Assembly: GCF_001701045.1 (NCBI RefSeq) | Contig: NZ_CP016757.1 | Span: 947,501-1,011,500 of the forward strand | DNA: 64,000 bases | Direction of reading: 5' to 3' | From: Cloacibacillus porcorum | Lineage (GTDB): Bacteria; Synergistota; Synergistia; Synergistales; Synergistaceae | In this document: positions 1-64,000 of the stretch, piece by piece | How positions within the stretch are numbered: the first letter of the stretch is position 1 | Layout: each line of letters begins with the position of its first letter | Program-made: the position numbers and the translations under genes | Notes under the pieces: generated by a model | Seen by the model: only the letters and a program-made list of their open reading frames with translations | Told to the model about the DNA's origin: nothing | Database searches by the model: none

Positions 1-1169
1 CAGTGCTTCTTTCAATGTACATCGCCGTTGCCGAAAAGCAGGGCGTACCGATGAACGCACTCTCAGGAACGATCCAGAACGATATCCTCAAGGAATACAT
101 AGCGCGCGGCACATATATCTTCCCTCCCAAGCCGTCAATGCGTCTCATCACCGACATTTTTGACTTCTGCTCGAAGAATATCCCGAAATGGAACACCATC
201 TCGATCTCCGGCTATCATATCCGTGAAGCCGGTTCGACCGCGATCCAGGAAGTGGCCTTCACGCTTGCCGACGGTATCGCCTACATTGAAGCGGCCATCA
301 AGGCCGGACAGGACCCGAACGTATTCGGAAAGCGCCTCTCCTTCTTCTTTAACGCGCATAACGACTTTATAGAAGAGGTTGCGAAGTTCCGCGCGGCGCG
401 CAAGGTTTGGGCACGCATTATGAAGGAGCGCTTCGGAGTCACCGAAAAGGGCGCCCAGATGCTCCGCTTCCACACCCAGACCGCCGGATGCACGCTGACG
501 GCGCAGCAGGCAGAGAACAACATCGTCCGCGTCGCCATTCAGACGATGGCGGCGGTATGCGGCGGCACCCAGTCGCTGCACACCAACAGCCTTGACGAAG
601 CTCTCGCCCTTCCGACGGACAAGAGCGTCCGCATCGCCCTCCGCACGCAGCAGATCGTCGCTTATGAGTCAGGCGTTACGAGCGTTGTAGACCCGCTTGC
701 CGGCAGCTACGCCATCGAGGCTCTTACAAAAGAGATCGAAGATGGCGCGTGGGAGTACATCAAGAAGATCGACGAGCTCGGCGGCATGATGACGGCCATC
801 GAGAAGGGATATCCGCAGAAGAACATCCAGGATGCGGCGTACCAGTATCAGAAATCTATCGAATCAGGCGACCGTATCATCGTTGGCGTCAACAAGTTCC
901 AGATCGAAGAAGACATGTCAGAGCGCAAACTCCTTAAGGTCGACGCAAGCGTAGGCGTGAACCAGATTAAGAAGCTCCGCGAAATGAAGGCGAACCGCGA
1001 CAACGTCAGAGTCAAGACGACGCTTGACGCAATCCGCGAGGGCGCGAAGGGCGACGCGAACCTTATGCCGCTCATCCTCGACGCCGTACACGCGTACGCG
1101 ACAGAGGGCGAGATCTGCGGCGTGCTCCGCGAGGTCTTTGGCGAGTACCAGGAGAACGTGGTTCTTTAG
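1..1169 (+). CDS. mcmA1: Methylmalonyl-CoA mutase large (catalytic) subunit, 5'-truncated by the window edge
   Basis: The catalytic TIM-barrel subunit of adenosylcobalamin-dependent methylmalonyl-CoA mutase, which interconverts succinyl-CoA and (R)-methylmalonyl-CoA. Only the C-terminal 388 residues are in the window; the reading frame is open from base 3 and the start lies upstream. Family hallmarks are visible: [20 protein letters not shown] near residue 70, a [13 protein letters not shown] block near residue 155, and [20 protein letters not shown] near residue 185. The B12-binding domain is absent because it is encoded separately by the next gene, as in split mutases. The stop codon TAG is followed 33 nt later by the start of the small subunit, so the two are co-transcribed. 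Family and split arrangement are clear; the exact physiological direction is inferred from the decarboxylase downstream. Confidence 0.93.
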
Positions 1170-1201
1170 AATCGCGAGTGCTTTTTAAGGAGGAAGAAAT
1201 T

Positions 1202-1615
1202 ATGGACCGTAAAATTCGCGTAGTTGTTGCGAAACCAGGACTTGACGGCCACGACCGTGGCGCGAAGGTCATAGCTAGAGCATTCAGAGACGCCGGCATG
1301 GAGGTCATCTACACAGGTCTCCGCCAGACACCGGAACAGATAGTTGCCACAGCGATCCAGGAAGACGCTGACGCCATCGGCATCAGCATTCTTTCGGGAG
1401 CGCATGAGTACTGCTTTAAGGCCATCATCGATCTTCTCAAAGAGAAGCACGCGGAGGACATCATCGTCTTCGGCGGCGGAGTCATTCCCGAAACTGACTA
1501 CCCGACGCTCCTCAGCTTCGGTGCAGGCGCGATCTTCGGCCCCGGAACGCCGACCACGGAGACGATTGAATGGCTCGAAAAGGCGGTAGCCGAAAAGAGA
1601 GCGAAAGAGGCGTAA
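1202..1615 (+). CDS. mcmA2: Methylmalonyl-CoA mutase B12-binding subunit
   Basis: Cobalamin-binding small subunit (137 aa) that partners the mutase catalytic subunit. It carries the DxHxxG cobalamin motif as [10 protein letters not shown] (about residues 15-24), where the His replaces the lower axial ligand of B12, then the flavodoxin-like GGG and PGT loops ([19 protein letters not shown]). The ATG at 1202 is chosen because AGGAGGAAG lies just upstream; an in-frame ATG at 1178 has no such site and would add an atypical acidic leader. It is followed after 4 nt by the epimerase, so the mutase subunits and epimerase form one transcriptional unit. Confidence 0.95.
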
Positions 1616-1619
1616 AATT

Positions 1620-2024
1620 ATGGAAATTAAAAATGTAGATCATATCGGAGTAGCCGTAAAGAGCATCGACGAAGCTCTTAAATTCTGGGAGGATACCCTC
1701 GGCGTGAAGTGCCACGGCGTTGAAGAAGTCGCCGAGCAGAGAGTCAAAACAGCCTTCCTGCCCATTGATGACACGGAATTCGAGCTTCTTGAGGGAACGA
1801 CGGAGGACAGCCCTGTCTCAAAGTTCATTGAGAAAAACGGACAGGGAATCCAGCACGTCGCGGTCAGAGTCGCCGACATCGAAGCGGCGCTTGCCGAACT
1901 CAAAGAAAAGGGCGTGCGCCTTATCGATGAAAAGCCTCGTATTGGCGCGGGCGGCGCGAAGATCGCCTTTGTTCACCCGAAGGCCAGCGGCGGAGTGCTT
2001 CTTGAACTCTGCCAGCGCGATTAA
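1620..2024 (+). CDS. mce: Methylmalonyl-CoA epimerase
   Basis: A VOC-fold metalloenzyme of 134 aa that interconverts the (R) and (S) epimers of methylmalonyl-CoA, linking the mutase product to the decarboxylase. The two beta-alpha-beta-beta-beta modules begin at [13 protein letters not shown] and [12 protein letters not shown]. The metal-binding His residues in DHIGVAV and QHVAVRV and the terminal Glu in LLELCQ are present. Length matches the family. It starts 4 nt after the B12-subunit stop. Confidence 0.95.
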
Positions 2025-2039
2025 CTAAGGAAAAAGGCT

Positions 2040-2060
2040 CCCGTGCCAGGGCGGCACGGG
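2040..2060 (+). other. GC-rich intergenic hairpin between mce and mmdA
   Basis: A perfect 8-bp inverted repeat (CCCGTGCC / GGCACGGG) with a 5-nt loop, 16 nt after the mce stop. No T-run follows, so it is more likely an RNA-processing, attenuating or stabilising hairpin than an intrinsic terminator. It separates the mutase/epimerase part from the decarboxylase part of the cluster. Confidence 0.5.
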
Positions 2061-2151
2061 ATGCCTTGTCCATAGCACTACCTGTGGAAGAACGGCTATG
2101 CGGGGAGCTGGCCGGGCTTTCATCTAAGAAATTATGAGGAGGTAAGAAGTA

Positions 2152-3711
2152 ATGGCGGACAAAACGATCGACGAACTGTGCGCTGCTCTGGTTGCCAAAC
2201 GCGAAAAAGCGGCTCTTGGCGGCGGAGAAAAGGCCATCGCCAAACAGCACGACAAGGGTAAGATGACCGCACGTGAGCGCATCGACGCAGTTCTTGACCC
2301 CGGCAGCTTCGTGGAGATCGATGAATTTGTCGAGCACCGCTGCACCAACTTCGGGCTCGAAAAGACAACATTCCTCGGCGACGGCGTTGTAACCGGCTAC
2401 GGCACGATAGACGGACGTATAGTCTACGTATTCAGCCAGGATTTCACAGTAATGGGCGGTTCGCTTGGCGAAATGCACGCCAAAAAGATCTGCAAGGTTC
2501 TTGACCTTGCCCTTACGAACGGCGCCCCCTGCATCGGCATCAACGATTCAGGCGGAGCCCGTATTCAGGAGGCGGTCGACGCTCTTTCAGGTTACGGACA
2601 GATATTCTTCCGCAACGTCAAAGCCAGCGGCGTTATCCCGCAGTTCTCCATCATCGCCGGACCCTGTGCTGGCGGAGCCGTTTACAGCCCCGCGCTTACA
2701 GATTTTATCTTCATGGTAGACAAAGTCGGTATCATGCACATCACAGGCCCCGCGGTTATTAAGTCAGTCACCGGTGAAGACGTTACCTCCGAACAGATCG
2801 GCGGCGCCCGCGCCCACAACGCGACATCAGGCTGCGCGCACTTCTTCGCGGCTAATGAAGCCGAGTGCTACGCCCAGGTCCGCAAGGTAATGAGCTACCT
2901 TCCCAGCAACAACATGGAAGAGCCTCCCTACATGGAGACCGGAGACGATCCCTCGCGCATGGACGCGGAGCTTCGCGAGATAGTTCCGACAAACCCGAAC
3001 AGGGGTTACGATGTCCGCGACGTCATCAAAAAGGTCGTCGACAACGGAGATTTCTGCGAAGTGCAGGAGCTCTATGCAAAAAACATCGTCACCGGCTTTG
3101 CGAGAGTCGGCGGACGCGTCATCGGCATCATCGCCAACCAGGCTAAGTTCATGGCCGGATGCCTTGACATTGACGCCTCCGATAAGGCGAGCCGCCATAT
3201 CCGCATCTGCGATGCGTACAACCTTCCGATCGTGACATTTGAAGACGTCCCCGGATATCTCCCCGGACTCAATCAGGAGATGGGCGGTATCATCCGCCAC
3301 GGTGCGAAACTCCTCTATGCCTACAGCGAAGCAACGTCGCCGAAGATCACCATCGTCATGCGCAAGGCCTACGGCGGATCATATCTCGGCATGTGCAGCA
3401 AAGACCTGGGCGCGGACGTAGTCCTTGCCTGGCCGCAGGCTCAGATCGCGGTCATGGGCGCCGAGGGCGCGGCGAACATCATCTTCCGCAAGGAGATCGA
3501 TGCCGCCGAGGACAAGACTGCCAAGCGCGCGGAGAAGATCGAGGAATACAAAGAATCATTTGCGAACCCCTATCGCGCGGCGCAGCGCGGATTCGTTGAC
3601 CGCGTCATCCTCCCTGAGGAGACACGTCCCGCTCTCTATCAGGCACTTCTGATGACGGAGAGCAAGAGCGAACTTCGTCCGAAACGCAAGCATGGCATTC
3701 TGCCCAACTAA
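2152..3711 (+). CDS. mmdA: Methylmalonyl-CoA decarboxylase alpha subunit (carboxyltransferase)
   Basis: A 519-aa carboxyltransferase of the propionyl-CoA carboxylase beta / methylmalonyl-CoA decarboxylase alpha family. It moves the carboxyl group of (S)-methylmalonyl-CoA to the biotin carrier. Visible family landmarks: the early KGKMTARERIDAVLDPGSF block, GGSLGEMHAKKI, the crotonase-fold oxyanion stretch NDSGGARIQEAVDALSGYG, and the second domain with GIIANQAKFMAG and PGYLPGLNQEMGGIIRHGAK. GAGGTAAG lies upstream of the ATG. The downstream delta, biotin-carrier and membrane beta genes identify it as the Na+-pumping decarboxylase and not a carboxylase. Confidence 0.94.
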   Translation: MADKTIDELCAALVAKREKAALGGGEKAIAKQHDKGKMTARERIDAVLDPGSFVEIDEFVEHRCTNFGLEKTTFLGDGVVTGYGTIDGRIVYVFSQDFTVMGGSLGEMHAKKICKVLDLALTNGAPCIGINDSGGARIQEAVDALSGYGQIFFRNVKASGVIPQFSIIAGPCAGGAVYSPALTDFIFMVDKVGIMHITGPAVIKSVTGEDVTSEQIGGARAHNATSGCAHFFAANEAECYAQVRKVMSYLPSNNMEEPPYMETGDDPSRMDAELREIVPTNPNRGYDVRDVIKKVVDNGDFCEVQELYAKNIVTGFARVGGRVIGIIANQAKFMAGCLDIDASDKASRHIRICDAYNLPIVTFEDVPGYLPGLNQEMGGIIRHGAKLLYAYSEATSPKITIVMRKAYGGSYLGMCSKDLGADVVLAWPQAQIAVMGAEGAANIIFRKEIDAAEDKTAKRAEKIEEYKESFANPYRAAQRGFVDRVILPEETRPALYQALLMTESKSELRPKRKHGILPN

Positions 3712-3729
3712 GGCAGGGGGAAGCCAATT

Positions 3730-4116
3730 ATGACAGGACATATCAGTTCATATTTTGTCGGCGTCACAGGCGGGCTCACAATGTCGTTCATCGCCTTCAG
3801 CATCGTATTCATCGTCATCGTCGGGCTTATGCTCGTCATGATGGGGATGAAGCATGTATGTGCGGCGATCGACAACATGAGCAAGCCGAAGCCGGCCACA
3901 ACGGCGCAGCCGTCGCCGGCCCCTGCGGCGCCCGCTCCGGCGGCTCCCGCCGCGGCGGTCTCTGCCGACGACGACGAACTTCTCGCCGTAATATCGGCCG
4001 CCATCATGGCAGCTTGCGGATCAACAGCGCGCGTAGTTGCCTTCAGTCCGGTAAAAGCCCCCGTATCGACCGCATGGAAGAATGTGGGTAGGCTCCAGAA
4101 CACAGAAGGCTGCTAA
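3730..4116 (+). CDS. mmdD: Decarboxylase delta subunit (OadG/MmdD-like)
   Basis: Small membrane-anchored assembly subunit of the sodium-pump decarboxylase (128 aa). One N-terminal transmembrane helix (about residues 15-40, FIAFSIVFIVIVGLMLVMMG) is followed by a Pro/Ala-rich linker (about residues 55-78) and a soluble tail ending in WKNVGR, typical of OadG-type delta subunits. It lies 18 nt after mmdA. In this family the delta subunit ties the carboxyltransferase to the membrane complex; that role is taken from family knowledge. Confidence 0.88.
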   Translation: MTGHISSYFVGVTGGLTMSFIAFSIVFIVIVGLMLVMMGMKHVCAAIDNMSKPKPATTAQPSPAPAAPAPAAPAAAVSADDDELLAVISAAIMAACGSTARVVAFSPVKAPVSTAWKNVGRLQNTEGC

Positions 4117-4155
4117 GCCTCTGATAACAACAAAATTTTAGGAGGTTTTTTTCTG

Positions 4156-4560
4156 ATGTCACGCAAATACAGAGTCACCGTTAACGGAAAAGCATACGAC
4201 GTAGATGTTGAAGAGATGGGTGCAGGCGCGGCTCCTGCTCCCGTAGCGGCCCCCGCTCCTGTAGCGGCTCCGGCCCCTGTGGCGGCCCCCGCTCCCGCGG
4301 CGGCTCCGGCCCCTGCGGCAGCCCCTGCTCCCGCGGCCCCCGCAGGCGCAGGCTCGATCACCGCTCCGATGCCCGGTAAAGTCCTTAAGATCCTTGTCGC
4401 TCAGGGCGCGGCGGTAACCGCGGGCCAGCTCGTCATCATCCTCGAAGCGATGAAGATGGAAAATGAGATTTTCACCACCGTAGCGGGCTCAGTATCACAG
4501 ATCTGCTGCAAAGAAGGAGATACAGTCAGTACTGGCGACACACTCCTGGTCGTAGCGTAG
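4156..4560 (+). CDS. mmdC: Biotin carboxyl carrier (gamma) subunit of the decarboxylase
   Basis: Biotinyl carrier of 134 aa. An N-terminal strand region (MSRKYRVTVNGKAYDVDVEE) leads into a flexible Ala/Pro linker (about residues 24-66), then a biotinyl domain with the biotinylation motif EAMKMENE; the acceptor is Lys100. It shuttles the carboxyl group from the carboxyltransferase to the membrane beta subunit. AGGAGG lies 10 nt before the ATG. Confidence 0.95.
   Translation: MSRKYRVTVNGKAYDVDVEEMGAGAAPAPVAAPAPVAAPAPVAAPAPAAAPAPAAAPAPAAPAGAGSITAPMPGKVLKILVAQGAAVTAGQLVIILEAMKMENEIFTTVAGSVSQICCKEGDTVSTGDTLLVVA
4228..4350 (+). repeat. Tandem Ala-Pro codon repeat in mmdC
   Basis: Imperfect tandem repeats encoding about seven PAPVAA/PAPAAA units form the linker of the biotin carrier. 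Synonymous codons vary between units (GTA/GTG/GCG, CCT/CCC/CCG), so the protein repeat is kept while the DNA repeat has drifted. Such linkers change length easily by slippage. Confidence 0.85.
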
Positions 4561-4599
4561 TCTGCGTTCGTGCAGTCTTTTCCTAGGGAGGAAAACTGA

Positions 4600-5724
4600 A
4601 TGGAACTTTATATGACCGCACTAAAGGGTGTGGTGGAACAGTCAGGATTTGTTGCGCTGAACGGGCCTACGCTTGTTATGCTGCTCGTCTCCTTCATCCT
4701 GCTCTATCTCGCCATTGCGAAGGGCTTTGAGCCTCTGCTCCTTATGCCCATCGCCTTTGGATGCCTTCTGGTCAACCTGCCGCTCTCCGGTATCGTTGAT
4801 CCGGGCGGTTTCCTTTACTTTGTAAAATTTGGCATAGACCATGAGCTTTACCCGGTCATTATCTTTATGGGTATTGGCGCTCTGACCGACTTTGGCCCTC
4901 TGCTTGCGAACCCCATCACCTTCCTTCTCGGTGCTGCGGCGCAGATAGGAGTCTTTTTTGCGGTCATCGGCGCGATGTTCATGGGCTTCACGATCCAGGA
5001 GGCGGCTGGTATCGGCATCATCGGCGGCGCCGATGGTCCTACGGCCATCTACCTCTGCGCGAAGCTTGCCAAGGGTATCCTGCCAGCCGTCGCTGTCGCC
5101 GCCTACAGCTATATGTCGCTCGTGCCGCTGATACAGCCCCCCGTCATTAAGTTGCTGACGACGAAAAAGGACCGCGCGATCAAGATGGAGCAGCTGCGCC
5201 CCGTCACGCGCACAGAACGCATCCTCTTCCCGATCGTTTCTACGATCGCCTGCGGACTCGTTCTGCCGGCCTCAGTCCCCCTCGTGGGAATGCTGATGTT
5301 CGGGAACCTTATGCGCGAATGCGGCTGCACCGAGCGTCTCTCGCTCGCGGCGCAGAATGAGGTGCTCAACGCTACGACGATATTCCTCGGAATCTCCGTC
5401 GGCGCGACGATGAGCGCTGAGTCATTCCTCACACTGGCGACGATCAAGATCATCTGCCTCGGGCTCATCGCCTTCGTATTCAGCACCGCGGGCGGCGTCT
5501 GCTTCGGTCAGATCATGAAGGTTGTCTCCGGCGGCAAGATCAACCCGATCATCGGCGCGGCCGGCGTATCCGCCGTTCCGATGGCGGCGCGCGTCTGCCA
5601 GAAGGTGGTCTCGAAGGAGTTCCCGGGAAGCTACATCCTGATGCACGCTATGGGCCCTAATGTTGCCGGCGTTATCGGCACGGCCGTTGCGGCGGGAGCT
5701 ATGCTTACCCTGCTCTCCAAATAA
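4600..5724 (+). CDS. mmdB: Na+-pumping methylmalonyl-CoA decarboxylase beta subunit
   Basis: Integral membrane subunit of 374 aa (OadB/MmdB family) that decarboxylates carboxybiotin and exports Na+. Many hydrophobic segments are visible. Family signatures include GALTDFGPLLANP (about residues 92-104), the GIIGGADGPTAIY loop that holds the essential Asp (about 138-150), and the C-terminal GAAGVSAVPMAARV with HAMGPNVAGVIGTAVAAG. It has AGGGAGGAAAA upstream and closes the operon; a palindromic repeat begins 2 nt after its stop codon. Confidence 0.95.
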   Translation: MELYMTALKGVVEQSGFVALNGPTLVMLLVSFILLYLAIAKGFEPLLLMPIAFGCLLVNLPLSGIVDPGGFLYFVKFGIDHELYPVIIFMGIGALTDFGPLLANPITFLLGAAAQIGVFFAVIGAMFMGFTIQEAAGIGIIGGADGPTAIYLCAKLAKGILPAVAVAAYSYMSLVPLIQPPVIKLLTTKKDRAIKMEQLRPVTRTERILFPIVSTIACGLVLPASVPLVGMLMFGNLMRECGCTERLSLAAQNEVLNATTIFLGISVGATMSAESFLTLATIKIICLGLIAFVFSTAGGVCFGQIMKVVSGGKINPIIGAAGVSAVPMAARVCQKVVSKEFPGSYILMHAMGPNVAGVIGTAVAAGAMLTLLSK

Positions 5725-5726
5725 CA

Positions 5727-5852
5727 AAATCGGCGTTTATAAGCACGATTTGCGTCATAACTCAGGGTTCTGGTGTCCTCGCCGTATGAAAATACGGCTC
5801 CGGTACCAGAGCCCTGAGTTATTTAGCAACTCGCACTTCTAAACGCCGATTT
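5727..5852. repeat. 126-bp palindromic repeat element, copy A
   Basis: Two 48-nt arms (5727-5774 and 5805-5852) are imperfect inverted copies of each other, starting AAATCGGCGTTTA at each outer end. The 30-nt centre folds into a tip hairpin CCGTAT-GAAA-ATACGG. It starts 2 nt after the mmdB stop codon, so it will form a long hairpin at the 3' end of that transcript. A second member of the same length is at 6281-6406. Confidence 0.8.
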
Positions 5853-5904
5853 CCTTCTGGTAGGAAAAGAGATAGGCAGCGATTTATCGTTTACCCTATC
5901 GATG

Positions 5905-6261
5905 ATAAACGGCGGTTTAGCTTCTAAAGGCTGAACTGTGAATTATGGTTTTGCAAGATTTTCGGCTCCCTCTCTGAGGGAGAGTTGACCTTAGGTTCTC
6001 CCGCGGCTTTGCCGCGGACTCTGTTTGGCATGGAAACCGCGCTAAACAGAGCAACACTCCTTCCGTCTCGCTGCAAGAGCGGCGGCGATCCACCTCTGAT
6101 GTAACTACCAGCCGAATGATGGAAAAACTAAGTTCGACGACGAAAATCAATAGATTTTCTGTCTCACTTATCGCACAAATCAGAGGGGCTTTGATTTGGC
6201 TCCCTGACGCCTCGGAGAGGAAGGCTATAAGGGCAAAGCCAAAAGCTAAATCGCTGTTTAT
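5905..6261. repeat. Nested repeat element between the two palindromes (copy B type)
   Basis: Bounded by 19-nt inverted repeats (5905-5923 and 6243-6261) that match at 17 of 19 positions and start ATAAAC at the outer ends. The interior contains several short hairpins: CTCCCTC/GAGGGAG near 5970, CCGCGGC/GCCGCGG near 6001-6020, and CTCTGTTT/AAACAGAG near 6020-6052. The left and right flanks (about 5883-5919 and 6257-6293) also look like diverged direct copies of each other. No convincing coding frame is present. It resembles a non-autonomous, MITE-like element; this interpretation is inference. Confidence 0.5.
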
Positions 6262-6280
6262 GTTTTACCATATCGAAGAT

Positions 6281-6406
6281 AAATCGGCGTTTAGACGTGC
6301 GAATAACGAAATAACTGAGGGCTTGGCAAGCGGAGGCGCACTAAAGTGCGGTGAGTATTGCCAAGCCCTCGGTTATGAAGTTAGTCGTGCGTATAAACGC
6401 CGATTT
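6281..6406. repeat. 126-bp palindromic repeat element, copy C
   Basis: Same architecture and exact length as copy A: 48-nt arms at 6281-6328 and 6359-6406 around a 30-nt centre with the tip hairpin CGCAC-TAAA-GTGCG. Arm sequences match those of copy A closely at the outer 13 nt and in the GAGGG-type inner part. The right arm overlaps the stop codon of the GNAT gene (6405-6407, minus strand), so it lies at the 3' end of that transcript. Confidence 0.8.
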
Positions 6407-6911
6407 ATGGGAGATTATATCTCCCCATGACAAGAAGATCCGCGTATTTCCCGTCTTTCATGAAGGCGTATTTGAGACGCCCTTCTGTTTGAAAACCGAG
6501 CGATTCGTACAAATGAATCGCGCCGGCGTTGTCGGCCACAACCTCAAGGTCAACGCGGACAAGCATCAGCCATTTGTCGGCTATCTCCAGCAGCTGCGAG
6601 AGGATTGCGCGGCCGACGCCCATATTGTGATAACCGGCGTGTACGATGAGCGCGACAGAGGCGGTGTGGCGCAGGCGCGCTTTTTCTGTGAGGCGCAGCA
6701 CGCCGTTGCCGATCACCTTTTCTCCCTCCGGCGTATCGATGACCGCCGAAAGCACAGGATCATTCGGCCCGATAGACTTCATTACCTTTTCCGTGAACGC
6801 CACGCTCTCCGAAAAAAGCGTCGGTATCGTCTCAATGACTCCGCGCATGGAACGTATCTCGTTGATATCCGCAATGTCGCTCTCTTTGAATGGCCTGATC
6901 CTAAATTTCAT
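6405..6911 (-). CDS. GNAT-family N-acetyltransferase
   Basis: A 168-aa GCN5-related acetyltransferase using acetyl-CoA; the substrate is unknown. Visible landmarks are the N-terminal RPFKESDIADINEIRS segment, strand 4 (ASVALIVHAGYHNMGVG) with a Q/RxxGxG/A-like pyrophosphate loop at HNMGVGRAI, and the C-terminal DNAGAIHLYESLGFQTEGRLKYAF typical of RimI-like members. The ATG at 6911 is preceded by AGGAGTGGG; an upstream in-frame ATG at 6941 lacks a site. It is transcribed towards mmdB and its stop codon lies within a palindromic repeat. It does not appear to belong to the neighbouring pathways. Confidence 0.85.
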   Translation of the reverse strand: MKFRIRPFKESDIADINEIRSMRGVIETIPTLFSESVAFTEKVMKSIGPNDPVLSAVIDTPEGEKVIGNGVLRLTEKARLRHTASVALIVHAGYHNMGVGRAILSQLLEIADKWLMLVRVDLEVVADNAGAIHLYESLGFQTEGRLKYAFMKDGKYADLLVMGRYNLP

Positions 6912-7060
6912 TCTTCCCACTCCTAGCTTCTGGCTCAACATAATGGTTACAGCCTGACTTAAATAAAATTATCTCATATTCTTCAAGTTGATCACTGAAA
7001 AACTTGAAGTCTATGCAAATATTATTTCTTTATCTATCAATAGAGTGTGAAAAAATTCAT

Positions 7061-7089
7061 TTGACAAATTTTTTATAAAATGGTATAAC
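7061..7089 (+). promoter_or_regulatory. Sigma-70-type promoter of the AT-rich GRE island
   Basis: TTGACA at 7061-7066 and TATAAC at 7084-7089 are separated by 17 nt. It is followed by an operator-like palindrome and then the SDR gene. This is the first of two good promoters in the island; the other precedes the GRE. Confidence 0.7.
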
Positions 7090-7125
7090 TTGTGATAGAA
7101 ATTTTGAATCCCAAAATAGAATAAG

Positions 7126-7148
7126 GATTCTATATCTAATATAGAATC
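7126..7148 (+). promoter_or_regulatory. Perfect operator-like palindrome downstream of the promoter
   Basis: Ten-nt arms GATTCTATAT and ATATAGAATC are separated by 3 nt, about 30 nt downstream of the expected transcription start. A half-site TATAGAATCC recurs at about 12113-12122, downstream of the GRE promoter. The likely binder is the GntR-family protein encoded at 15551-16234; this assignment is inference. Confidence 0.55.
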
Positions 7149-7225
7149 TATATAGGAGGTGCTGATATTTAGCTTTCATGTATTAAGTAACATGACGTGT
7201 TTAGTCTGAAAGGGAGATGAGATTT

Positions 7226-7975
7226 TTGAGGTTTCTTCGAAAAGTTGTCATGATCACAGGTGCTTCTGGTGGTATTGGTCAAGCTTTGGCCAAAGGGTTT
7301 GCTAGAGAAGGGGCAACTATCGCCCTAGTGGGGAGGAATAAGGAGAGGACGGAAGAAATTGCTAGGCGTACGGGAGCGGTTTACCACTCAACGTTGGAGA
7401 TAACAAAATCGGAGAATTGTAAAAAGATAATAGATGATGTCTTTAACTTAACGGGATCTCTTGATGTACTTGTTAATAATGCCGGTGCTATGTTCAGAGG
7501 AGATGTTGTAGATACTCCCGATGATGAATGGCTTAAACTTTTTGATATTAATGTTCACGCGGTCTTTTATCTTTCTAGGGAGGCCATACGGCTTATGCGG
7601 GAACATAAAATAGCGGGGAACATTGTACAGGTAGCGTCGAATAGTGCTCTTAGCGGACGCAAGGGGCATATCGCCTACGCAACTACAAAAGGAGCAGTAG
7701 TGCAAATGACACGTTGCATGGCTTTAGACTGTGCCTCAGATGGAATACGCATAAACGCTGTATGCCCTGGTGCAACTGATACTGCGATGCCAATGTCAAA
7801 GCATAGTGCACCAATATCACGTGAACGTCTATTAGAAAACTGTCGTCAGAGCATCCCATTGCAAAGAATAGCCGACCCAGAAGAGGTTGTGCGTTCAATT
7901 CTCTTCTTAGCATCTGAAGACTCTAGTTATGTAACTGGCACGACACTTTCCGTAGATGGTGGAACTACAGCATAG
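7226..7975 (+). CDS. Short-chain dehydrogenase/reductase
   Basis: Classical SDR of about 249 aa that should oxidise or reduce a hydroxyl/keto group with NAD(P). Visible motifs are the TGASGGIG cofactor loop, NNAG, the catalytic Ser (ASNSALSG), YATTK (Tyr and Lys), and the C-terminal YVTGTTLSVDGG. Start choice is uncertain: AGGGAG at 7211-7216 abuts the ATG at 7217, whereas the TTG at 7226 has a 9-nt spacing and is preferred here. It is the first gene of the AT-rich cluster and may act on a hydroxylated amino acid or a derivative; the substrate cannot be told from sequence. Confidence 0.9.
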   Translation: MRFLRKVVMITGASGGIGQALAKGFAREGATIALVGRNKERTEEIARRTGAVYHSTLEITKSENCKKIIDDVFNLTGSLDVLVNNAGAMFRGDVVDTPDDEWLKLFDINVHAVFYLSREAIRLMREHKIAGNIVQVASNSALSGRKGHIAYATTKGAVVQMTRCMALDCASDGIRINAVCPGATDTAMPMSKHSAPISRERLLENCRQSIPLQRIADPEEVVRSILFLASEDSSYVTGTTLSVDGGTTA

Positions 7976-8035
7976 TCTGATTACGTTTCAATATATTATG
8001 AGCAATATATATTTATTCGAAGGGTGGCTGAAGTT

Positions 8036-9262
8036 ATGGGTTACGTAATCTTTAAAAACGCTACATTAATTGATGGTAATGGCGGAGATCCAAGATACAA
8101 CGTTTCAGTATTAGTAGAAAATAATATTATAAGAGAAGTTTCTGAATGTGGTATTTCTCTTCAGTCTGCGGATGTAATTGACTGCAAAGGAAATACTCTT
8201 ATGCCGGGATTGGTCGATGGGCATATGCATCTTGGTCTTATTGAGATTGAGGTTGTAGATATTGTTCGCAGGAATCCAATAGGCCTTATAGCTGCAAGAA
8301 TGTTTAGGAATATGCGTGAGTTGCTTGAACAGGGGTACACTTCAGCCCGCGATACTGGCGGGGCTGATGCCGGTTTTAGGCTTGCTATGGAAAATGGTGA
8401 GGCGGTAGGTCCTAGATTGAGGGTAAGCGGTCCATGTATAGCCCAGAGCGGCGGGCATGGAGACAATAGAGGACCGTCAGAATACCGCCCCTATTATGAG
8501 GGTAATATGGGGTTCAGATCACGTCTTGCTGACGGTGTACCTGAAGTTTTAAAGGCCTGCCGTGAAACATTGCGCGAAGGTGCAGATTTTATAAAAATTA
8601 TGGCATGTGGTGGGTGTGCCAGCCCGACTGGTGGCCCCAATGCCTGCCAGTATACGTTTGACGAGATGAAAGCCGCGGTGGATGTCGCTGATAATGCCGG
8701 TACATATGTTGCGGCACATTGTTATTCAGATAAGAGTATTAGCCGCTGTACAGAGGCGGGGATACTTACAATAGAACATGGCAATCTTCTTGAGAGGCCA
8801 ACTGCAAAATTGATGGCTCAAAAAGGAACCTACCTGGTGCCGACCCAGATTACCTATGAGATGGTGCTCGAACATGCGAAAGATAGCCTTTCCAAGTTTA
8901 TGTATGATAAATTCATTGCTGTAAATGACCGGGGATATGAGGCGATAAAAATTGCTATGGAGGAGGGCGTTAAGATAGGTGGCGGCAGCGACCTTACTGG
9001 ACGCAATACAAAGTATGCCTCTGGTGCCATTGCTTATCAGGCGAAGGCTCAGGGGGCGATGAACGCAATTGTTTCATTTACTAGGGTAAACGCTGAGATT
9101 ATGGGTATGTCGGAGCAAATTGGCACAATCGAAGAAGGAAAACTTGCAGACATTATATTGGTTAACGACGATCCATTAAAGAATATAGATCTTTTCAAAA
9201 ATCCCAAAGATAATATTTTAGTTATTATGCAGGATGGAAAGCTTTATAAGAAAATGATTTAA
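8036..9262 (+). CDS. Metal-dependent amidohydrolase, Xaa-Pro dipeptidase/imidazolonepropionase-like
   Basis: A 408-aa amidohydrolase-superfamily enzyme of the subgroup that contains prolidase-like and Xaa-Arg/Lys dipeptidases. Metal ligands are visible: the HxH pair in VDGHMHLGL (about residues 60-68), a likely carboxylated Lys in ADFIKIMACGG, His in VAAHCYS and IEHGN, and Asp in GGGSDLTG. ATG 8036 is chosen with AAGGGTGG upstream; the in-frame GTG at 8024 has no site. In this cluster it may release a proline- or hydroxyproline-type residue from a dipeptide or cyclic amide before the reductase and GRE steps. That role is inferred from neighbours. Confidence 0.88.
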   Translation: MGYVIFKNATLIDGNGGDPRYNVSVLVENNIIREVSECGISLQSADVIDCKGNTLMPGLVDGHMHLGLIEIEVVDIVRRNPIGLIAARMFRNMRELLEQGYTSARDTGGADAGFRLAMENGEAVGPRLRVSGPCIAQSGGHGDNRGPSEYRPYYEGNMGFRSRLADGVPEVLKACRETLREGADFIKIMACGGCASPTGGPNACQYTFDEMKAAVDVADNAGTYVAAHCYSDKSISRCTEAGILTIEHGNLLERPTAKLMAQKGTYLVPTQITYEMVLEHAKDSLSKFMYDKFIAVNDRGYEAIKIAMEEGVKIGGGSDLTGRNTKYASGAIAYQAKAQGAMNAIVSFTRVNAEIMGMSEQIGTIEEGKLADIILVNDDPLKNIDLFKNPKDNILVIMQDGKLYKKMI

Positions 9263-9294
9263 CGAGCTACGTAGTATAGAGAGGAGTGCAAGAT

Positions 9295-10728
9295 ATGCAG
9301 GAACACATTTCAAACAATCCCGAAGCTATGGCGAATGCTCCAAAAGGTATAAAAATTCCTCACGTATGGACTATCATTCTCTTTTGTCTTATTGCAGCCG
9401 GTCTAATGACATGGATTGTGCCAGCCGGTATGTATGACCGTATAGAAGTAGCTGGACGCAAGGTCGTGGACCCAACCACTTTCCATTTTATTGCGCGGAC
9501 GCCTGTTGGTATCTTCAACTGGTTTGTCTGCATCATAGAGGGTATGACGCAGTCTATGCCTATTATGTGCATGGTTCTCTGTCCTATAGCCGCTACCGAT
9601 ATTTATATTCAGAGCGGCACAATGGAAAAGATGATAGGCTGGATACTCAGGACTTGCCACAGCGATAAAATCGTTATGTTTGGCCTAATGCTCTTTTTCG
9701 CATGCAGAGGAGCGATGGGGGCCATGGAACATCATATACCGTTTGTGCCCCTGGCTATAAGCATATCGCTCATATGCGGATACGATGTGATGGTGGGGCT
9801 CCTGCTGGTGTTTATGCCGACCTTTGTCTCTTTTGCGGTAGGGCCGCTTAATATATATACAGTAGCGGTAGCACAGGGAATATCAGGACTGCCGCTTTAT
9901 TCCGCGATGGCCTTTCGTGTGGGGATATGGGTGGTTTGCTGCGGCATAACGATGTGGTACATATTCCGGTATGCAAACAGGGTAAAGGCTGACCCGTCTA
10001 AGAGTGTTACCGGGTTCGTCAATCCGTCCTCTGCCGCAGGGAATAAAGATATTGATGATATACGCGACCAGAGGATGACGGTGCGCCAAAAGATACTAAT
10101 GCTAATGTTTCTCGTTACAACGGTATTGCAGATGGTAGGACCGATAAAGTTCAACTGGGGTTTCTCAGAGATAGCCGCTTTGTGGCTGATGTCGGGACTT
10201 CTTGCTGGAGTTGTCGCTGGATATAATAATGAAAAAATATGCGAGGTCTTTGTTCGCAGCTGGACGCCTGATATCCTTGTAGGTACGTTTTGCATTGGTT
10301 TTGCCCGTGCGGTTTCTGTGGTTCTTACAAAGGGCAATGTGCTTGATACAATAATCTATGCACTCTCGATTCCACTCAAGCAAATACCTATCTCATTTTC
10401 AGCTATAGGGATGTACTTTACACAATCGATAATTAATTTTTTCGTTCCGTCAGGAAGCGGTCAGGCTACTGTGACTATGCCGATAATGGCACCTCTAGCC
10501 GACATTATCGGCATGACGAGGCAGACTGCGGTTGTAGCCTTTCAGCTTGGTGATGGGCTGACAAATATGATAATACCAACATTTGGTACGCTCATTATCT
10601 ATATAAGTATTGCTAAAGTTGACTATAAGACATATATAAAGTGGGTATACCCTCTTTACTTTATGCTTGTAGGTGTTGCCTGTGTTTCACTGTTAGCTGC
10701 AACGGCAATGAAACTTGGACCATTTTAA
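9295..10728 (+). CDS. YfcC-family membrane transporter
   Basis: A 477-aa polytopic carrier of the YfcC/DcuC-like superfamily, many members of which move amino acids or dicarboxylates. The IVPAGMYDR segment after TM1, the GRKVVDPTTFHF loop and the conserved GYDVMVGLLLVFMP and FVPSGSGQATVTMPIMAPLADIIGMTRQTAV region (the latter about residues 375-415) are typical. About 11-12 hydrophobic segments are visible. ATG 9295 follows GAGGAG with good spacing; a GTG at 9286 overlaps that site. It probably imports the substrate of the neighbouring amidohydrolase or GRE. Confidence 0.88.
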   Translation: MQEHISNNPEAMANAPKGIKIPHVWTIILFCLIAAGLMTWIVPAGMYDRIEVAGRKVVDPTTFHFIARTPVGIFNWFVCIIEGMTQSMPIMCMVLCPIAATDIYIQSGTMEKMIGWILRTCHSDKIVMFGLMLFFACRGAMGAMEHHIPFVPLAISISLICGYDVMVGLLLVFMPTFVSFAVGPLNIYTVAVAQGISGLPLYSAMAFRVGIWVVCCGITMWYIFRYANRVKADPSKSVTGFVNPSSAAGNKDIDDIRDQRMTVRQKILMLMFLVTTVLQMVGPIKFNWGFSEIAALWLMSGLLAGVVAGYNNEKICEVFVRSWTPDILVGTFCIGFARAVSVVLTKGNVLDTIIYALSIPLKQIPISFSAIGMYFTQSIINFFVPSGSGQATVTMPIMAPLADIIGMTRQTAVVAFQLGDGLTNMIIPTFGTLIIYISIAKVDYKTYIKWVYPLYFMLVGVACVSLLAATAMKLGPF

Positions 10729-10789
10729 TAAGATGTAGACACCGGAAATAAGTATACTGAAGAAAAACAACTATTCAGGAGGTACAATA

Positions 10790-11572
10790 ATGATTGTAAA
10801 TGACAAGGTAGGATTTATAGGAACTGGTGGAATTGCCACTGCACTTGCGAAAGGTTTCTGTTCGTCGTCAGATTTTCAAGGAAAGGTTTTTGTCTTTGAT
10901 ATAAATGAAGCGAGGACAGCTGCTCTTAAAGCTCTATATCCTGAAAAGATTATCGTTGCTTCTTCAAACCAAGAGCTTGTAGATAATGCAGATATCGTGT
11001 TTCCTACGCTTTTACCGACAGTGCTTGAAAAAGTGGCTCCAGGTATAAACTTTAGAAGGGAAAATCATATCATACATATTGCTGCTGGGACAAAAATTGC
11101 CAAAGCCGCACCGTGGTTTGCTCCATCCGAAAGTGTAGTAAGGGCGGTACCGTTGCCATTTGCGGCAAGAAGGATAGGTCCTGTGGTGCTCTTTGGTGAT
11201 GATAAGGTTAGCTATGATCTGCTTTCTCTCCTCGGTGCCGTTGTAAAGGTAAATACTGAGAAGGATCTTGAAGTTCTTGCTGCAGTTACAGGTATCATGG
11301 TTCCCTATTATGGTCTAGTCGGAGAAGTTGTACGATGGTGTATGACAAAAGGCCTTGATTTTAAGAGCGCCCTCAATTATACGACATATATGAACGAGGC
11401 TTTGTCTACTTTGATGCGCCAGGAGTGCACGGAAGATATCGAGGCGTTTATGCTTGAAAATACAACTCCTAATGGAATGAACGAACTTGGCTGGAATGAG
11501 ATGAAAGCGACTGATGGCTACAAGCCGTGGAGAGATTCGCTGGAAAAGATAGGCAGACATTACGATCTTTAA
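10790..11572 (+). CDS. Divergent pyrroline-5-carboxylate reductase-like oxidoreductase
   Basis: A 260-aa ProC-superfamily protein. The N-terminal Rossmann motif GFIGTGGIATALAKGF binds NAD(P)H and the C-terminal helical dimer domain contains TTPNGMNE at the position of the usual TSPGGT substrate loop. ProC reduces 1-pyrroline-5-carboxylate to proline. A HypD-type dehydratase makes exactly that imine, and such a GRE lies two genes downstream, so the pairing is meaningful. Its sequence is far from the second ProC at 18249-19067, suggesting a related but different imine substrate. AGGAGG precedes the ATG; a strong terminator follows. Confidence 0.82.
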   Translation: MIVNDKVGFIGTGGIATALAKGFCSSSDFQGKVFVFDINEARTAALKALYPEKIIVASSNQELVDNADIVFPTLLPTVLEKVAPGINFRRENHIIHIAAGTKIAKAAPWFAPSESVVRAVPLPFAARRIGPVVLFGDDKVSYDLLSLLGAVVKVNTEKDLEVLAAVTGIMVPYYGLVGEVVRWCMTKGLDFKSALNYTTYMNEALSTLMRQECTEDIEAFMLENTTPNGMNELGWNEMKATDGYKPWRDSLEKIGRHYDL

Positions 11573-11587
11573 TGATATGTGTTAATA

Positions 11588-11630
11588 AAAAAACAGTCCT
11601 CCAGAAAAGTAGAGGGGGACTGTTTTTTTT
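11588..11630 (+). terminator. Intrinsic terminator after the ProC-like gene
   Basis: The stem ACAGTCCTCC / GGGGGACTGT flanks an 11-nt loop, with an A-run before and a run of eight T after. It splits the island into an SDR-to-reductase unit and a GlcG/GRE unit. Confidence 0.9.
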
Positions 11631-11677
11631 ATCATAGTGTGGTATGGAACCTTTTTTATTAGAAGGAGAAGGAAGAT

Positions 11678-12070
11678 ATGGCAATAAACCTTGAAAAAGC
11701 CTTACAAATTATGACTAGAGCTAGATTGGCGTCGGAGAAGATGGGAGTACTTATGTCGTTTGCGATTTTTAATGACAAGCAGGATTTAATATTGTTTATG
11801 CGAATGGATGGTTCCTCTGGAGAGAGTGTTAGGCTTGCCCAGCTAAAAGCTCTTACATGTTTAAAATTATGTGAGAATACAGATAATCTGGCATATTTAG
11901 TAAATAAGGAAAATGGTGTTTTGCGCGGCATCCGTTATGATAACGCGATTTCTCTTATTGGCGGTGGAAAATTAATCTGTGACAACGGTACTATTATTGG
12001 AGCTATAGGAGTAAGCGGCGGAAGCGAAACGCAGGATATTGAGGTTGCGGCTGCGGCTCTGGTAAGTTGA
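11678..12070 (+). CDS. GlcG/HbpS-family protein (heme-degrading-domain-like)
   Basis: A 130-aa single-domain protein of the GlcG/HbpS family (formerly DUF336). The family signature is visible as GGGKLICDNGTIIGAIGVSGGSETQD (given here only as landmarks: GGGKL, then GAIGVSGG) near residues 95-120, followed by an Ala-rich helix. Biochemical roles in the family include heme binding, but many members sit in catabolic operons (for example glycolate, diols) with no defined role. It lies between the reductase and the GRE and has GAAGGAGAAGG upstream. Confidence 0.8.
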   Translation: MAINLEKALQIMTRARLASEKMGVLMSFAIFNDKQDLILFMRMDGSSGESVRLAQLKALTCLKLCENTDNLAYLVNKENGVLRGIRYDNAISLIGGGKLICDNGTIIGAIGVSGGSETQDIEVAAAALVS

Positions 12071-12078
12071 ATAGTAGG

Positions 12079-12108
12079 TTGACAATTTTGATAAGTATAG
12101 TGTAAAAT
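12079..12108 (+). promoter_or_regulatory. Promoter of the GRE-activase-GntR unit
   Basis: TTGACA (12079-12084) and TAAAAT (12103-12108) are spaced by 18 nt, 66 nt before the GRE start. The half-site TATAGAATCC just downstream matches one arm of the palindrome at 7126-7148. Confidence 0.6.
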
Positions 12109-12174
12109 TAATTATAGAATCCTAAAATATTAATTGGCTCCTAAATTTATTAAAAGAGTGTTGGGGGAATTAAC

Positions 12175-14598
12175 ATGGAATGTAAAGCTATGGGACAAAT
12201 AAAAAGCGAACCAGCCTATATGACGAGAATCAATTTCTTGAAAGAGAGGGTTCTAAACACGCGTCCGGAAATGGACCTTGAAAATGCCAGAATCCTGACG
12301 GAAAGTTTTCTGGAGACGGGAGGGCTTCCTTGGCACGTACGCAAAGCTAAAGCAGTAAAAAAACAGTGCGAAGAAAAGACTGTAAAAATATGGGATAAAG
12401 AACTCATTGTTGGCTGTTCAGGAAGTAAGATACGAGCTGGTATTCTTTGCGCTGATACCTGCTGGTCTGTTCTTGATGACGAACTAGATACAATAAGCAC
12501 GCGCCGTTACGATCCATTTTACCTTAGGAATGAAGACAGACAGCTTTTTCTTGACGTTATAAAACCTTTTTGGAAAGGACGTTCAAACTATGAAGAATGG
12601 CTTGCTCAAATTCCAGGCGATGTCAAAGCATTGAGGGATAACGGCGTCATATATATTGACCGTAAAGCAGTACGAGGCTGGGGAGAGACTACAGCAGGAT
12701 ATTCAGATATAATAAACAAAGGTATAAAAAAGATATGTGAAGAAATAAGAGAGCGTAAATTAAAACTCGACATGACCGTTCCCGGGGATTATGTGAAGAT
12801 GACTTATCTTGATGCACTACTTATCGCCGGTGAAGGAATAATAGCTTTAGCTGAAAGATATTCGGCAGAGGCGGCTGGCTTAGCTGCTGTAGAAAAAGAT
12901 CTTGAGCGTAAGCGTGAACTTCTTGAAATATCCAGGATATGTGCTAAAGTTCCCGCTTATCCGGCAGAGACATTTCATGAAGCCATCCAGTCTTTCTATT
13001 TTTATCAAATATGTATATTTATGGAACAAAATGCCGCCAGCTACAACCCAGGCCGTATGGACCAATATCTTTACCCTTTTTACAAGGCTGATATCGAGGC
13101 CGGACGCTTGACAAAAGAAAGGGCTCAGGAGTTGTTGGATTGCCTGTGGGTAAAATTTGCTGAGCCTTGTCTTTTTCAGGATAAGATAACGGCAGAATTT
13201 GCCGCTGGCTATCCCATGTTTCAAAATGTTACGGTTGGTGGAGTTGATACGGCGGGAAGAAACGCCGTAAACGAACTTTCATATATGATCCTGCAGGCGA
13301 CAATGGATGTGCGGCTGTATCAGCCGTCACTTTCTGTTCGTTATAGCCTGGCAAAAAATCCAAATTCTTTTTTGCGCAAAATTGTGGAACTTATAAAGCT
13401 GGGGACTGGTTTTCCTGCTTTCCATAATGATGATATAGGCATACGGATGTTAATGAATAAGGGCGTTCCGCTTAGAGAAGCTTTTGATTGGAATCCGAGT
13501 GGATGTGTCGAGACTAATCTTGAAGGAAGGCTGCGCGCATATACGGCCTTAGCAGATATAAATTTAGGCGCGATGGTCGAGTTTACCCTTCTTAACGGGC
13601 GGTGTCGCAAGTCAGGGTTAGATATATCTATCCAGACAGGTGTCCCTGAGGAATTTAAGGACTTTGAAGCGTTTTGTAATGCGCTTAAAAGGCAGCTTGC
13701 TTATGCTGTGCGTACTGTCGTGAAGGGGAGCCATTTGATAGATGAAATAGGTTTTAATCGTACAGTCCCTGCTCTTTCTCTTAGTTTCAAAGAGTGTGTA
13801 CAGAGCGCGATGGACTACGCTTGGGGCGGTGCCAAATACAATACCGGCAACGGAATAATCCTCATTGGAATTGCTGACCTCATTAATAGTATGGCTGCTA
13901 TCAAGCACCTTATCTATGATACGAAACAGATTTCAATGAGTCAGCTGCTTAGTGCTCTTGATTCGAATTTTGAAAATTCCCCTGAAATACTCAGACTATG
14001 CAAAGATGCTCCCAAATATGGCAATGATGTTGAGTGGGTAGACAACATGGCAGCTGAGATCTTTACGTATATTGCAGACGAGATAGAGAGCTATAAAAGC
14101 CGTTTTGGAACGATGACCCCTGGTATACTGCCAGTTTCAGGTAACACCCCCTTTGGTCTTGAGGTAGGAGCTCTCCCCTCTGGAAGACTGGCATGGAAAC
14201 CTCTTGCTGATGGTGTCAGCCCTAATGGTGGTACGGATTTTGAGGGGCCAAGTGCTGTTCTTAAATCCGTGGCGAAGCTTCCTCACGATCGATTTGTACA
14301 GGGAACCTTGTTGAATATGAAGATAGAACCCACTCTCTTTTCTACTGAGGCAGGGATACAAAACGTGATGGCTCTTCTGAAAACGCTATGTTCCCTTAAT
14401 ATTTTTCATGTTCAATTTAATGTCATAGATCAACACAAACTAATTGATGCACAGAAACATCCGGAGGAGTATAAAGGGTTACTCGTAAGAGTCGCTGGCT
14501 ACACTGCATACTTTACTGAGCTGGGCAAGGACGTACAGGACGAGATTATTGGCCGTACAATACAAAGCTCTCTGTCTTCGCCGCTGTCATGTGGTTAA
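12175..14598 (+). CDS. Glycyl radical enzyme, HypD-like dehydratase family (GRE1)
   Basis: A full-length glycyl radical enzyme of 807 aa. The thiyl-radical cysteine and partner glutamate are in SGCVET (Cys444, Glu446) and the glycyl radical motif is RVAGYTAYF with Gly775 close to the C-terminus. The C-x-E pair is typical of GRE eliminases and decarboxylases and excludes pyruvate formate-lyase, which has adjacent cysteines. As I recall it, HypD (4-hydroxyproline dehydratase) shares SGCVET and the GGARYNT-like segment (here GGAKYNTGNG). The P5C-reductase-like and prolidase-like neighbours fit a hydroxyproline-type substrate. It is a close paralogue of GRE3 at 37174 (about two thirds identical by eye). 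GGGGGAA precedes the ATG. Exact substrate unknown. Confidence 0.92.
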   Translation: MECKAMGQIKSEPAYMTRINFLKERVLNTRPEMDLENARILTESFLETGGLPWHVRKAKAVKKQCEEKTVKIWDKELIVGCSGSKIRAGILCADTCWSVLDDELDTISTRRYDPFYLRNEDRQLFLDVIKPFWKGRSNYEEWLAQIPGDVKALRDNGVIYIDRKAVRGWGETTAGYSDIINKGIKKICEEIRERKLKLDMTVPGDYVKMTYLDALLIAGEGIIALAERYSAEAAGLAAVEKDLERKRELLEISRICAKVPAYPAETFHEAIQSFYFYQICIFMEQNAASYNPGRMDQYLYPFYKADIEAGRLTKERAQELLDCLWVKFAEPCLFQDKITAEFAAGYPMFQNVTVGGVDTAGRNAVNELSYMILQATMDVRLYQPSLSVRYSLAKNPNSFLRKIVELIKLGTGFPAFHNDDIGIRMLMNKGVPLREAFDWNPSGCVETNLEGRLRAYTALADINLGAMVEFTLLNGRCRKSGLDISIQTGVPEEFKDFEAFCNALKRQLAYAVRTVVKGSHLIDEIGFNRTVPALSLSFKECVQSAMDYAWGGAKYNTGNGIILIGIADLINSMAAIKHLIYDTKQISMSQLLSALDSNFENSPEILRLCKDAPKYGNDVEWVDNMAAEIFTYIADEIESYKSRFGTMTPGILPVSGNTPFGLEVGALPSGRLAWKPLADGVSPNGGTDFEGPSAVLKSVAKLPHDRFVQGTLLNMKIEPTLFSTEAGIQNVMALLKTLCSLNIFHVQFNVIDQHKLIDAQKHPEEYKGLLVRVAGYTAYFTELGKDVQDEIIGRTIQSSLSSPLSCG

Positions 14599-14604
14599 GC
14601 CGTT

Positions 14605-15531
14605 ATGAAGGTTACGGGAGCGGTTTTAAGAATTGAGAGGAGTTCAAGCTATGATGGAGAAGGGCTGCGAACGGTAATATTTCTGAAAGGTTGCCCTATG
14701 TCATGTTTATGGTGCTCGACCCCAGAATCACAAAAGTTTACAAACGAAGTTGGCTGTGATGACTCTAAATGCCTTCGCTGTGGTTTATGTGCTAAGTTAT
14801 GTCCAAATAATGCTTTGCAGCCGGACACGGAAGGCGTTCCTCGTAGCATTGATGGCAGGTGCAGAGGCTGCGGAGAATGTCGTAAAAATTGTCCTGTCCA
14901 GGCAATTTCGCTATATGGAAATAATATGACAGCCGAAGAAGTGGTAACGGAGATAGAAAAGGACGAAGTTTTCTATTTTCATTCAAAAGGAGGTTTTACA
15001 TTTAGTGGAGGCGAGGCTTTTGCGCAGCCGGAATTTGTCTCTGAAGTTTTCCGCCTTGCCCTTGAACGTGGAATAAATGGGACCGTAGAGACAAGCGCTT
15101 GTGTGCCGTGGGGTAATGTGGAGAAAGTGTTGCCGTGGGTATCGAGGCTATATATCGACATTAAACACATGGACTCAGCATGCCATCGAAGATTGACTGG
15201 CCTTGGAAATGAACTCGTTCTTGAGAATATAAAAAGGATTGATAGCTGCGGTATGCAGATAGTCATAAGAGTTCCAGTTATACCATCAGTCAATGATTCT
15301 GTGGAAAATATCGTTGCCACAGCGGAGTTCTGCGCACAATTGAAGAATATTGTAGAGTTTGAACTCCTGTCGTACCATAAACTTGGAATGATAACCTATA
15401 AGAAACTCGGTAGAAAAATGGCCCTCAAAGATATAGAACCCCCTTCATATGAGGATATGTTGCGTATAGGGGAACACGTTAAATTGACGCTGCCAAACCT
15501 CTCTGTTAAAATAAACGGTGGTGAAATTTAA
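14605..15531 (+). CDS. Glycyl radical enzyme activase with ferredoxin-like insert (partner of GRE1)
   Basis: A 308-aa radical-SAM activase that installs the glycyl radical on the adjacent GRE. The radical-SAM cluster cysteines are Cys30, Cys34 and Cys37 in GCPMSCLWC. Two further cysteine sets (CLRCGLCAKLCP and CRGCGECRKNCP, about residues 53-95) build two auxiliary [4Fe-4S] clusters. The GGE motif (FTFSGGEAFAQPEF) contacts SAM. It lies 6 nt after GRE1 and is clearly its dedicated activase. Confidence 0.95.
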   Translation: MKVTGAVLRIERSSSYDGEGLRTVIFLKGCPMSCLWCSTPESQKFTNEVGCDDSKCLRCGLCAKLCPNNALQPDTEGVPRSIDGRCRGCGECRKNCPVQAISLYGNNMTAEEVVTEIEKDEVFYFHSKGGFTFSGGEAFAQPEFVSEVFRLALERGINGTVETSACVPWGNVEKVLPWVSRLYIDIKHMDSACHRRLTGLGNELVLENIKRIDSCGMQIVIRVPVIPSVNDSVENIVATAEFCAQLKNIVEFELLSYHKLGMITYKKLGRKMALKDIEPPSYEDMLRIGEHVKLTLPNLSVKINGGEI

Positions 15532-15550
15532 GACAGAAGGGTGCATAAAT

Positions 15551-16234
15551 ATGGATCCGGTATTAAATAAAGATGATGCTTTGTATACGCAGATTTATGA
15601 TATATTGAAAAACCGTATAATGCGTGTCGAGTATTATCCTGGTTCCTTTCTGACAGAAGCATCTGTCGCTAAAGAATTAAATACTAGTCGTATGCCTGTT
15701 CGTGTAGCGATGCGTAAATTAGAGAGCGAAGGCTGGCTCATCGCCGATTTCAGAAAAAAAATACGGGTCCGTGATATAACCGTTAAAGATGTTCGTGAGA
15801 TATACCAATTGCGTAAACTTTTGGAGGTTTCTGCTCTCAAGGAAATATTTGATACTGGGCGTACGTGGGAATATTCTTTTAAGTTTGAAGAGTGTTTAGT
15901 TAGACTTAGAAGTTCTGTAAATGACCAATACCAGTGGGATTTTTATGAGACGGCCTTTCATAGAGAGATAGTCAAAGCTTTGGACAGTGAGAGGATAGAC
16001 CGGATATATAGGAATAATCAAGACGAGCTTATTCGTATAGGGATGCTATGCGACAAGCAGCCGGCCCATTATGAGGTTATGCATGACAGTATTGACGTGT
16101 TTTTTCATGCAGTCAGGGAAATGGATTTTAACAGAGCTCTTGATATTTTAAACAGAGATCATATAGAGCTTGGATATCAAATGGGCATAGAGAGGATCGG
16201 GGAGATCGAAAAGCAGCAGTTAAGAACCAAATGA
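15551..16234 (+). CDS. GntR-family transcriptional regulator (FCD-type)
   Basis: A 227-aa regulator with an N-terminal winged helix (YTQIYDILKNRIMRVEYYPG, then LTEASVAKELNTSRMPVRVA) and a C-terminal helical ligand domain of the FadR/FCD type with histidines (about residues 130-205) for metal and ligand binding. The start at 15551 is supported by AGAAGGG upstream; a GTG at 15518 would overlap the activase gene. It is the likely local regulator of the island through the ATAGAATC-type sites at 7126-7148 and 12113-12122. Confidence 0.88.
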   Translation: MDPVLNKDDALYTQIYDILKNRIMRVEYYPGSFLTEASVAKELNTSRMPVRVAMRKLESEGWLIADFRKKIRVRDITVKDVREIYQLRKLLEVSALKEIFDTGRTWEYSFKFEECLVRLRSSVNDQYQWDFYETAFHREIVKALDSERIDRIYRNNQDELIRIGMLCDKQPAHYEVMHDSIDVFFHAVREMDFNRALDILNRDHIELGYQMGIERIGEIEKQQLRTK

Positions 16235-16271
16235 CCTTTCCTCCGAACTATGCTGATGGGGGGATAATATA

Positions 16272-16808
16272 TTGAATATCAGCGAAATAAATAGTGGTGT
16301 CCCTAGTGACGAACGTGGAGAGTTGGAAACGAAGGTATATAAAGTTCTGATTGAACTTGGGATTCCATTTGAGCGGGTAGATAATGATTCTGTAGAATCC
16401 ATGGAATCATGTGTCGAGATAAGTAATAAGCTTGGTGCTGAGATTAGAAAAAGTGTACTGGTGTGCGATAGAAAAAAAGTCAACTTTTACCTAGTTATAA
16501 TGCCAGCTGGAAAATCTTTTAATACAAAGGCTTTCTGTGAAAAGATGGAGTGTTCTCGTGTGTCATTTGCGCCTGCGGAATGTATGGAAGAGTACCTTGG
16601 CGTACGGCCAGGTACAGCTACGGTAATGAGTCTATTAAATGATGGAAGGAAAAAAGTCAAGATTATCATTGACAAAGAGGTTGCAGAGAGCGATTGGTTT
16701 GCCTGTAATCCAGGTGCCAATACGGCGCACATCAAAATCAAGACAGAATACCTGCTGAATAAGTTTTTACCCTATACTGGACATCACCCTATTGTCATAG
16801 ATTTATAG
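16272..16808 (+). CDS. ProX/YbaK-family aminoacyl-tRNA deacylase (trans-editing)
   Basis: A 178-aa member of the YbaK/ProX (INS) family that hydrolyses mischarged tRNAs, notably tRNA-Pro. The conserved core KSVLVCDRKKVNFYLVIMPA, then KSFNTKAF, RPGTATVMSLLND and GHHP near the C-terminus match ProX/PrdX-type proteins. The start is a TTG at 16272, 9 nt after a strong GGGGGG-type site; no ATG is suitably placed. In clostridia PrdX sits with proline reductase genes; here it closes a cluster with a HypD-like GRE and a P5C-reductase-like protein. That suggests it removes a proline analogue or alanine wrongly charged on tRNA-Pro. Confidence 0.85.
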   Translation: MNISEINSGVPSDERGELETKVYKVLIELGIPFERVDNDSVESMESCVEISNKLGAEIRKSVLVCDRKKVNFYLVIMPAGKSFNTKAFCEKMECSRVSFAPAECMEEYLGVRPGTATVMSLLNDGRKKVKIIIDKEVAESDWFACNPGANTAHIKIKTEYLLNKFLPYTGHHPIVIDL

Positions 16809-16830
16809 AGAGAAAGCATAGTGCTATGAT

Positions 16831-16869
16831 AAAAAATGAAGTTCTAATAACTTTGGAACTTCATTTTTT
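16831..16869. terminator. Bidirectional intrinsic terminator
   Basis: A perfect 14-bp stem (AAAAAATGAAGTTC and its complement) with an 11-nt loop and A/T tracts on both sides. It can stop the deacylase transcript and the oppositely transcribed MFS gene, whose stop codon (16868-16870) overlaps the hairpin. Confidence 0.92.
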
Positions 16870-18082
16870 ATGCTTTTGTACGGTATACCCGCGGACTCAG
16901 CGGTACGAGAGCCGCCGCGGCGAGGAATACCGCGCCGTAGAGCAGGCGGTAGGCTCCAGCCGCGTCGCCCGCGAGCCGGATGAGGAATTCCATAATGATC
17001 GGCGTAATGAAGAACTGACTGGAATATAGCAGGCCGAAGAGGACGGCGAGGCGCGTCACATAGCGCCGTCCCCCGAGGTCTATCGTCAGGCACATAAAGG
17101 CCGGATAACCGAAGCCCATCGCGAGGCCGAAGATAAAGCCGCAGAGCATCAGCGTCGCGGGGGTGGAGACGAAGGTCATTGTAAACATCATCGCCGCCGT
17201 TACCGCAGTTGATACTGGCGCGCACAGCTTGCGCGGCAGCCGGTCGATGAGATGTCCGAAAATAATCCTGAACAACAGCGCCGTTCCCGCCGAGACGCTG
17301 AAGAAGTATGATGCGGCGACGCCCCGTTCCTGCGCCAGCTGCACGAAGCGCAGCTGCCCCGCGTCGGTGAGGGCGAATAACATGGCGGATATGATGAAAA
17401 AGATTATCTGCGGTCTCTTGAGCAGTACGAGATAAGAGGCCTTCTCCTCCGTTTCTCCGTACTCGTGTGTGGCGGCGTTCTCGGCGGGGAGCGGCGGCAG
17501 GCGCCTTATGGCGGCGATGCCGGCCGTCACCAGCAGCGGAAAGAAAAATATATAGCTTTTGAAAAAGCCCTCTGAGATCAGGAACTCCATCGCCGGCACG
17601 ACAATGAGAGAGGGTAAATTGTAGGCGGTGGAAATCAGTCCGATGCTGCGGCCGCGGATATTTTCTGGTATAAACTGCCGCTCATAGGCCGTCATCATGA
17701 TGCCGACGATCCCGAAGCCGACTCCGGCGACGGCGCGCCACAGAATCACGCCCTTCACCGTTCCGGCAAAGAGCGCGACGCCCGCCGCGCTGACGAAGAA
17801 ACAGCCGTAGCCGAAACGTATCAGGCTGCGGCCCCCGAAGCGCTGTTCCGCTATCGGGATGAAGGGGCGCAGCGAAAAAGAGACCCCGTAGCACACTCCC
17901 ATGACTACGCCCCCGAGCTCTCCCGCTGAGATTCCGATCCCTGCGAGGTAGGGAAGCATGAAATAATAGCCGCTCTCAAGCGCGGCGCTGATAAAGGTAA
18001 TGCAGAAGAACAGCAGTATATAACCCCACGCCGAGGCCGGGATGCTTGGGTTATCTCTTGTCGGTGAGGCGATCTTCGGCAT
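16868..18082 (-). CDS. MFS transporter (paralogue 1)
   Basis: A 404-aa major facilitator with about 12 hydrophobic segments and an ERQFIPENIRGRSIGLISTA loop after TM5, the same landmark as in its paralogue at 19071-20273. The ATG at 18082 has GGAGGG upstream. The longer open frame reaching 18316 runs through a terminator hairpin and non-coding-like sequence and is rejected. Substrate unknown; the setting (ProC, dipeptidase, amino-acid symporter) suggests an amino acid or small peptide. It is separated from proC by a terminator and so has its own promoter. Confidence 0.88.
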   Translation of the reverse strand: MPKIASPTRDNPSIPASAWGYILLFFCITFISAALESGYYFMLPYLAGIGISAGELGGVVMGVCYGVSFSLRPFIPIAEQRFGGRSLIRFGYGCFFVSAAGVALFAGTVKGVILWRAVAGVGFGIVGIMMTAYERQFIPENIRGRSIGLISTAYNLPSLIVVPAMEFLISEGFFKSYIFFFPLLVTAGIAAIRRLPPLPAENAATHEYGETEEKASYLVLLKRPQIIFFIISAMLFALTDAGQLRFVQLAQERGVAASYFFSVSAGTALLFRIIFGHLIDRLPRKLCAPVSTAVTAAMMFTMTFVSTPATLMLCGFIFGLAMGFGYPAFMCLTIDLGGRRYVTRLAVLFGLLYSSQFFITPIIMEFLIRLAGDAAGAYRLLYGAVFLAAAALVPLSPRVYRTKA

Positions 18083-18134
18083 AAATATCCCTCCGCGGAA
18101 ATCAATCTTACGATTAACAAGGATACAGAGAGAT

Positions 18135-18146
18135 TGTAACGTTACA
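18135..18146 (-). promoter_or_regulatory. Perfect palindrome upstream of MFS paralogue 1
   Basis: The 12-bp palindrome TGTAACGTTACA lies 53 nt before the MFS start. It could be an operator; no regulator is encoded next to it and no -10/-35 pair is convincing nearby. Confidence 0.35.
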
Positions 18147-18192
18147 GAGTAATTAATTCCATAGTAAAGTTTTATTTTGTTTGAATAAAAAC

Positions 18193-18228
18193 GGCTCCGC
18201 TCTCCCGCTGCGGCGGGAGAGCGGAGCC
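18193..18228 (-). terminator. Terminator of the proC-containing operon
   Basis: A 16-bp GC-rich stem (GGCTCCGCTCTCCCGC with its complement) and a 4-nt loop, followed on the minus strand by GTTTTTATTC. It ends the transcript that includes ppnP, the dipeptidase, the second MFS gene and proC. Confidence 0.9.
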
Positions 18229-18248
18229 TGTCTGTTAAATTGACGTTC

Positions 18249-19067
18249 CTATTCTTTGTTGAGCATCTCCAAAATGCCGTCGCTGTAGGCCTTGGTGCGC
18301 AGGAATCCCTCTTCATAGCATTCCTTAACCGTGGCTTTGAAGGCGTTCTGTTCGAGGTTGTAGAGCTGGCGTACGGAGATGCCGCCGGGGGTGCTGGTCT
18401 CCGCGAGCAGTCCGCCGATGTTGTCGATATTGTTCTCCCAGACCTTGAGGCAGCCCTCTACGGTGCCGAAGGCCATCTTCGCCGCCGTCTTATGGTCGAT
18501 GCCAAGCAGCAGCGCAGATTCGACGATCCCCTGGAAGAAGGCGTAAACGGGCGCGGGGCCGGTAAGTGAGGTTATCGCGTTGATCTTATCCTCACCAAGG
18601 GCGAGGCAGGTGCCCATTGCGCCGAATATCTTCATCAGGTCGGCCCTCTGTGACTCACTCACCTTGGAGTTGAAGGCGACGGCGATGACGCCGTGGCCGA
18701 TTCTGCTCGGCGGGTTGGGGAGGGCGCGCGCCACCGCCGCGCCGGGAACGTTGTTTTCGTAGAGCGCCATGGGGATGCCGGAAGAGATGGAGACGATGGT
18801 TTTGCCCGTGAAATCGTAGGCATTGAGCGTCTTCGCCATATCAATGGCGTTGTCCGAGCGTACGCACATAAAGACGTAGTCGGCGGCGGCGATCATATCT
18901 TTAGGCTCGCAGCAGACGGTGAGGCCGTATTTCTCGCTCATATATGCGAGGCGATTCGCGCTCACGTCATAAAGGTAGATATCCGACGGCTTGGCGATGC
19001 CGCTCGCCGTTATCTTCTGGCTTAAAATCTCCGCGATCGCTCCTGAACCCATAAATCCTATCTTCAT
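18249..19067 (-). CDS. proC: Pyrroline-5-carboxylate reductase
   Basis: A 272-aa ProC that reduces 1-pyrroline-5-carboxylate to L-proline with NAD(P)H. The Rossmann motif is GFMGSGAIAEIL, followed by RALPNPPSRIGHGV, LTGPAPVYAFF and the substrate loop TSTPGGISVRQLYNLE. AGGAGTGG precedes the ATG. It is the last gene of an operon with two amino-acid-related carriers and a dipeptidase, so here it probably works in breakdown or interconversion of proline-type amino acids and not only in biosynthesis. Confidence 0.92.
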   Translation of the reverse strand: MKIGFMGSGAIAEILSQKITASGIAKPSDIYLYDVSANRLAYMSEKYGLTVCCEPKDMIAAADYVFMCVRSDNAIDMAKTLNAYDFTGKTIVSISSGIPMALYENNVPGAAVARALPNPPSRIGHGVIAVAFNSKVSESQRADLMKIFGAMGTCLALGEDKINAITSLTGPAPVYAFFQGIVESALLLGIDHKTAAKMAFGTVEGCLKVWENNIDNIGGLLAETSTPGGISVRQLYNLEQNAFKATVKECYEEGFLRTKAYSDGILEMLNKE

Positions 19068-19070
19068 TAT

Positions 19071-20273
19071 TTACCACTCCTGTATGTTATTAGTTTTTCT
19101 ATAAACTTTAGCGCCGACCGGCACGGTTATGGCCGCCGCTAAAAATACGCTTCCGTAGATTACTTTATAAGCCAGCGCCGCGCTTCCCATAATGTTGATA
19201 AAAAACTCCATAATTACCGGCGTCAGAAAAAAGAAACCTGAATATATCAGACCGAATACTACCGCCAGGCGTGTAACATAGGCTTTGCCGCCCAGGTCGA
19301 GGATCAGGCACATAAAAGCGGGGTAGCCGAAGCCCATGCCGATTCCGAAGATAAAGCCGTATAACATAAGCGATGAGGCTGTAGAGGCCGTCGTCATAAT
19401 AAACATCATTGCGGCGGTAATGGCTGTTGCTCCCGAGGCGCAGATCTTGCGCGGCAGCATATCAATGAGTTTTCCGCAGAGTATACGGAAAAGCAGTGCC
19501 GTTCCCGCGGAGACACTGAAGAAGTAAGAGGCCGTCAGCCCGAGTTCCCCGGTGAGCTGTACGAAAGTGAGCTGTCCTGCGTCCGTTAGGGCGAAAAGCG
19601 CGGCAGAGACAGCGAAAAGGGATATCTGCGGCTTTCGGAGCAGCGATATATATGATATGGAGGGCATATCGTCAGCTTCAGCCGCCGTTCCCCGTTCTTC
19701 GATTTTTGGCAGCTTGCGGATTACAACGGTTCCCGCAGCAACCAGCAGAGGGAAGAAAAATATGTAACAGAGATAAAGTTCCTTAGTGATAAGAAGCTCC
19801 ATCGCGGGAACGATTATCAGTGATGGGAGGCTATAGGCCGTCGTTATCAGTGCGATGCTGCGTCCCCGGATATTTTCGGGAATAAACTGCCGTTCATAGG
19901 CGGTGAGAGAGACGCCGACCATGCTCAGCCCGAGGCCGGTGATGCCGCGCCAGATGATGACGGAGAATATCTCTTTACCAAAGAGCGCTATACCGGCGGC
20001 ACTGATAAAAAAACAGGCGTAACCTCCCAAAAGCATCTTATCGTTGCCTAGCCGCTGTTCAAAAAAAGGGACGAACGGACGGATAAAAAAGGATATGCCG
20101 TAGCATATCCCCATAGCTACGCCCCCGAGTGCGCCGAGGGGGATGCCGCGTCCCTCAAGGTAGGGCAGCAGGAAATAATAGCCGCTCTCCATGGAGGCGC
20201 TGATGAAGGTGATGGAGAAAAATATAAAGATATAACCGAGTTCAGGACTTAATATTTTCCTCGTTCCGTTCAT
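19071..20273 (-). CDS. MFS transporter (paralogue 2)
   Basis: A 400-aa major facilitator, clearly homologous over its length to the MFS gene at 16868-18082 (shared PSLIIVPAMELLI, ERQFIPENIRGRSIALI and MGFGYPAFMCLILDLGG-type segments). Its start overlaps the stop of the upstream dipeptidase by 4 nt (ATGA), implying translational coupling. It ends 4 nt before the proC start. The tight packing with a dipeptidase and ProC supports import or export of a peptide-derived amino acid. Confidence 0.88.
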   Translation of the reverse strand: MNGTRKILSPELGYIFIFFSITFISASMESGYYFLLPYLEGRGIPLGALGGVAMGICYGISFFIRPFVPFFEQRLGNDKMLLGGYACFFISAAGIALFGKEIFSVIIWRGITGLGLSMVGVSLTAYERQFIPENIRGRSIALITTAYSLPSLIIVPAMELLITKELYLCYIFFFPLLVAAGTVVIRKLPKIEERGTAAEADDMPSISYISLLRKPQISLFAVSAALFALTDAGQLTFVQLTGELGLTASYFFSVSAGTALLFRILCGKLIDMLPRKICASGATAITAAMMFIMTTASTASSLMLYGFIFGIGMGFGYPAFMCLILDLGGKAYVTRLAVVFGLIYSGFFFLTPVIMEFFINIMGSAALAYKVIYGSVFLAAAITVPVGAKVYRKTNNIQEW

Positions 20274-21676
20274 TTCGCCATCTCTAATATCGCGTACGCC
20301 ATCAGCCTTGTGCTTTCCATCAGGTTGGTGATTAAAAGCCTCTCGTTTGCCCCGTGCGCCCTGTCATCCTCGTTCTCAAAGGTGGCTCCGTAGGGAACCA
20401 TGTTTGGCATCCTCTTGGAGTACGTCCCGCCGCACATACTGACGAGGTATGGCTCTTTGCCGGTGGCGTTGTGATAGCCGCGCTGCAGGGTCTTTATCAG
20501 CGGGTGCTCCGGGCTGTAGTAGAGCGGCGCCGTCTTCGCGAAGGGCTCAAAGCTGCCGCCGGCAAAAGAGAAGCTCTGTTCGAGCGTTTCGCAGACGCTG
20601 TCGAAAGATATCGTCTCTGCGGGGATGTATATGCCGCAGGTGACGGTGATGGAATGCTCGTCGCCGCTGATTTTCGCCATATTTACGGTCAGCGCGCCGC
20701 AGTGTGCGTGCGAGGCCTTTATTCCCAGCGAGCAGCCGTCAGCCTCTACACCGATTTTGTCCGCAAGGAAACGCACGAACTTTCCGGCGCCGCCGTTGAT
20801 TTCGGTGGCGCTGAGGAGAATCAGCAGTCTGCCGACGGCGTTTTCTCCAAGCTCAGGCAGTGTGGCATGAGCCGCCTTCCCGTGAACGGTGATGGTAAGG
20901 TGGTCGCCGGAGGCGGCTATTTTGGTTTTCCAGCCGTTCCTTTTAGCCTCAGCGGCAACAGCGCTTGCGGTTCTTTCAAGTGCCTGTATCTCTCCCTTGA
21001 GCACGGCCTCAGCTCTCGCGGGTACAGAACCGATGCTTTCACCGCCGCATATCTTTGCCAGAGAGATTCCTTTCACGGGAGCTGTTTCAAAAACTGCCGT
21101 GGAAGTAAATTTTATCGTCCCTTTTTCCGTGTTGACCACCGGATAGGCTCCATCTGGGGTAAAGGCGTAAAGCGGCGGCCGTTCGCTTTTAAGGTAGGCC
21201 TCCACGTCGCGCATTTTCCCGCTCTCTTCGTCCATGCCAAAAATTATCCGTACCCTCTTTGAGAGTGGAATTCCGAGGTCAGCCACCGCCTTCAGCGCGT
21301 AGAGAGAGCTAAAGAGCGGCCCTTTATCGTCCTGCGTGCCGCGTCCGAGAATAGCCCCGTTTTTAACACATCCGCAGAACGGCTCAAAGTCCCAGCCTTC
21401 GCCTGGAGCCACCACATCAAGGTGTCCCATCACGGCCACAGTCTCTTCTCCGTCGCCGTAATCGGCCCAGCATATTTTGCCGTCCAGATCCGTAACTTTG
21501 AAATCCAGCTGCCTAGCGCAGGCCATCGCGTGGTCGGCGGCACGGGCGATCTCAATGCCGTAGGGAAACCCGCTGGCGTCTTCCGTATAGAGGCTGGGGA
21601 TACGTACGCTTTCGCATACGCTCTGCACCAGCCGCGGAAGATATGATTTTACGATCCTGTCGAGCCTCTCGTTCAT
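20270..21676 (-). CDS. pepV: PepV-like M20 dipeptidase
   Basis: A 468-aa zinc metallopeptidase of family M20 resembling PepV/Sapep dipeptidases, which cleave a broad range of dipeptides in the cytoplasm. Metal-site segments are visible: GHLDVVAPGEGW (His, Asp), GRGTQDDKGP (bridging Asp) and GMDEESG (catalytic Glu and metal Glu). The C-terminal MCGGTYSKRMPN and AHGANERL carry further ligands. It is coupled to the MFS gene through an ATGA overlap and follows ppnP by 9 nt. Confidence 0.92.
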   Translation of the reverse strand: MNERLDRIVKSYLPRLVQSVCESVRIPSLYTEDASGFPYGIEIARAADHAMACARQLDFKVTDLDGKICWADYGDGEETVAVMGHLDVVAPGEGWDFEPFCGCVKNGAILGRGTQDDKGPLFSSLYALKAVADLGIPLSKRVRIIFGMDEESGKMRDVEAYLKSERPPLYAFTPDGAYPVVNTEKGTIKFTSTAVFETAPVKGISLAKICGGESIGSVPARAEAVLKGEIQALERTASAVAAEAKRNGWKTKIAASGDHLTITVHGKAAHATLPELGENAVGRLLILLSATEINGGAGKFVRFLADKIGVEADGCSLGIKASHAHCGALTVNMAKISGDEHSITVTCGIYIPAETISFDSVCETLEQSFSFAGGSFEPFAKTAPLYYSPEHPLIKTLQRGYHNATGKEPYLVSMCGGTYSKRMPNMVPYGATFENEDDRAHGANERLLITNLMESTRLMAYAILEMAK

Positions 21677-21685
21677 TACTGAAGC

Positions 21686-22000
21686 CTAGAGAAAATCGCA
21701 GATATACTCTGAAATTTCGCTGCAGCGGACTTTAAAGACGGTATTCGCCGGCACGTCATAGCAGCCGCCGGTCTCCACCAGCCGCCAGCCTTTGTCTCCC
21801 GGAAACAAAACTTCGACCGCGCCGGCCGTCATTACTACCTTTTCCGGACCGTCCGAATGGAACTCAAACTCTCCGGGGAGATATACGCCAAGAGTCTGCG
21901 TCTTTCCGTCCGGATAGCGAAGAGTACGGCTCTGCACCTTACCGTCACAGTAGATATTTACCTTTACTTTGACATCGACTGAATTTATGAATTCTGACAT
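21686..22000 (-). CDS. ppnP: Pyrimidine/purine nucleoside phosphorylase PpnP
   Basis: A 104-aa cupin of the PpnP (DUF1255) family, which phosphorolyses a broad set of nucleosides. Its length and segments TLGVYLPGEFEFHSDGPE and the conserved FKVRCSEISEYICDF end match the family. ATG 22000 follows AGGAGG with 7-nt spacing; the GTG at 22003 is too close. Why it sits in an amino-acid operon is not clear. Confidence 0.9.
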   Translation of the reverse strand: MSEFINSVDVKVKVNIYCDGKVQSRTLRYPDGKTQTLGVYLPGEFEFHSDGPEKVVMTAGAVEVLFPGDKGWRLVETGGCYDVPANTVFKVRCSEISEYICDFL

Positions 22001-22028
22001 CACATATCCTCCTGTTTTCTTGATTAAT

Positions 22029-22053
22029 GGGGAAGAGCGCCGCGCTCCTCCCC
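22029..22053 (-). terminator. Hairpin after the AGCS symporter gene
   Basis: The stem GGGGAAGAGC / GCTCCTCCCC has one mismatch and a 5-nt loop. It lies between the symporter stop and ppnP. The following T content is weak, so it may only partly stop transcription and let the downstream genes be read. Confidence 0.5.
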
Positions 22054-22085
22054 ATAGCAGCTATTGTTATACTTTTTAGTTTTCG

Positions 22086-23582
22086 TTAGTTTTCGTCGGT
22101 TGCCTTAGTTCCTGACTTAGCCGCCGCTTTCGCCGCCTGTCTCGCCGCCTTTTCAGGGTTTAGGTAATCAGTTTCAAATTCCTTGACCAGCCTGAAGATC
22201 ACTGGCGAGAGCAGCGTCAGGGCGATGACGTTTACGTAGACCGGCAGTGCCGACTGTATATCGAGCATCATCCATACGACTGAGGGAACTGTTCCGTGGT
22301 AGAAGAAGAACATCGAGACGCAGAGGGGGACCATCGGTCCAGTGTAGCGAACAAATTTCACATATTTCATGCGTTCTTCGTGCGGCTTATTCTGAACACA
22401 GTAGACGATGAGCGATTCCAGATATGAGAACCAGCCTGTTGTCGTGGTAAGGGAGAAGATTATCATAAAGAACGCGAGCATATGCGGGGCGTATCCGCCG
22501 AAGGCTATTCCCAGCGCTTCGCCGACCGAGCCTGCGCCGCCGCGTCCTGTCTGCCACGCGCCGGTGATGATGACCATCAAACCGGTGATGGTGCAGACGA
22601 CCATCGTATCCATGAAGACCTCCATCGCGCCCCAGAGGCCCTGGCGTCCAGGATGATCTACGTCAACGGCCGCGTGGATAATCGGCGAGCTGCCCCAGCC
22701 GGCCTCGTTGCTGTAGACGCTTCTTGCCACTCCGACCTGAACGACCTTCATCACCGTGACTCCGGCAAAACCTCCGACCGCCGCATAGGGCTGGAAGGCG
22801 TAGTAAAATATCGACTTGATGCCGGCGATCGCAGCAGGAATGTCCTTAACTATTATCAGCACTCCCGCGGACAGATAGCAGAGCACCATCACCGGCACGG
22901 CGCGCTCCGCGAATTTTACGATACGGGGGATACCGCCGAGTACGATAACATAGCATATTCCGGTGTAGAATATCGCGCAAAAGATGGCGGTAGTTCCTGA
23001 AAGTTTGAAGGCGCTCTGCAGGGCTTCAACGATCGTGTACGGTCCTGGCGCGAAATAGAAGGCGCCGATCATCGTCACTGTGAAGATAAGAGAGAGGACC
23101 TTGCACCACTTCCAGCCTTTGCCCTCCACAAGTCCCTTTTGGATATAATACGCCGCGCTTCCGTATGAGGAGCCGTCCTCATAGCGCTGCTTATAATGCT
23201 GAGTAAGGACGATCTCGCTCATCTTGGTGACCATTCCCACCAACGCCGCCATCCACATCCAGAAGAGCGCTCCCGGTCCGCCGATGGCGATCGCGCTAGC
23301 CACGCCGGCGATATTGCCGTTGCCTACGGTGCCGCCCAGCGCCGTGGCAAAGGCGCCAAAAGAAGAAACCTTGCTTTCTCTGACTTTTTTGTTCTTACGG
23401 AAGAGACCTCCCAGTGTGTTATAGAATATGTCTCCAAAGCGGCGGAACTGAAAAAAGCCCGTACCGATAGTGAGGAACAACCCGAGAAGAAGAAACATTA
23501 TTGCGAAATATTTGTTCCAGAGCACGGTCCACGCGACATATTCAAGGGCCGCTTCTACCTGTTTTGCTATCGTTGCATCCAT
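22086..23582 (-). CDS. Alanine/glycine:cation symporter (AGCS family)
   Basis: A 498-aa Na+- or H+-coupled amino-acid importer in the inner membrane. Family signatures include ALGGTVGNGNIAGVASAIAIGGPGALFWMW (landmarks GTVGNGNIAGV and GGPGALFWMW, about residues 83-112) and VYSNEAGWGSSPIIHAAV (about 290). Many hydrophobic segments are visible and the C-terminus is a charged Ala/Lys-rich tail. CGGAGGT precedes the ATG. It heads the minus-strand run that continues into ppnP, the dipeptidase, MFS and proC. Confidence 0.93.
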   Translation of the reverse strand: MDATIAKQVEAALEYVAWTVLWNKYFAIMFLLLGLFLTIGTGFFQFRRFGDIFYNTLGGLFRKNKKVRESKVSSFGAFATALGGTVGNGNIAGVASAIAIGGPGALFWMWMAALVGMVTKMSEIVLTQHYKQRYEDGSSYGSAAYYIQKGLVEGKGWKWCKVLSLIFTVTMIGAFYFAPGPYTIVEALQSAFKLSGTTAIFCAIFYTGICYVIVLGGIPRIVKFAERAVPVMVLCYLSAGVLIIVKDIPAAIAGIKSIFYYAFQPYAAVGGFAGVTVMKVVQVGVARSVYSNEAGWGSSPIIHAAVDVDHPGRQGLWGAMEVFMDTMVVCTITGLMVIITGAWQTGRGGAGSVGEALGIAFGGYAPHMLAFFMIIFSLTTTTGWFSYLESLIVYCVQNKPHEERMKYVKFVRYTGPMVPLCVSMFFFYHGTVPSVVWMMLDIQSALPVYVNVIALTLLSPVIFRLVKEFETDYLNPEKAARQAAKAAAKSGTKATDEN

Positions 23583-23715
23583 GCTGGTACCTCCGTGATT
23601 TGTATACTCGATAAATAAGTGTTATTATAGTTAGACCAAGGTGCTTAATGCTTAAGAGCGGTAAGATGTTATATTTTTATTGCGCTGACGTTTAACACGT
23701 CGGTTATTACATAAA

Positions 23716-23743
23716 CAGGCAGGAAGCGACAACTTCCTGCCTG
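23716..23743 (-). terminator. Terminator after the saccharopine-DH-like gene
   Basis: A perfect 11-bp stem (CAGGCAGGAAG and complement) with a 6-nt loop, followed on the minus strand by TTTATGT. It lies 19 nt after the stop codon. Confidence 0.8.
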
Positions 23744-23761
23744 CATTTATTCCAGATAAAC

Positions 23762-24940
23762 TTATTTTTCCCAGAGTTTGACGTTTTTCTCAACTTCTAC
23801 CTTTTCTTTGTAGAAGATGCCTCGCTTTGCCTGTTCGGCCATTACCCAGTTATAGAAGTCGTCGTCCTTAGCTAACTTTTCCGCGGCGAGCATTCCCTTG
23901 CCGGTGAGTTTTCCGTCGACCATCGCGCGGGCGAAGATGCCGCAGGTGCAGGCGGTGGTCCAGGCCATCGAGGTGTAGCCCGTCTCGGGGATCTCCTTCT
24001 GAGCGATCTCCCAGGTGTATGTCACGCGGTCATCGCCCTTGATTCCCTTGACAACGATCTTCAGAACGGACATGTCGACCTCACCGGGCTGTCTCTGATA
24101 TTTCTTCGAGAAGATGTCGATGAGGATGTCGCGCGGAACCTGCTTGACCTTACCGAGCATTCTCTCTTCCTTATCGAAGAGGTCAAGGTCGTTGAGCAGG
24201 CGCATCTGCGCCGCGAGGCCGGGCCAGCGGACGGTGTAGGCCGCCATCTCCGGCACGTCTTTGAAGCTGCGGAAGAGTCCGCCGAGTCCGTTGCTCGTGA
24301 AGCATTCAAGATTTTTGAATTCCTCTATCTCAAAGTGCATCACCTCGCTGAGAGCGGGGATGACCATCTCTTTACCGCCGCGGACGACCGTTGTTGGCTG
24401 GTTGAACTGGTTGAGGTTGTCAGAGATTGACCAGGTAGTGAAATAGTTGAAGGGGGGACGGGGATTTACGGGGAGGCCGCCGCCGACGTAGACGTACATC
24501 TCTTCGCATTTGTCGAGTTTGTAGTAGCCGCGGCCGCCGAAGAAGTTGCTCATGCCCGGCTCAAAACCGATCATCGAGATGCCGAGTCCGCCGGTCTCCT
24601 GACCGATCTTGTCATAGGGTTCGTCGGAACGGCCGTGCATGCTGGAGACATTGGATATCTTTTTGCCGAGCTCCATCGCGATCTGAGTTACCAGATAGCC
24701 TACAGTTCCGGGCATTGCCGCTGTGATGATGTCACAGTCAGCGGAAAGCTTTGCGATCAAGTCCTTATCGGTAGCGGAGCCTTTGACGGTCTCGACGCTC
24801 GGATAGAGGCGCTTGGTCTCGGCAAGGTTTTCCTCGCTCATATCCAGCACGACAAAATCAAAATCGCTGATCATGTCGTGAACTATGCAGCGGCCCACCA
24901 TACCCGCGCCGATCTGTAGAGCTTTTTTCTTTGTTGCCAT
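23762..24940 (-). CDS. Saccharopine dehydrogenase-family oxidoreductase
   Basis: A 392-aa NAD(P)-dependent oxidoreductase with an N-terminal Rossmann motif (QIGAGMVGRCIVHDM) and the larger C-terminal substrate domain typical of saccharopine dehydrogenase-like enzymes (GISMIGFEPGMSNFF, about residues 130-145). Such enzymes act on imine adducts of amino acids with 2-oxo acids. ATG 24940 has AGGAGGAACAG upstream; the longer open frame to 25045 covers the operator and lacks a site. Its promoter and operator match those of the opp operon, so it is probably induced together with peptide uptake. Substrate unknown. Confidence 0.85.
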   Translation of the reverse strand: MATKKKALQIGAGMVGRCIVHDMISDFDFVVLDMSEENLAETKRLYPSVETVKGSATDKDLIAKLSADCDIITAAMPGTVGYLVTQIAMELGKKISNVSSMHGRSDEPYDKIGQETGGLGISMIGFEPGMSNFFGGRGYYKLDKCEEMYVYVGGGLPVNPRPPFNYFTTWSISDNLNQFNQPTTVVRGGKEMVIPALSEVMHFEIEEFKNLECFTSNGLGGLFRSFKDVPEMAAYTVRWPGLAAQMRLLNDLDLFDKEERMLGKVKQVPRDILIDIFSKKYQRQPGEVDMSVLKIVVKGIKGDDRVTYTWEIAQKEIPETGYTSMAWTTACTCGIFARAMVDGKLTGKGMLAAEKLAKDDDFYNWVMAEQAKRGIFYKEKVEVEKNVKLWEK

Positions 24941-25021
24941 CTCTGTTCCTCCTATTAATATGAATTTATTTTGCAGACAATAAAAAATTAATGGATACGA
25001 TGTATACTTAAAAACAAATTC

Positions 25022-25032
25022 TGGCACTACCA
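25022..25032 (-). promoter_or_regulatory. Operator site 1 (TGGTAGTGCCA on the minus strand)
   Basis: An 11-bp palindrome-like site about 25 nt downstream of the -10 box of the saccharopine-DH-like gene, embedded in CCATAG/CCAGAATTT context that also occurs at the opp promoter. It matches the core TGGTAATACCA of sites 2 and 4. A GntR/FadR-type protein (32074-32844) is the likely binder. Confidence 0.6.
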
Positions 25033-25057
25033 TAGGTTCATCCAACGCTCTGATGTG

Positions 25058-25086
25058 AATATATCATGTCTTTTATATATCGTCAA
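25058..25086 (-). promoter_or_regulatory. Promoter of the saccharopine-DH-like gene
   Basis: On the minus strand, TTGACG (25086-25081) and TATATT (25063-25058) are separated by 17 nt. The same two hexamers with the same spacing occur at the opp operon promoter (31801-31773). The rest of the 25087-25467 stretch shows no supportable gene. Confidence 0.7.
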
Positions 25087-25467
25087 GCATTGATTTTGTT
25101 TGTGCCGCTGCGTTGGTGACAGTGCTGAGAGATGGAAGAATTGCGGGAAATACGGTAATAAGCCGACACTTCGGTGAAAATATGATTACGTATGGGGGAT
25201 TTATTGGAATATATAAAAACTGCAGATAATTCGCGCAAACAGTGCGTTAAATTTATTGAAAGAAACCGGTTTATTGGAAATGTACGGCTGCCATGGCAAT
25301 CAATTTTTAGTATTTATTTCTGAATTTACGGATCGGCAATGGCAGCATATCTGAATGATGTGTGAAGTTCTCCAAATGTTCATTGCAGAAGTTTGTGTCG
25401 TCTTGTGGTCATATGTAAATCTAGGCCGATCTAAACCTGTAAGGCCGGATAAGGGCAAAGGAAACAA

Positions 25468-25498
25468 GGGCCGTGCATTATTAATAATCGCGCGGCCC
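25468..25498 (-). terminator. Hairpin after the peptide-binding protein gene
   Basis: GGGCCGTGC and CGCGCGGCCC pair around an inner ATTATTAATAAT palindrome, followed on the minus strand by TTGTTTCCTTT. It lies 31 nt past the stop codon and probably ends the opp operon transcript. Confidence 0.6.
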
Positions 25499-25529
25499 CT
25501 GCCTCTTCATTTACTTTCGATAACGGATA

Positions 25530-27212
25530 TTACTGTACCATTTCCGCGTCCCAGAATTTATATTCCCCGACCTTGTTCATCCATACGTCGCGTACCTTGT
25601 CCTGATTGACGAGGTAGCAGAAGTTGCCATAATAGAGCGGCGATACGGGGGTCGCGTCCATGAGTATCTTTTCCGCGTTCTTGAGATGTTCGTCACGTGT
25701 GGTACCTGATGTTTTCTGCGCCATCAAGATTTCCTGTTCAAAGGCCTTATGTTCCGGATTGAGGACTGTGTCGTTGGGGGCCACTTTTGACTTTTTCCAT
25801 CTCCACTGGCATTCATTCCAGCTGCTGTCCGTCGCGTAGGCGTCGAAGAATGTCATTGGGTCAGCATAATCACCGGTCCAGTTGCCGCCGCTGATTATGA
25901 AATCCCCTCTTTTTCTCTTGTCGACGAGCACCTGCCATTCCATATTGTCAAGCTCAACTTTAACGTTAAGGTTGTTTTTCAGCATCTCCTGGATAGCCTC
26001 GGACATCTTTTTAAGAGATTCTCTCGTTACGTAGGTATATGTTACCTTCGGGAAGCCCTTTCCATTGGGATATCCGGCCTCTGCCAATAATTTTTGCGCC
26101 TCTTCCACGCGCGCGGCATTTGGGTCGATACCGTACTCTGTGGTCGGCTTGCCGTTTTTGCCAAGAGTCCTGAAGCTTTCGCCTGTCGAGAGTGAAAGTA
26201 CTGGCGGGACGATGCCTGTCGCAGGAGTCTCTCCGCCTTTGAGAGCGGATTCGCAGATCGCCTTTCTGTTGAGCGCGAGCGCGAAGGCTTTTCTGACACG
26301 CACATCGTTGAATGGAGGTTTGTCGACGTTGAAGATGATGTATGCGGTCTGCATTCTCGGTGTGAATACCAGATTAGGTTCTTCGGCGATGAGTCTTGGA
26401 ATCTCTGCCGGCGGTATTTCCGGATTTACATGGATATCTCCCGCGTTGAACGCGTTAAGTGCGGTTGTTTGGTCGGAGACGAATACCATTTTTACCTTAT
26501 CGATCTTCACGTTCTTGCTGTCATAATACTTGGGATTTTTGGCAATCGTGAGGTTGTCGCCGATTTTATAGGATTCCAGAACGAACGGTCCGTTAGAGAT
26601 ACAGGTCTTGGGGTTCTTTTCCCACCCGTCGCCGTATTTTTCCACGATGTCCTTTCTTACGGGCATGAAGGAGAAGAATGTCGTAAGGTTGAGGAAATAG
26701 GGCACCTTCGATTCCAGGACGACCTGGAATGTCTTATCATCCAGGGCCTTGACGCCGACCTCGCTTGCCTTTGCCTTTCCGTCAAAGAATGCCTTCGCGT
26801 TTTTTATATATGAGGTACCCATATACGAATACTCTGAACCGGCTTTGGGGTCAAGGAGTCTCAGCCACGCGTACTCAAAGTCTTTAGCGGTGACGGGTTT
26901 CCCGTCAGACCATGTAATATTCGGCTTCAGATAAAAGGTATAGGTAAGTCCGTCCGGCGATATCGTATATTTCTCCGCCTGTCCGGGGGCCAGCTTGCCG
27001 TCTTTTGTATCTTTCATCAGGCCCTCGAAGATGTTGCCTATGACGAAACTTCCTCCAGAATCATCGATCGAGGGGTCCCAAGCTTTGATCTCCTTGCCGT
27101 GGTTGAATACCAACACCTTCGGCGCCGCGTACGCGACGGCCGCCTGTGAGAAGAAAGCTGTGAATACAAGTACGATGGCTGCTACCAATTTGAATCTTTT
27201 TTTTGTCAACAT
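25530..27212 (-). CDS. oppA: Peptide ABC transporter periplasmic substrate-binding protein
   Basis: A 560-aa family-5 extracellular solute-binding protein that captures oligopeptides or dipeptides in the periplasm. A Sec signal peptide is visible (KKRF, hydrophobic core, cleavage after AYA near residue 30) with no lipobox cysteine, so it is a free periplasmic protein as expected for a diderm. Landmarks: TYTFYLKPNITWSDGKPVTA, YSYMGTSYIKNAKAF and YNAARVEEAQKLL-like DPNAARVEEAQKLL. ATG 27212 follows AAAGGAGCATC. It is the last gene of the operon, after the permeases and ATPases, an order less common than having it first. Confidence 0.93.
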   Translation of the reverse strand: MLTKKRFKLVAAIVLVFTAFFSQAAVAYAAPKVLVFNHGKEIKAWDPSIDDSGGSFVIGNIFEGLMKDTKDGKLAPGQAEKYTISPDGLTYTFYLKPNITWSDGKPVTAKDFEYAWLRLLDPKAGSEYSYMGTSYIKNAKAFFDGKAKASEVGVKALDDKTFQVVLESKVPYFLNLTTFFSFMPVRKDIVEKYGDGWEKNPKTCISNGPFVLESYKIGDNLTIAKNPKYYDSKNVKIDKVKMVFVSDQTTALNAFNAGDIHVNPEIPPAEIPRLIAEEPNLVFTPRMQTAYIIFNVDKPPFNDVRVRKAFALALNRKAICESALKGGETPATGIVPPVLSLSTGESFRTLGKNGKPTTEYGIDPNAARVEEAQKLLAEAGYPNGKGFPKVTYTYVTRESLKKMSEAIQEMLKNNLNVKVELDNMEWQVLVDKRKRGDFIISGGNWTGDYADPMTFFDAYATDSSWNECQWRWKKSKVAPNDTVLNPEHKAFEQEILMAQKTSGTTRDEHLKNAEKILMDATPVSPLYYGNFCYLVNQDKVRDVWMNKVGEYKFWDAEMVQ

Positions 27213-27338
27213 ATGGATGCTCCTTTCGGCTAACTCAGGCAATACCCGTGTTCCGGCATCAAATGGTCAAACATCTTTCTCTCTGCGTCTCTGTTTTTTG
27301 TGTCTCTTGCACGGCATTTCTCCCCTCTGTTTTCATTA

Positions 27339-28307
27339 TTAAAGGAGGTGGCAGGCTGCATAGTGTTCCGAGCCGAGGTTTCTTAATTCTGGAGTCACCT
27401 CGGAGCAAACTTTTTTGGCGTAGCGGCATCGTGTACGAAACCGGCATCCTGACGGCGGATTGAGCGGACTTGGCACGTCGCCCTCAAGGATGATATTTTT
27501 TTTCTCCGCCCGAGGATTGGGAATGGGGATCGAGGAGAGCAGAGCTATGGTGTATGGGTGCTGCGGATTGTTGTATAGCTCGTCAGCGGTAGTCACCTCC
27601 ATGAGGCTTCCAAGGTACATTACACCAACACGGTTTGAGATATGCCGTACCATGGAGAGGTCGTGCGCGATGAAAAGATAGGTGAGGCCGATCTCCCGCT
27701 GCAGATCTTCCATCATATTCACGATCTGTGCCTGCACGGAAACATCGAGCGCCGATATCGGTTCGTCGCATATTATGAGTTCCGGCATGACCGATAACGC
27801 TCTGGCGATCCCTATCCGCTGCCGCTGTCCGCCAGAAAATTCATGCGGATATCTGTTGGCGTGGTTCTTACGCAGGCCGACCCTTTTTAGCAGCTCAAAT
27901 ATCCTTTCCTGACGTTCTTTGCCTGAGGCGAGCCTATGGATGTCAAGCGGCTCGCCAATGATGTCGGCGACGGTCATTCTGGGGTTGAGCGAGGCGTAGG
28001 GGTCTTGGAATATCATCTGGATCTTCTTACGGTAGGGCATAAATGATTTGGGTGAGAGCTTGGCGACGTCAATACCGTCATAGTATATTTCGCCCGCCGT
28101 CGGTTCGTAGAGGCGCATGACGGTTCTGCCAACGGTGGTCTTTCCGCAGCCGGATTCTCCGACAAGCCCCAGCGTCTCTCCCTTTCGGATGTAAAAACTG
28201 ACGTTGTCGACGGCTTTTATCTCTTGTACCTTTTTTGAGATCAGCCCTTCGTCTTTATAGAAATATTTTTTTAGGTTTCTAACGTCAAGAAGGATATTAT
28301 CGTTCAA
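27339..28307 (-). CDS. oppF: Peptide ABC transporter ATP-binding protein OppF/DppF-like
   Basis: A 322-aa ATPase subunit that powers peptide import. Walker A is GESGCGKTT, the signature loop FSGGQRQRIGIARAL, Walker B LIICDEPISALD and the switch His in FIAHDLSMV. The C-terminal oligopeptide/dipeptide extension includes a four-cysteine region (CRFRTRCRYAKKVC) seen in this subfamily and likely to bind an Fe-S cluster. It overlaps oppD by 11 nt. Confidence 0.94.
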   Translation of the reverse strand: MNDNILLDVRNLKKYFYKDEGLISKKVQEIKAVDNVSFYIRKGETLGLVGESGCGKTTVGRTVMRLYEPTAGEIYYDGIDVAKLSPKSFMPYRKKIQMIFQDPYASLNPRMTVADIIGEPLDIHRLASGKERQERIFELLKRVGLRKNHANRYPHEFSGGQRQRIGIARALSVMPELIICDEPISALDVSVQAQIVNMMEDLQREIGLTYLFIAHDLSMVRHISNRVGVMYLGSLMEVTTADELYNNPQHPYTIALLSSIPIPNPRAEKKNIILEGDVPSPLNPPSGCRFRTRCRYAKKVCSEVTPELRNLGSEHYAACHLL

Positions 28308-29334
28308 CTGAACTGATGCCTCCTTTCATAGCGTTATAGCGGTCACAGCACGGCGCATGTTTGTCAAGCAGCCAGCAGGCCGCTTTGTGTCCCTCTCCAA
28401 CTTGATAGTATCCAGGGCGGTGGCTGGTGCATATATTCATGGAAAAACTGCATCTGGGTGAGAATGGGCAGCCTTGAGGCGGATTCAGGAGGTCCGGCGG
28501 CGTCCCCGGTATTGGAATGAGTCTGTGGCGCGCGCCGGTGGCCACATTAGGTATCGACCTCAGCAGTCCCATCGTATATGGATGCGCAGGGTTAAAAAAT
28601 ACGTCGTCGGTTTTCCCCTCCTCCATGACTAATCCCGCGTACATGACGTCTATTCGGGTGCAGATATCCGCCACTACGCCGAGGTCGTGTGTGATCAGGA
28701 TGGTAGAGGTCCCGGTATTTTGTCCAAGCTCTTTTATGAGCCGGATGATCTGTGCCTGTATCGTCACGTCAAGCGCCGTCGTCGGTTCGTCGGCGATAAG
28801 AAGCTCCGGACGGCAGGAGAGCGCCATCGCTATCATTGCCCGCTGCCGCATCCCGCCTGAAAACTCATGCGGATAGCAGGCGGCACGCCTTTTGGCATCA
28901 GGTATGCCGACCATCTCCAGCATTTCGACGGCCTTTTCCGCTGCCTCCTTTTTTGAGAGGCGCTGGTGCTGCAGCAGGGCCTCTTCGATCTGAAAGCCGA
29001 CCCGCAGCACCGGATTCAACGAGGTCATGGGGTCTTGAAAGATCATCGCAATATTATTTCCGCGTATCTTTGTCATCTCATGCTCTGTTTTTTTCAGAAG
29101 ATCTTCTCCTTTAAAGAGAATCTCTCCGTCTACGACCCTTCCAGGGTGAAGCAGCAGACGCATTATGGAAAGAGAGGTGACGCTTTTGCCGCTGCCTGAC
29201 TCTCCGACGATACCTAGAGTCTCCCCGCTCTCTATATGAATGTCGATGCCCCTTATCGCCTTTACCTCGCCGAGATGAGTAAAGAAAGAGGTATGCAGAT
29301 TGCGTATTTCAAGTATGTTTTTATTTTCAGCCAT
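28297..29334 (-). CDS. oppD: Peptide ABC transporter ATP-binding protein OppD/DppD-like
   Basis: A 345-aa ATPase partner of OppF. Walker A is GESGSGKSV, the signature FSGGMRQRAMIAMALS, Walker B LLIADEPTTALD and the switch His ILITHDLGVV. The C-terminal extension has the CPFSPRCSFSMNIC cysteine set. The start is 10 nt after the oppC stop and the stop overlaps the oppF start. Confidence 0.94.
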   Translation of the reverse strand: MAENKNILEIRNLHTSFFTHLGEVKAIRGIDIHIESGETLGIVGESGSGKSVTSLSIMRLLLHPGRVVDGEILFKGEDLLKKTEHEMTKIRGNNIAMIFQDPMTSLNPVLRVGFQIEEALLQHQRLSKKEAAEKAVEMLEMVGIPDAKRRAACYPHEFSGGMRQRAMIAMALSCRPELLIADEPTTALDVTIQAQIIRLIKELGQNTGTSTILITHDLGVVADICTRIDVMYAGLVMEEGKTDDVFFNPAHPYTMGLLRSIPNVATGARHRLIPIPGTPPDLLNPPQGCPFSPRCSFSMNICTSHRPGYYQVGEGHKAACWLLDKHAPCCDRYNAMKGGISSVER

Positions 29335-29343
29335 GTCTCCAGC

Positions 29344-30627
29344 CTACTTTCTCAGCTTGGGGTCAAGCGCGTCTCTCAGTCCGTCGCCAAGCAGATTAAA
29401 TGTGAGTATCGTAAGAGAGATTGCCGCCGCGGGGAATAGCAGCTGCTGCGGATAGGTGTACAGTCCTTCAAGAGCGTCATTGCAAAGCGTTCCCCATGAG
29501 GCGATGGGAGCGGAGACGCCGAGTCCGACAAAACTCAGAAAAGCCTCGGTAAAAATCGCGTTGGGGATCATCATGGTTATGGTAACCATGATCGGTCCCA
29601 TTATGTTTGGAAGCAGATGGCGCAGAAGTATATACCTGGTTGGCGCGCCCAGTGATTTGGCCGCGAGGACGAACTCCTGCTTCTTCAGAGAAAGCACCTC
29701 TCCGCGTACCAGCCTTGCCATGCTTACCCAGTAGGTAAGTCCTATTGTCAGAATTATTGTGAAGAGACCGCCGCTGTCGAAGAGGACGCGAAGCAGTATG
29801 ACGTAGAGCAGCGTCGGTATCGTATTTATTATATCGACGACTCTCATCATCGCGTCGTCTACCTTTCCGCCGCAATAGCCGGAGACGCCGCCAAACAAGA
29901 CGCCTATAATGAAGCATACGAGAGCCGTTGCAAAGCCGACTGCGAGCGATATGCGCGCGCCGTAGACTATCCTGATAAAAATGTCTCTGCCGAGCGCGTC
30001 ATTGCCAAAGATATGGCTCTTATTCCAAACACGGAGTGAGGGCTGTACCTCTTTACCGTCCACAGTGACGATATATCTCTTCATGTTTTCAAATTTGTGT
30101 TCCTCCGCGGGCAAATCGACCTTTTCTCCGCGCTCTGCGGCTCTTCTCAACGAATAGAGTTTTTTCTTTGCGGCAAAGTATTGGCTGTAATCCACCTTTA
30201 TATCCTTGCCGTCGAGCACGAAGTTTTTCTGACGCGTCATAAGATTGTCGCCGGTGTTTTCCGCCATCTTTCCAAGCGTACCGTCACGCGCCACCTGAAG
30301 GACGTTGTAATCGTTCGTGATATAAAACGAGGCGCCTGTCCCGTCTATCTCATAGAGTTCAAGCCTGCAGGGAACGTTAGAGTATTCCAGGTTCTGGTCT
30401 GAATAGGTATACCTCCAAAAATATGGCAGGAATAGCGCCGTGGCCGTCAAGAGCACAATAAAGACGAGAGAGAATATCGCCGTCTTATTCTCCCGGAACC
30501 TCCTCCAGACATCCTGGTAGAATGTAAGGCTTCTGCGCTTGATATCCTCTGATTTTGTAAAGTCATGCTCAGTTTCTTTCCACAGCGCTGCGTTGTTAAG
30601 ATCGAGCTGTTCGTCTATATGTGTCAT
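29344..30627 (-). CDS. oppC: Peptide ABC transporter permease OppC-like, with a large extracytoplasmic insert
   Basis: A 427-aa permease subunit. After an N-terminal cytoplasmic stretch and TM1 (about residues 50-72) there is a roughly 135-residue soluble insert before the remaining five helices (starting near GARISLAVGF); usual OppC proteins are about 300 aa. The permease-ATPase coupling EAA loop is EFVLAAKSLGAPTRYILLRHLLPN (landmark AAKSLGAPTRYILLRH). ATG 30627 follows GAGGAGGG; GTG 30630 is too close to it. Confidence 0.92.
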   Translation of the reverse strand: MTHIDEQLDLNNAALWKETEHDFTKSEDIKRRSLTFYQDVWRRFRENKTAIFSLVFIVLLTATALFLPYFWRYTYSDQNLEYSNVPCRLELYEIDGTGASFYITNDYNVLQVARDGTLGKMAENTGDNLMTRQKNFVLDGKDIKVDYSQYFAAKKKLYSLRRAAERGEKVDLPAEEHKFENMKRYIVTVDGKEVQPSLRVWNKSHIFGNDALGRDIFIRIVYGARISLAVGFATALVCFIIGVLFGGVSGYCGGKVDDAMMRVVDIINTIPTLLYVILLRVLFDSGGLFTIILTIGLTYWVSMARLVRGEVLSLKKQEFVLAAKSLGAPTRYILLRHLLPNIMGPIMVTITMMIPNAIFTEAFLSFVGLGVSAPIASWGTLCNDALEGLYTYPQQLLFPAAAISLTILTFNLLGDGLRDALDPKLRK

Positions 30628-30639
30628 CACAAGCCCTCC

Positions 30640-31557
30640 TCAGTCGAATTTGATTCTGGGGTCGATAAGAACGTAAAGGATATCGACCAATAGAACCATC
30701 AGAACGAGGAGTACGCCGTAAAATACCGTTACTCCAAGTATCAGAGAATAGTCGCGGTTAAGGATACTTGTCGTGAACAGACAGCCTATACCGGGTATGC
30801 CAAAGACCTTTTCGACGACGAACGAGCCGGTGACGATGCTTGCTACGCAGGGCCCCATATAAGTTGCTACCGGAATCAGCGCGTTGCGCAGCGCATGACG
30901 TGTCATTACGACAAAGCTCGGAAGTCCCTTCGCCTTAGCGGTGCGGATATAATCCTGCTGGAGTACTTCAAGCATCGAGGTTCGTGTGAGGCGGGTTATG
31001 AAGGCGATTGAAAACGCCCCTATCGCAAAAGCCGGACCAATGTAATCTCTGAAGCTCTCTGCTCCGTAAGATGGTACGATGCCCAGCTTTTTATTGAAGA
31101 CATAAAGATACAGTGTCGCAACGACAAAACTGGGTATTGTCGTCCCCAACGTGGCGAGCAGCATTGAGACTCTGTCCGATAGTCTGTTATGTCTGAGCGC
31201 CGCGTAGACTCCGAAAAATATACCAAAGCCGAGTATGAAGGCGACGGCAAGCAGCCCGATCTTTGCTGAGTAGGGAAAGCCACTCTCAATGATGGCGCGG
31301 GTAGTTACTCCTCTTTTATGATAAGAGACGCCGAAATCTCCCTTGACGAAGTTGAACAAATATGTGAGATACTGAACTCCCAAGGGCTTGTCAAGTCCGT
31401 ACTTCGCCTCAAGCGCCGCCCGTGTCTCATCCGGCAGTCCGCGTGCGCTGGTAAACGGACTTCCTGGCAGATTATGCATTATCAAAAATGTAATCGTAAT
31501 AACGAACCAAATGGTAAGAGCTGCGGATACAATGCGCTTTAGAGTATATTTCAGCAT
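30640..31557 (-). CDS. oppB: Peptide ABC transporter permease OppB-like
   Basis: A 305-aa inner-membrane permease. Typical features are the N-terminal TM1, then LPGSPF and LGLDKPLGVQYL-like YGLDKPLGVQYL, and the EAA coupling loop DYIRTAKAKGLPSFVVMTRH. It is the promoter-proximal gene of the opp operon, which is transcribed oppB, oppC, oppD, oppF, oppA with intergenic gaps of 12 nt or fewer among the first four genes. Confidence 0.94.
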   Translation of the reverse strand: MLKYTLKRIVSAALTIWFVITITFLIMHNLPGSPFTSARGLPDETRAALEAKYGLDKPLGVQYLTYLFNFVKGDFGVSYHKRGVTTRAIIESGFPYSAKIGLLAVAFILGFGIFFGVYAALRHNRLSDRVSMLLATLGTTIPSFVVATLYLYVFNKKLGIVPSYGAESFRDYIGPAFAIGAFSIAFITRLTRTSMLEVLQQDYIRTAKAKGLPSFVVMTRHALRNALIPVATYMGPCVASIVTGSFVVEKVFGIPGIGCLFTTSILNRDYSLILGVTVFYGVLLVLMVLLVDILYVLIDPRIKFD

Positions 31558-31737
31558 TTCTACACATCCTTTGCTTTAACAGTATCGATTGTTCTTTTGG
31601 TATTAAAGAAGCTGTTCCACTATATATGGAAAAGCCTCCTTCTTTCGCCATTCCTGAACATCTTCCCTCTCCGCCGACAGAGATTTCACGGAGCTACTAC
31701 AAAGAATACGTTAAATACGAGGTATACATTGAAATTC

Positions 31738-31748
31738 TGGTAATACCA
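31738..31748 (-). promoter_or_regulatory. Operator site 2 at the opp promoter
   Basis: TGGTAATACCA (one-base-off palindrome) lies 24 nt downstream of the opp -10 box, the same relative position as site 1. The surrounding CCAGAATTT is shared with site 1. A further TGGTAC half-site lies at 31750-31755. Confidence 0.65.
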
Positions 31749-31772
31749 CTGGTACTTCTATGGATTGAGGTA

Positions 31773-31801
31773 AATATATCATGTATAAATATTCGCGTCA
31801 A
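31773..31801 (-). promoter_or_regulatory. Promoter of the opp operon
   Basis: On the minus strand, TTGACG (31801-31796) and TATATT (31778-31773) are separated by 17 nt. It is identical in hexamers and spacing to the saccharopine-DH-like promoter. The predicted leader to oppB is about 200 nt and shows no recognisable riboswitch. Confidence 0.7.
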
Positions 31802-32000
31802 GTAAATAAAAACAAGGATTCATTGATAATAAGGTGCAAATAAATTAATCATTACCAAAAATTTTTGTAAAAAATCGTAAAAGCATAAGAAAAAGCCCAA
31901 TTATCTTAAAGACTGCTGTAAAAAGCAGGTTTAGTTTGCCGGAGAGTCAGGATATCATTTTTATAGATAGTTTTGCATGTGATGTGCTGTATTATGGAAT

Positions 32001-32034
32001 GAGCGGCACGTTCTATTAATGGATCATGCCGCTC
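32001..32034 (-). terminator. Hairpin downstream of the FadR-type regulator gene
   Basis: Eight-bp stem GAGCGGCA / TGCCGCTC with an 18-nt loop, about 40 nt after the gntR stop on the minus strand. No clear T-run follows, so terminator function is tentative. The rest of 31860-32073 is AT-rich without a gene. Confidence 0.4.
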
Positions 32035-32073
32035 ATATCAGTTCTGGACATTTTGAATGTATATCACGGAATG

Positions 32074-32844
32074 TTAGTTTTTCAGGTTCCAATACGGGTA
32101 GGGGATGTCTGTAATCAATTCAGGATGTTTCCTGCGCATCACCTCAGCGGTTTCAAGCAGATGCATCTTTAATGTTTCGCCGGCATCGTCGGCGTTGTTT
32201 TCTTCAATAGCTTTAATAATTGCCCCATGGCGTGATTTGATGAGCTCGATCCAGCCCTTTTCCATCAGCATATCCGGATGGACGAGGATGTTATTGCGTT
32301 CAACAAGGCTGTTGATGCTTTCATTTAATCTTGAAAGGATCGGGTTGTGCGCGGATTCTGTCACCAGATGGTGCAGCAGCGCCTCCCATTTCCCGTTCTG
32401 CGCCTGTTCCTCCGGTGTTATATAGGGGCAGGAGACAAAATTTTCATAACACTCGCGTAATTTTCTGATGTCGTTTTCCGTTCGGCGCATCGCGGCGATT
32501 CTTGCCGCCGGCACTTCGATGATGAGACGCACCTCAAGCTGGTATGAGACGAAATCAGCAGGCAGCATCTGCAAACTTTTCAGAGAGTCGAGCATCCCAA
32601 AGTTATCTAGGCTCTTTATAAAGATACCCTGTCGTTCGCGTACCTCAAGCGAACCCTCGGTCACCATTGAAATTACGGCCTCACGCAGGACGTTCCTGCT
32701 GACATCGAGCATCTGCGCCAGTTCCCGTTCGGAGGGCAGCTTGTCCCCCTCGTTGAAAGATCCCGATGATACCAGCTCCCGCAGTTTTTCCTGGACTATT
32801 TTTTTCTTGCTATCCTTTTTTTCAAGAGGTATGCCGATTTTCAT
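32074..32844 (-). CDS. FadR-subfamily GntR transcriptional regulator
   Basis: A 256-aa regulator. The winged helix-turn-helix spans about residues 15-80 (landmarks GDKLPSERELAQMLDVSRNV and LREAVISMVTEGSLEVRERQG) and an FCD ligand domain follows with metal-site histidines (LLHHLVTESAHNP, SRHGAII). GGAGGAAA precedes the ATG. The FadR group typically binds TGGTnnnACCA-like palindromes, which matches the four sites found at 25022, 31738, 32955 and 33972, so it is the best candidate controller of the opp, saccharopine-DH-like and 34-kb GRE units and of itself. Confidence 0.9.
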   Translation of the reverse strand: MKIGIPLEKKDSKKKIVQEKLRELVSSGSFNEGDKLPSERELAQMLDVSRNVLREAVISMVTEGSLEVRERQGIFIKSLDNFGMLDSLKSLQMLPADFVSYQLEVRLIIEVPAARIAAMRRTENDIRKLRECYENFVSCPYITPEEQAQNGKWEALLHHLVTESAHNPILSRLNESINSLVERNNILVHPDMLMEKGWIELIKSRHGAIIKAIEENNADDAGETLKMHLLETAEVMRRKHPELITDIPYPYWNLKN

Positions 32845-32954
32845 GAGATTTCCTCCAACACGAAAGTTTTTTATTTACCAGTCTGAGCGTTAATATGATA
32901 AAAGTCTCCAAGAGATAATAACACTAGGTAGTATAATACCAAATAACGGACCAG

Positions 32955-32965
32955 AGGCAATACCA
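32955..32965 (+). promoter_or_regulatory. Operator site 3 in the gntR-eamA divergent region
   Basis: AGGCAATACCA (TGGTATTGCCT on the other strand) lies between the divergent gntR and eamA genes. It is a weaker match to the core than sites 2 and 4. A GTATAATACCA half-match lies at 32931-32941, overlapping a TATAAT (32932-32937) that could be the eamA -10 box. Confidence 0.5.
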
Positions 32966-32992
32966 GAAAAATTTTATGACTGGAGAATAATG

Positions 32993-33853
32993 ATGGATCA
33001 TCGCGGCAGGAGCCTTCTCGAGATACATATAGCGGTCCTTCTTTTTGGTCTGACAGGCCTCTTCGGTAAATCCGTGGATATTCCGGCGAGGTATATCGTA
33101 CTGGGGCGCGTCTTTTTTGCCTCGTTGTCTATGGGTATCTATTTTCTCATTAAACGAAAGGACATCCGTTTAACATGCGGGGCAGATTATACCGCCATCT
33201 CCCTCCTTGGCGCGCTGCTGGCCTTTCACTGGACGGCCTTTTATACTTCGGTGCAGGTGTCGGCGGTGGCGATCGCGCTGCTCACATTTTCCGCCTATCC
33301 GATATTCGTCACCTTTCTTGAGCCGCTGATGTTCCGCGAGAGGCTGAAGAAGATAGATGTGCTCTTCGCCTTTGTGATGTTCATGGGGGTGCTCCTCATC
33401 GTGCCCGAGTTCAACATAAAAAACAATCTGACTATCGGTCTGTTGTGGGGGATGGCCGGCAGCGTCAGTTTTGCGGTGATGTCTCTGCTGAACCGCCGTT
33501 TTGCCTCCAGTTACGAGGGCAGCGTGATCGCCTTTTACGAACAGGGAATCGCGGCGCTGGTGCTGCTGCCGATGCTTCTATTTTACCGTCCGGCGGTCTC
33601 CGCGAAGGACTGGGGACTTCTCATACTGCTTGGCGTTCTGTTTACGGGCGTCGCCCATTCACTCTTTATCGGCGGTATGAAGCACGTGCGCGCGCAGACT
33701 GCAGGGATAATCGCGAGCCTTGAATCGGTCTACGGCATAATCTCCGCGGCGCTGATCCTTGGCGAGATCCCCTCGCTGCGCGAGCTTGTCGGCGGCGCAG
33801 TCATCCTCGGGACGGCGGCCTATTCCACTTTGAAGTCGTCAAAAGAGGGCTAG
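32993..33853 (+). CDS. EamA/DMT-family transporter
   Basis: A 286-aa drug/metabolite-superfamily carrier with about 10 hydrophobic helices in two EamA repeats. Landmarks are AFHWTAFYTSVQVSAVAIAL, LIVPEFNIKNNLTIGLLWG and LGEIPSLRELVGGAVILG in the second half. Two adjacent ATGs occur at 32990 and 32993; the second has better spacing from TGGAGA. It may export or import an amino acid connected to the GRE operon that follows; the substrate cannot be named. Confidence 0.88.
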   Translation: MDHRGRSLLEIHIAVLLFGLTGLFGKSVDIPARYIVLGRVFFASLSMGIYFLIKRKDIRLTCGADYTAISLLGALLAFHWTAFYTSVQVSAVAIALLTFSAYPIFVTFLEPLMFRERLKKIDVLFAFVMFMGVLLIVPEFNIKNNLTIGLLWGMAGSVSFAVMSLLNRRFASSYEGSVIAFYEQGIAALVLLPMLLFYRPAVSAKDWGLLILLGVLFTGVAHSLFIGGMKHVRAQTAGIIASLESVYGIISAALILGEIPSLRELVGGAVILGTAAYSTLKSSKEG

Positions 33854-33916
33854 GCCGTGGCTGCCTTTCGTTCTCTTATACCCGCCTATAAAATAGAACA
33901 AATATCCGATCGCTTC

Positions 33917-33944
33917 TTGACAATTACCTTGATTGTACTATAAT
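33917..33944 (+). promoter_or_regulatory. Promoter of the 34-kb GRE operon
   Basis: TTGACA (33917-33922) and TATAAT (33939-33944) are separated by 16 nt, about 60 nt before the activase start. It is close to consensus and probably strong unless repressed at the operator just downstream. Confidence 0.75.
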
Positions 33945-33971
33945 TTTTGTATAAAGTTCTGGTTGGTCCTC

Positions 33972-33982
33972 TGGTAATACCA
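33972..33982 (+). promoter_or_regulatory. Operator site 4 at the GRE operon promoter
   Basis: TGGTAATACCA, identical to site 2, lies 27 nt after the -10 box. An extra TTCTGGTTGG lies just upstream (33957-33966). The placement after the start point suggests repression by a FadR-type protein. Confidence 0.65.
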
Positions 33983-34004
33983 ATAAATAAAAACAGGTGA
34001 TCTG

Positions 34005-34766
34005 ATGACGGTCAAGGGGATGATTTTCAACATAGCGCACTACGCGGTACACGACGGACCGGGGATACGCACGACGGTATTCCTCAAGGGGTGTCCCGCG
34101 CGCTGTCTATGGTGCTGCAGCCCCCAGTCGCAGAGTTTTACGGCGGAACGTTCTCTGTCCGGCGAAAGAATATTTGGACGGGAGCTTACGGCGGAGGAGC
34201 TCTTTGCCGAGGTGCGGCGCGACGCGCCCTTTTGGCGGCGTTCGGGCGGAGGGGTCACCCTTTCCGGCGGCGAGGTGATGGCCCAGCCTGATTTTGCCGC
34301 GGCCTTTCTTGACCTCTGCCGCGCCCATAATGTTCACACGGCGATCGAGAGCTGTCTGTTTGCCTCTTTGGAGACGGTGACGCGTATCGCGGAGAGGACG
34401 GACTTTATACAGTTTGATCTCAAGGCGATGGAACCGTCGCTGCACAGGCGTCTCACTTCACTGGGAAACGAAAATATTCTTGAAAACGCCGCGGCGCTCC
34501 TGCGAAGCGGCAAACCTGTTCTCGTGCGCTTTCCGCTGATACCGGGTCTCAACGATACGGAGGAAAATCTTCGCGCGACCGGCCTCTTCCTTGAAGGGGC
34601 GAGGGCTGGCGTATCCCTTGAGATACTGCGCTATCACCGGATGGGAGTCGGTCTGTACGAGGAACTTGGGCGGCGCTATCCGCTGCCGGATGTCGAGCCT
34701 CCCACCGACGATGAATACGCCAGGGCGAAGAAAATTTTAAGCGATTATAAAATCATGGTTTTGTAG
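34005..34766 (+). CDS. Glycyl radical enzyme activase lacking the ferredoxin insert (partner of GRE2)
   Basis: A 253-aa radical-SAM activase. Cys30, Cys34 and Cys37 (GCPARCLWC) bind the SAM cluster, and the GGE motif is VTLSGGEVMAQPDF. Unlike the two other activases here, the roughly 50-60-residue segment carrying two auxiliary [4Fe-4S] clusters is missing: the sequence goes from SPQSQ through a short linker straight to the TAEELFAEVRRD helix. It keeps the catalytic core, so it should be active, as in PflA-type activases. It lies 21 nt before GRE2. Confidence 0.93.
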   Translation: MTVKGMIFNIAHYAVHDGPGIRTTVFLKGCPARCLWCCSPQSQSFTAERSLSGERIFGRELTAEELFAEVRRDAPFWRRSGGGVTLSGGEVMAQPDFAAAFLDLCRAHNVHTAIESCLFASLETVTRIAERTDFIQFDLKAMEPSLHRRLTSLGNENILENAAALLRSGKPVLVRFPLIPGLNDTEENLRATGLFLEGARAGVSLEILRYHRMGVGLYEELGRRYPLPDVEPPTDDEYARAKKILSDYKIMVL

Positions 34767-34787
34767 AAAAGGGAAGGATGAGCTGTA

Positions 34788-37160
34788 ATGATTAGAGAAG
34801 AGTCCGTGAAACGAATAGCTGGAATGAAGGAACGCATGATCACAAATTGCCCCACGGAGCTTTTACCGGAGCGGGCGCTGCTGGTCACCGAAGCATATAA
34901 ACTCTACGCCGCGGAGCCGCCGGTGCTGAAACGTGCCTATGCGCTGCGGCATATCCTGGAGAATATGACGCTTTTCATTGACGACGAAGAGCTCTTTGTC
35001 GGCCATAATTCACCGAAACCGCGTTCTCCTATCGCCTGTCCCGAGCTTGGCGCGCGCTGGATACTGGCCGACCTCGATAATTTTGCGACGCGCCCAGCCG
35101 ATTCGATCGGTATTACGGATGAGAATAAAAAGATTCTGCGCGAATGTCTTGAGGGCTGGCAGGAGGCCTCGCTTGACTCCGTAACCGCGGGCCTTGTCTC
35201 GGCGGAGGCCAGATCGGCGATAGCGGAGGCGATGATCACTGTCGGCGCGCAGGGGACGGCGCATGGCAATATCGCGGTGAATAACAAGAAGCTGCTGGAA
35301 AAGGGGCTTCGCGGCATTATCGATGAGATAGAGGCGAAGCTGGCCTCCTTTAAGCCGCGGTGTGCCGCCGACGGCAATAAGATCGACTTCTGGCGGGCGG
35401 CGAAGCTCTCGTGCGAGGCGGTAATCGCCTTTGCGCACCGTTATGCGGACGAAGCCCAGAGGCGGGCCGCGGCGTGTTCCGACCCCGTTCGCCGTGAGGA
35501 ATTGTACGAAATTGCGGCGGTGCTCAAGAGGGTGCCGGAATTTCCCGCCGCGAACTTCCGCGAGGCGCTGCAGTCGGTCTGGCTGATCTATGTGGTCACG
35601 CAGATCGAGGCCGACCCGCACGCGATGCTGCTGGGGCGCTTCGACCAGTATATGTATCCCTACTATAAAAATGACGTCGAAGCGGGACGGCTGACCGACG
35701 ATGAGGCCGTAGAGCTGCTGGCCCATATCTGGATCAAATGCACGGCGATCATCAAACTGATGGATTCGGTGACGACGCGGACCTTCGCCGGTTTTCCGCT
35801 CTTCCAGAATATAACCCTCGGCGGGCAGGGGCCTCGCGGCGAGGATGCCTGCAACGAGCTGACGGGGCTGATAATGGAGGCCGCCGCGGTCGCGCGGGTG
35901 CCGCAGCCGTCGCTTTCATTCCGCTATCATAATAAGGTCGATCCCGACGCGCTGCTCAAAGCCTGTGAGACGATCAAGCTCGGGCTTGGTTATCCCGCAG
36001 TCATGAACGACAACTGTATCATCCCCAAACACCTGATACGCGGCGCGACGCTCGAGGAGGCGCGGGGCTACTGCATGAACTGCGTGGAATCTGACATCGA
36101 GGGAGCCTGTGATTCGCGTTCCAACGGTGGTTATGTCAATCTGCCGAAGGCCTTCCTGCTCGCGCTGAACGACGGCGCGGACCCGGCGACGGGGCGGCAG
36201 GCCGGGCCGCATACGGGCAAGCTGGCGGACTTTAAGAACTTTGAGGAGCTTATGGTGGCCTTTGAATCCCAGGTCGCCTATTTCGTTGAGCTCATTGTGC
36301 GCGCCTACGACCTTATCGACGGAGCGCACGCCGCGCACGCCCCGGAGCCGTTCACCTCGGCGCTGCTCGACGACTGCATTGAAACCGGTCTTACCCGCCA
36401 GGAGGGCGGCGTGCGCTATAACTTCTCCGGCATCTTCGGCGTCGGCCTCGCCTCGGCCGCCGACGCGATGGCCGCCGTGCGAAAGGTGATCTTCGACGAT
36501 GGAAGTGCCTCGCCGGAGGCGCTGCTGAATGCGCTCCGGGATGATTTTGCCGGTGCGCCGGAGCTGAAAAAACTCTGCGAGGCGGCGCCGAAGTTCGGCA
36601 ACGACGACGATTACGCCGACCTCCTCGCACGCGACGCCTCGCACATCTTCTGCAAAGAGGTGGTGCAGTATCCCTGCATGCGCGGCGGCTTCTACATACC
36701 AGAGCTACATTCCGTCTCCACGCACGTCTACTTTGGCGAACTGACGGGCGCCACGCCTGACGGGCGTCCGGCGGCGACGCCGTTCTCCGACGGAGCCTCG
36801 CCGGTGGGCGGCCGTGACCGGAACGGTCCCACCGCCGCGGTCTGTTCGATGAGCAAGATCGACCACATGGAGGTTTTGCAGGGTGTGCTCTATAATCAGA
36901 AATTCTCGCCCTCGGTGCTCTCCGCGCCCAATTCGGCGGCGCTGCTTGCCGACTATGTCCGCGCCTGGTGCGACCTTGGCGGACACCATATACAGTTCAA
37001 CATCGTCTCATCAGATGACCTGAAGGAGGCGCAGCGGCAGCCGGACGACTACCGCGACCTTATCGTCCGCGTCGCCGGCTACAGCGCCTATTTCGCGGAG
37101 CTTAACGAGAACACGCAGAATGAAATTATCGCCCGTACCGAATATGAAGAGATGAATTAA
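34788..37160 (+). CDS. Glycyl radical enzyme (GRE2), eliminase/decarboxylase type
   Basis: A 790-aa GRE. The active-site pair is in NCVESD (Cys432, Glu434), and the radical site is RVAGYSAYF with Gly764. The C-x-E arrangement fits a dehydratase, lyase or decarboxylase and not pyruvate formate-lyase. The usual Gly before the Cys is Asn here (MNCVE), which differs from GRE1 and GRE3 (GCVET). It is only distantly related to its neighbour GRE3, so the operon holds two different GREs. AGGGAAGG lies upstream. The substrate is unknown. Confidence 0.92.
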   Translation: MIREESVKRIAGMKERMITNCPTELLPERALLVTEAYKLYAAEPPVLKRAYALRHILENMTLFIDDEELFVGHNSPKPRSPIACPELGARWILADLDNFATRPADSIGITDENKKILRECLEGWQEASLDSVTAGLVSAEARSAIAEAMITVGAQGTAHGNIAVNNKKLLEKGLRGIIDEIEAKLASFKPRCAADGNKIDFWRAAKLSCEAVIAFAHRYADEAQRRAAACSDPVRREELYEIAAVLKRVPEFPAANFREALQSVWLIYVVTQIEADPHAMLLGRFDQYMYPYYKNDVEAGRLTDDEAVELLAHIWIKCTAIIKLMDSVTTRTFAGFPLFQNITLGGQGPRGEDACNELTGLIMEAAAVARVPQPSLSFRYHNKVDPDALLKACETIKLGLGYPAVMNDNCIIPKHLIRGATLEEARGYCMNCVESDIEGACDSRSNGGYVNLPKAFLLALNDGADPATGRQAGPHTGKLADFKNFEELMVAFESQVAYFVELIVRAYDLIDGAHAAHAPEPFTSALLDDCIETGLTRQEGGVRYNFSGIFGVGLASAADAMAAVRKVIFDDGSASPEALLNALRDDFAGAPELKKLCEAAPKFGNDDDYADLLARDASHIFCKEVVQYPCMRGGFYIPELHSVSTHVYFGELTGATPDGRPAATPFSDGASPVGGRDRNGPTAAVCSMSKIDHMEVLQGVLYNQKFSPSVLSAPNSAALLADYVRAWCDLGGHHIQFNIVSSDDLKEAQRQPDDYRDLIVRVAGYSAYFAELNENTQNEIIARTEYEEMN

Positions 37161-37173
37161 GGGGGAACGAAAG

Positions 37174-39567
37174 ATGGAAAAACAGTATAGCTATCTGGAA
37201 CGAGTCAACAGGCTAAAAGAGAAGGTATTCGATACATATCCCGAAATAGACCTTGAGGACGCGAAGCTGCTGACGCAGAGCTTCCTTGAGACCCAGGGCG
37301 AGGCGCTGGTCACGCGCAAGGCTAAGGCCTTTCTTAAACAGTGCCAGGAAAAGAGCGTCAAAATCTGGGACGATGAACTAATCGTTGGCAACGCGGGCAG
37401 CAAGATACGCGGCGGCATCCTCTCCGCCGACGTCTGCTGGTCCGTCCTCGACCGCGAGCTCGAGACCATCAACACCCGCGAATACGACAAGTTCAGGCTG
37501 CTGCCCGAAGACAAAAAGGACTTCGAAGAGATCATCCGCCCCTACTGGAAGGGGCGCTCCAACTACGAAGAGTGGCTTGCGCGCATTCCTGCCGACGTCG
37601 CCGCTCTGCGCGACAACGGCGCCCTTTACATCGACAAAAAGGCCGTGCGCGGCTGGGGCGAAGTCACCGCCGGCTATGAATGGTTCATCAGCAACGGCGT
37701 CGAAGGTCTGCGCAAAAAGATACTCGCGCGCAAATCGGAGCTTGATGCGACAGTCCCCGGAGACTACGAGAAAGAGATATACCTTGACGCGCTGCTCATC
37801 GTCTGCGAGGGTATGGAGACCCTCGCGGAGCGTTACGCTATCGAGGCCGAACGTCTGGCGGCGCTGGAAGGCGACGGGCGGCGCAAAGCGGAGCTGCGCG
37901 AAATAGCGGCCGTATGCCGCCAGGTACCCGCCTATCCGGCGCGCACCTTCCGCGAGGCGATGCAGTCCTTCTACTTCTACCAGATATGCATCTTCATGGA
38001 ACAGAACGCCGCCGCCTACAACCCGGGGCGCATGGACCAATACCTCTATCCCTACTACAAAGCCGACCTCGAGGCGGGACGCATCACCGCCGAAGAGGCG
38101 CAGGAGCTCTTCGACTGCCTCTGGGTCAAATTCTCCGAACCCTGCCTCTTCCAGGACGCCAAATCCGCGGAATACGCCTCCGGCTACCCGATGTTCCAGA
38201 ACCTCTGCGCGGGCGGCGTAGACAGCATGGGGCGCGACGCGGTAAATGATCTCTCATACATGATAATCCAGGCGACGATGGACACCCAGCTCTACCAGCC
38301 CTCACTCTCCGTACGCTACAACATGGCGAAAAACCCCAACTCCTTCCTGCGTAAAATAGTCGAGCTGATGGCTATGGGCACCGGTTTCCCCGCCTTCCAC
38401 AATGACGAAGTCGGCATCCGCATGCTCATGAACAAAGGCATCCCCCTGCGCGAGGCGCTCAACTGGAACCCCGGCGGCTGCGTCGAGACCAACCTTGCGG
38501 GCAAAATACGCGGCTACTCGGCGCTCGCCGACATCAACCTCGGCAGTGTCATGGAATTCGTCATGCTCAACGGCAAATGCCGCAAAAGCGGCAAACTCGC
38601 GGGGGCGCAGACTGGAGACCCCACGACCTTCGCTGCCTTCGACGACTTCATGGCGGCAGTTAAAAACCAGCTCCATTACGTCATAAAAGTCGTCGTCAAG
38701 GCGAGCCACATCATTGACGACATCTGCATGGGGCGCCCCGTGCCGGCCCTCTCCATCAGCTTTGAAGAATGCATCGAAAACGCCAAAGACTACGCCTGGG
38801 GCGGCGCCAAATACAACACCGGCAACGGCATAATCTGCATCGGCGTCTCCGACCTCATCAACAGCGTCGCCGCCGTCAAACACCTCGTCTACGACACAAA
38901 AAGCGTTACAATGAAGCAGCTCCTCGCGGCCCTCGCCTCCGACTTCGCGGACGCGCCGGAAATACTGAAAGCCTGCCAGGAGGCCCCCAAGTACGGCAAT
39001 GACGATCCCTATGTAGACGGCATCGCGGCGGAACTCTTCTCCTACATCGCCGACGAGATAGAGAGCTACCGCAGTAAATTCGGCGTCATGACCCCCGGCA
39101 TCCTGCCCGTCTCCGGCAACACCCCCTTCGGTGTGGAAGTGGGAGCCCTGCCCTCCGGCCGCCGCGCGGGGAAACCGCTCGCCGACGGCGTCAGCCCCAA
39201 CGGCGGCACCGACGTCAACGGCCCGACCGCGGTACTCAAATCCGTGGCCAACATCCCGCATGACCGCTTCGTACAGGGTACGCTGCTCAACATGAAACTC
39301 GACCCGCAGATGGTGAACAACGAAAACGGCATCCGTCAGATCATGGCGCTGCTTAAAAGCCTCTGTACCCTTGGCGTCTACCACGTTCAATTCAACGTCG
39401 TCGATCAGAAAAAACTCCTTGAGGCCCAGGCCCATCCCGAAGAATACCGTAACCTGCTTGTGCGCGTCGCCGGTTACACAGCCTTCTTCGTAGAGCTTGG
39501 CAAAGAGGTGCAGGACGACATCATCGCGCGCACCGTACAGAGCGAAAACGTCGTCTCCTGCGGCTGA
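37174..39567 (+). CDS. Glycyl radical enzyme (GRE3), HypD-like, paralogue of GRE1
   Basis: A 797-aa GRE with GCVET (Cys436, Glu438) and RVAGYTAFF (Gly767). It is strongly similar to GRE1 along the full length (for example WKGRSNYEEWLA, KKAVRGWGE, FMEQNAA, YNPGRMDQYLYP), yet its codons are GC-rich like the surrounding chromosome while GRE1 is AT-rich. Both probably act on the same or closely related substrates. GGGGGAAC precedes the ATG, 13 nt after GRE2. By similarity to HypD around the active site a hydroxylated pyrrolidine substrate is plausible but unproven. Confidence 0.93.
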   Translation: MEKQYSYLERVNRLKEKVFDTYPEIDLEDAKLLTQSFLETQGEALVTRKAKAFLKQCQEKSVKIWDDELIVGNAGSKIRGGILSADVCWSVLDRELETINTREYDKFRLLPEDKKDFEEIIRPYWKGRSNYEEWLARIPADVAALRDNGALYIDKKAVRGWGEVTAGYEWFISNGVEGLRKKILARKSELDATVPGDYEKEIYLDALLIVCEGMETLAERYAIEAERLAALEGDGRRKAELREIAAVCRQVPAYPARTFREAMQSFYFYQICIFMEQNAAAYNPGRMDQYLYPYYKADLEAGRITAEEAQELFDCLWVKFSEPCLFQDAKSAEYASGYPMFQNLCAGGVDSMGRDAVNDLSYMIIQATMDTQLYQPSLSVRYNMAKNPNSFLRKIVELMAMGTGFPAFHNDEVGIRMLMNKGIPLREALNWNPGGCVETNLAGKIRGYSALADINLGSVMEFVMLNGKCRKSGKLAGAQTGDPTTFAAFDDFMAAVKNQLHYVIKVVVKASHIIDDICMGRPVPALSISFEECIENAKDYAWGGAKYNTGNGIICIGVSDLINSVAAVKHLVYDTKSVTMKQLLAALASDFADAPEILKACQEAPKYGNDDPYVDGIAAELFSYIADEIESYRSKFGVMTPGILPVSGNTPFGVEVGALPSGRRAGKPLADGVSPNGGTDVNGPTAVLKSVANIPHDRFVQGTLLNMKLDPQMVNNENGIRQIMALLKSLCTLGVYHVQFNVVDQKKLLEAQAHPEEYRNLLVRVAGYTAFFVELGKEVQDDIIARTVQSENVVSCG

Positions 39568-39568
39568 T

Positions 39569-40510
39569 ATGGAAAACCGCGGCGAAACAGCCGGCTCCGT
39601 CCTGCGCATAGAAAAAAGCTCCATTCACGACGGAGACGGCCTGAGGACCGTCCTCTTCCTCAAAGGCTGCCCATTGCGCTGCCTCTGGTGCTCCACGCCG
39701 GAGTCGCAGCGCATGGTGCCCGAGCGCGGCCTCTCGCGTGAAAAATGCCTGCGCTGCGGGCGCTGCGTGGAACAATGCCCGCAGGGGGCGCTCACCATGG
39801 GAGAGGACGGCATAAACTTTGACCGTAACAGATGCGCTGGCTGTCTCAAATGCGCCTCCGTATGCCCCTCATCGGCCGTCGTGCCCTACGGCAAAAAAAT
39901 GACGGCGAATGAGGCGGTGTGCGAAATCGCGAAAGACGAAATATTCTACTTCCACTCCGGAGGCGGGCTCACCGTAAGCGGGGGAGAGCCCCTCGACCAG
40001 AGCGGATTCGTCCGCGAAGTGCTTGCCGGCTGCTGCGAGCGCGGTATCGACTGCGCCATCGAAAGCAGCTTCTTCGCGCCGTGGGAGAAAATAGAGCCGC
40101 TGCTGCCGTACATCAGCCTGCTCCATGTGGACATAAAACATCCCGACGCGGAAAAACACAAAAAACTCATCGGCGTCGACAACGGCCTGATCCTTGAAAA
40201 CATCAGGCGAGCCGACGGCGCGCCCTATGACTTCGGCCTTGTGATACGCACGCCGCTCATACCGGGTATAAACGACGGAGACGAAGATATCGTGAAACTC
40301 GCGGAGATCGTGAAGGGATTAAAAAAGCTGCGTTTCATGGAATTTCTCGCCTATCACCGTTTGGGGACGGAGACCTACAAAAGACTCGGCCTCGACTATC
40401 CTCTTGCGGAGATAAAGACGCCTGACGCCGCCTACATGCGGCGCAAGGCTGCGGTATTCAAAAGTGCCGCAGGTGTGACCGTGAAGATTAACGGCAGCAT
40501 ATTTGAATAG
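39569..40510 (+). CDS. Glycyl radical enzyme activase with ferredoxin-like insert (partner of GRE3)
   Basis: A 313-aa activase with SAM-cluster cysteines 34, 38 and 41 (GCPLRCLWC), two extra [4Fe-4S] cysteine sets (CLRCGRCVEQCP, CAGCLKCASVCP) and SGGEPLDQSGF. The ATG at 39569 is 1 nt after the GRE3 stop; an earlier in-frame ATG at 39497 would lie inside GRE3 and is rejected. It is closely similar to the activase of GRE1, matching the GRE1/GRE3 paralogy, and ends the operon. Confidence 0.94.
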   Translation: MENRGETAGSVLRIEKSSIHDGDGLRTVLFLKGCPLRCLWCSTPESQRMVPERGLSREKCLRCGRCVEQCPQGALTMGEDGINFDRNRCAGCLKCASVCPSSAVVPYGKKMTANEAVCEIAKDEIFYFHSGGGLTVSGGEPLDQSGFVREVLAGCCERGIDCAIESSFFAPWEKIEPLLPYISLLHVDIKHPDAEKHKKLIGVDNGLILENIRRADGAPYDFGLVIRTPLIPGINDGDEDIVKLAEIVKGLKKLRFMEFLAYHRLGTETYKRLGLDYPLAEIKTPDAAYMRRKAAVFKSAAGVTVKINGSIFE

Positions 40511-40553
40511 AAAAGCGGCCCGCCTTAGAGTGTAAAAGGCGGGCCGCTTTTTT
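40511..40553. terminator. Strong bidirectional terminator
   Basis: A 14-bp stem (AAAAGCGGCCCGCC and complement) with a 13-nt loop and T-runs on both strands. It separates the GRE operon from the convergent aminotransferase gene. Confidence 0.92.
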
Positions 40554-40575
40554 ATATCATATTTTAAGTGCTGTG

Positions 40576-41748
40576 TTACTTCCTGCCCATCCGCAGCCTT
40601 TCGATGAAGCGCGCGATGCGCGCCATAGCCTCTTTTAGCTCCTCGATGGAATAGGCGTATGAGATTCTCACATATTTGTCGCCGCAGGCGCCGAAGGCCG
40701 AGCCGGGAACGACCGCGACATTCTCCGCCTCCAGCAGCTTGGTGCAGAACTCTTCGGAGCCCATGCCGAACTCGGAGATGTCGGGGAATACGTAGAAGGC
40801 GCCGAATGGTTCGAAGCAGGGCAGCCCCATCTCGCGGAATGCCTCCATGAGGAAGCGGCGGCGCTGGTTGTATGACTCCGCCATGGTGCAGATATCCCGG
40901 TCCCCATTCTTGAGCGCCGATATCGCGGCGTACTGGCTCATCGTCGGCGCGGACATGATGCCGAACTGGTGCACCTTCAGCATATATTCTATTATCCCCG
41001 CGGGGCCGCAGGCGAAGCCGAGACGCCAGCCCGTCATCGCGTACGACTTGGAGAAGCCGTTTATGACGATCGTACGCTCAAGCATTCCCGGAAGCGAGGC
41101 GATGCTCACATGACGGTCCCTGTATGAAAGCTCGCTGTAGATCTCGTCGGAGATGACGAGCAGGTCGTGCTTGATGATGATCGGTACAAGTTTTTCAAGG
41201 TCTTCTCGCTCCATTATCGCCCCCGTCGGGTTGTTGGGATAGGAGATGAGCAGAGCCTTGGTATTCGGCGTGATCGCCGCCTCAAGCTGTTCGGGCTGAA
41301 GGCGGAACTCCGTCTCCGCCGTCAGCTCTATCGGAACGGGAACGCCGTCTGAGAGCAAAATGCAGGGTTCGTAGGAGACGAAGCAGGGCTCGGGGTATAT
41401 CACCTCGTCGCCGGGGTTCAGGATCGCGCGCAGGGCGATGTCGATGGCCTCGCTGCCGCCGACCGTCAGCACTATCTCATGCTTGGGGTCGTACGTAAGT
41501 CCGTACTTGCGCTTCATGAAGCGAGCTATCTCCTCGCGGAGCTCAATGAGCCCCGAGTTGGAGGTATAGAAGGTGCGCCCCTTGTGCAGCGAATAGATGC
41601 CCTCTTCACGGATATGCCAGGGGGTGTCGAAATCCGGCTCTCCGACGCCGAGCGAGATGACGTCCGGTATCTCGTTGGCAATGTCAAAGAGGCGGCGTAT
41701 ACCTGACGGCTTTATCTTCTTTATCTTGTCGCAGATGAAATCTCTCAC
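40576..41748 (-). CDS. PLP-dependent class I aminotransferase
   Basis: A 390-aa fold-type I aminotransferase of the aspartate/aromatic group. Landmarks are SLGVGEPDFDTPWHI, the conserved SYPNNPTG Asn region, the Asp/Tyr pair ISDEIYSELSY, the PLP lysine in NGFSKSYAMTGWRLGF and the carboxylate-binding Arg in YVRISYA. The start is a GTG overlapping the stop of the upstream Lrp gene by 4 nt (GTGA). It should transaminate amino acids to 2-oxo acids during amino-acid fermentation. Confidence 0.9.
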   Translation of the reverse strand: MRDFICDKIKKIKPSGIRRLFDIANEIPDVISLGVGEPDFDTPWHIREEGIYSLHKGRTFYTSNSGLIELREEIARFMKRKYGLTYDPKHEIVLTVGGSEAIDIALRAILNPGDEVIYPEPCFVSYEPCILLSDGVPVPIELTAETEFRLQPEQLEAAITPNTKALLISYPNNPTGAIMEREDLEKLVPIIIKHDLLVISDEIYSELSYRDRHVSIASLPGMLERTIVINGFSKSYAMTGWRLGFACGPAGIIEYMLKVHQFGIMSAPTMSQYAAISALKNGDRDICTMAESYNQRRRFLMEAFREMGLPCFEPFGAFYVFPDISEFGMGSEEFCTKLLEAENVAVVPGSAFGACGDKYVRISYAYSIEELKEAMARIARFIERLRMGRK

Positions 41749-42239
41749 GGCGTCACCACCATCCTCATATCTTTTTTCGGGGCCGTCAGCAGTATCCCGT
41801 GGTCCTTATAGCGCACAAGCACGATATGCGTCGCCGTGCTCTGTACCTCCTCGATGACCGCGAGGCGCGAGGAGACGAAGTTCGCGATCTCCTTCATCGT
41901 AGCCTTTTTGAGGATCACCGAGAAGTCGTAGCCGCCCGACATGAGGTAGAGGGACTCCACCTCGGGGTACTGGTATATCTTCTCGGCGATGCGGTCGAAG
42001 CCCTCGCCGCGCTGTGGTGTGACTTTGAGCTCGATCAAGGCTGAGATCTTTTCGTCGTCCGTCTTGTCCCAGTCTACAAGCGCGTGATAGCCGCAGATGG
42101 TGCGCTCTTTTTCCATCATCTCGATCTCGTTCTTGACCTCCGAAACATCCATGCCCAGCATGACGGCGATATCCTTCGCCGTATATCTGGCGTTTTTTTC
42201 AAGAAGCCGAAGTATCTCTTCCCTCTGCTTACTGTCCAT
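41745..42239 (-). CDS. Lrp/AsnC-family transcriptional regulator
   Basis: A 164-aa regulator with an N-terminal helix-turn-helix (residues 5-50, REEILRLLEKNARYTAKDIA) and a C-terminal RAM ligand domain (SLYLMSGGYDFSVILK). It probably senses an amino acid and controls the coupled aminotransferase; the stop and start overlap implies co-translation. GGAGGATTTTCAGG lies upstream. The palindrome at 42349-42365 is a candidate site for it. Confidence 0.9.
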   Translation of the reverse strand: MDSKQREEILRLLEKNARYTAKDIAVMLGMDVSEVKNEIEMMEKERTICGYHALVDWDKTDDEKISALIELKVTPQRGEGFDRIAEKIYQYPEVESLYLMSGGYDFSVILKKATMKEIANFVSSRLAVIEEVQSTATHIVLVRYKDHGILLTAPKKDMRMVVTP

Positions 42240-42348
42240 CCTGAAAATCCTCCGAAAAATAAATTTTATCTAAAAAAGGCGCGTTTGCGGCGCTGTTTTT
42301 TCGTGCCGTATTACTGGAACAAAGCGGCCCGGTAAAAACTCTCACGCG

Positions 42349-42365
42349 AAACAAAGACTTTGTTT
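42349..42365 (-). promoter_or_regulatory. 17-bp palindrome upstream of the Lrp gene
   Basis: AAACAAAGACTTTGTTT is a perfect palindrome around a single central base, 110 nt before the Lrp start. It may be an autoregulatory site. The rest of the 42240-42515 gap shows only AT-rich sequence without a gene. Confidence 0.4.
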
Positions 42366-42518
42366 TTGATTTCCAAACCGCGCAATATAAGAGATAATTC
42401 TGCGTCTTTTGTTAAAAAGAGTCAAGCGCGAATTTTAAAAATTGCAGGCTCACCATTTATGTACGGTAGGAATGGTATGCAATTAGTGTGAAAAGAAGAG
42501 TTTGTGGCGTAAATATAG

Positions 42519-42567
42519 AAAGAAACCTCCCACCAGTGGCTTATAAGCCGCGGAGGGAGGTTCTTTA
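42519..42567 (-). terminator. Terminator after the M20 amidohydrolase gene
   Basis: Inverted repeat AACCTCCC / GGGAGGTT with a further GGC-TTATAA-GCC tip, flanked by A- and T-rich sequence (TTTCTTT on the minus strand). It lies about 36 nt past the stop codon. Confidence 0.75.
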
Positions 42568-42602
42568 TTACTGCCTGATATGCCCGCCTGTTTAAACGGC
42601 GG

Positions 42603-43886
42603 CTATTTCTCTCCGTTGAGCAGCAGCGCGCTGTTCAGCAGTACCTCTAGGGCGATTGTCATCGCCGTTTCGTCAAAGTCGAAGCGATTGTTATGGTGGC
42701 CGGCAGCTGTTGCCGCCCCGATTCCGACGTAGGTAGCAAGACCTCTTCGCTCCTGCACTCGCCGCATGAACCAGCAGGCGTCGTCGCTGCCGGCCATGGC
42801 GCGGTATTCCTCGCGCTGCGTCACCCCTTCGGAGTTTTCCGCGGCCTTCATTATCACAGCGGCGAGCTTCCTGTCGCTCTCAGCCGTGATTGTCTCTCCT
42901 TGTTTAGATATAGATACATCCACATCGTACATTTGAGCCGCGCCGTAAATCACCTCTTTAGCCTTCGCGTAGACATATGAGGCCAGCGCGTCGCTCTCTC
43001 CTCGCGTCTCTATCTTCATATGGGCGTTGGGAGGTACAACGTTGCGTCCCTCGCCGGCATTTAGCACACCAACGTTTACGCGGGTCGCACCACCGGAATG
43101 GGGTGCGATGGCGTGCATGTTGACTGCGGCGGCCGCCGCCGCGAGCAGAGCGTTCTTACCGCGTTCCGGTTCGCCGCCAGCATGAGCGCCGACGCCACGG
43201 AAATCAGCGTCGAATTTTGTGGAGCATAAAAAACCGCCGGTACCGCCGAATACGCTGCCGGTCGGTTTCCCAAGGCCAAGGTGCATGGCGATGAAATAGT
43301 CTGCGTCGTCGGCGACTCCAGCCATCGACATCGCATAACCGCCACGTACGCCCTCTTCCGCAGGTTGGAATATGAGCCGTATCTTTCCCCTTAGCCTGTC
43401 TTTTGCCTCCGAAAGCATCTCGGCGAGGGCAAGCCCTACAGCGGTATGTCCGTCATGGCCGCAGGCGTGCATACATCCGGGGTTTACGGAGGCAAAACCT
43501 TCGCGCGCTGGAAGATGCTCCGTGTCTCGCGCCTCCTCGGTATCGACACAGTCTATATCGAAACGAAAAATAGTGACCGGGCCTTTTTTGCCGGTGTCGA
43601 GTAGCGCTGTGAGGCCGGTATAATCCCCGATCTTTGTGAGTATCTTTTTATCTGCGCCCTGCGCGGCGGCGCGTGCCCTCTCCCGCTTTGGGTCTATCGT
43701 ATAGCCCATGACCTCGTCAGGGTCGATGAAATCTTTTGCAAAGCGCACCTTCCATCCGGCCTTAGTAAGAATTCCGGCAATTACCGCCGTTGTCCTGAAC
43801 TCCGCCCAGCCGCTTTCTGGATATTTATGAAAATCCCGGCGGCGTGTGCTCATCTCGTCTTTTATCTTCTGCGGTATTGCCATCAT
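42603..43886 (-). CDS. M20-family amidohydrolase/peptidase
   Basis: A 427-aa M20D-like amidohydrolase related to hippurate and N-acyl-amino-acid hydrolases. Visible are the RRRDFHKYPESGWAEF start, the metal site CMHACGHDGHTAVG, QPAEEGVRGG with the catalytic Glu pair, HLGLGKPTG and the C-terminal AAGHHNNRFDFDE. It probably removes N-acyl groups or cleaves amides to free amino acids. Start at 43886 (ATGATG) is 10 nt after the stop of the selenocysteine ArsC-like gene, so both are likely on one transcript. Confidence 0.88.
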   Translation of the reverse strand: MMAIPQKIKDEMSTRRRDFHKYPESGWAEFRTTAVIAGILTKAGWKVRFAKDFIDPDEVMGYTIDPKRERARAAAQGADKKILTKIGDYTGLTALLDTGKKGPVTIFRFDIDCVDTEEARDTEHLPAREGFASVNPGCMHACGHDGHTAVGLALAEMLSEAKDRLRGKIRLIFQPAEEGVRGGYAMSMAGVADDADYFIAMHLGLGKPTGSVFGGTGGFLCSTKFDADFRGVGAHAGGEPERGKNALLAAAAAAVNMHAIAPHSGGATRVNVGVLNAGEGRNVVPPNAHMKIETRGESDALASYVYAKAKEVIYGAAQMYDVDVSISKQGETITAESDRKLAAVIMKAAENSEGVTQREEYRAMAGSDDACWFMRRVQERRGLATYVGIGAATAAGHHNNRFDFDETAMTIALEVLLNSALLLNGEK

Positions 43887-43896
43887 TCTTCTACCG

Positions 43897-44250
43897 CTAC
43901 CGCGCAAGCTTTTCGGCCCATTCGTCCTCTTTGAATCCGACCAGCACTCTGTCCGGAAGGACGGCGAGCGGCCGTTTGACCAGCATCCCGTCCGCGGCGA
44001 GCAGCGCTATCTGTTCGTCCTCGGAGAGCTCCGGCAGCTTTTTGCTGAGGCCCAGCGCCTTGTAGGAGTTGCCGCTGGTGTTGAAAAATTTCTTCAGCGG
44101 CTGCCCCGAAAGCTTCCACCACGCTTTTATCTCATCGGCAGTGGGGTTTTCCGTCTTGATGTTGCGCTCCGTATATTCGATCTTGTGTTCTTTGAGCCAG
44201 CCCCTGGCTCTCTGACATGTTGTTCACTGTGGGTAACAGAGTAAAAGCAT
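43897..44250 (-). CDS. ArsC/Spx-family protein with a predicted selenocysteine (UGA read-through)
   Basis: Reading the minus strand from ATG 44250 gives 8 residues (MLLLCYPQ), an in-frame TGA at 44226-44224, then an uninterrupted frame to TAG at 43897-43899. The full product is 117 aa and matches the ArsC/YusI-like thioredoxin-fold family: after the UGA come TTCQRARGWLKEHKIEYTER, then ENPTADEIKAWW, SGQPLKKFFNTSGNSYK, LGLSKKLPELSEDEQIALL and NGMLVKRPL-like DGMLVKRPLAVL. The UGA replaces the first Cys of the usual C-x-x-C, giving U-T-T-C. A bSECIS-like hairpin follows. GGAG lies 10 nt before the ATG. A standard ORF caller would miss it or start it too late. Likely a redox enzyme; arsenate reduction is not shown. 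Confidence 0.88.
44194..44210 (-). promoter_or_regulatory. Predicted bacterial SECIS hairpin inside the ArsC-like gene
   Basis: On the minus strand a perfect 6-bp stem GAGCCA/TGGCTC encloses the loop GGGGC. The stem starts 14 nt and the loop 20 nt after the UGA. Bacterial SECIS elements are short in-frame hairpins just downstream of the UGA with a G in the apical loop (as in E. coli fdhF), so both position and loop fit. Confidence 0.75.
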
Positions 44251-44363
44251 AGACGATCATCTCCAACTATTTGTAATATTTAAATTATAATATGTTTTAG
44301 CGGTTTTTATTCAATCTATCTGCAGCATTCCATAGGCGAAATTACCGATGTCCGCCGCGGGAA

Positions 44364-44393
44364 GAAAAAAGAGGCCCCCCATACGGGAGCCTC
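44364..44393 (-). terminator. Terminator after mrp
   Basis: On the minus strand GAGGCTCCC pairs with the GGGGGGCCTC side (one bulge), followed by TTTTTTC. It lies about 25 nt after the mrp stop. Confidence 0.85.
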
Positions 44394-44418
44394 ATGATGT
44401 TTGCCGCGCGGAGTCCCT

Positions 44419-45249
44419 TTATTTGAGGGATTCCAGCCTCTCCGTCGCCCTGTCAAGGAAGGGGTCTGAGAAATATTCAATATTTCCCGCGTCGCAGAGC
44501 GCCGCGAGCTCCGGCGAGAGCGGTATCTCGCCGAGAAAATCTATCCCGTATTTCGCCGCCGTCTCGGAGGTCTTTCCCTCTCCGAAGAGCTTTATCTTTT
44601 TGCCGCAGTCGGGGCATTTGATGTAGCTCATATTCTCGATGATGCCGAGGATGGGGATGTCCATCTCCTTAGCCATGCGCAGCGCCTTTTCTACGATCAT
44701 AGAGACAAGCTCCTGCGGCGAGGTGACGATGATGATCCCGTCCACCGGCAGGGACTGAAAGACGGTGAGCGGGACGTCGCCCGTTCCCGGAGGCATATCA
44801 ACGAAGAGATAGTCCTCATAGCTCCAGATGACGTCGCTCCAGAACTGCTTCACAACGCCGGCGATCGCCGGGCCGCGCCAGATGACCGGCGTCGCCTTGT
44901 CCTCGACGAGAAGGTTCACCGAGATCATGTCGACGCCGCCCTTTGACTGCTGCGGCAGTATCCCCGATTCGTTGGCGGTGGCGAGCGTCTCCACGCCGAA
45001 CATCTTTGGTATCGACGGTCCGGTGATGTCGGCGTCGAGTATGCCGCACTGGCTGCCCCTCTTCTGCATCGCGGAGGCCAGAAGCGATGTGACGAGCGAC
45101 TTGCCGACGCCGCCCTTGCCGCTGACGATGCCGATGACCTTTCGTACGTTGCTCAGCGGGTTAGCCGGCACGCTGAAATCGGGCTTTTTCGCCTCTTCAC
45201 ACTTCTGCTGACAGCTGCCGCAGTCGTGTGAACAGCTTTCTTGAGTCAT
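44419..45249 (-). CDS. mrp: Mrp/NBP35-type Fe-S cluster carrier ATPase
   Basis: A 276-aa P-loop ATPase that assembles or carries [4Fe-4S] clusters for delivery to apoproteins. An N-terminal cysteine cluster (Cys6, Cys10, Cys13, Cys17) resembles the NBP35 ferredoxin-like extension. The deviant Walker A is SGKGGVGKS near residue 43, DADITGPSIPKMFG follows, and the bridging-cluster motif CPDC occurs in MSYIKCPDCGKKI. ATG 45249 is 9 nt after AGGAG; the ATG at 45258 overlaps that site. Confidence 0.93.
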   Translation of the reverse strand: MTQESCSHDCGSCQQKCEEAKKPDFSVPANPLSNVRKVIGIVSGKGGVGKSLVTSLLASAMQKRGSQCGILDADITGPSIPKMFGVETLATANESGILPQQSKGGVDMISVNLLVEDKATPVIWRGPAIAGVVKQFWSDVIWSYEDYLFVDMPPGTGDVPLTVFQSLPVDGIIIVTSPQELVSMIVEKALRMAKEMDIPILGIIENMSYIKCPDCGKKIKLFGEGKTSETAAKYGIDFLGEIPLSPELAALCDAGNIEYFSDPFLDRATERLESLK

Positions 45250-45385
45250 ATTGCGCATCTCCTTTAATTTTTTTGGAATGGTGGCCAGTTTGTCTTACAT
45301 GCCCTGCCGCCTTGGTTTTCCATTGAATATTAGTGATAAACGGAGAAAATGTCAAATATAGTCAGAGACAAAATCGGTGCAAAAA

Positions 45386-45424
45386 CAAATATCCGTATCG
45401 CTTATGGGATGGCACGGATATTTG
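45386..45424. other. Isolated inverted repeat in the mrp-GGDEF intergenic region
   Basis: Perfect 11-nt arms CAAATATCCGT / ACGGATATTTG enclose a 17-nt loop. There is no adjacent gene end and no clear T-run, so its role (small RNA, operator or old terminator) is open. Nothing else supportable is seen in 45250-45687. Confidence 0.4.
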
Positions 45425-45687
45425 CTATGCAGCGTGAACCGCCCTAGTATGATTGGACGTCAATTATACTTTACACTCTGTCTTTTCCTGAAAACCTTCG
45501 GCAGTATGACTGGGCTGATAAGTGACAACGGACTGGACTGCACACAGCCGCCGTTGTCCTTATTCTTCTACCCTATCTTGTTTTTTATGTTGACAAAACC
45601 TGAAAGAGTTTTATAAATATAATTGTGAAAAGTATGATAGAATGTCAGAAATCCAAATAATGTATACGATATAGACGGTGAGATAAA

Positions 45688-46390
45688 ATGGCGGAGGAAC
45701 AGGAAAGTTCATCTTTAACAGGCAAAATTGAAACGCTGCGCAGGCCGCTCCGGTATTATCAGGAGTATGGCCAGCTCACCGGCACTTTCAATAAAGCCTC
45801 GTTCTGCAAAAAAGGCTCCGAGCTCTTGTCTGCGTCTTACGACGGTCTGTTTGACGTAGTCTGTATTGATATAGAACGGTTTAAACTCGTCAACGACATA
45901 TACGGCATGAAGCGCGGCGACTCGCTGCTTTGCCATGTTGCGCGCGGGCTTGAGCGCAAATTTGGCCTTGGCGGCGGTATTATCGCGCTTAATACCATCA
46001 TGAAGCTCATGAACAACCGGTTCAACATTCTTATGGACGATTATGGCAGGGCTATTCGTCGCTTAACATGCTTAAAGATATCGATGTCAACGGTGCTTAT
46101 GATAGACATGGACATGGGTTTTTTGCGCCGCAGAAGAGCCGTTATATTCTCAAATCGGTCATGCGCATGCGTATGGCGAAGTGGCTGAATCTGCCGATGA
46201 TCGCCGAGGATGCGGAGACGAAAGATCAGGTGGATCTCCTTCTCACTATCGGCTGTGTTTATGCGCAGGGGCATTACTACTACCGCCGATGACGGCGGGG
46301 CAGCTCCTGAGTTTGATCATTATTCCCGAGAAGACGGACTGCCAAAACGGTGAAGGCGATCGGTATTGTCAAGAGAGTTCCATTTGACCC
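45688..46390 (+). pseudogene. Decayed GGDEF-EAL signalling gene
   Basis: From the ATG at 45688 the first part resembles the N-terminal half of a GGDEF domain (LTGTFNKASF, FDVVCIDIERFKLVNDIYG, GDSLLCHVARGLER). It then jumps without a GGDEF core to EAL-domain-like sequence (RFNILMDDYG at about 46020), after which the frame shifts: the continuing EAL similarity (MLKDIDVNGAYD, KSRYILKSVMRMRMAKWL, IGCVYAQGHYYYR) is in another frame at 46068-46292. At least one large internal deletion and one frameshift are needed. No functional cyclase or phosphodiesterase can be made from it. Confidence 0.8.
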
Positions 46391-46483
46391 TAAGCTGTGG
46401 ATAGAGCCGAAATAAATCAGGCGGCGCAGCAGATATCCGCGCCGTGTCCGGCAAAATTCAAGCATGTGAAAGATGTGGTTTCT

Positions 46484-48088
46484 ATGTGGTTGGCAATGTA
46501 TCATTACTGTTTAAAGATTCATATATACGGAGGCGACGCCGCTCTTGAGAGCGAGCTGAATGCCGTCGCGCCTCTGGAGAGGTTTGAACATGAGATCAGG
46601 ACCTTCGGCCATATAACGGTGGAGAGCCTCGCGGAATGCGACGTCGCTGTGTTCGATCTGCCGGTGGAACGGCCCTGCCGCGAACTGCGCGGGATCTGTA
46701 AAAAAGGCGCTGAACTTGTGTTCTGCACCGATCTCCGCGAAGGTCTGTCTGAGTGGGCTGCGGATTTTGACGACATATGGCAGAGGCCGTTTACGCCGGG
46801 AATGGCCGCCTTTCGCTTTCGCCGTCTGTTGGAGCGCATCAAGCTGAAAAAGGATAAACGGTTCGTCTCGAATTGCCTTGACGCGGCTATAGACAGCGTT
46901 CCTGACCTTATCTGGTTCAAAGACGTACGCGGCGCGCATCTGAAGGTGAACAACGCCTTTTGCAGTGCCGTGGGCAAGACGAAAAACGACGTTCAGGGCA
47001 GAGGACACTACTATATATGGGATTTGAAGCAGGAGGAATATGAGCAGGGCGAGTATGTCTGTCTTGAGACCGAAGAGATCGTGCTGCGTGAGAAAAAGAC
47101 CCGCGCCTTCGACGAAAAGGTGAAGAGCAAACATGGCCTGCGGCAGTTCAAGACCTACAAGTCTCCGATATTCGACGAAGATCATCAGGTGGTCGGGACC
47201 GTTGGCATCGCGCATGACGTTACCGACCTGAAAAATATGCTGACCGAGCTTGAGATCGTGCTTGGTAGCATGCCCTTTGGTATCCTCATAAAGGACAGCG
47301 ACGGATCAGTTGCGAGTGTTAATGAGAAATTCCTGCATTACTTCGGACTGGAGGAGGGGCAGATACTGGGGCGTAATTACGACGTCTGGAAACATGATAC
47401 GCTTGGCGGCAATATGCAGATAACCGAGGATGGTGCCGCGGAGGCCTGCATCGGGATCAACGGCAGTAATATGATTTTGGCGATACAGCGGGAAGAGATA
47501 CGGGATATTTTTGATAATCAGGTCGGCGAGCTCTATACCTACCGTGACGTGACGACCGAGCGTATGCTTGAGGCCCAGGTGCTCCACGATTCAAACACGG
47601 ATTTCCTTACCGGACTGCACAACCGGCGCTATTTCTACGAATATGTGAATAAGAACCGCGGGCAAAAGTCCCTCTGTTTTATATACATAGACCTTGATAA
47701 TTTTAAGAAGGTCAACGATACGCACGGCCATCAGGCCGGCGACGAAGCGCTTGTCGTCACCGCCGATATCCTGCGTTCCAATTTCCCCGACGCCTTTATC
47801 GCGCGGCTTGGCGGCGATGAATTTATCATTTCGCTGATCGGAGACTGCGAGATCGCCGCGGTGGAAAAACGTGCAGGATCGCTGCTGCGGAATATGAACG
47901 AATCGTTCAGCCGCCACCCGCTCTTCAATATCCTCTCCGGAAGCATCGGCATCGCGAGGACGGAGAACCCCTCCGTCGACATCGATACGCTGCTGCGGCA
48001 GAGCGACATCGCACTCTACGAGGTGAAGCGCGGCGGCCGCGCAGATTACCGTGTCTTCCCGCTTAAGTGCTCCTCCATGCCGGGATGA
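46484..48088 (+). CDS. PAS-GGDEF diguanylate cyclase
   Basis: A protein of about 534 aa. An N-terminal REC-like region without clear phosphorylation residues (about 1-125) is followed by two PAS domains (about 130-250 and 260-370) and a GGDEF domain (about 380-530) with DFLTGLHNRRYF, DLDNFKKVNDTHGHQAGDEAL and the intact active site ARLGGDEF. It should make c-di-GMP. The inhibitory RxxD site expected just upstream of GGDEF is not seen (FPDA there). The start is uncertain: ATG 46484 and ATG 46496 both fit; the frame is open back to 46397 but that part overlaps pseudogene debris. Confidence 0.85.
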   Translation: MWLAMYHYCLKIHIYGGDAALESELNAVAPLERFEHEIRTFGHITVESLAECDVAVFDLPVERPCRELRGICKKGAELVFCTDLREGLSEWAADFDDIWQRPFTPGMAAFRFRRLLERIKLKKDKRFVSNCLDAAIDSVPDLIWFKDVRGAHLKVNNAFCSAVGKTKNDVQGRGHYYIWDLKQEEYEQGEYVCLETEEIVLREKKTRAFDEKVKSKHGLRQFKTYKSPIFDEDHQVVGTVGIAHDVTDLKNMLTELEIVLGSMPFGILIKDSDGSVASVNEKFLHYFGLEEGQILGRNYDVWKHDTLGGNMQITEDGAAEACIGINGSNMILAIQREEIRDIFDNQVGELYTYRDVTTERMLEAQVLHDSNTDFLTGLHNRRYFYEYVNKNRGQKSLCFIYIDLDNFKKVNDTHGHQAGDEALVVTADILRSNFPDAFIARLGGDEFIISLIGDCEIAAVEKRAGSLLRNMNESFSRHPLFNILSGSIGIARTENPSVDIDTLLRQSDIALYEVKRGGRADYRVFPLKCSSMPG

Positions 48089-48114
48089 CTGCCGGCCGCT
48101 ATTTCAGAATATAT

Positions 48115-48146
48115 GAAAAAGCCGCGCCTCTCAGCGCGGCTTTTTC
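48115..48146. terminator. Bidirectional terminator between the cyclase and Mop genes
   Basis: A 13-bp stem (GAAAAAGCCGCGC and complement) with a 6-nt loop and A/T tracts on both sides, between convergent genes. Confidence 0.92.
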
Positions 48147-48202
48147 ATGTGAGAAAATTTTATGTTTTATGTTTGAATAACCGGCGCGGTCTTCGCGTAC
48201 GG

Positions 48203-48631
48203 TTACGCCTTCACACCGACCATGATATCGGAGGCTTTGATTATCGCGCAGACCTCTTTACCCTCTTTAAGTCCGAGGCGTCCTGTGCTGGCCTTGGTGA
48301 TGATGGAGGCGATCTTCTCGCCGCCGGCGAGGGTCACGAGGATCTCGCAGTTTACCGCTCCCTCTGTCACGGAGGTGATTTTGCCCTTGAGCTGGTTGCG
48401 TGCCGAAAGCTTCAGTCCGCCCTCGCCCTCGCCGATCATCACGTTTGAGGCTTTGATCACCGCATAGGCCTCGGCGCCCTCTTTGAGGCCAAGGTTTTCG
48501 CAGCTGGTCTCGGTGATGATGGAGGTGAGCATCGTACCGTCCGCGAGGCGAAGCGATACTTCGTCGTTGACGGCTCCCTTTTTAACTGTGGCAACAGTAG
48601 CTTTTAGCTGATTGCGTGCGCTAAGATTCAT
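48203..48631 (-). CDS. Tandem Mop/TOBE molybdate-binding protein
   Basis: A 142-aa protein of two Mop (TOBE) domains in tandem, each starting LSARNQLKG/A and ending AVIKASNVM or AIIKASDIM, a molbindin-like arrangement that binds molybdate or tungstate oxyanions in the cytoplasm. It may buffer oxyanion for molybdoenzymes; a MOSC protein lies nearby. GGAGAG precedes the ATG. Confidence 0.92.
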   Translation of the reverse strand: MNLSARNQLKATVATVKKGAVNDEVSLRLADGTMLTSIITETSCENLGLKEGAEAYAVIKASNVMIGEGEGGLKLSARNQLKGKITSVTEGAVNCEILVTLAGGEKIASIITKASTGRLGLKEGKEVCAIIKASDIMVGVKA

Positions 48632-48670
48632 AACAAATCTCTCCTTTTTTATATCGATACTATATTATCT

Positions 48671-48699
48671 ATTATTGCTTGGTTTACCTGCGTTGTCAA
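48671..48699 (-). promoter_or_regulatory. Promoter of the tandem-Mop gene
   Basis: On the minus strand TTGACA (48699-48694) and AATAAT (48676-48671) are separated by 17 nt, 40 nt before the start codon. The -35 is consensus and the -10 weak. Confidence 0.5.
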
Positions 48700-48733
48700 G
48701 TTTAAGCGCATAAAAATCCCTTTTTACCGCAGC

Positions 48734-50776
48734 CTATTTTATCCTCGTGGCCCTCGTCGAGTTGAGGATCGCGAGCAGCGCGACGCCTACGTCGGCGAAT
48801 ACCGCTTCCCATAGCCCGGCGAGCCCGGCGACGCCAAAGATGAGGAATATTCCCTTTACGCCGAGGGCCATCACGACATTTTCCCAGACGATGGCGCGCG
48901 TTTTTTTAGCGATACGCAGCAGATCCGCCACCTTGGCGGGCGAGTCGTCGAGTATCACGGCGTCCGCCACCTCGACGGCGACCTGCGAGCCGAAGCCGCC
49001 CATGGCGATCCCTGTCTCCGAGGTTACGAGCACTGGGCCGTCGTTGACGCCGTCGCCGACATATATCGTCTTTTTCGTGTCGCCGCGGCAGATATCCTTC
49101 AGCGCGTCGACCTTGTCGCCTGGCAGCAGCTCCGCCTTATAACCGTCAAGTTTCAGCTCTTTCGCGACCGCCGCCGCCGTATCGTCACGGTCTCCCGTCA
49201 GCATGTAGACGCCCTTGATGCCGAGGCGGCGCAGTTCGGCTACCGTATCCGCCGATTCGGGGCGTATCTCGTCGGCGACGACCATCGAGCCCATGTATCT
49301 GCCGTTTTTCATGACATGAACGATGGTGCCGTGTTCGCCTACCTCCGGCGCCGTCACGCCGAAGTCCGCCATCAGCGCGGCGTTGCCCGAGGCGACCGTA
49401 TCGCCGCCGATACGGCAGATCATTCCCTTGCCCGGTATCTGCGTTATCGAGGCGCCCGCGGGAACTGGCCGTTCACCGGCGGCGGCCATGATCGATTTCG
49501 CCACCGGATGGGTGGAGCCGTTTTCCGCCAGCGCCGCGGTGTCAAGCAGCTCGCGTTCGCTTACCCCCTGGGCTGGCAGCGTCTTTGCCAGTCTGAACCG
49601 TCCGTATGTCAGCGTGCCGGTCTTGTCGAAGACCGCGATATCGACATTGCCCACGGCGTCGAAAACGTTCGCCCCCTTCACGAGGATGCCGTTCTTGGAG
49701 GCCGCGCCAATGCCGCCGAAGTAGCCGAGCGGTATCGAGATGACGAGCGCGCAGGGGCAGGAAATGACGAGCAGTACGAGTCCGCGGTATATCCATTCGT
49801 GCCAGGAGCCGTAGCCCGCGAGTGGCGGCAGCGTCATCACCGCGGCGGCGAGGAAGAATACGGCGGGGGTGTACCACTTGGAGAATCTTGTGATGAAGCG
49901 TTCTGTCGGGGACTTGCGTTCGACGGCGTTCTGCACCATCTCAAGCATCCGCGCGATCGTCGAATCCTCAAAGGGTCCCGCCGCCTCGACGAGCAGCAGG
50001 CCGTCCAGCGATAGCGTGCCTCCGTGCACCTCGCCGCCCGGTGATACGGCGGTTGGCATGGATTCGCCGGTGATCGCCGAGGCATCAATCTGCGAGACGC
50101 CGTTTACCACGTGGCCGTCGATGGGGATTATCTCTCCGGGAAGCACCTGCACGATGTCTCCCTTCACGATCTCCTTCGGGTCTTTTTCAACGATTTTGTC
50201 GCCGACCACCAGCCGCGCCGTCATCGGCTTCTGCGCGAGCAGCGCCTTTATCGAGCGGCGGGAGTTGGCGGAGGCGCGTTCCTGAAAGGCCTCGCCCAGG
50301 CGGTAAAAGAGCATGACGCCGACCGCCTCCGACATCTCGCCGATGGCTATCGCGGCCAGAGTCGCGCCGCCCATCAGCGTGAACTCGTTGAAGATGTCGC
50401 CTTTGAAGAGCGCTTTGAAGGCCGTCTTTAAGACGGGAACGCCAGTCGCGAGGTAGAGGATGATGAAGAGCGCGTTGAAGAGCCAGGCGGGCGCGATCTG
50501 CGGCGCGAGCTCCTCAAGCAGCAGCGCGGCTAAAAAGATGACGCCCGTGACGGCGAGAAAGGTTATCTCGCGGCGGAACTCGGCCTGCTGTTCCCTCTCG
50601 TCCTCCTCGTTTTCGCTGAATATATTGTCGAGCGCATGGCACGAGGCGCAGCCGCAGCCGCTGTCATGGCCGTGTACGTGGTGGTGCGCATGTTCGCCGT
50701 GTACGTGGCATTCTGGGCCGCAGCATTCGTGCTCTCGGCACTCATGTTCGTCTTCGTGATGATGGTCGTGGCTCAT
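48734..50776 (-). CDS. Heavy-metal P1B-type ATPase (Zn/Cd/Pb export type)
   Basis: A 680-aa metal pump of the inner membrane. The N-terminus (about residues 1-52) is a His/Cys-rich tail (for example HDHHHEDEHE, HAHHHVHGHD, CGCASC) in place of a folded CxxC domain. The transport site CPCALVIS, the phosphorylation site DKTGTLTYG, the HP dipeptide in GSTHPVAKSI and the hinge VGDGVNDGP are present. These are the motifs of ZntA/CadA-like exporters of Zn2+, Cd2+ or Pb2+. A GGGAG site lies upstream. Confidence 0.92.
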   Translation of the reverse strand: MSHDHHHEDEHECREHECCGPECHVHGEHAHHHVHGHDSGCGCASCHALDNIFSENEEDEREQQAEFRREITFLAVTGVIFLAALLLEELAPQIAPAWLFNALFIILYLATGVPVLKTAFKALFKGDIFNEFTLMGGATLAAIAIGEMSEAVGVMLFYRLGEAFQERASANSRRSIKALLAQKPMTARLVVGDKIVEKDPKEIVKGDIVQVLPGEIIPIDGHVVNGVSQIDASAITGESMPTAVSPGGEVHGGTLSLDGLLLVEAAGPFEDSTIARMLEMVQNAVERKSPTERFITRFSKWYTPAVFFLAAAVMTLPPLAGYGSWHEWIYRGLVLLVISCPCALVISIPLGYFGGIGAASKNGILVKGANVFDAVGNVDIAVFDKTGTLTYGRFRLAKTLPAQGVSERELLDTAALAENGSTHPVAKSIMAAAGERPVPAGASITQIPGKGMICRIGGDTVASGNAALMADFGVTAPEVGEHGTIVHVMKNGRYMGSMVVADEIRPESADTVAELRRLGIKGVYMLTGDRDDTAAAVAKELKLDGYKAELLPGDKVDALKDICRGDTKKTIYVGDGVNDGPVLVTSETGIAMGGFGSQVAVEVADAVILDDSPAKVADLLRIAKKTRAIVWENVVMALGVKGIFLIFGVAGLAGLWEAVFADVGVALLAILNSTRATRIK

Positions 50777-50797
50777 GTTTTCTTTTATCTCCCGTAA

Positions 50798-50823
50798 GAA
50801 AGGGCCGCCCGAAAGCGGCCCTT
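50798..50823 (-). terminator. Terminator after the MOSC gene
   Basis: A 10-bp stem AAAGGGCCGC with its complement and a 6-nt loop. It separates the nif-like operon from the P-ATPase gene, both on the minus strand. Confidence 0.75.
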
Positions 50824-50830
50824 TTGAATT

Positions 50831-51274
50831 TTATGCGAACTCTATCGTGTCACCGCTTCTGACCTTGCCGCCCTTTATCACCTTGGTGAAGATCCCCTTC
50901 TTCGGCATGATACACTCGCCCGTCTGCTTAAAGACTTCGCAGTGCGAATGGCACTCTTTACCGATCTGCGAGACCTCGAGCAGCGTCTCGCCGACCTTGA
51001 GCCTGTCGCCGATCTTAAGCTGGCCGAGGTCGAAGCCCTCGGTAGTGAGGTTCTCGGCGAAGCTGCCCGGTACGAGGTTCGGCAGCTTTGCCATCATCGT
51101 GCGGATGTCTTCCATCGAGATGAGGCTTACCTGGCGGTGCATGAATCCCGCGTGGGCGTCGCCCTCGAGGCCGATGCCCTCGATGAGCGTGCCCTCGCCG
51201 ATCTCATGCTTTATCATGCCCTTTTTGGGGGCGCTGCAGACGGCGATTATCTTACCCTTTTTATTCTGCAACAC
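50831..51274 (-). CDS. MOSC-domain protein
   Basis: A 147-aa MOSC (molybdenum cofactor sulfurase C-terminal-like) protein. The core spans GIGLEGDAHAGFMHRQVSL, PGSFAENLTTEGFDL, LKIGDRLKVGETLLEVSQIGK and a CHSHC motif just after it. Stand-alone MOSC proteins are linked to sulfur transfer and Moco or metal-sulfur assembly. The start is a GTG overlapping the end of nifU by 14 nt, so it is translated with the cysteine desulfurase system and may take sulfur from it. Confidence 0.9.
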   Translation of the reverse strand: MLQNKKGKIIAVCSAPKKGMIKHEIGEGTLIEGIGLEGDAHAGFMHRQVSLISMEDIRTMMAKLPNLVPGSFAENLTTEGFDLGQLKIGDRLKVGETLLEVSQIGKECHSHCEVFKQTGECIMPKKGIFTKVIKGGKVRSGDTIEFA

Positions 51275-51755
51275 GGTGGTCCTCGCTTACGAAGCGCTCT
51301 TCTTCCTCTTCCTCATGGCCGCCGCAGGCACCGCCGCACGCCGTGCAGTTGCCGGGGAAGGTCAGCCCTTCGGGCAGCTTTCCGTCTTTGCGCATATAAT
51401 AATCGGCCACCGCCGCCTGGATGCCCTCCTGCGCGAGCAGCGAGCAGTGGAGCTTGACGGGGGGCAGTCCGCCGAGGGCGTCGGCGACGTCTTTGTTGTT
51501 TATCTTGAGAGCTTCGGCGATCGTCTTACCCTTCGCGAGCTCCGTCACCATCGAGCTGGTGGCGATTGCCGCCGCGCAGCCGAAGGTCTCGAACCTTATA
51601 TCCTCGATCACCTCGGTCTCGGGGTTGATCTTGAGGTAAATCTTCATTACGTCTCCGCAGGTGGGGTTTCCAACCTCGCCAATCGCGTTCGCGTCGTCCA
51701 GTTTGCCCGCGTTGCGCGGATTCATGAAATAATCTACTACTTTCTGGTTGTACAT
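51261..51755 (-). CDS. nifU: NifU/IscU-type Fe-S scaffold with a Cys/Glu-rich tail
   Basis: A 164-aa scaffold for Fe-S cluster assembly. The three conserved cysteines are in GNPTCGD, FGCAAAIATSS and LHCSLLAQEG. Beyond the standard domain (about residue 128) is a tail with CTACGGACGG followed by a run of glutamates, possibly a second metal site. It sits 21 nt after nifS, its sulfur donor. Confidence 0.93.
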   Translation of the reverse strand: MYNQKVVDYFMNPRNAGKLDDANAIGEVGNPTCGDVMKIYLKINPETEVIEDIRFETFGCAAAIATSSMVTELAKGKTIAEALKINNKDVADALGGLPPVKLHCSLLAQEGIQAAVADYYMRKDGKLPEGLTFPGNCTACGGACGGHEEEEEERFVSEDHRVAE

Positions 51756-51776
51756 GATCTCATCTCCTAATCCTGA

Positions 51777-52955
51777 TTACTTTTTATAAAACGGCGACAT
51801 CGCGCGGAGCTTTTCCACTATCTCGGGGAACTTCTCAAGCACATAGTCGATATCTTCTTTTGTCGTGTCGTGGCTCATCGTGAGACGCACCGAACCGTGC
51901 GCCGTGGTGTGGTCGAGTCCGGTAGCGAGCAGCACGTAGCTGGGCTCAAGGCTGCCGGAGGTGCAGGCCGAACCGCTGGAGGCGGCGATGCCCGCCGCGT
52001 CGAGCAGAAGCAGCATACCCTCTCCCTCGATATATTTGACCGTAAAGCTCGTGTGGAAGGGCAGGCGGGCGTCTCCTGCGGCTCCCGTGAGGTGCGACTC
52101 CGGTATCCTTGAAAGGACGCCGTCGATGAAATAGTCGCGCAGCTGCGCGAGCTTCTTGTCGTCGCCGCGCTCGAGACGCTCCTTCGCGATCTCCGCCGCC
52201 ACGCCGAAGCCGACGATCCCGGGAACGTTTTCCGTACCGGAGCGGAGCCCAAACTCCTGCCCGCCTCCGTGGAGGGTTGGGATCAGCTTGACGCCCCTGC
52301 GGACATAGAGGGCGCCGAGCCCCTTCGGCCCGTACATTTTATGCGCCGCCATCGTCATCATATCTATCGGCAGCTGCTCTACGTCGACCTTGATATGTCC
52401 CGCCGCCTGCACACCGTCGACATGGAACATCACGCCGTGCCGCCGGCATACCTCTCCGAGCTCCTTTATGGGCTGGATCGTGCCGATCTCGTTGTTGGCG
52501 AACATGATCGTCGCCAATATCGTATCGGGACGGATCGCCGCCTCCAGGTCGGCGGGCGAGACGAAGCCCTTATCGTCGACGGGGAGGATCGTATATTCGA
52601 AGCCCATCTTTCCAAGCCACCTGACGGTGTCGAGAATGGCGTGGTGCTCGATGGCGCTTGTAATTATATGGCTGCCCTTGCCCTTCTCTTTCAGCGCCCA
52701 GGCCGCTCCCTTGATGGCCAGGTTGTCGGCCTCGCTGCCCGCGCCGGTGAATATGATGTCTGTAGGTTTCGCGTTTATCAGGGACGCCACCTGCGCGCGT
52801 GCGTTGTCTATCGCCGTGCGCGCCTCGCGCCCGAACTTATGGAGGCTGTTTGGGTTGCCGTACTTCTCGGAGAAATAGGGAAGCATCGCCTCCGTTACCC
52901 TTGGATCTACTTTTGTCGTTGCCGAGTTATCAAGATATACTTCACGTGGTGCCAT
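51777..52955 (-). CDS. nifS: Cysteine desulfurase NifS/IscS
   Basis: A 392-aa PLP enzyme that takes sulfur from L-cysteine for Fe-S cluster assembly. Landmarks are VYLDNSATTKVDPRV, the PLP lysine in MAAHKMYGPKGLGALY, SGTENVPGIVGFG and the active-site Cys in SSGSACTSGSLEPSYVL. It lies between the Rrf2 regulator and NifU in a compact Rrf2-NifS-NifU-MOSC operon. Confidence 0.95.
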   Translation of the reverse strand: MAPREVYLDNSATTKVDPRVTEAMLPYFSEKYGNPNSLHKFGREARTAIDNARAQVASLINAKPTDIIFTGAGSEADNLAIKGAAWALKEKGKGSHIITSAIEHHAILDTVRWLGKMGFEYTILPVDDKGFVSPADLEAAIRPDTILATIMFANNEIGTIQPIKELGEVCRRHGVMFHVDGVQAAGHIKVDVEQLPIDMMTMAAHKMYGPKGLGALYVRRGVKLIPTLHGGGQEFGLRSGTENVPGIVGFGVAAEIAKERLERGDDKKLAQLRDYFIDGVLSRIPESHLTGAAGDARLPFHTSFTVKYIEGEGMLLLLDAAGIAASSGSACTSGSLEPSYVLLATGLDHTTAHGSVRLTMSHDTTKEDIDYVLEKFPEIVEKLRAMSPFYKK

Positions 52956-52975
52956 GCCAGTTCACCTCATAGAAT

Positions 52976-53434
52976 TTAATTTTTATTCTTTTTGCCGCAC
53001 CAGCAGTCCGGCCGGTGGCAGCTGTTATCCGACTGATTGACAAGGTCCTGAAAGGTGGTTCCGTCGTAGACGGCCTCAAGCGCCTCGCGTGCCTTGTCCC
53101 AAAGCGGGCGGAAGACGCAGTCATCATAGAGCGAACAGTCGTCGTCCATACGCGTTCCGCACTCCACCGGACCGAGAGGTCCCTGTATGAAGCGTATCAC
53201 CTCGCCGACCGTTATCGCATCGGCAGGCTTTGCAAGAAAATATCCGCCATCCTTGCCGCGCGCGGAATCTACTACGCCGGCGCTTTTCAGACTGCTCAGA
53301 ATATTTTCAAGAAAGCGAACGGGGATATTCTGCGCCTCGGCGACGGCGCCGATCTTGCAGGGACCGTCTGTCTGACGGCGCGCAAGTTCATATATCGCTC
53401 TCAGTGCGTATTGACATTTTTGTGTGATCGCCAT
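52976..53434 (-). CDS. Rrf2/IscR-family Fe-S-sensing regulator
   Basis: A 152-aa regulator with a winged helix (KCQYALRAIYELAR, VRFLENILSSLKSAGVVDSARGKDGGYFLAKP; landmarks only) and a cluster-binding region CGTRMDDDCSLYDDC (C-x7-C-x5-C, like IscR). The C-terminus has additional cysteines and histidines (CHRPDCWCGKK). ATG 53434 follows AGGTGAGG. It most likely represses its own nifS-nifU-MOSC operon through the palindrome over the -10 box. Confidence 0.92.
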   Translation of the reverse strand: MAITQKCQYALRAIYELARRQTDGPCKIGAVAEAQNIPVRFLENILSSLKSAGVVDSARGKDGGYFLAKPADAITVGEVIRFIQGPLGPVECGTRMDDDCSLYDDCVFRPLWDKAREALEAVYDGTTFQDLVNQSDNSCHRPDCWCGKKNKN

Positions 53435-53447
53435 AATCCTCACCTTC

Positions 53448-53466
53448 TCTACCAACTTGGTGTAGA
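53448..53466 (-). promoter_or_regulatory. Operator-like palindrome at the Rrf2 promoter
   Basis: TCTACCAACTTGGTGTAGA is a near-perfect inverted repeat that overlaps the -10 box. Its position suggests autoregulation by the Rrf2 protein. Confidence 0.55.
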
Positions 53467-53492
53467 TTACAATGCCCTGATATATTTGTCAA
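53464..53492 (-). promoter_or_regulatory. Promoter of the rrf2-nifS-nifU-MOSC operon
   Basis: On the minus strand TTGACA (53492-53487) and TAATCT (53469-53464) are separated by 17 nt. Confidence 0.75.
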
Positions 53493-53590
53493 GAGCGGGG
53501 AGGGCGATTCGCGGATAATTTTTTCTCTTTATCGCCGGTATCTCCCGATGCCGTATAATATAGGCGAAAACTTTTGAAGGGGCTGTTTCG

Positions 53591-53866
53591 ATGAAACTTG
53601 TCACGATAAGGAACAATGGAAAGGAAGTCGCCGCGGTGGTTATCGAACGCGGTTTTGTGAGGATAGATACGCTCAACGAGGAAAAACGTTCCGACTGGCC
53701 GGAGAGGCTGGAAGAGCTTGTCTCAAGCGGGCAGGCGGAGCTGCTCAACCGCTGGTATCTCGCGGGCGGCAGGACGGTCCTTGAGAATATCAGCCGTAAG
53801 CTGATAGTGACGCCGGAGGCGGCGGAGGTCATCGGCGAGGTCTATAAGACCGCCGACGAGGATTAG
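53591..53866 (+). CDS. Small protein of unknown function
   Basis: I do not recognise this 91-aa product with confidence. The start (MKLVTIRNNGKEVAAVVIERGFVRIDTL; landmark MKLVTIRNNGKEVAAVVI) resembles the small N-terminal domain that precedes fumarylacetoacetate-hydrolase domains, but no such domain follows. The rest is predicted helical and acidic. AAGGGGC lies before the ATG and codon use matches the neighbours, so it is probably real. It stands alone between the divergent rrf2 operon and the CDGSH gene. Confidence 0.6.
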   Translation: MKLVTIRNNGKEVAAVVIERGFVRIDTLNEEKRSDWPERLEELVSSGQAELLNRWYLAGGRTVLENISRKLIVTPEAAEVIGEVYKTADED

Positions 53867-54053
53867 GAAATATAACTGCAGGGGAGGGTGCGGACGCCGC
53901 CTTTGTCCATTTTTATCCTTTATCGAAGATTGTTCCCCGATTAGGTAAAAAAGCCGTTTTTGCGGTAGGCAAAGAGCCGGAGCGCAATATTTTATCGGTG
54001 CTAGGATTATCCTCAAACGCAGTCATTATATCCAAAGGGAAGAGGGGATAGTA

Positions 54054-54722
54054 ATGGAAGAGAAAAAAATTACCATATTAAAGGACGGCCCCTACGAGGT
54101 TACGGGCGGCGTGCCCCTCAACGAGATGAGGATCGTTCCCAACGAGCGCGGAGAGTCCGCAGCCTGGATGAAGACGAGGGAATATCCCCTGCAGGAGAGC
54201 TATCATCTATGCCGCTGCGGCCATTCAAAGAACAAGCCCTTCTGCGACGGTACGCACGCGAAGATACATTTCGACGGTACGGAGACGGCGGAAAATATCC
54301 CCTATGACGAGTCCTGCGAGATATACGAGGGCGACGGGATGACGCTGATGGATAAGAGAGAGCTCTGCGCTTTCGCCCGCTTCTGCGACCCCAACGGACA
54401 GGTGTGGGGGCTCATCGAGGACCGGAAAAACGCGGATCTTGCCGTTGAAGGGGCCTGCAACTGTCCCGCGGGGCGGCTTACAGTGGTGATAGACGGAGAG
54501 AAGGCCGAGGCGGAGCTTCCGCAGGAGATATCGCTTATTGATGACCACCCGAAGGGCAAGCGCGGCCCCATATGGGTGAGGGGCGGCATTCCGGTCATCG
54601 GCTCCGACGGTACGCGGTACGAGGTGAGAAACAGGGTGACGCTATGCCGCTGCGGGCAGTCGCGCAACAAACCATTCTGTGACGCCTCGCATATGACCGA
54701 CCCTGAATCCGACGAAGATTAA
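54054..54722 (+). CDS. CDGSH iron-sulfur domain protein with two CDGSH motifs
   Basis: A 222-aa cytoplasmic protein. The first motif CRCGHSKNKPFCDGTH (about residues 53-68) and a second CRCGQSRNKPFCDASH (about 200-215) each supply a three-Cys/one-His [2Fe-2S] site. Between them is a cysteine-containing region (LCAFARFCDPNG, GACNCPAGRL) similar to the small divergent 4Fe-4S domain often fused to CDGSH proteins. It may act in electron transfer or redox sensing; no partner is evident. AGGGGATAG lies upstream. Confidence 0.9.
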   Translation: MEEKKITILKDGPYEVTGGVPLNEMRIVPNERGESAAWMKTREYPLQESYHLCRCGHSKNKPFCDGTHAKIHFDGTETAENIPYDESCEIYEGDGMTLMDKRELCAFARFCDPNGQVWGLIEDRKNADLAVEGACNCPAGRLTVVIDGEKAEAELPQEISLIDDHPKGKRGPIWVRGGIPVIGSDGTRYEVRNRVTLCRCGQSRNKPFCDASHMTDPESDED

Positions 54723-54760
54723 GAGACCTGACGGACAGGGGCTGACCGCATAAATACAGA

Positions 54761-54787
54761 AAAACCCGCTCAGTGAGAGCGGGTTTT
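54761..54787. terminator. Bidirectional terminator between CDGSH gene and glgC
   Basis: An 11-bp stem AAAACCCGCTC and complement with a 5-nt loop, followed by a T-run, between convergent genes. Confidence 0.9.
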
Positions 54788-54807
54788 TTCGTATCTTTTA
54801 GCTGTCC

Positions 54808-56109
54808 TTAGAAACCGGAGCCGTCGGTGGTGAACATGTTTTCATAGGAGCCGGGGATCTGGAGTTTTTTGCGCAGCTGTATCTTCGGCATGCCGACGAC
54901 GACAAGTCCCGACGACGGGTCGACATGGTAGCGTTCGGCGTCGGCCTCGGGGTCGAAGCCTATCGAGGTGCCGTCCGGTATGACGTTGTGCGCGTCTACG
55001 ATCACGCGGCGCAGACGGCAGTTTTCACCGATATGGACGTTTTGTCCGATGATCGTCTCTTCGATGACGGAGCCGGAGTTTATCACGCAATTGCGTGAGA
55101 GCACGCTCTTGCGCACATATGCGCCGAGCACGCGGCTCGCCTCGGCGCGGAGGCAGCCGTCCACGGAGCAGGAGTGGTCGTTGGCGGGGTAGGTGAATCC
55201 AGGCGGATCCGAATAAGATACTGTCCTGATGGGCCACTGCTGGTTGTAGAGAGAAAGCGCCGAGGGGTGGCGCAGCAGGTCCATGTGCGCCTCCCAGTAG
55301 GCCTTGATGCTTCCCACGTCCTTCCAATAGGGACGGTCGTCGCCGGGCAGCTTGTTGGTCGAAAAGTCGTAGGCCATGAGCTTGTAGCCCTTGAAGAGCA
55401 TCGGCAGGATGTCGCGTCCGAAGTCGTGGGTGCTGTCCTTGCGTTCGTTGTCCGAGAGGACCGATTCTTCAAGGATCTCACGTTCAAAGATATAGTTGCC
55501 CATGGAGACGAAGCTGTAGCCGGGGCGTCCGGGGATCTCGGGCGGAACGGCGGGCTTTTCGACGAAATCTATGATGCGTCCCTCCGCGTCGGTCGCGATG
55601 CAGCCGAACTGGCTCGCCTCCGAGGAGGGGACGACGTAGGCCGCCACGGTGATGTCTGCGTTGTTGTCCATGTGATACGCCAGCATCTGTTCGACGTCCA
55701 TCTTATAAACATGGTCCGCGGCGAAGATGCAGATGCGGTCGGCGTCAAAGAGCGTCACGAGGTGCATGTTCTGAAAGATCGCGTCCGCCGTACCTTCGTA
55801 CCAGCGTTCCCCGTCCCACATCTGCGCGGGTACTACGTTGACGAAGAAATCACGGCCGCGCAGCGCGCTCCCGAACTGCCAGCCCTTGCCGATATGCTCG
55901 TGGAGCGACTGGCTCTTGAACTGGATGAGGCAGTAGATTGAAAAGAGCCCGCTGTTTACCATATTAGAGAGGGCGAAATCTATGATGCGGTATTTTGCGG
56001 CGAAGGGTACGGCCGGCTTAGCACGATACCTCGTCAAAGGCATCAGACGCTCGCCCTTTCCACCTGCAAGGACCATTCCCAGTACGCGCCCATATTTTCC
56101 GTGAATCAT
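54808..56109 (-). CDS. glgC: Glucose-1-phosphate adenylyltransferase (ADP-glucose pyrophosphorylase)
   Basis: A 433-aa enzyme making ADP-glucose for glycogen synthesis. The N-terminal nucleotidyltransferase signature GGKGERLMPLTRYRAKPAVP, FALSNMVNSG, WYEGTADAIFQN, the substrate loop IIDFVEKP and the C-terminal left-handed helix repeats (NCVINSGSVIEETIIGQNV; landmark GSVIEETIIG) are all present. The gene has GGAGGCC upstream of the ATG and is downstream of glgA on the same strand. Confidence 0.95.
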   Translation of the reverse strand: MIHGKYGRVLGMVLAGGKGERLMPLTRYRAKPAVPFAAKYRIIDFALSNMVNSGLFSIYCLIQFKSQSLHEHIGKGWQFGSALRGRDFFVNVVPAQMWDGERWYEGTADAIFQNMHLVTLFDADRICIFAADHVYKMDVEQMLAYHMDNNADITVAAYVVPSSEASQFGCIATDAEGRIIDFVEKPAVPPEIPGRPGYSFVSMGNYIFEREILEESVLSDNERKDSTHDFGRDILPMLFKGYKLMAYDFSTNKLPGDDRPYWKDVGSIKAYWEAHMDLLRHPSALSLYNQQWPIRTVSYSDPPGFTYPANDHSCSVDGCLRAEASRVLGAYVRKSVLSRNCVINSGSVIEETIIGQNVHIGENCRLRRVIVDAHNVIPDGTSIGFDPEADAERYHVDPSSGLVVVGMPKIQLRKKLQIPGSYENMFTTDGSGF

Positions 56110-56176
56110 AAAGATGGCCTCCTTTTCAAAGGATTACGACTATGAAACTAGTTCTTATTGCCAGCGCCTGTCTTAT

Positions 56177-56213
56177 TAGACGTTATTATAGTCCATTTAA
56201 ATATAAACGTCTA
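56177..56213 (-). promoter_or_regulatory. Inverted repeat flanking a -10-like box before glgC
   Basis: Eight-nt arms TAGACGTT / AACGTCTA are separated by 21 nt and bracket TATAAT on the minus strand (near 56191-56186). It could be a regulatory site for glgC or the end of the glgA transcript; the glgA stop codon is directly adjacent. Confidence 0.35.
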
Positions 56214-57695
56214 TTAATCGGCGGTGATGACATCCCTGTACAGCGCCGCATATTCCTTCGCCGAGGAGTTCCAGGAGAAGTCCTCCTTCATTGCGTTTCT
56301 TACGATCCTGTTCCATCGTTCGGGCTCCTCTTTTGCCATGAGGGCGCGGTTGAGCGCCGCTTCCAGCTCGGAGATGCTGTAGTCGGCAAAGAGAAAACCG
56401 GTGCCGTCCGGCGAACTGTCCGCGTCGATGACGGTGTCGGCGAGGCCGCCGGTGGCGCGCGCCACGGGGATCGTGCCGTAGGCGAAGGCGATGAGCTGTG
56501 AAAGGCCGCAGGGCTCAAATAGGGAGGGCATCAGCAGGATGTCTCCAGCGGCGTAGGCGAGATGAGCCCTCTCCTCGCTGAAGGCCGTCACCGTGCGTAC
56601 CGAGGCGGAGTGAGAGGCCTCAAAGTCCGCGAGCTTCCTGTTGTAAAACTCATTGCCGGAGCCGATGATGAGGGCGTATATCTTATCGGGCATGAAGCGT
56701 TCCAATGCCTCAAGCATGATGTCGACGCCCTTCTGCTCTGTGAGGCGTCCGACGAAGATTATCAGAGGCCGTCCGTCGTCGTCCCAGCCGAAGCCCTCCA
56801 TCAGTGCGCGGCGGCAGGTCTTCTTGCCTTCGCGGCGGCTGATATCGTAGTGCGCCGGCAGCAGCGGGTCTCTGTGCGGATTCCAGACGTCATAGTCGAT
56901 GCCGTTCAGAATACCGCGCAGCTTGCCCTTGTTTGTGGACATAACGCCGTCGAGGCCGAAGCCTCCGTCGTGTGTCTGGATATCCCACGAATAGCTGGGG
57001 CTCACGGTCGTAATGGCCTCCGAGGTGTTTATCGCGCCTTTCATGAGGTTGACTAGACCATAGAATTCAAGCGACGTGGGGTCTAGCGCGGAGAAAGAGT
57101 CTGGAATAAAACCCCAGCCGTTGAGGCATTCCTGCTGGAAGAGCCCCTGATGCGCCATGTTGTGTATTGTATAGACGGTATCGAAATCTCCGGCCATGGA
57201 GGCGTAGTGGCGGTGCCAGCGCAGGGCGCTGGGGATGATCGCCGTCGGCCAGTCGTGCGCGTGGATGATCTGCGGCTTCCAGCGCGCGGTGCGGGAGAGT
57301 TCAAAGGCCGCGTAGGAGAGGAATATCATCGGCTCGGCGGCCGCGGCGCTCATCTCCTCGGGATAGATATTTTCGTTGTCGAAGAGCTCGCCGTTTTCGA
57401 GAATATAGACCGGCAGCCCGTCGATGCTGGCACGCCAGAGCTTCGCGGAGAGCGAGCGCCAGTTGAGCGCGACGGAGACCGTGCCCAGCGGTCGGCTGGG
57501 CAGCGCGGAGAGCTCCCGTGCCCTGTCGAGCACGCCGGGCCAGCCCGGCATCAGCACACGCGCGTCAATGCCGTTTTTACGCAGCGCCTTCGGCAGCGAA
57601 CCGGCCACGTCTCCGAGGCCCCCCTTTTTAGCTAGTGGGGCGCATTCCGGCGACACGTGCAGTATCTTTAGTACAAACTCGTTTTCCCTTTCCAT
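56214..57695 (-). CDS. glgA: Glycogen synthase
   Basis: A 493-aa bacterial glycogen/starch synthase (GT5) transferring glucose from ADP-glucose to the growing glucan. N-terminal ILHVSPECAPLAKKGGLGDVAGSLP (landmark KKGGLGDVAGSLP), the RLTEQKGVDIMLEAL loop and the C-terminal PSLFEPCGLSQLIAFAYGTIPVAR (landmark SLFEPCGLSQLIA, catalytic Glu) identify it. The ATG at 57695 is 1 nt after the stop codon of the fused phosphorylase gene, so the two are translationally linked; an ATG at 57734 inside the upstream gene is less likely. Confidence 0.94.
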   Translation of the reverse strand: MERENEFVLKILHVSPECAPLAKKGGLGDVAGSLPKALRKNGIDARVLMPGWPGVLDRARELSALPSRPLGTVSVALNWRSLSAKLWRASIDGLPVYILENGELFDNENIYPEEMSAAAAEPMIFLSYAAFELSRTARWKPQIIHAHDWPTAIIPSALRWHRHYASMAGDFDTVYTIHNMAHQGLFQQECLNGWGFIPDSFSALDPTSLEFYGLVNLMKGAINTSEAITTVSPSYSWDIQTHDGGFGLDGVMSTNKGKLRGILNGIDYDVWNPHRDPLLPAHYDISRREGKKTCRRALMEGFGWDDDGRPLIIFVGRLTEQKGVDIMLEALERFMPDKIYALIIGSGNEFYNRKLADFEASHSASVRTVTAFSEERAHLAYAAGDILLMPSLFEPCGLSQLIAFAYGTIPVARATGGLADTVIDADSSPDGTGFLFADYSISELEAALNRALMAKEEPERWNRIVRNAMKEDFSWNSSAKEYAALYRDVITAD

Positions 57696-57696
57696 T

Positions 57697-60600
57697 TTAA
57701 TGTCCGCGGAATACGGTACCATAAGCCTTTTCACAATACTCGTGCACCACCCTGTGTGTATTGAAGTAGCTTGCGTTCACTGCGATTGCGAATTTCATCA
57801 TGCTTATCCACCTCTTACGGTCTGTGTAATAGGTGGGGATGATATTCTCTTCAAGCTTATTATAGAGGTCTACGGCGTCCTCGGCCTCGTTATACTCCAC
57901 CATTCCGTTCTCAGTAGGCTCCGGCCCGATCGCCCAGCCGGTCTTGCCCTCTATGCAGCCCTCTATCCACCAGCCGTCGAGAACGGAAAAGTTCATAATG
58001 CCGTTGTGGACGCACTTCATACCGCTCGTGCCGGAGGCCTCGCGCGGACGTATCGGCGTGTTGAGCCAGACGTCCACGCCTGAGGTGATGAACTTTGCGG
58101 GACCCATGTTGTAGTTTTCGATGAAGACGACTGGAAGCTCCGTGCCGAGCTCCCGCGCAATGTTGTTTATCTTCTGGAGGATGTCCTTCCCCGGTTCGTC
58201 GTGGGGATGCGCCTTGCCGGAGAAGATGAACTGCACCTTGCCTTTGCCGATCTCCACGAGCCTCCTGATGTCTGAGAAGACTAGGTCCGCCCGCTTGTAG
58301 GTCGCGGCGCGGCGCGCGAAGCCGATCGTCAGCACGTCGGGCTCCAGCTGCTGTCCCGTCTCTTCGAGAACGAAAGCGAGCAGCTTCATCTTCGCCGCCT
58401 GATGGGCGTTCCACAGCTCTTCATCTGGGATGTGCAGCGCCTGCATCAGCCGCGAGGGATCGTTGCGCCATCCGGGGATATACGTGTCGTAAAGTTTTGT
58501 GAAGCTCGGCGAGGTCCAGGTCGTCGAATGGACGCCGTTTGTGATCCAGTCTATCGACTCGTTGCCGAACATCGCGCGGCTCACGAGCGCGTGCTTGTGC
58601 GAGACGCCGTTGACGTAGCGGGAGAGCTTCAGCGCCAGGTCGGTCATTGAAAGGCCGTTGCCGCCAACGTGCTGGCGCAGTATCTGGGCGACGTCGCCGT
58701 CCATAACCTCGTCGATGAGGTCGTAGGAGAAGAAGTCGTGTCCCGCCGCCACCGGCGTATGCGTCGTGAAGATGACCTGATTCTTGACCTTTTCGATATC
58801 GCCGTAGCCCTGCTCACGCAGCAGCTCAAGCGTGAGGAAGCCCGCGTGTCCCTCGTTGAGGTGGAAGGTCGAAATGTTGCGGTAACCCATGTCGCGCAGC
58901 AGACGCAGGCCGCCGATGCCGAGGATAAGCTCCTGACAGAGGCGGTACTTGTTGTCGCCGCCGTAGAGCTCGGCTGTGAGCTGCCGGTCCTCGGGAGAAT
59001 TTTCGGGCAGGTCGGTGTCGATGAAATAGATCGGCAGCGGGTGCTCCGTCTGCCCGACAAGCATGTAACACCATGCTCCGATGGTCACTGGGTGTCCGTT
59101 CATCGTGATTGTTACGCGGTTTGGCAGCTGCGTCATAAAGTCACGCGGATTCCAGTCCACGGGATACTCCGTCTGCCGTCCCTCCTTATTGATCTTCTGC
59201 GCGAAATAACCCTTTTTATAGAGCAGCGTCATTGCCACCATCGGCACCCCAAGGTCGGCGGAGCTCTTTAAAATATCTCCCGCGAGTACGCCTAGGCCGC
59301 CAGAATAGGTCGGTATCTCCGGCATAAGCGCGATCTCCATTGAAAAATAGGCGGTATTTCTAAAGGCAGGGTCGTGCTCGAGCGTCGCGAGCAGTGAGCT
59401 TGCAAGGTTTGTTCCATAGTTCATTCCGTTCATCTTCTCCGATCCGTCTGTATTTTTTTCACTGGCCGTTTGCATGTCAAGGTGTTCTTTCATGCGCGGC
59501 ATGATATCTCGTACCGCCACCGCGGCGGCGTTCGGACGTTCCGTGGTGTTGCCGCGCGCCTTTTTGAGATCTTCCAGCAGCGGTTTGATAAATGCCCTGC
59601 CGGATGCCGTCTCCGCGAGCTGCGCGGCGCGGATGGCGTAAGAGATGATCTGCTTCGTCTCGACGCCTGAGATGTCGTTGAAGAACCAGGCGCATGAGGT
59701 GTAGGTAAACATCCGCATACGCTCCATCTCGATCAGATCTGTGATCCTGTCGGATATCTCCTCCGAGATATCGCCGAACCTTTCGGTCGTAAAGGCCAGC
59801 CTGCGCGCGGCGGCCTCTTCCTCGCTGAGTGTGAGTCCGCATCTGTATAGTTCGATTGCTTCGTTGCGCAGCTGCCAGGGATCGCCGTAGGGCGATATCT
59901 TTTCCTCGAACAGCTCGTCGACGGCGGCGGCGAGATTATCGAAGGCCTCCCGCAGCGGTCCGCGCCATTCCTGGTTCCAGCCGGTCTCTCCGCCCGTATG
60001 GCAGCCGCAGTCGCTGCGCCAGCGTTCGATGCCGTGGGCGCAGGACCATGAGGTGTTTTCTTCGATCAGGCAGCTTGCCGTGGGCGGATGCTTCTTGAGA
60101 AATTCTTCGATAGAGGGCAGATTTATCCTCTCGTCCAGCTCCATCTGTTCAAACATCCGCGCGAGGGCCATCTCGCCGAACTTGTGATGATGGCCGTAGC
60201 TCTCGCCGTCGGTCGCGGTCACAAGGATACGGTCTTCTCCCTCCGCCGCGGCGCGCACAGCGGCATCCTTGAACAGGTCGCCGTTATTGAGGAGCCCGCC
60301 GAAGGCGATGCCCTGCGCCAGTCCTGCATGGTAGAAGATTATCGTTATCGAACGTCCAGAGGGAAGCTCGCAGCGGTAGGGACGCGTTACGTCCAGGTTC
60401 GCCCCTCTGGAGGTGAGGACGGGGCTTGAATCGATAATCACCGCCCTGCACTGGTGCGGGGCGAGAATCGTAAACTCGACGCCGCGCGCGGCGAGCGTCT
60501 CAAGCGTGGGGATATCGACGGCCGTCTCAGGCAGCCACATGCCCTTAGGCGCGCGTCCGAAGCGGTATTTGAAGTCCTCCATGCCCCATACTGTCTGCGT

Positions 60601-60954
60601 AAGTTTATCCCGTTCCGAGGCCAGCGGCATAATTATATGGTTATAGGCCTGGGCGATCGCTCTCGACTGTGATTCTATCAGCGTCTTATTGAGCGACGGC
60701 GAATGGTTTTCTATCCATCTGTGGAGCGTGGGGCCGAAATTGAAGCTCAGCCTTGCGTAATTGTTGATCTCCGTTTTAATGCGCCCGTCCATACCGAGTA
60801 TCCTGGCACAGCTGTTTGGCAGGTAGCATTCGGAGCATACGCGTTCATTCCAATCGTGCGCCGGTGCGGCGGTTGGATCATGGAGGACGGTACCCGTCCA
60901 AGGATCTTCACGCGGAGGCTGGTAGAAATGTCCGTGGATCGCAATATTTATCAT
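57697..60954 (-). CDS. Fused GH57-family glycoside hydrolase and GT35 glycogen/alpha-glucan phosphorylase
   Basis: A 1085-aa two-domain protein. Residues 1 to about 490 are a GH57/DUF3536-like module starting NIAIHGHFYQPPRED, with WLPETAVD (nucleophile Glu region) and TATDGESYGHHHKFGEMAL-like VTATDGESYGHH (acid/base Asp region). Residues from about 515 are a short-type phosphorylase: YFSMEIALMPEIPTYSGGLG, HLNEGHAGF, TTHTPVAAGHDFF, WLNTPIRPREASGTSGMK (PLP lysine) and NGIMNFSVLDGWW. A Ser/Gly/Asn-rich joint links them. GAGGAGGC precedes ATG 60954. One chain could trim or transfer glucan and phosphorolyse it, with GlgA and GlgC encoded downstream. Confidence 0.92.
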   Translation of the reverse strand: MINIAIHGHFYQPPREDPWTGTVLHDPTAAPAHDWNERVCSECYLPNSCARILGMDGRIKTEINNYARLSFNFGPTLHRWIENHSPSLNKTLIESQSRAIAQAYNHIIMPLASERDKLTQTVWGMEDFKYRFGRAPKGMWLPETAVDIPTLETLAARGVEFTILAPHQCRAVIIDSSPVLTSRGANLDVTRPYRCELPSGRSITIIFYHAGLAQGIAFGGLLNNGDLFKDAAVRAAAEGEDRILVTATDGESYGHHHKFGEMALARMFEQMELDERINLPSIEEFLKKHPPTASCLIEENTSWSCAHGIERWRSDCGCHTGGETGWNQEWRGPLREAFDNLAAAVDELFEEKISPYGDPWQLRNEAIELYRCGLTLSEEEAAARRLAFTTERFGDISEEISDRITDLIEMERMRMFTYTSCAWFFNDISGVETKQIISYAIRAAQLAETASGRAFIKPLLEDLKKARGNTTERPNAAAVAVRDIMPRMKEHLDMQTASEKNTDGSEKMNGMNYGTNLASSLLATLEHDPAFRNTAYFSMEIALMPEIPTYSGGLGVLAGDILKSSADLGVPMVAMTLLYKKGYFAQKINKEGRQTEYPVDWNPRDFMTQLPNRVTITMNGHPVTIGAWCYMLVGQTEHPLPIYFIDTDLPENSPEDRQLTAELYGGDNKYRLCQELILGIGGLRLLRDMGYRNISTFHLNEGHAGFLTLELLREQGYGDIEKVKNQVIFTTHTPVAAGHDFFSYDLIDEVMDGDVAQILRQHVGGNGLSMTDLALKLSRYVNGVSHKHALVSRAMFGNESIDWITNGVHSTTWTSPSFTKLYDTYIPGWRNDPSRLMQALHIPDEELWNAHQAAKMKLLAFVLEETGQQLEPDVLTIGFARRAATYKRADLVFSDIRRLVEIGKGKVQFIFSGKAHPHDEPGKDILQKINNIARELGTELPVVFIENYNMGPAKFITSGVDVWLNTPIRPREASGTSGMKCVHNGIMNFSVLDGWWIEGCIEGKTGWAIGPEPTENGMVEYNEAEDAVDLYNKLEENIIPTYYTDRKRWISMMKFAIAVNASYFNTHRVVHEYCEKAYGTVFRGH

Positions 60955-61078
60955 GTGTGCCTCCTCAAAAAATATGATCGTCATCAAGGTATAGCATGAT
61001 ATGATTATACTATCAAGAGCGATTATTAGTCATAATCGAATAAAAATAGATAAACGATTGTAAAAAGGAGGAAACGGC

Positions 61079-61630
61079 ATGCTTGAAGATCTCTCCGCGC
61101 ACGTATTGGATATCTCAGAAAACAGTACGATGGCCGGAGCCGACGAGGTGGAAATCACGATAAAAGAGGATGAGAGAGAAGATCTGCTCCTCTTTTCGGT
61201 CAAGGACAACGGACGCGGTATGAGTCCGGAGTTTGTCGCTAAGGTGACCGACCCCTTCACGACCACGAGGACGACGCGCCGCGTAGGTATGGGGCTGCCC
61301 TTCCTGCGGCAGTCGGCTGAGCTCTGCGGCGGCGGGCTGGTGATCGACTCCACGGTGGGCGTAGGAACTACCATCACCGCGACATTCCAGTACGGCAGCG
61401 TCGACCGGCCGCCGCTGGGGGATATGCCGGCGACTGTTATGACGCTGGTTATGGGCTCGCCCAACGTCCACTGGCGATACCGCCATATCATCAACGGACG
61501 CGAATTCCTGCTCGACACCGACGAAATAGTCGAGGCGCTTGACGGTGACCGTGCAATGCTGGCCTCGCCGGAGGTCGGGCTCTGGCTGCGCGACAACATC
61601 CGTGAGGAGCTAGAAGCGTTGAGAGGCTGA
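61079..61630 (+). CDS. HATPase_c-type ATP-binding protein
   Basis: A 183-aa protein consisting of a histidine-kinase-like ATPase domain without a phospho-acceptor domain. The N-box is LDISENSTMAGA (Glu/Asn), the G1 box KDNGRGMSPEF and the G2 box GMGLPFLRQSAELCGG. Stand-alone proteins of this type are found next to [FeFe]-hydrogenase and related redox genes in anaerobes, but no such gene is adjacent here. AGGAGGAAAC precedes the ATG. The C-terminal 50 residues are family-specific and of unknown role. Confidence 0.82.
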   Translation: MLEDLSAHVLDISENSTMAGADEVEITIKEDEREDLLLFSVKDNGRGMSPEFVAKVTDPFTTTRTTRRVGMGLPFLRQSAELCGGGLVIDSTVGVGTTITATFQYGSVDRPPLGDMPATVMTLVMGSPNVHWRYRHIINGREFLLDTDEIVEALDGDRAMLASPEVGLWLRDNIREELEALRG

Positions 61631-61691
61631 GACAAAATCGGCAAATACTACGCGATTTATGCATATTTGTTACAATTTTTCGCCGTACCAC

Positions 61692-61719
61692 TTGTTTTTT
61701 TCGATTTCGGGGCTATAAT
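61692..61719 (+). promoter_or_regulatory. Promoter of the probable 6S RNA
   Basis: TTGTTT (61692-61697) and a perfect TATAAT (61714-61719) are separated by 16 nt; the expected start is about 61726-61728, just ahead of the long structured RNA. Confidence 0.7.
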
Positions 61720-61726
61720 CTAAGTC

Positions 61727-61925
61727 AATAAACATCAGCCATACCATTTACCCTGCTGGGTGCGTGTGATATGGGTTGAGTCTTGAGCCAACAAATAAAC
61801 CCGTTTGGATCGTCTTCCGAAGGCGGCGGAGATACGTAAGTATCGACCAGGTTAAGCGGATACGCTCCTATATCCTTGTTTAGGATCGGGTCAAGACCTC
61901 CCATACACGGCCAGGCGGGGTCTTT
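61727..61925 (+). ncRNA. ssrS: Probable 6S RNA
   Basis: The region folds as a long rod. Closing stem 61750-61775 pairs with 61900-61921 (ACCCTGC...ATGGG with CCCAT...GCGGGGT). A second helix pairs GAGTCTTGA (61778-61786) with TCAAGACCTC (61891-61900). A large internal region follows, and GATAC-GTAA-GTATC forms an apical hairpin near 61840-61854. Length (about 190-200 nt), a strong promoter, absence of coding potential and location upstream of rarA, a known neighbour of 6S RNA genes in several bacterial groups, all fit 6S RNA, which sequesters sigma-70 RNA polymerase. Ends are approximate and no covariance search was possible. Confidence 0.62.
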
Positions 61926-62185
61926 CTCTGTCTTTCTCCGATGCCTGATATGCAAAAGCCTGGCAGCGCGTGAATATTTGTACGCTTGGGCGGCGGCATC
62001 GTCAGGCAGACGAGCCGTGCTGTGGTTTCCGCCAATGAAGATAAAAACATTTTACTTGTATGCAAAAATAAAAAAATTGTCGTTAATTGGGTTATAATAT
62101 AACTGTGTCTGACTCTGCCCTTTCGCAGAGAATATAATGGCTGAGCTGCTTGTGAATTTATTGTGATGAATTTCGGGAGGATAAC

Positions 62186-63169
62186 ATGTGCATAAAGGCG
62201 CCCTTTTGGAGCCCTGCGGGGGCTTCCGGATTTTTATTGGATTGGGACGGCGTTATCGCCGAGACTAAACTGGATTTTTCCGGCATCCGCGAAAAATATT
62301 ACGGCGGCCGGCGGGCGATGCTGCTTGAGGACTCTTGGACGCTTGCGCCCGATAGGCGCGAGGCGATGCTCAAAGAGCTGGTGGAGCTTGAAATGGCCGG
62401 CGCGGAGAAGGCCGAGCCGGTTCCCGGAGCCTTTGAGCTGATCAAATGGCTTAATAAAAACAACATACCATACTGCATCCTCTCGCGTAACTGCATGGAG
62501 GTGATCAGGCGCGGGGCGGAGGTAATCGGCCTCGAACTCCCGGCGCAGACCTGGGGACGTGACAATATGGACTGGGTCAAGCCCGACCCGCGGGCCCTGC
62601 TCGCCGCCGCCGCCGCAATCGGAGTGGAACCGCGCCGCTGCCTCTACGTGGGGGATTTCCTCTACGATCTCCAGGGCGCGCGGCGCGCGGGAATGCGCGC
62701 TGTGCTGGTGCAGAGAGACGAACCGGCGTGGAGCGGCTGGGCCGACGTGACCTATCCGCTTATGACCGATTTTGTCGAAGCGCTGAACGCGCGTGAGCAG
62801 ATCGTGCCGTGGGAGTACCGCGAGATCTACGCTAAGAAGGGTGAGCGCTGGCTGTCTAACGCCGCCTCCTTTATCTTCGCCGTTCCCGCCGATCCCTCGC
62901 CGACGACGGACTGCTGGCTTACCCGCGCCGCCTCGCTTGGAGTGGGGGGCTTCTATGTCGATCCGGAGAAAGTATTTACTCCCGATGACTGGAAGAAGAA
63001 CCCCTCCTTTGACACCTCGGCGATGGGACGCAAATGGGCCGAGGTAATAAGCGATTTCCTCTCGCCGCGCTATCCTCTGGCAAGGGTTGTCACGGAATGC
63101 GAAGCGCCGCTTAACGCACCGAAAAATTCACTCGACATAACGCGTTTCATTGAACGTAAAAAGATATAA
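62186..63169 (+). CDS. HAD-superfamily hydrolase with an unknown C-terminal region
   Basis: A 327-aa protein. Residues about 15-190 form a HAD phosphatase: motif I LLDWDGVIAE (D-x-D), motif II CILSRNC, motif III Lys in VKPDPRALL and motif IV YVGDFLYDLQGA. The C-terminal roughly 130 residues (from about EIYAKKGERWLS) are not recognised and could define substrate choice. GGGAGG precedes the ATG. It starts 2 nt upstream of rarA's region of translation (gap 2 nt), so the two are co-expressed; phosphoglycolate- or nucleotide-directed activity is possible but not shown. Confidence 0.85.
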   Translation: MCIKAPFWSPAGASGFLLDWDGVIAETKLDFSGIREKYYGGRRAMLLEDSWTLAPDRREAMLKELVELEMAGAEKAEPVPGAFELIKWLNKNNIPYCILSRNCMEVIRRGAEVIGLELPAQTWGRDNMDWVKPDPRALLAAAAAIGVEPRRCLYVGDFLYDLQGARRAGMRAVLVQRDEPAWSGWADVTYPLMTDFVEALNAREQIVPWEYREIYAKKGERWLSNAASFIFAVPADPSPTTDCWLTRAASLGVGGFYVDPEKVFTPDDWKKNPSFDTSAMGRKWAEVISDFLSPRYPLARVVTECEAPLNAPKNSLDITRFIERKKI

Positions 63170-63171
63170 CG

Positions 63172-64000
63172 ATGGCGGAAACGAGCCTTTTTGAGGGCGG
63201 CGAAGAAAATATCAGCTTTGAGGTGCCTCTTGCGGAGCGTATGAGGCCGCGTGTTCTCGACGAATATGTGGGACAGCGGCATGTTCTGGCGCCGGGAAAG
63301 GCACTGCGCAGTATGCTCGATGGAGGCAAGGCTCCGAGCTGCATCCTCTACGGGCCGCCCGGCGTCGGAAAGACTACGCTGGTTCGCCTTATCGCGCGTA
63401 CTACAGGCCGCGTGCTGCTTGAGATAAACGCCGTCAGCGCGAAGGTCGAGACCCTGCGCGAGCTTGTCGAGCGCGCGCGCGGCGAGAAAAAAATATCGGG
63501 ACGTTCCGCGATCGCCTTTGTCGATGAGATCTACCATTTCAACAGCAAACAGCAGAACGTTCTGCTGCCGTCCGTCGAGACTGGTGACCTCATCCTTATC
63601 GGTACGACTACGGAAAATCCCTGGTTTGAGATCAACAAGACGCTGCTTTCGCGCATGGTCGTCTACACCCTGGAACCGCTGAAAGACGAAGATATCTGCG
63701 AACTGCTGACGCGGGCCCTGAACGACGAAGAACGCGGGCTGGGCCGTCTTGGCGTGCGCGCTGAGGCGGAGACGATCGAGCGGATCGCCGCGCTGGCCGG
63801 CGGCGACGCGCGCCAGGCGCTGACGAGGCTTGAGGCCTCCGTAACGGCGGCGGCGATGGGCGGCGGCTCGCTGCTCACCGACGAGATCGTCGCGCAGAGC
63901 ACCGGTGCCGCCACGCAGCGTTATGACAGAAGTTCCAACGATCACTACGCGGTGATCTCGGCGCTGATAAAGAGCATGCGCGGTTCGGACCCCGACGCCG
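63172..64000 (+). CDS. rarA: Replication-associated recombination protein A, 3'-truncated by the window edge
   Basis: AAA+ ATPase of the RarA/MgsA (WHIP/RuvB-like) family acting at stalled replication forks. Only the first 276 codons are in the window. It begins with LAERMRPRVLDEYVGQRHVL, Walker A is GPPGVGKTT, Walker B AFVDEIYHFNSKQQN, sensor 1 GTTTENPWFEIN and sensor 2 GDARQALTRLE. In relatives the Walker B tail usually reads DEIHRFN; here it is DEIYHFN. The ATG is 2 nt after the HAD gene stop. Confidence 0.93.
   Translation, partial: MAETSLFEGGEENISFEVPLAERMRPRVLDEYVGQRHVLAPGKALRSMLDGGKAPSCILYGPPGVGKTTLVRLIARTTGRVLLEINAVSAKVETLRELVERARGEKKISGRSAIAFVDEIYHFNSKQQNVLLPSVETGDLILIGTTTENPWFEINKTLLSRMVVYTLEPLKDEDICELLTRALNDEERGLGRLGVRAEAETIERIAALAGGDARQALTRLEASVTAAAMGGGSLLTDEIVAQSTGAATQRYDRSSNDHYAVISALIKSMRGSDPDA

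Follow-up and report, generated by a model that had tools for sequence, protein, structure and literature searches.

A putative selenocysteine-containing member of the ArsC family in Cloacibacillus porcorum and its exchange with cysteine forms among the Synergistaceae

ArsC-like proteins containing selenocysteine (Sec) have been on record since 2005-2006 (PMC1088965, PMC1794560). The marine arsenate reductase selenoproteins of the Sargasso Sea carry a UxxS motif and belong to TIGR00014 (PMC1088965), ArsC-like selenoproteins have been described in the Deltaproteobacteria Desulfotalea psychrophila and Desulfuromonas acetoxidans (PMC1794560), and the selenoproteins reported in 2008 from the GOS metagenome as 'Arsenate reductase 2' have a UxxC motif and were typed as cd03032 (PMC2398784), that is, ArsC_Spx. 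The last of these is apparently the arsenate reductase-like protein NF041106 of a 2026 review. The statement in the preliminary description of this DNA, that Sec forms of ArsC-like proteins had appeared in bacterial surveys, is correct, such forms having been published in 2005-2008. Synergistetes are already known as a selenoprotein-rich phylum (PMC5029168), and a 2025 survey counts 18 known selenoprotein genes in Cloacibacillus porcorum CL-84 (GCA_001701045.1) and no new ones (PMC12013277); the Sec gene described here may already be among the 18.

This gene lies on the minus strand at 43897-44250 of the window, by which is meant the whole 64,000-nucleotide stretch of C. porcorum DNA that was analysed. 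Its frame opens with the ATG at 44250-44248 and closes with the TAG at 43899-43897, and the TGA at 44226-44224 (codon 9) is the sole in-frame interruption, being followed by 108 sense codons. Read with UGA as Sec, the product has 117 residues and begins MLLLCYPQUTTCQRARGWL, with U9 in the first position of a UxxC motif, where the aligned Cys homologues have TGC or TGT, and with the putative resolving residue C12 encoded by the TGT at 44215-44217 and invariant as Cys in the family alignment. When Cys is placed at position 9, the protein matches Pfam ArsC at 65.6 bits (cut-off 24) and passes the cut-off of NCBIfam TIGR01617 (arsC_related; 111.9 bits against 75.05). The frame from ATG 44250 to TAG 43897, broken only by that TGA, had been proposed beforehand with the context CYPQ-U-TTCQRARGWL; both are borne out by reading of the sequence, and the UGA does occupy the place of the family's first Cys of CxxC, a Cys in almost every homologue.

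Compared with the described systems, the window protein resembles the GOS 'Arsenate reductase 2' proteins in its ArsC superfamily membership, in having Sec in place of the first CxxC Cys and in the exchange of Sec and Cys among homologues, a comparison made by motif, family and profile. It scores only 26.9 bits on the curated subfamily NF041106 (ArsC_rel_Se_1; cut-off 85) and belongs instead to TIGR01617; a search of the whole genome with the NF041106 profile gave no match at E <= 0.001. It shares with the deltaproteobacterial proteins the condition of a Sec form of an ArsC-like protein, although these come from a different phylum and the likeness is drawn from their published description. The Sargasso Sea forms are also of the ArsC family with an N-terminal Sec, but they have UxxS and belong to the true ArsC subfamily, whereas the window protein has UxxC and falls below that cut-off. 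Because it falls outside NF041106, the Synergistaceae TIGR01617 Sec branch may be uncurated, while being of the same kind as the known ArsC-type selenoproteins.

The assembly, a single contig of 3,585,187 bases, holds a tRNA-Sec with anticodon TCA (77.4 bits, cut-off 47), together with selA (561.6 bits), selB (380 bits) and selD (321.1 bits), all above cut-off. Thus selA, selB, selC and selD, which it had been suggested to look for in this genome, are all present. The selD gene (G000:C1:1842426-1843355; L019 ~1531-1581) is interrupted in turn by an in-frame TGA where its active site is encoded (TSG-U-AAKIAP), with a 6-bp hairpin, AGCTCC-GGC-GGAGCT, directly after it; the genome thus has another Sec gene built in the same way. 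Among the other one-TGA frames of the window, inspection by eye turned up no convincing candidate.

Downstream of the UGA, a bSECIS-type hairpin (GAGCCAG-GGG-CTGGCTC, minus strand) extends over 44194-44210, with arms at 44204-44210 and 44194-44200 and the loop at 44201-44203. The stem begins at nucleotide 14 after the UGA and the loop, with G first, 20 nt after it. The 6-bp hairpin with a GGGGC loop noticed earlier at 14 nt past the UGA is real, the 7-bp drawing with a GGG loop being its minimum free energy (MFE) form, at -11.5 kcal/mol and with a z of -2.3 relative to dinucleotide shuffles. According to the published bSECIS model, the loop has 3-9 nt with a G within its first two positions, the stem has 4-16 bp, the distance from the UGA is 16-37 nt and the MFE is <= -7.5 (PMC13188914); the present hairpin fits this model, with its 3-nt GGG loop, 7 bp, 20 nt and -11.5 kcal/mol. 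When the peptide was recoded 400 times with synonymous codons, a SECIS-like hairpin of equal strength never appeared. An Rfam scan of the 64-kb window at gathering thresholds gave no matches, a general bSECIS model not being expected in that collection.

The same element can be followed through the relatives. Of the 15 distinct UGA forms, 13 have a complete 5-bp stem at the same offset; among Cys forms it is complete in 2 of the 14 from Synergistaceae (p = 1.5e-4) and in 3 of 73 overall. This stem spans the KA..WL codons and reads AAGCC/GGCTT or GAGCC/GGCTC, some variants having G-U pairs, and in three sequences the outer pair has changed on both sides, from A-U to G-C. Stem cells are paired in 97% of cases in UGA forms and 77% in Cys forms, the loop G (column 25) is found in 15/15 UGA forms against 19/73 Cys forms, and the Ala codon of the stem is GCC in 16/16 against 18/74. 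In most UGA forms the stem has just 5-6 bp, several of these forms fall short of the -7.5 kcal/mol set by the published model, and hairpin P values for single sequences tend to be modest (median 0.10). For the 45 nt that follow the UGA, the total MFE is not unusual against synonymous recoding (P 0.33) and is alike in the UGA and Cys groups; the constrained hairpin test and the positional conservation of the hairpin are what discriminate, and total MFE does not.

Among 63 relatives in the genome contig collection, all but one of those covering the site have Cys, and the lone exception is a UGA form from the Synergistaceae. Within this family the gene is present in 32 of 53 genomes, codon 9 being UGA in 17 (this one included) and TGC or TGT in 14; in an eighteenth genome of the UGA group a TGA was counted, its codon position not being read out. 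Neither TAA nor TAG was ever seen at codon 9 in the Synergistaceae forms read, and no match to the gene was obtained in the 24 genomes sampled from other families of the order. selA is found in 18/18 genomes of the UGA group (one without the codon read) and in 6/14 Cys genomes (Fisher p = 2.9e-4, a statistic that ignores shared ancestry); phylogenetically independent pairs number only four, of which two agree, none opposes and two tie, which is not significant. One genome (G073), considered as a possible UGA form lacking selA, was rejected, its codon 9 being TGC and the counted TGA its terminal stop. Two Cys copies assigned to the Synergistaceae (G034, L106; G069, L116) are placed by the tree among Clostridia sequences. 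A contamination of about 7% is listed for each of the two genomes, and these copies may be contaminants or transfers.

That the nearest relative, of the same genus, has a Cys codon (TGC) at position 9, and that conventional translation stops after 8 residues, would accord with a pseudogene, in which the UGA would be a recent nonsense mutation of a once-Cys ArsC-like gene. This is very unlikely, and is refuted in practice by the relatives: the UGA recurs at codon 9 in 16 other Synergistaceae genomes without ever giving way to another stop, the UGA forms are confined to selA-positive genomes, the SECIS-type hairpin is conserved, and the 108 open codons 3' of the UGA are under purifying selection (dN 0.16, dS 0.72 versus the congener). 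An error of sequencing or assembly, with TGA in place of TGC or TGT, has the Cys form of the congener in its favour and nothing more; it is exceedingly improbable, given that independent assemblies share the UGA at codon 9 and that the window has the hairpin peculiar to UGA forms. Such an error, which the preliminary description had listed among its possible refutations, is excluded by those 16 other genomes, and the unrelated frame disruptions that it had also named were not seen in the relatives, which carry UGA at codon 9 or else an intact Cys form. With every refuting condition that it named examined and none borne out, its interpretation of the gene as a selenoprotein is supported. We infer that Sec is inserted at codon 9, and, judging from sequence, the gene almost certainly encodes an ArsC-family selenoprotein of the TIGR01617 branch, its UGA-9 being read as Sec by means of the hairpin at 44210-44194. 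SelB and Sec-tRNA(Sec) would carry out this decoding, guided by that hairpin.

The AlphaFold2 model of the product (pLDDT 94.9) has an ArsC/Spx fold, with residue 9 immediately ahead of helix 1, and lies 0.7 A from 3gkx, a putative ArsC family related protein of Bacteroides fragilis. This is the closest solved structure, of the same fold, and also the best sequence match among solved structures (E 4.8e-41); it differs in being a Cys form, and its function is putative. The core conserved in Sec and Cys forms comprises C/U9, T11, C12, N57-x-SG, DGML-x-KRP and G105. In the proposed glutaredoxin/ArsC fold, U9 would open helix 1 with C12 one turn further, the U9 selenolate would attack an oxidised substrate, and C12 would resolve the intermediate as a selenenylsulphide. 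The protein most likely acts as a general thiol/selenol oxidoreductase with a UxxC motif, within the TIGR01617 branch.

Two more specific functions can be weighed against that of a general oxidoreductase. As in Spx of Bacillus subtilis, an RNA polymerase-binding transcription regulator of the same fold, the U9-C12 selenenylsulphide could be a switch: the best NCBIfam subfamily carries the name Spx/MgsR, Spx structures match the model at TM ~0.85, and the CxxC at the equivalent place is the redox switch that controls Spx (PMC2801614). An Spx-type selenoprotein is nevertheless unlikely, the protein scoring 67.4, 56.7 and 50.6 bits against Spx cut-offs of 123, 159 and 152. Moreover, Spx G52, which contacts the alphaCTD, and R60, on which trxB activation depends, both of them tested residues (PMC2801614), align with P51 and S59 here (alignment with 3gfk), and the Spx-like C-terminal tail is lacking (117 versus 131-132 aa). 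As for a selenoprotein arsenate reductase, membership of the Pfam ArsC family and the match of the model fold to E. coli R773 ArsC (TMq 0.78) speak for it, but its probability is smaller still, the TIGR00014 score being 33.5 bits against a cut-off of 106.05. Of the three ArsC arginines known from the literature, R60, R94 and R107, the protein plainly has just one, the R of the KRP motif, and ars genes were not found next to the Sec gene.

The neighbours of the gene are of the Mrp/ApbC, M20 and Lrp/AsnC types. In the window, a hairpin resembling an intrinsic terminator (44371-44393, minus) closes the upstream Mrp/ApbC-type gene, and a weak sigma-70-like promoter (TTGAAT, 16 nt, TATTAT; 44287-44314, minus), a consensus match only, precedes the Sec gene. 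Downstream lies an M20-family amidohydrolase gene (42603-43886, minus), its order kept in several Sec and Cys relatives. The listed ORF of this amidohydrolase, 42603-43907 (minus), opens at TTG 43907, inside the Sec gene; ATG 43886 is the likelier start, and since it sits 10 nt past the stop of the Sec gene, the two genes are probably co-transcribed. The order Mrp - Sec/Cys gene - M20 is common to Sec and Cys forms, and therefore supports their orthology. Elsewhere in the window, a glycyl radical enzyme and its own activase are encoded at 37174-39567 (+) and 39497-40510 (+); the enzyme passes the TIGR01774 subfamily cut-off and is far below every equivalog cut-off (CutC, HypD, HpsG, others).

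The tree requires at least four changes between Sec and Cys on well-supported branches, their direction being read from tree neighbours. Three supported sister pairs differ in this respect, namely this genome and its congener (G000/G001), G029/G014 and G027/G009. In the Cys form of the congener, neither the loop G nor the outer pair of the stem survives. The Cys form of G009 (L092 721-1068, minus), in a selA-positive genome, still has a SECIS-like hairpin of 8 bp at the expected position, probably a fossil SECIS left by a recent change from Sec to Cys.

Standard ORF calling would cut this gene at codon 8, and the Sec reading restores a real gene, while knowledge of selenocysteine coding is left unchanged by it. 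In this analysis, the TIGR01617 Sec branch was seen in Synergistaceae alone, outside the curated Sec subfamily. It is conceivable, though unlikely, that this branch is a selenium-based redox switch, perhaps resembling Spx, in which Sec and Cys have replaced each other in both directions, recent revertants to Cys still bearing fossils of the SECIS. What the Synergistaceae do offer is a clean natural Sec/Cys series among close relatives, with three well-supported sister pairs and one Cys form retaining the hairpin, a setting for testing what is gained and lost by using selenocysteine.
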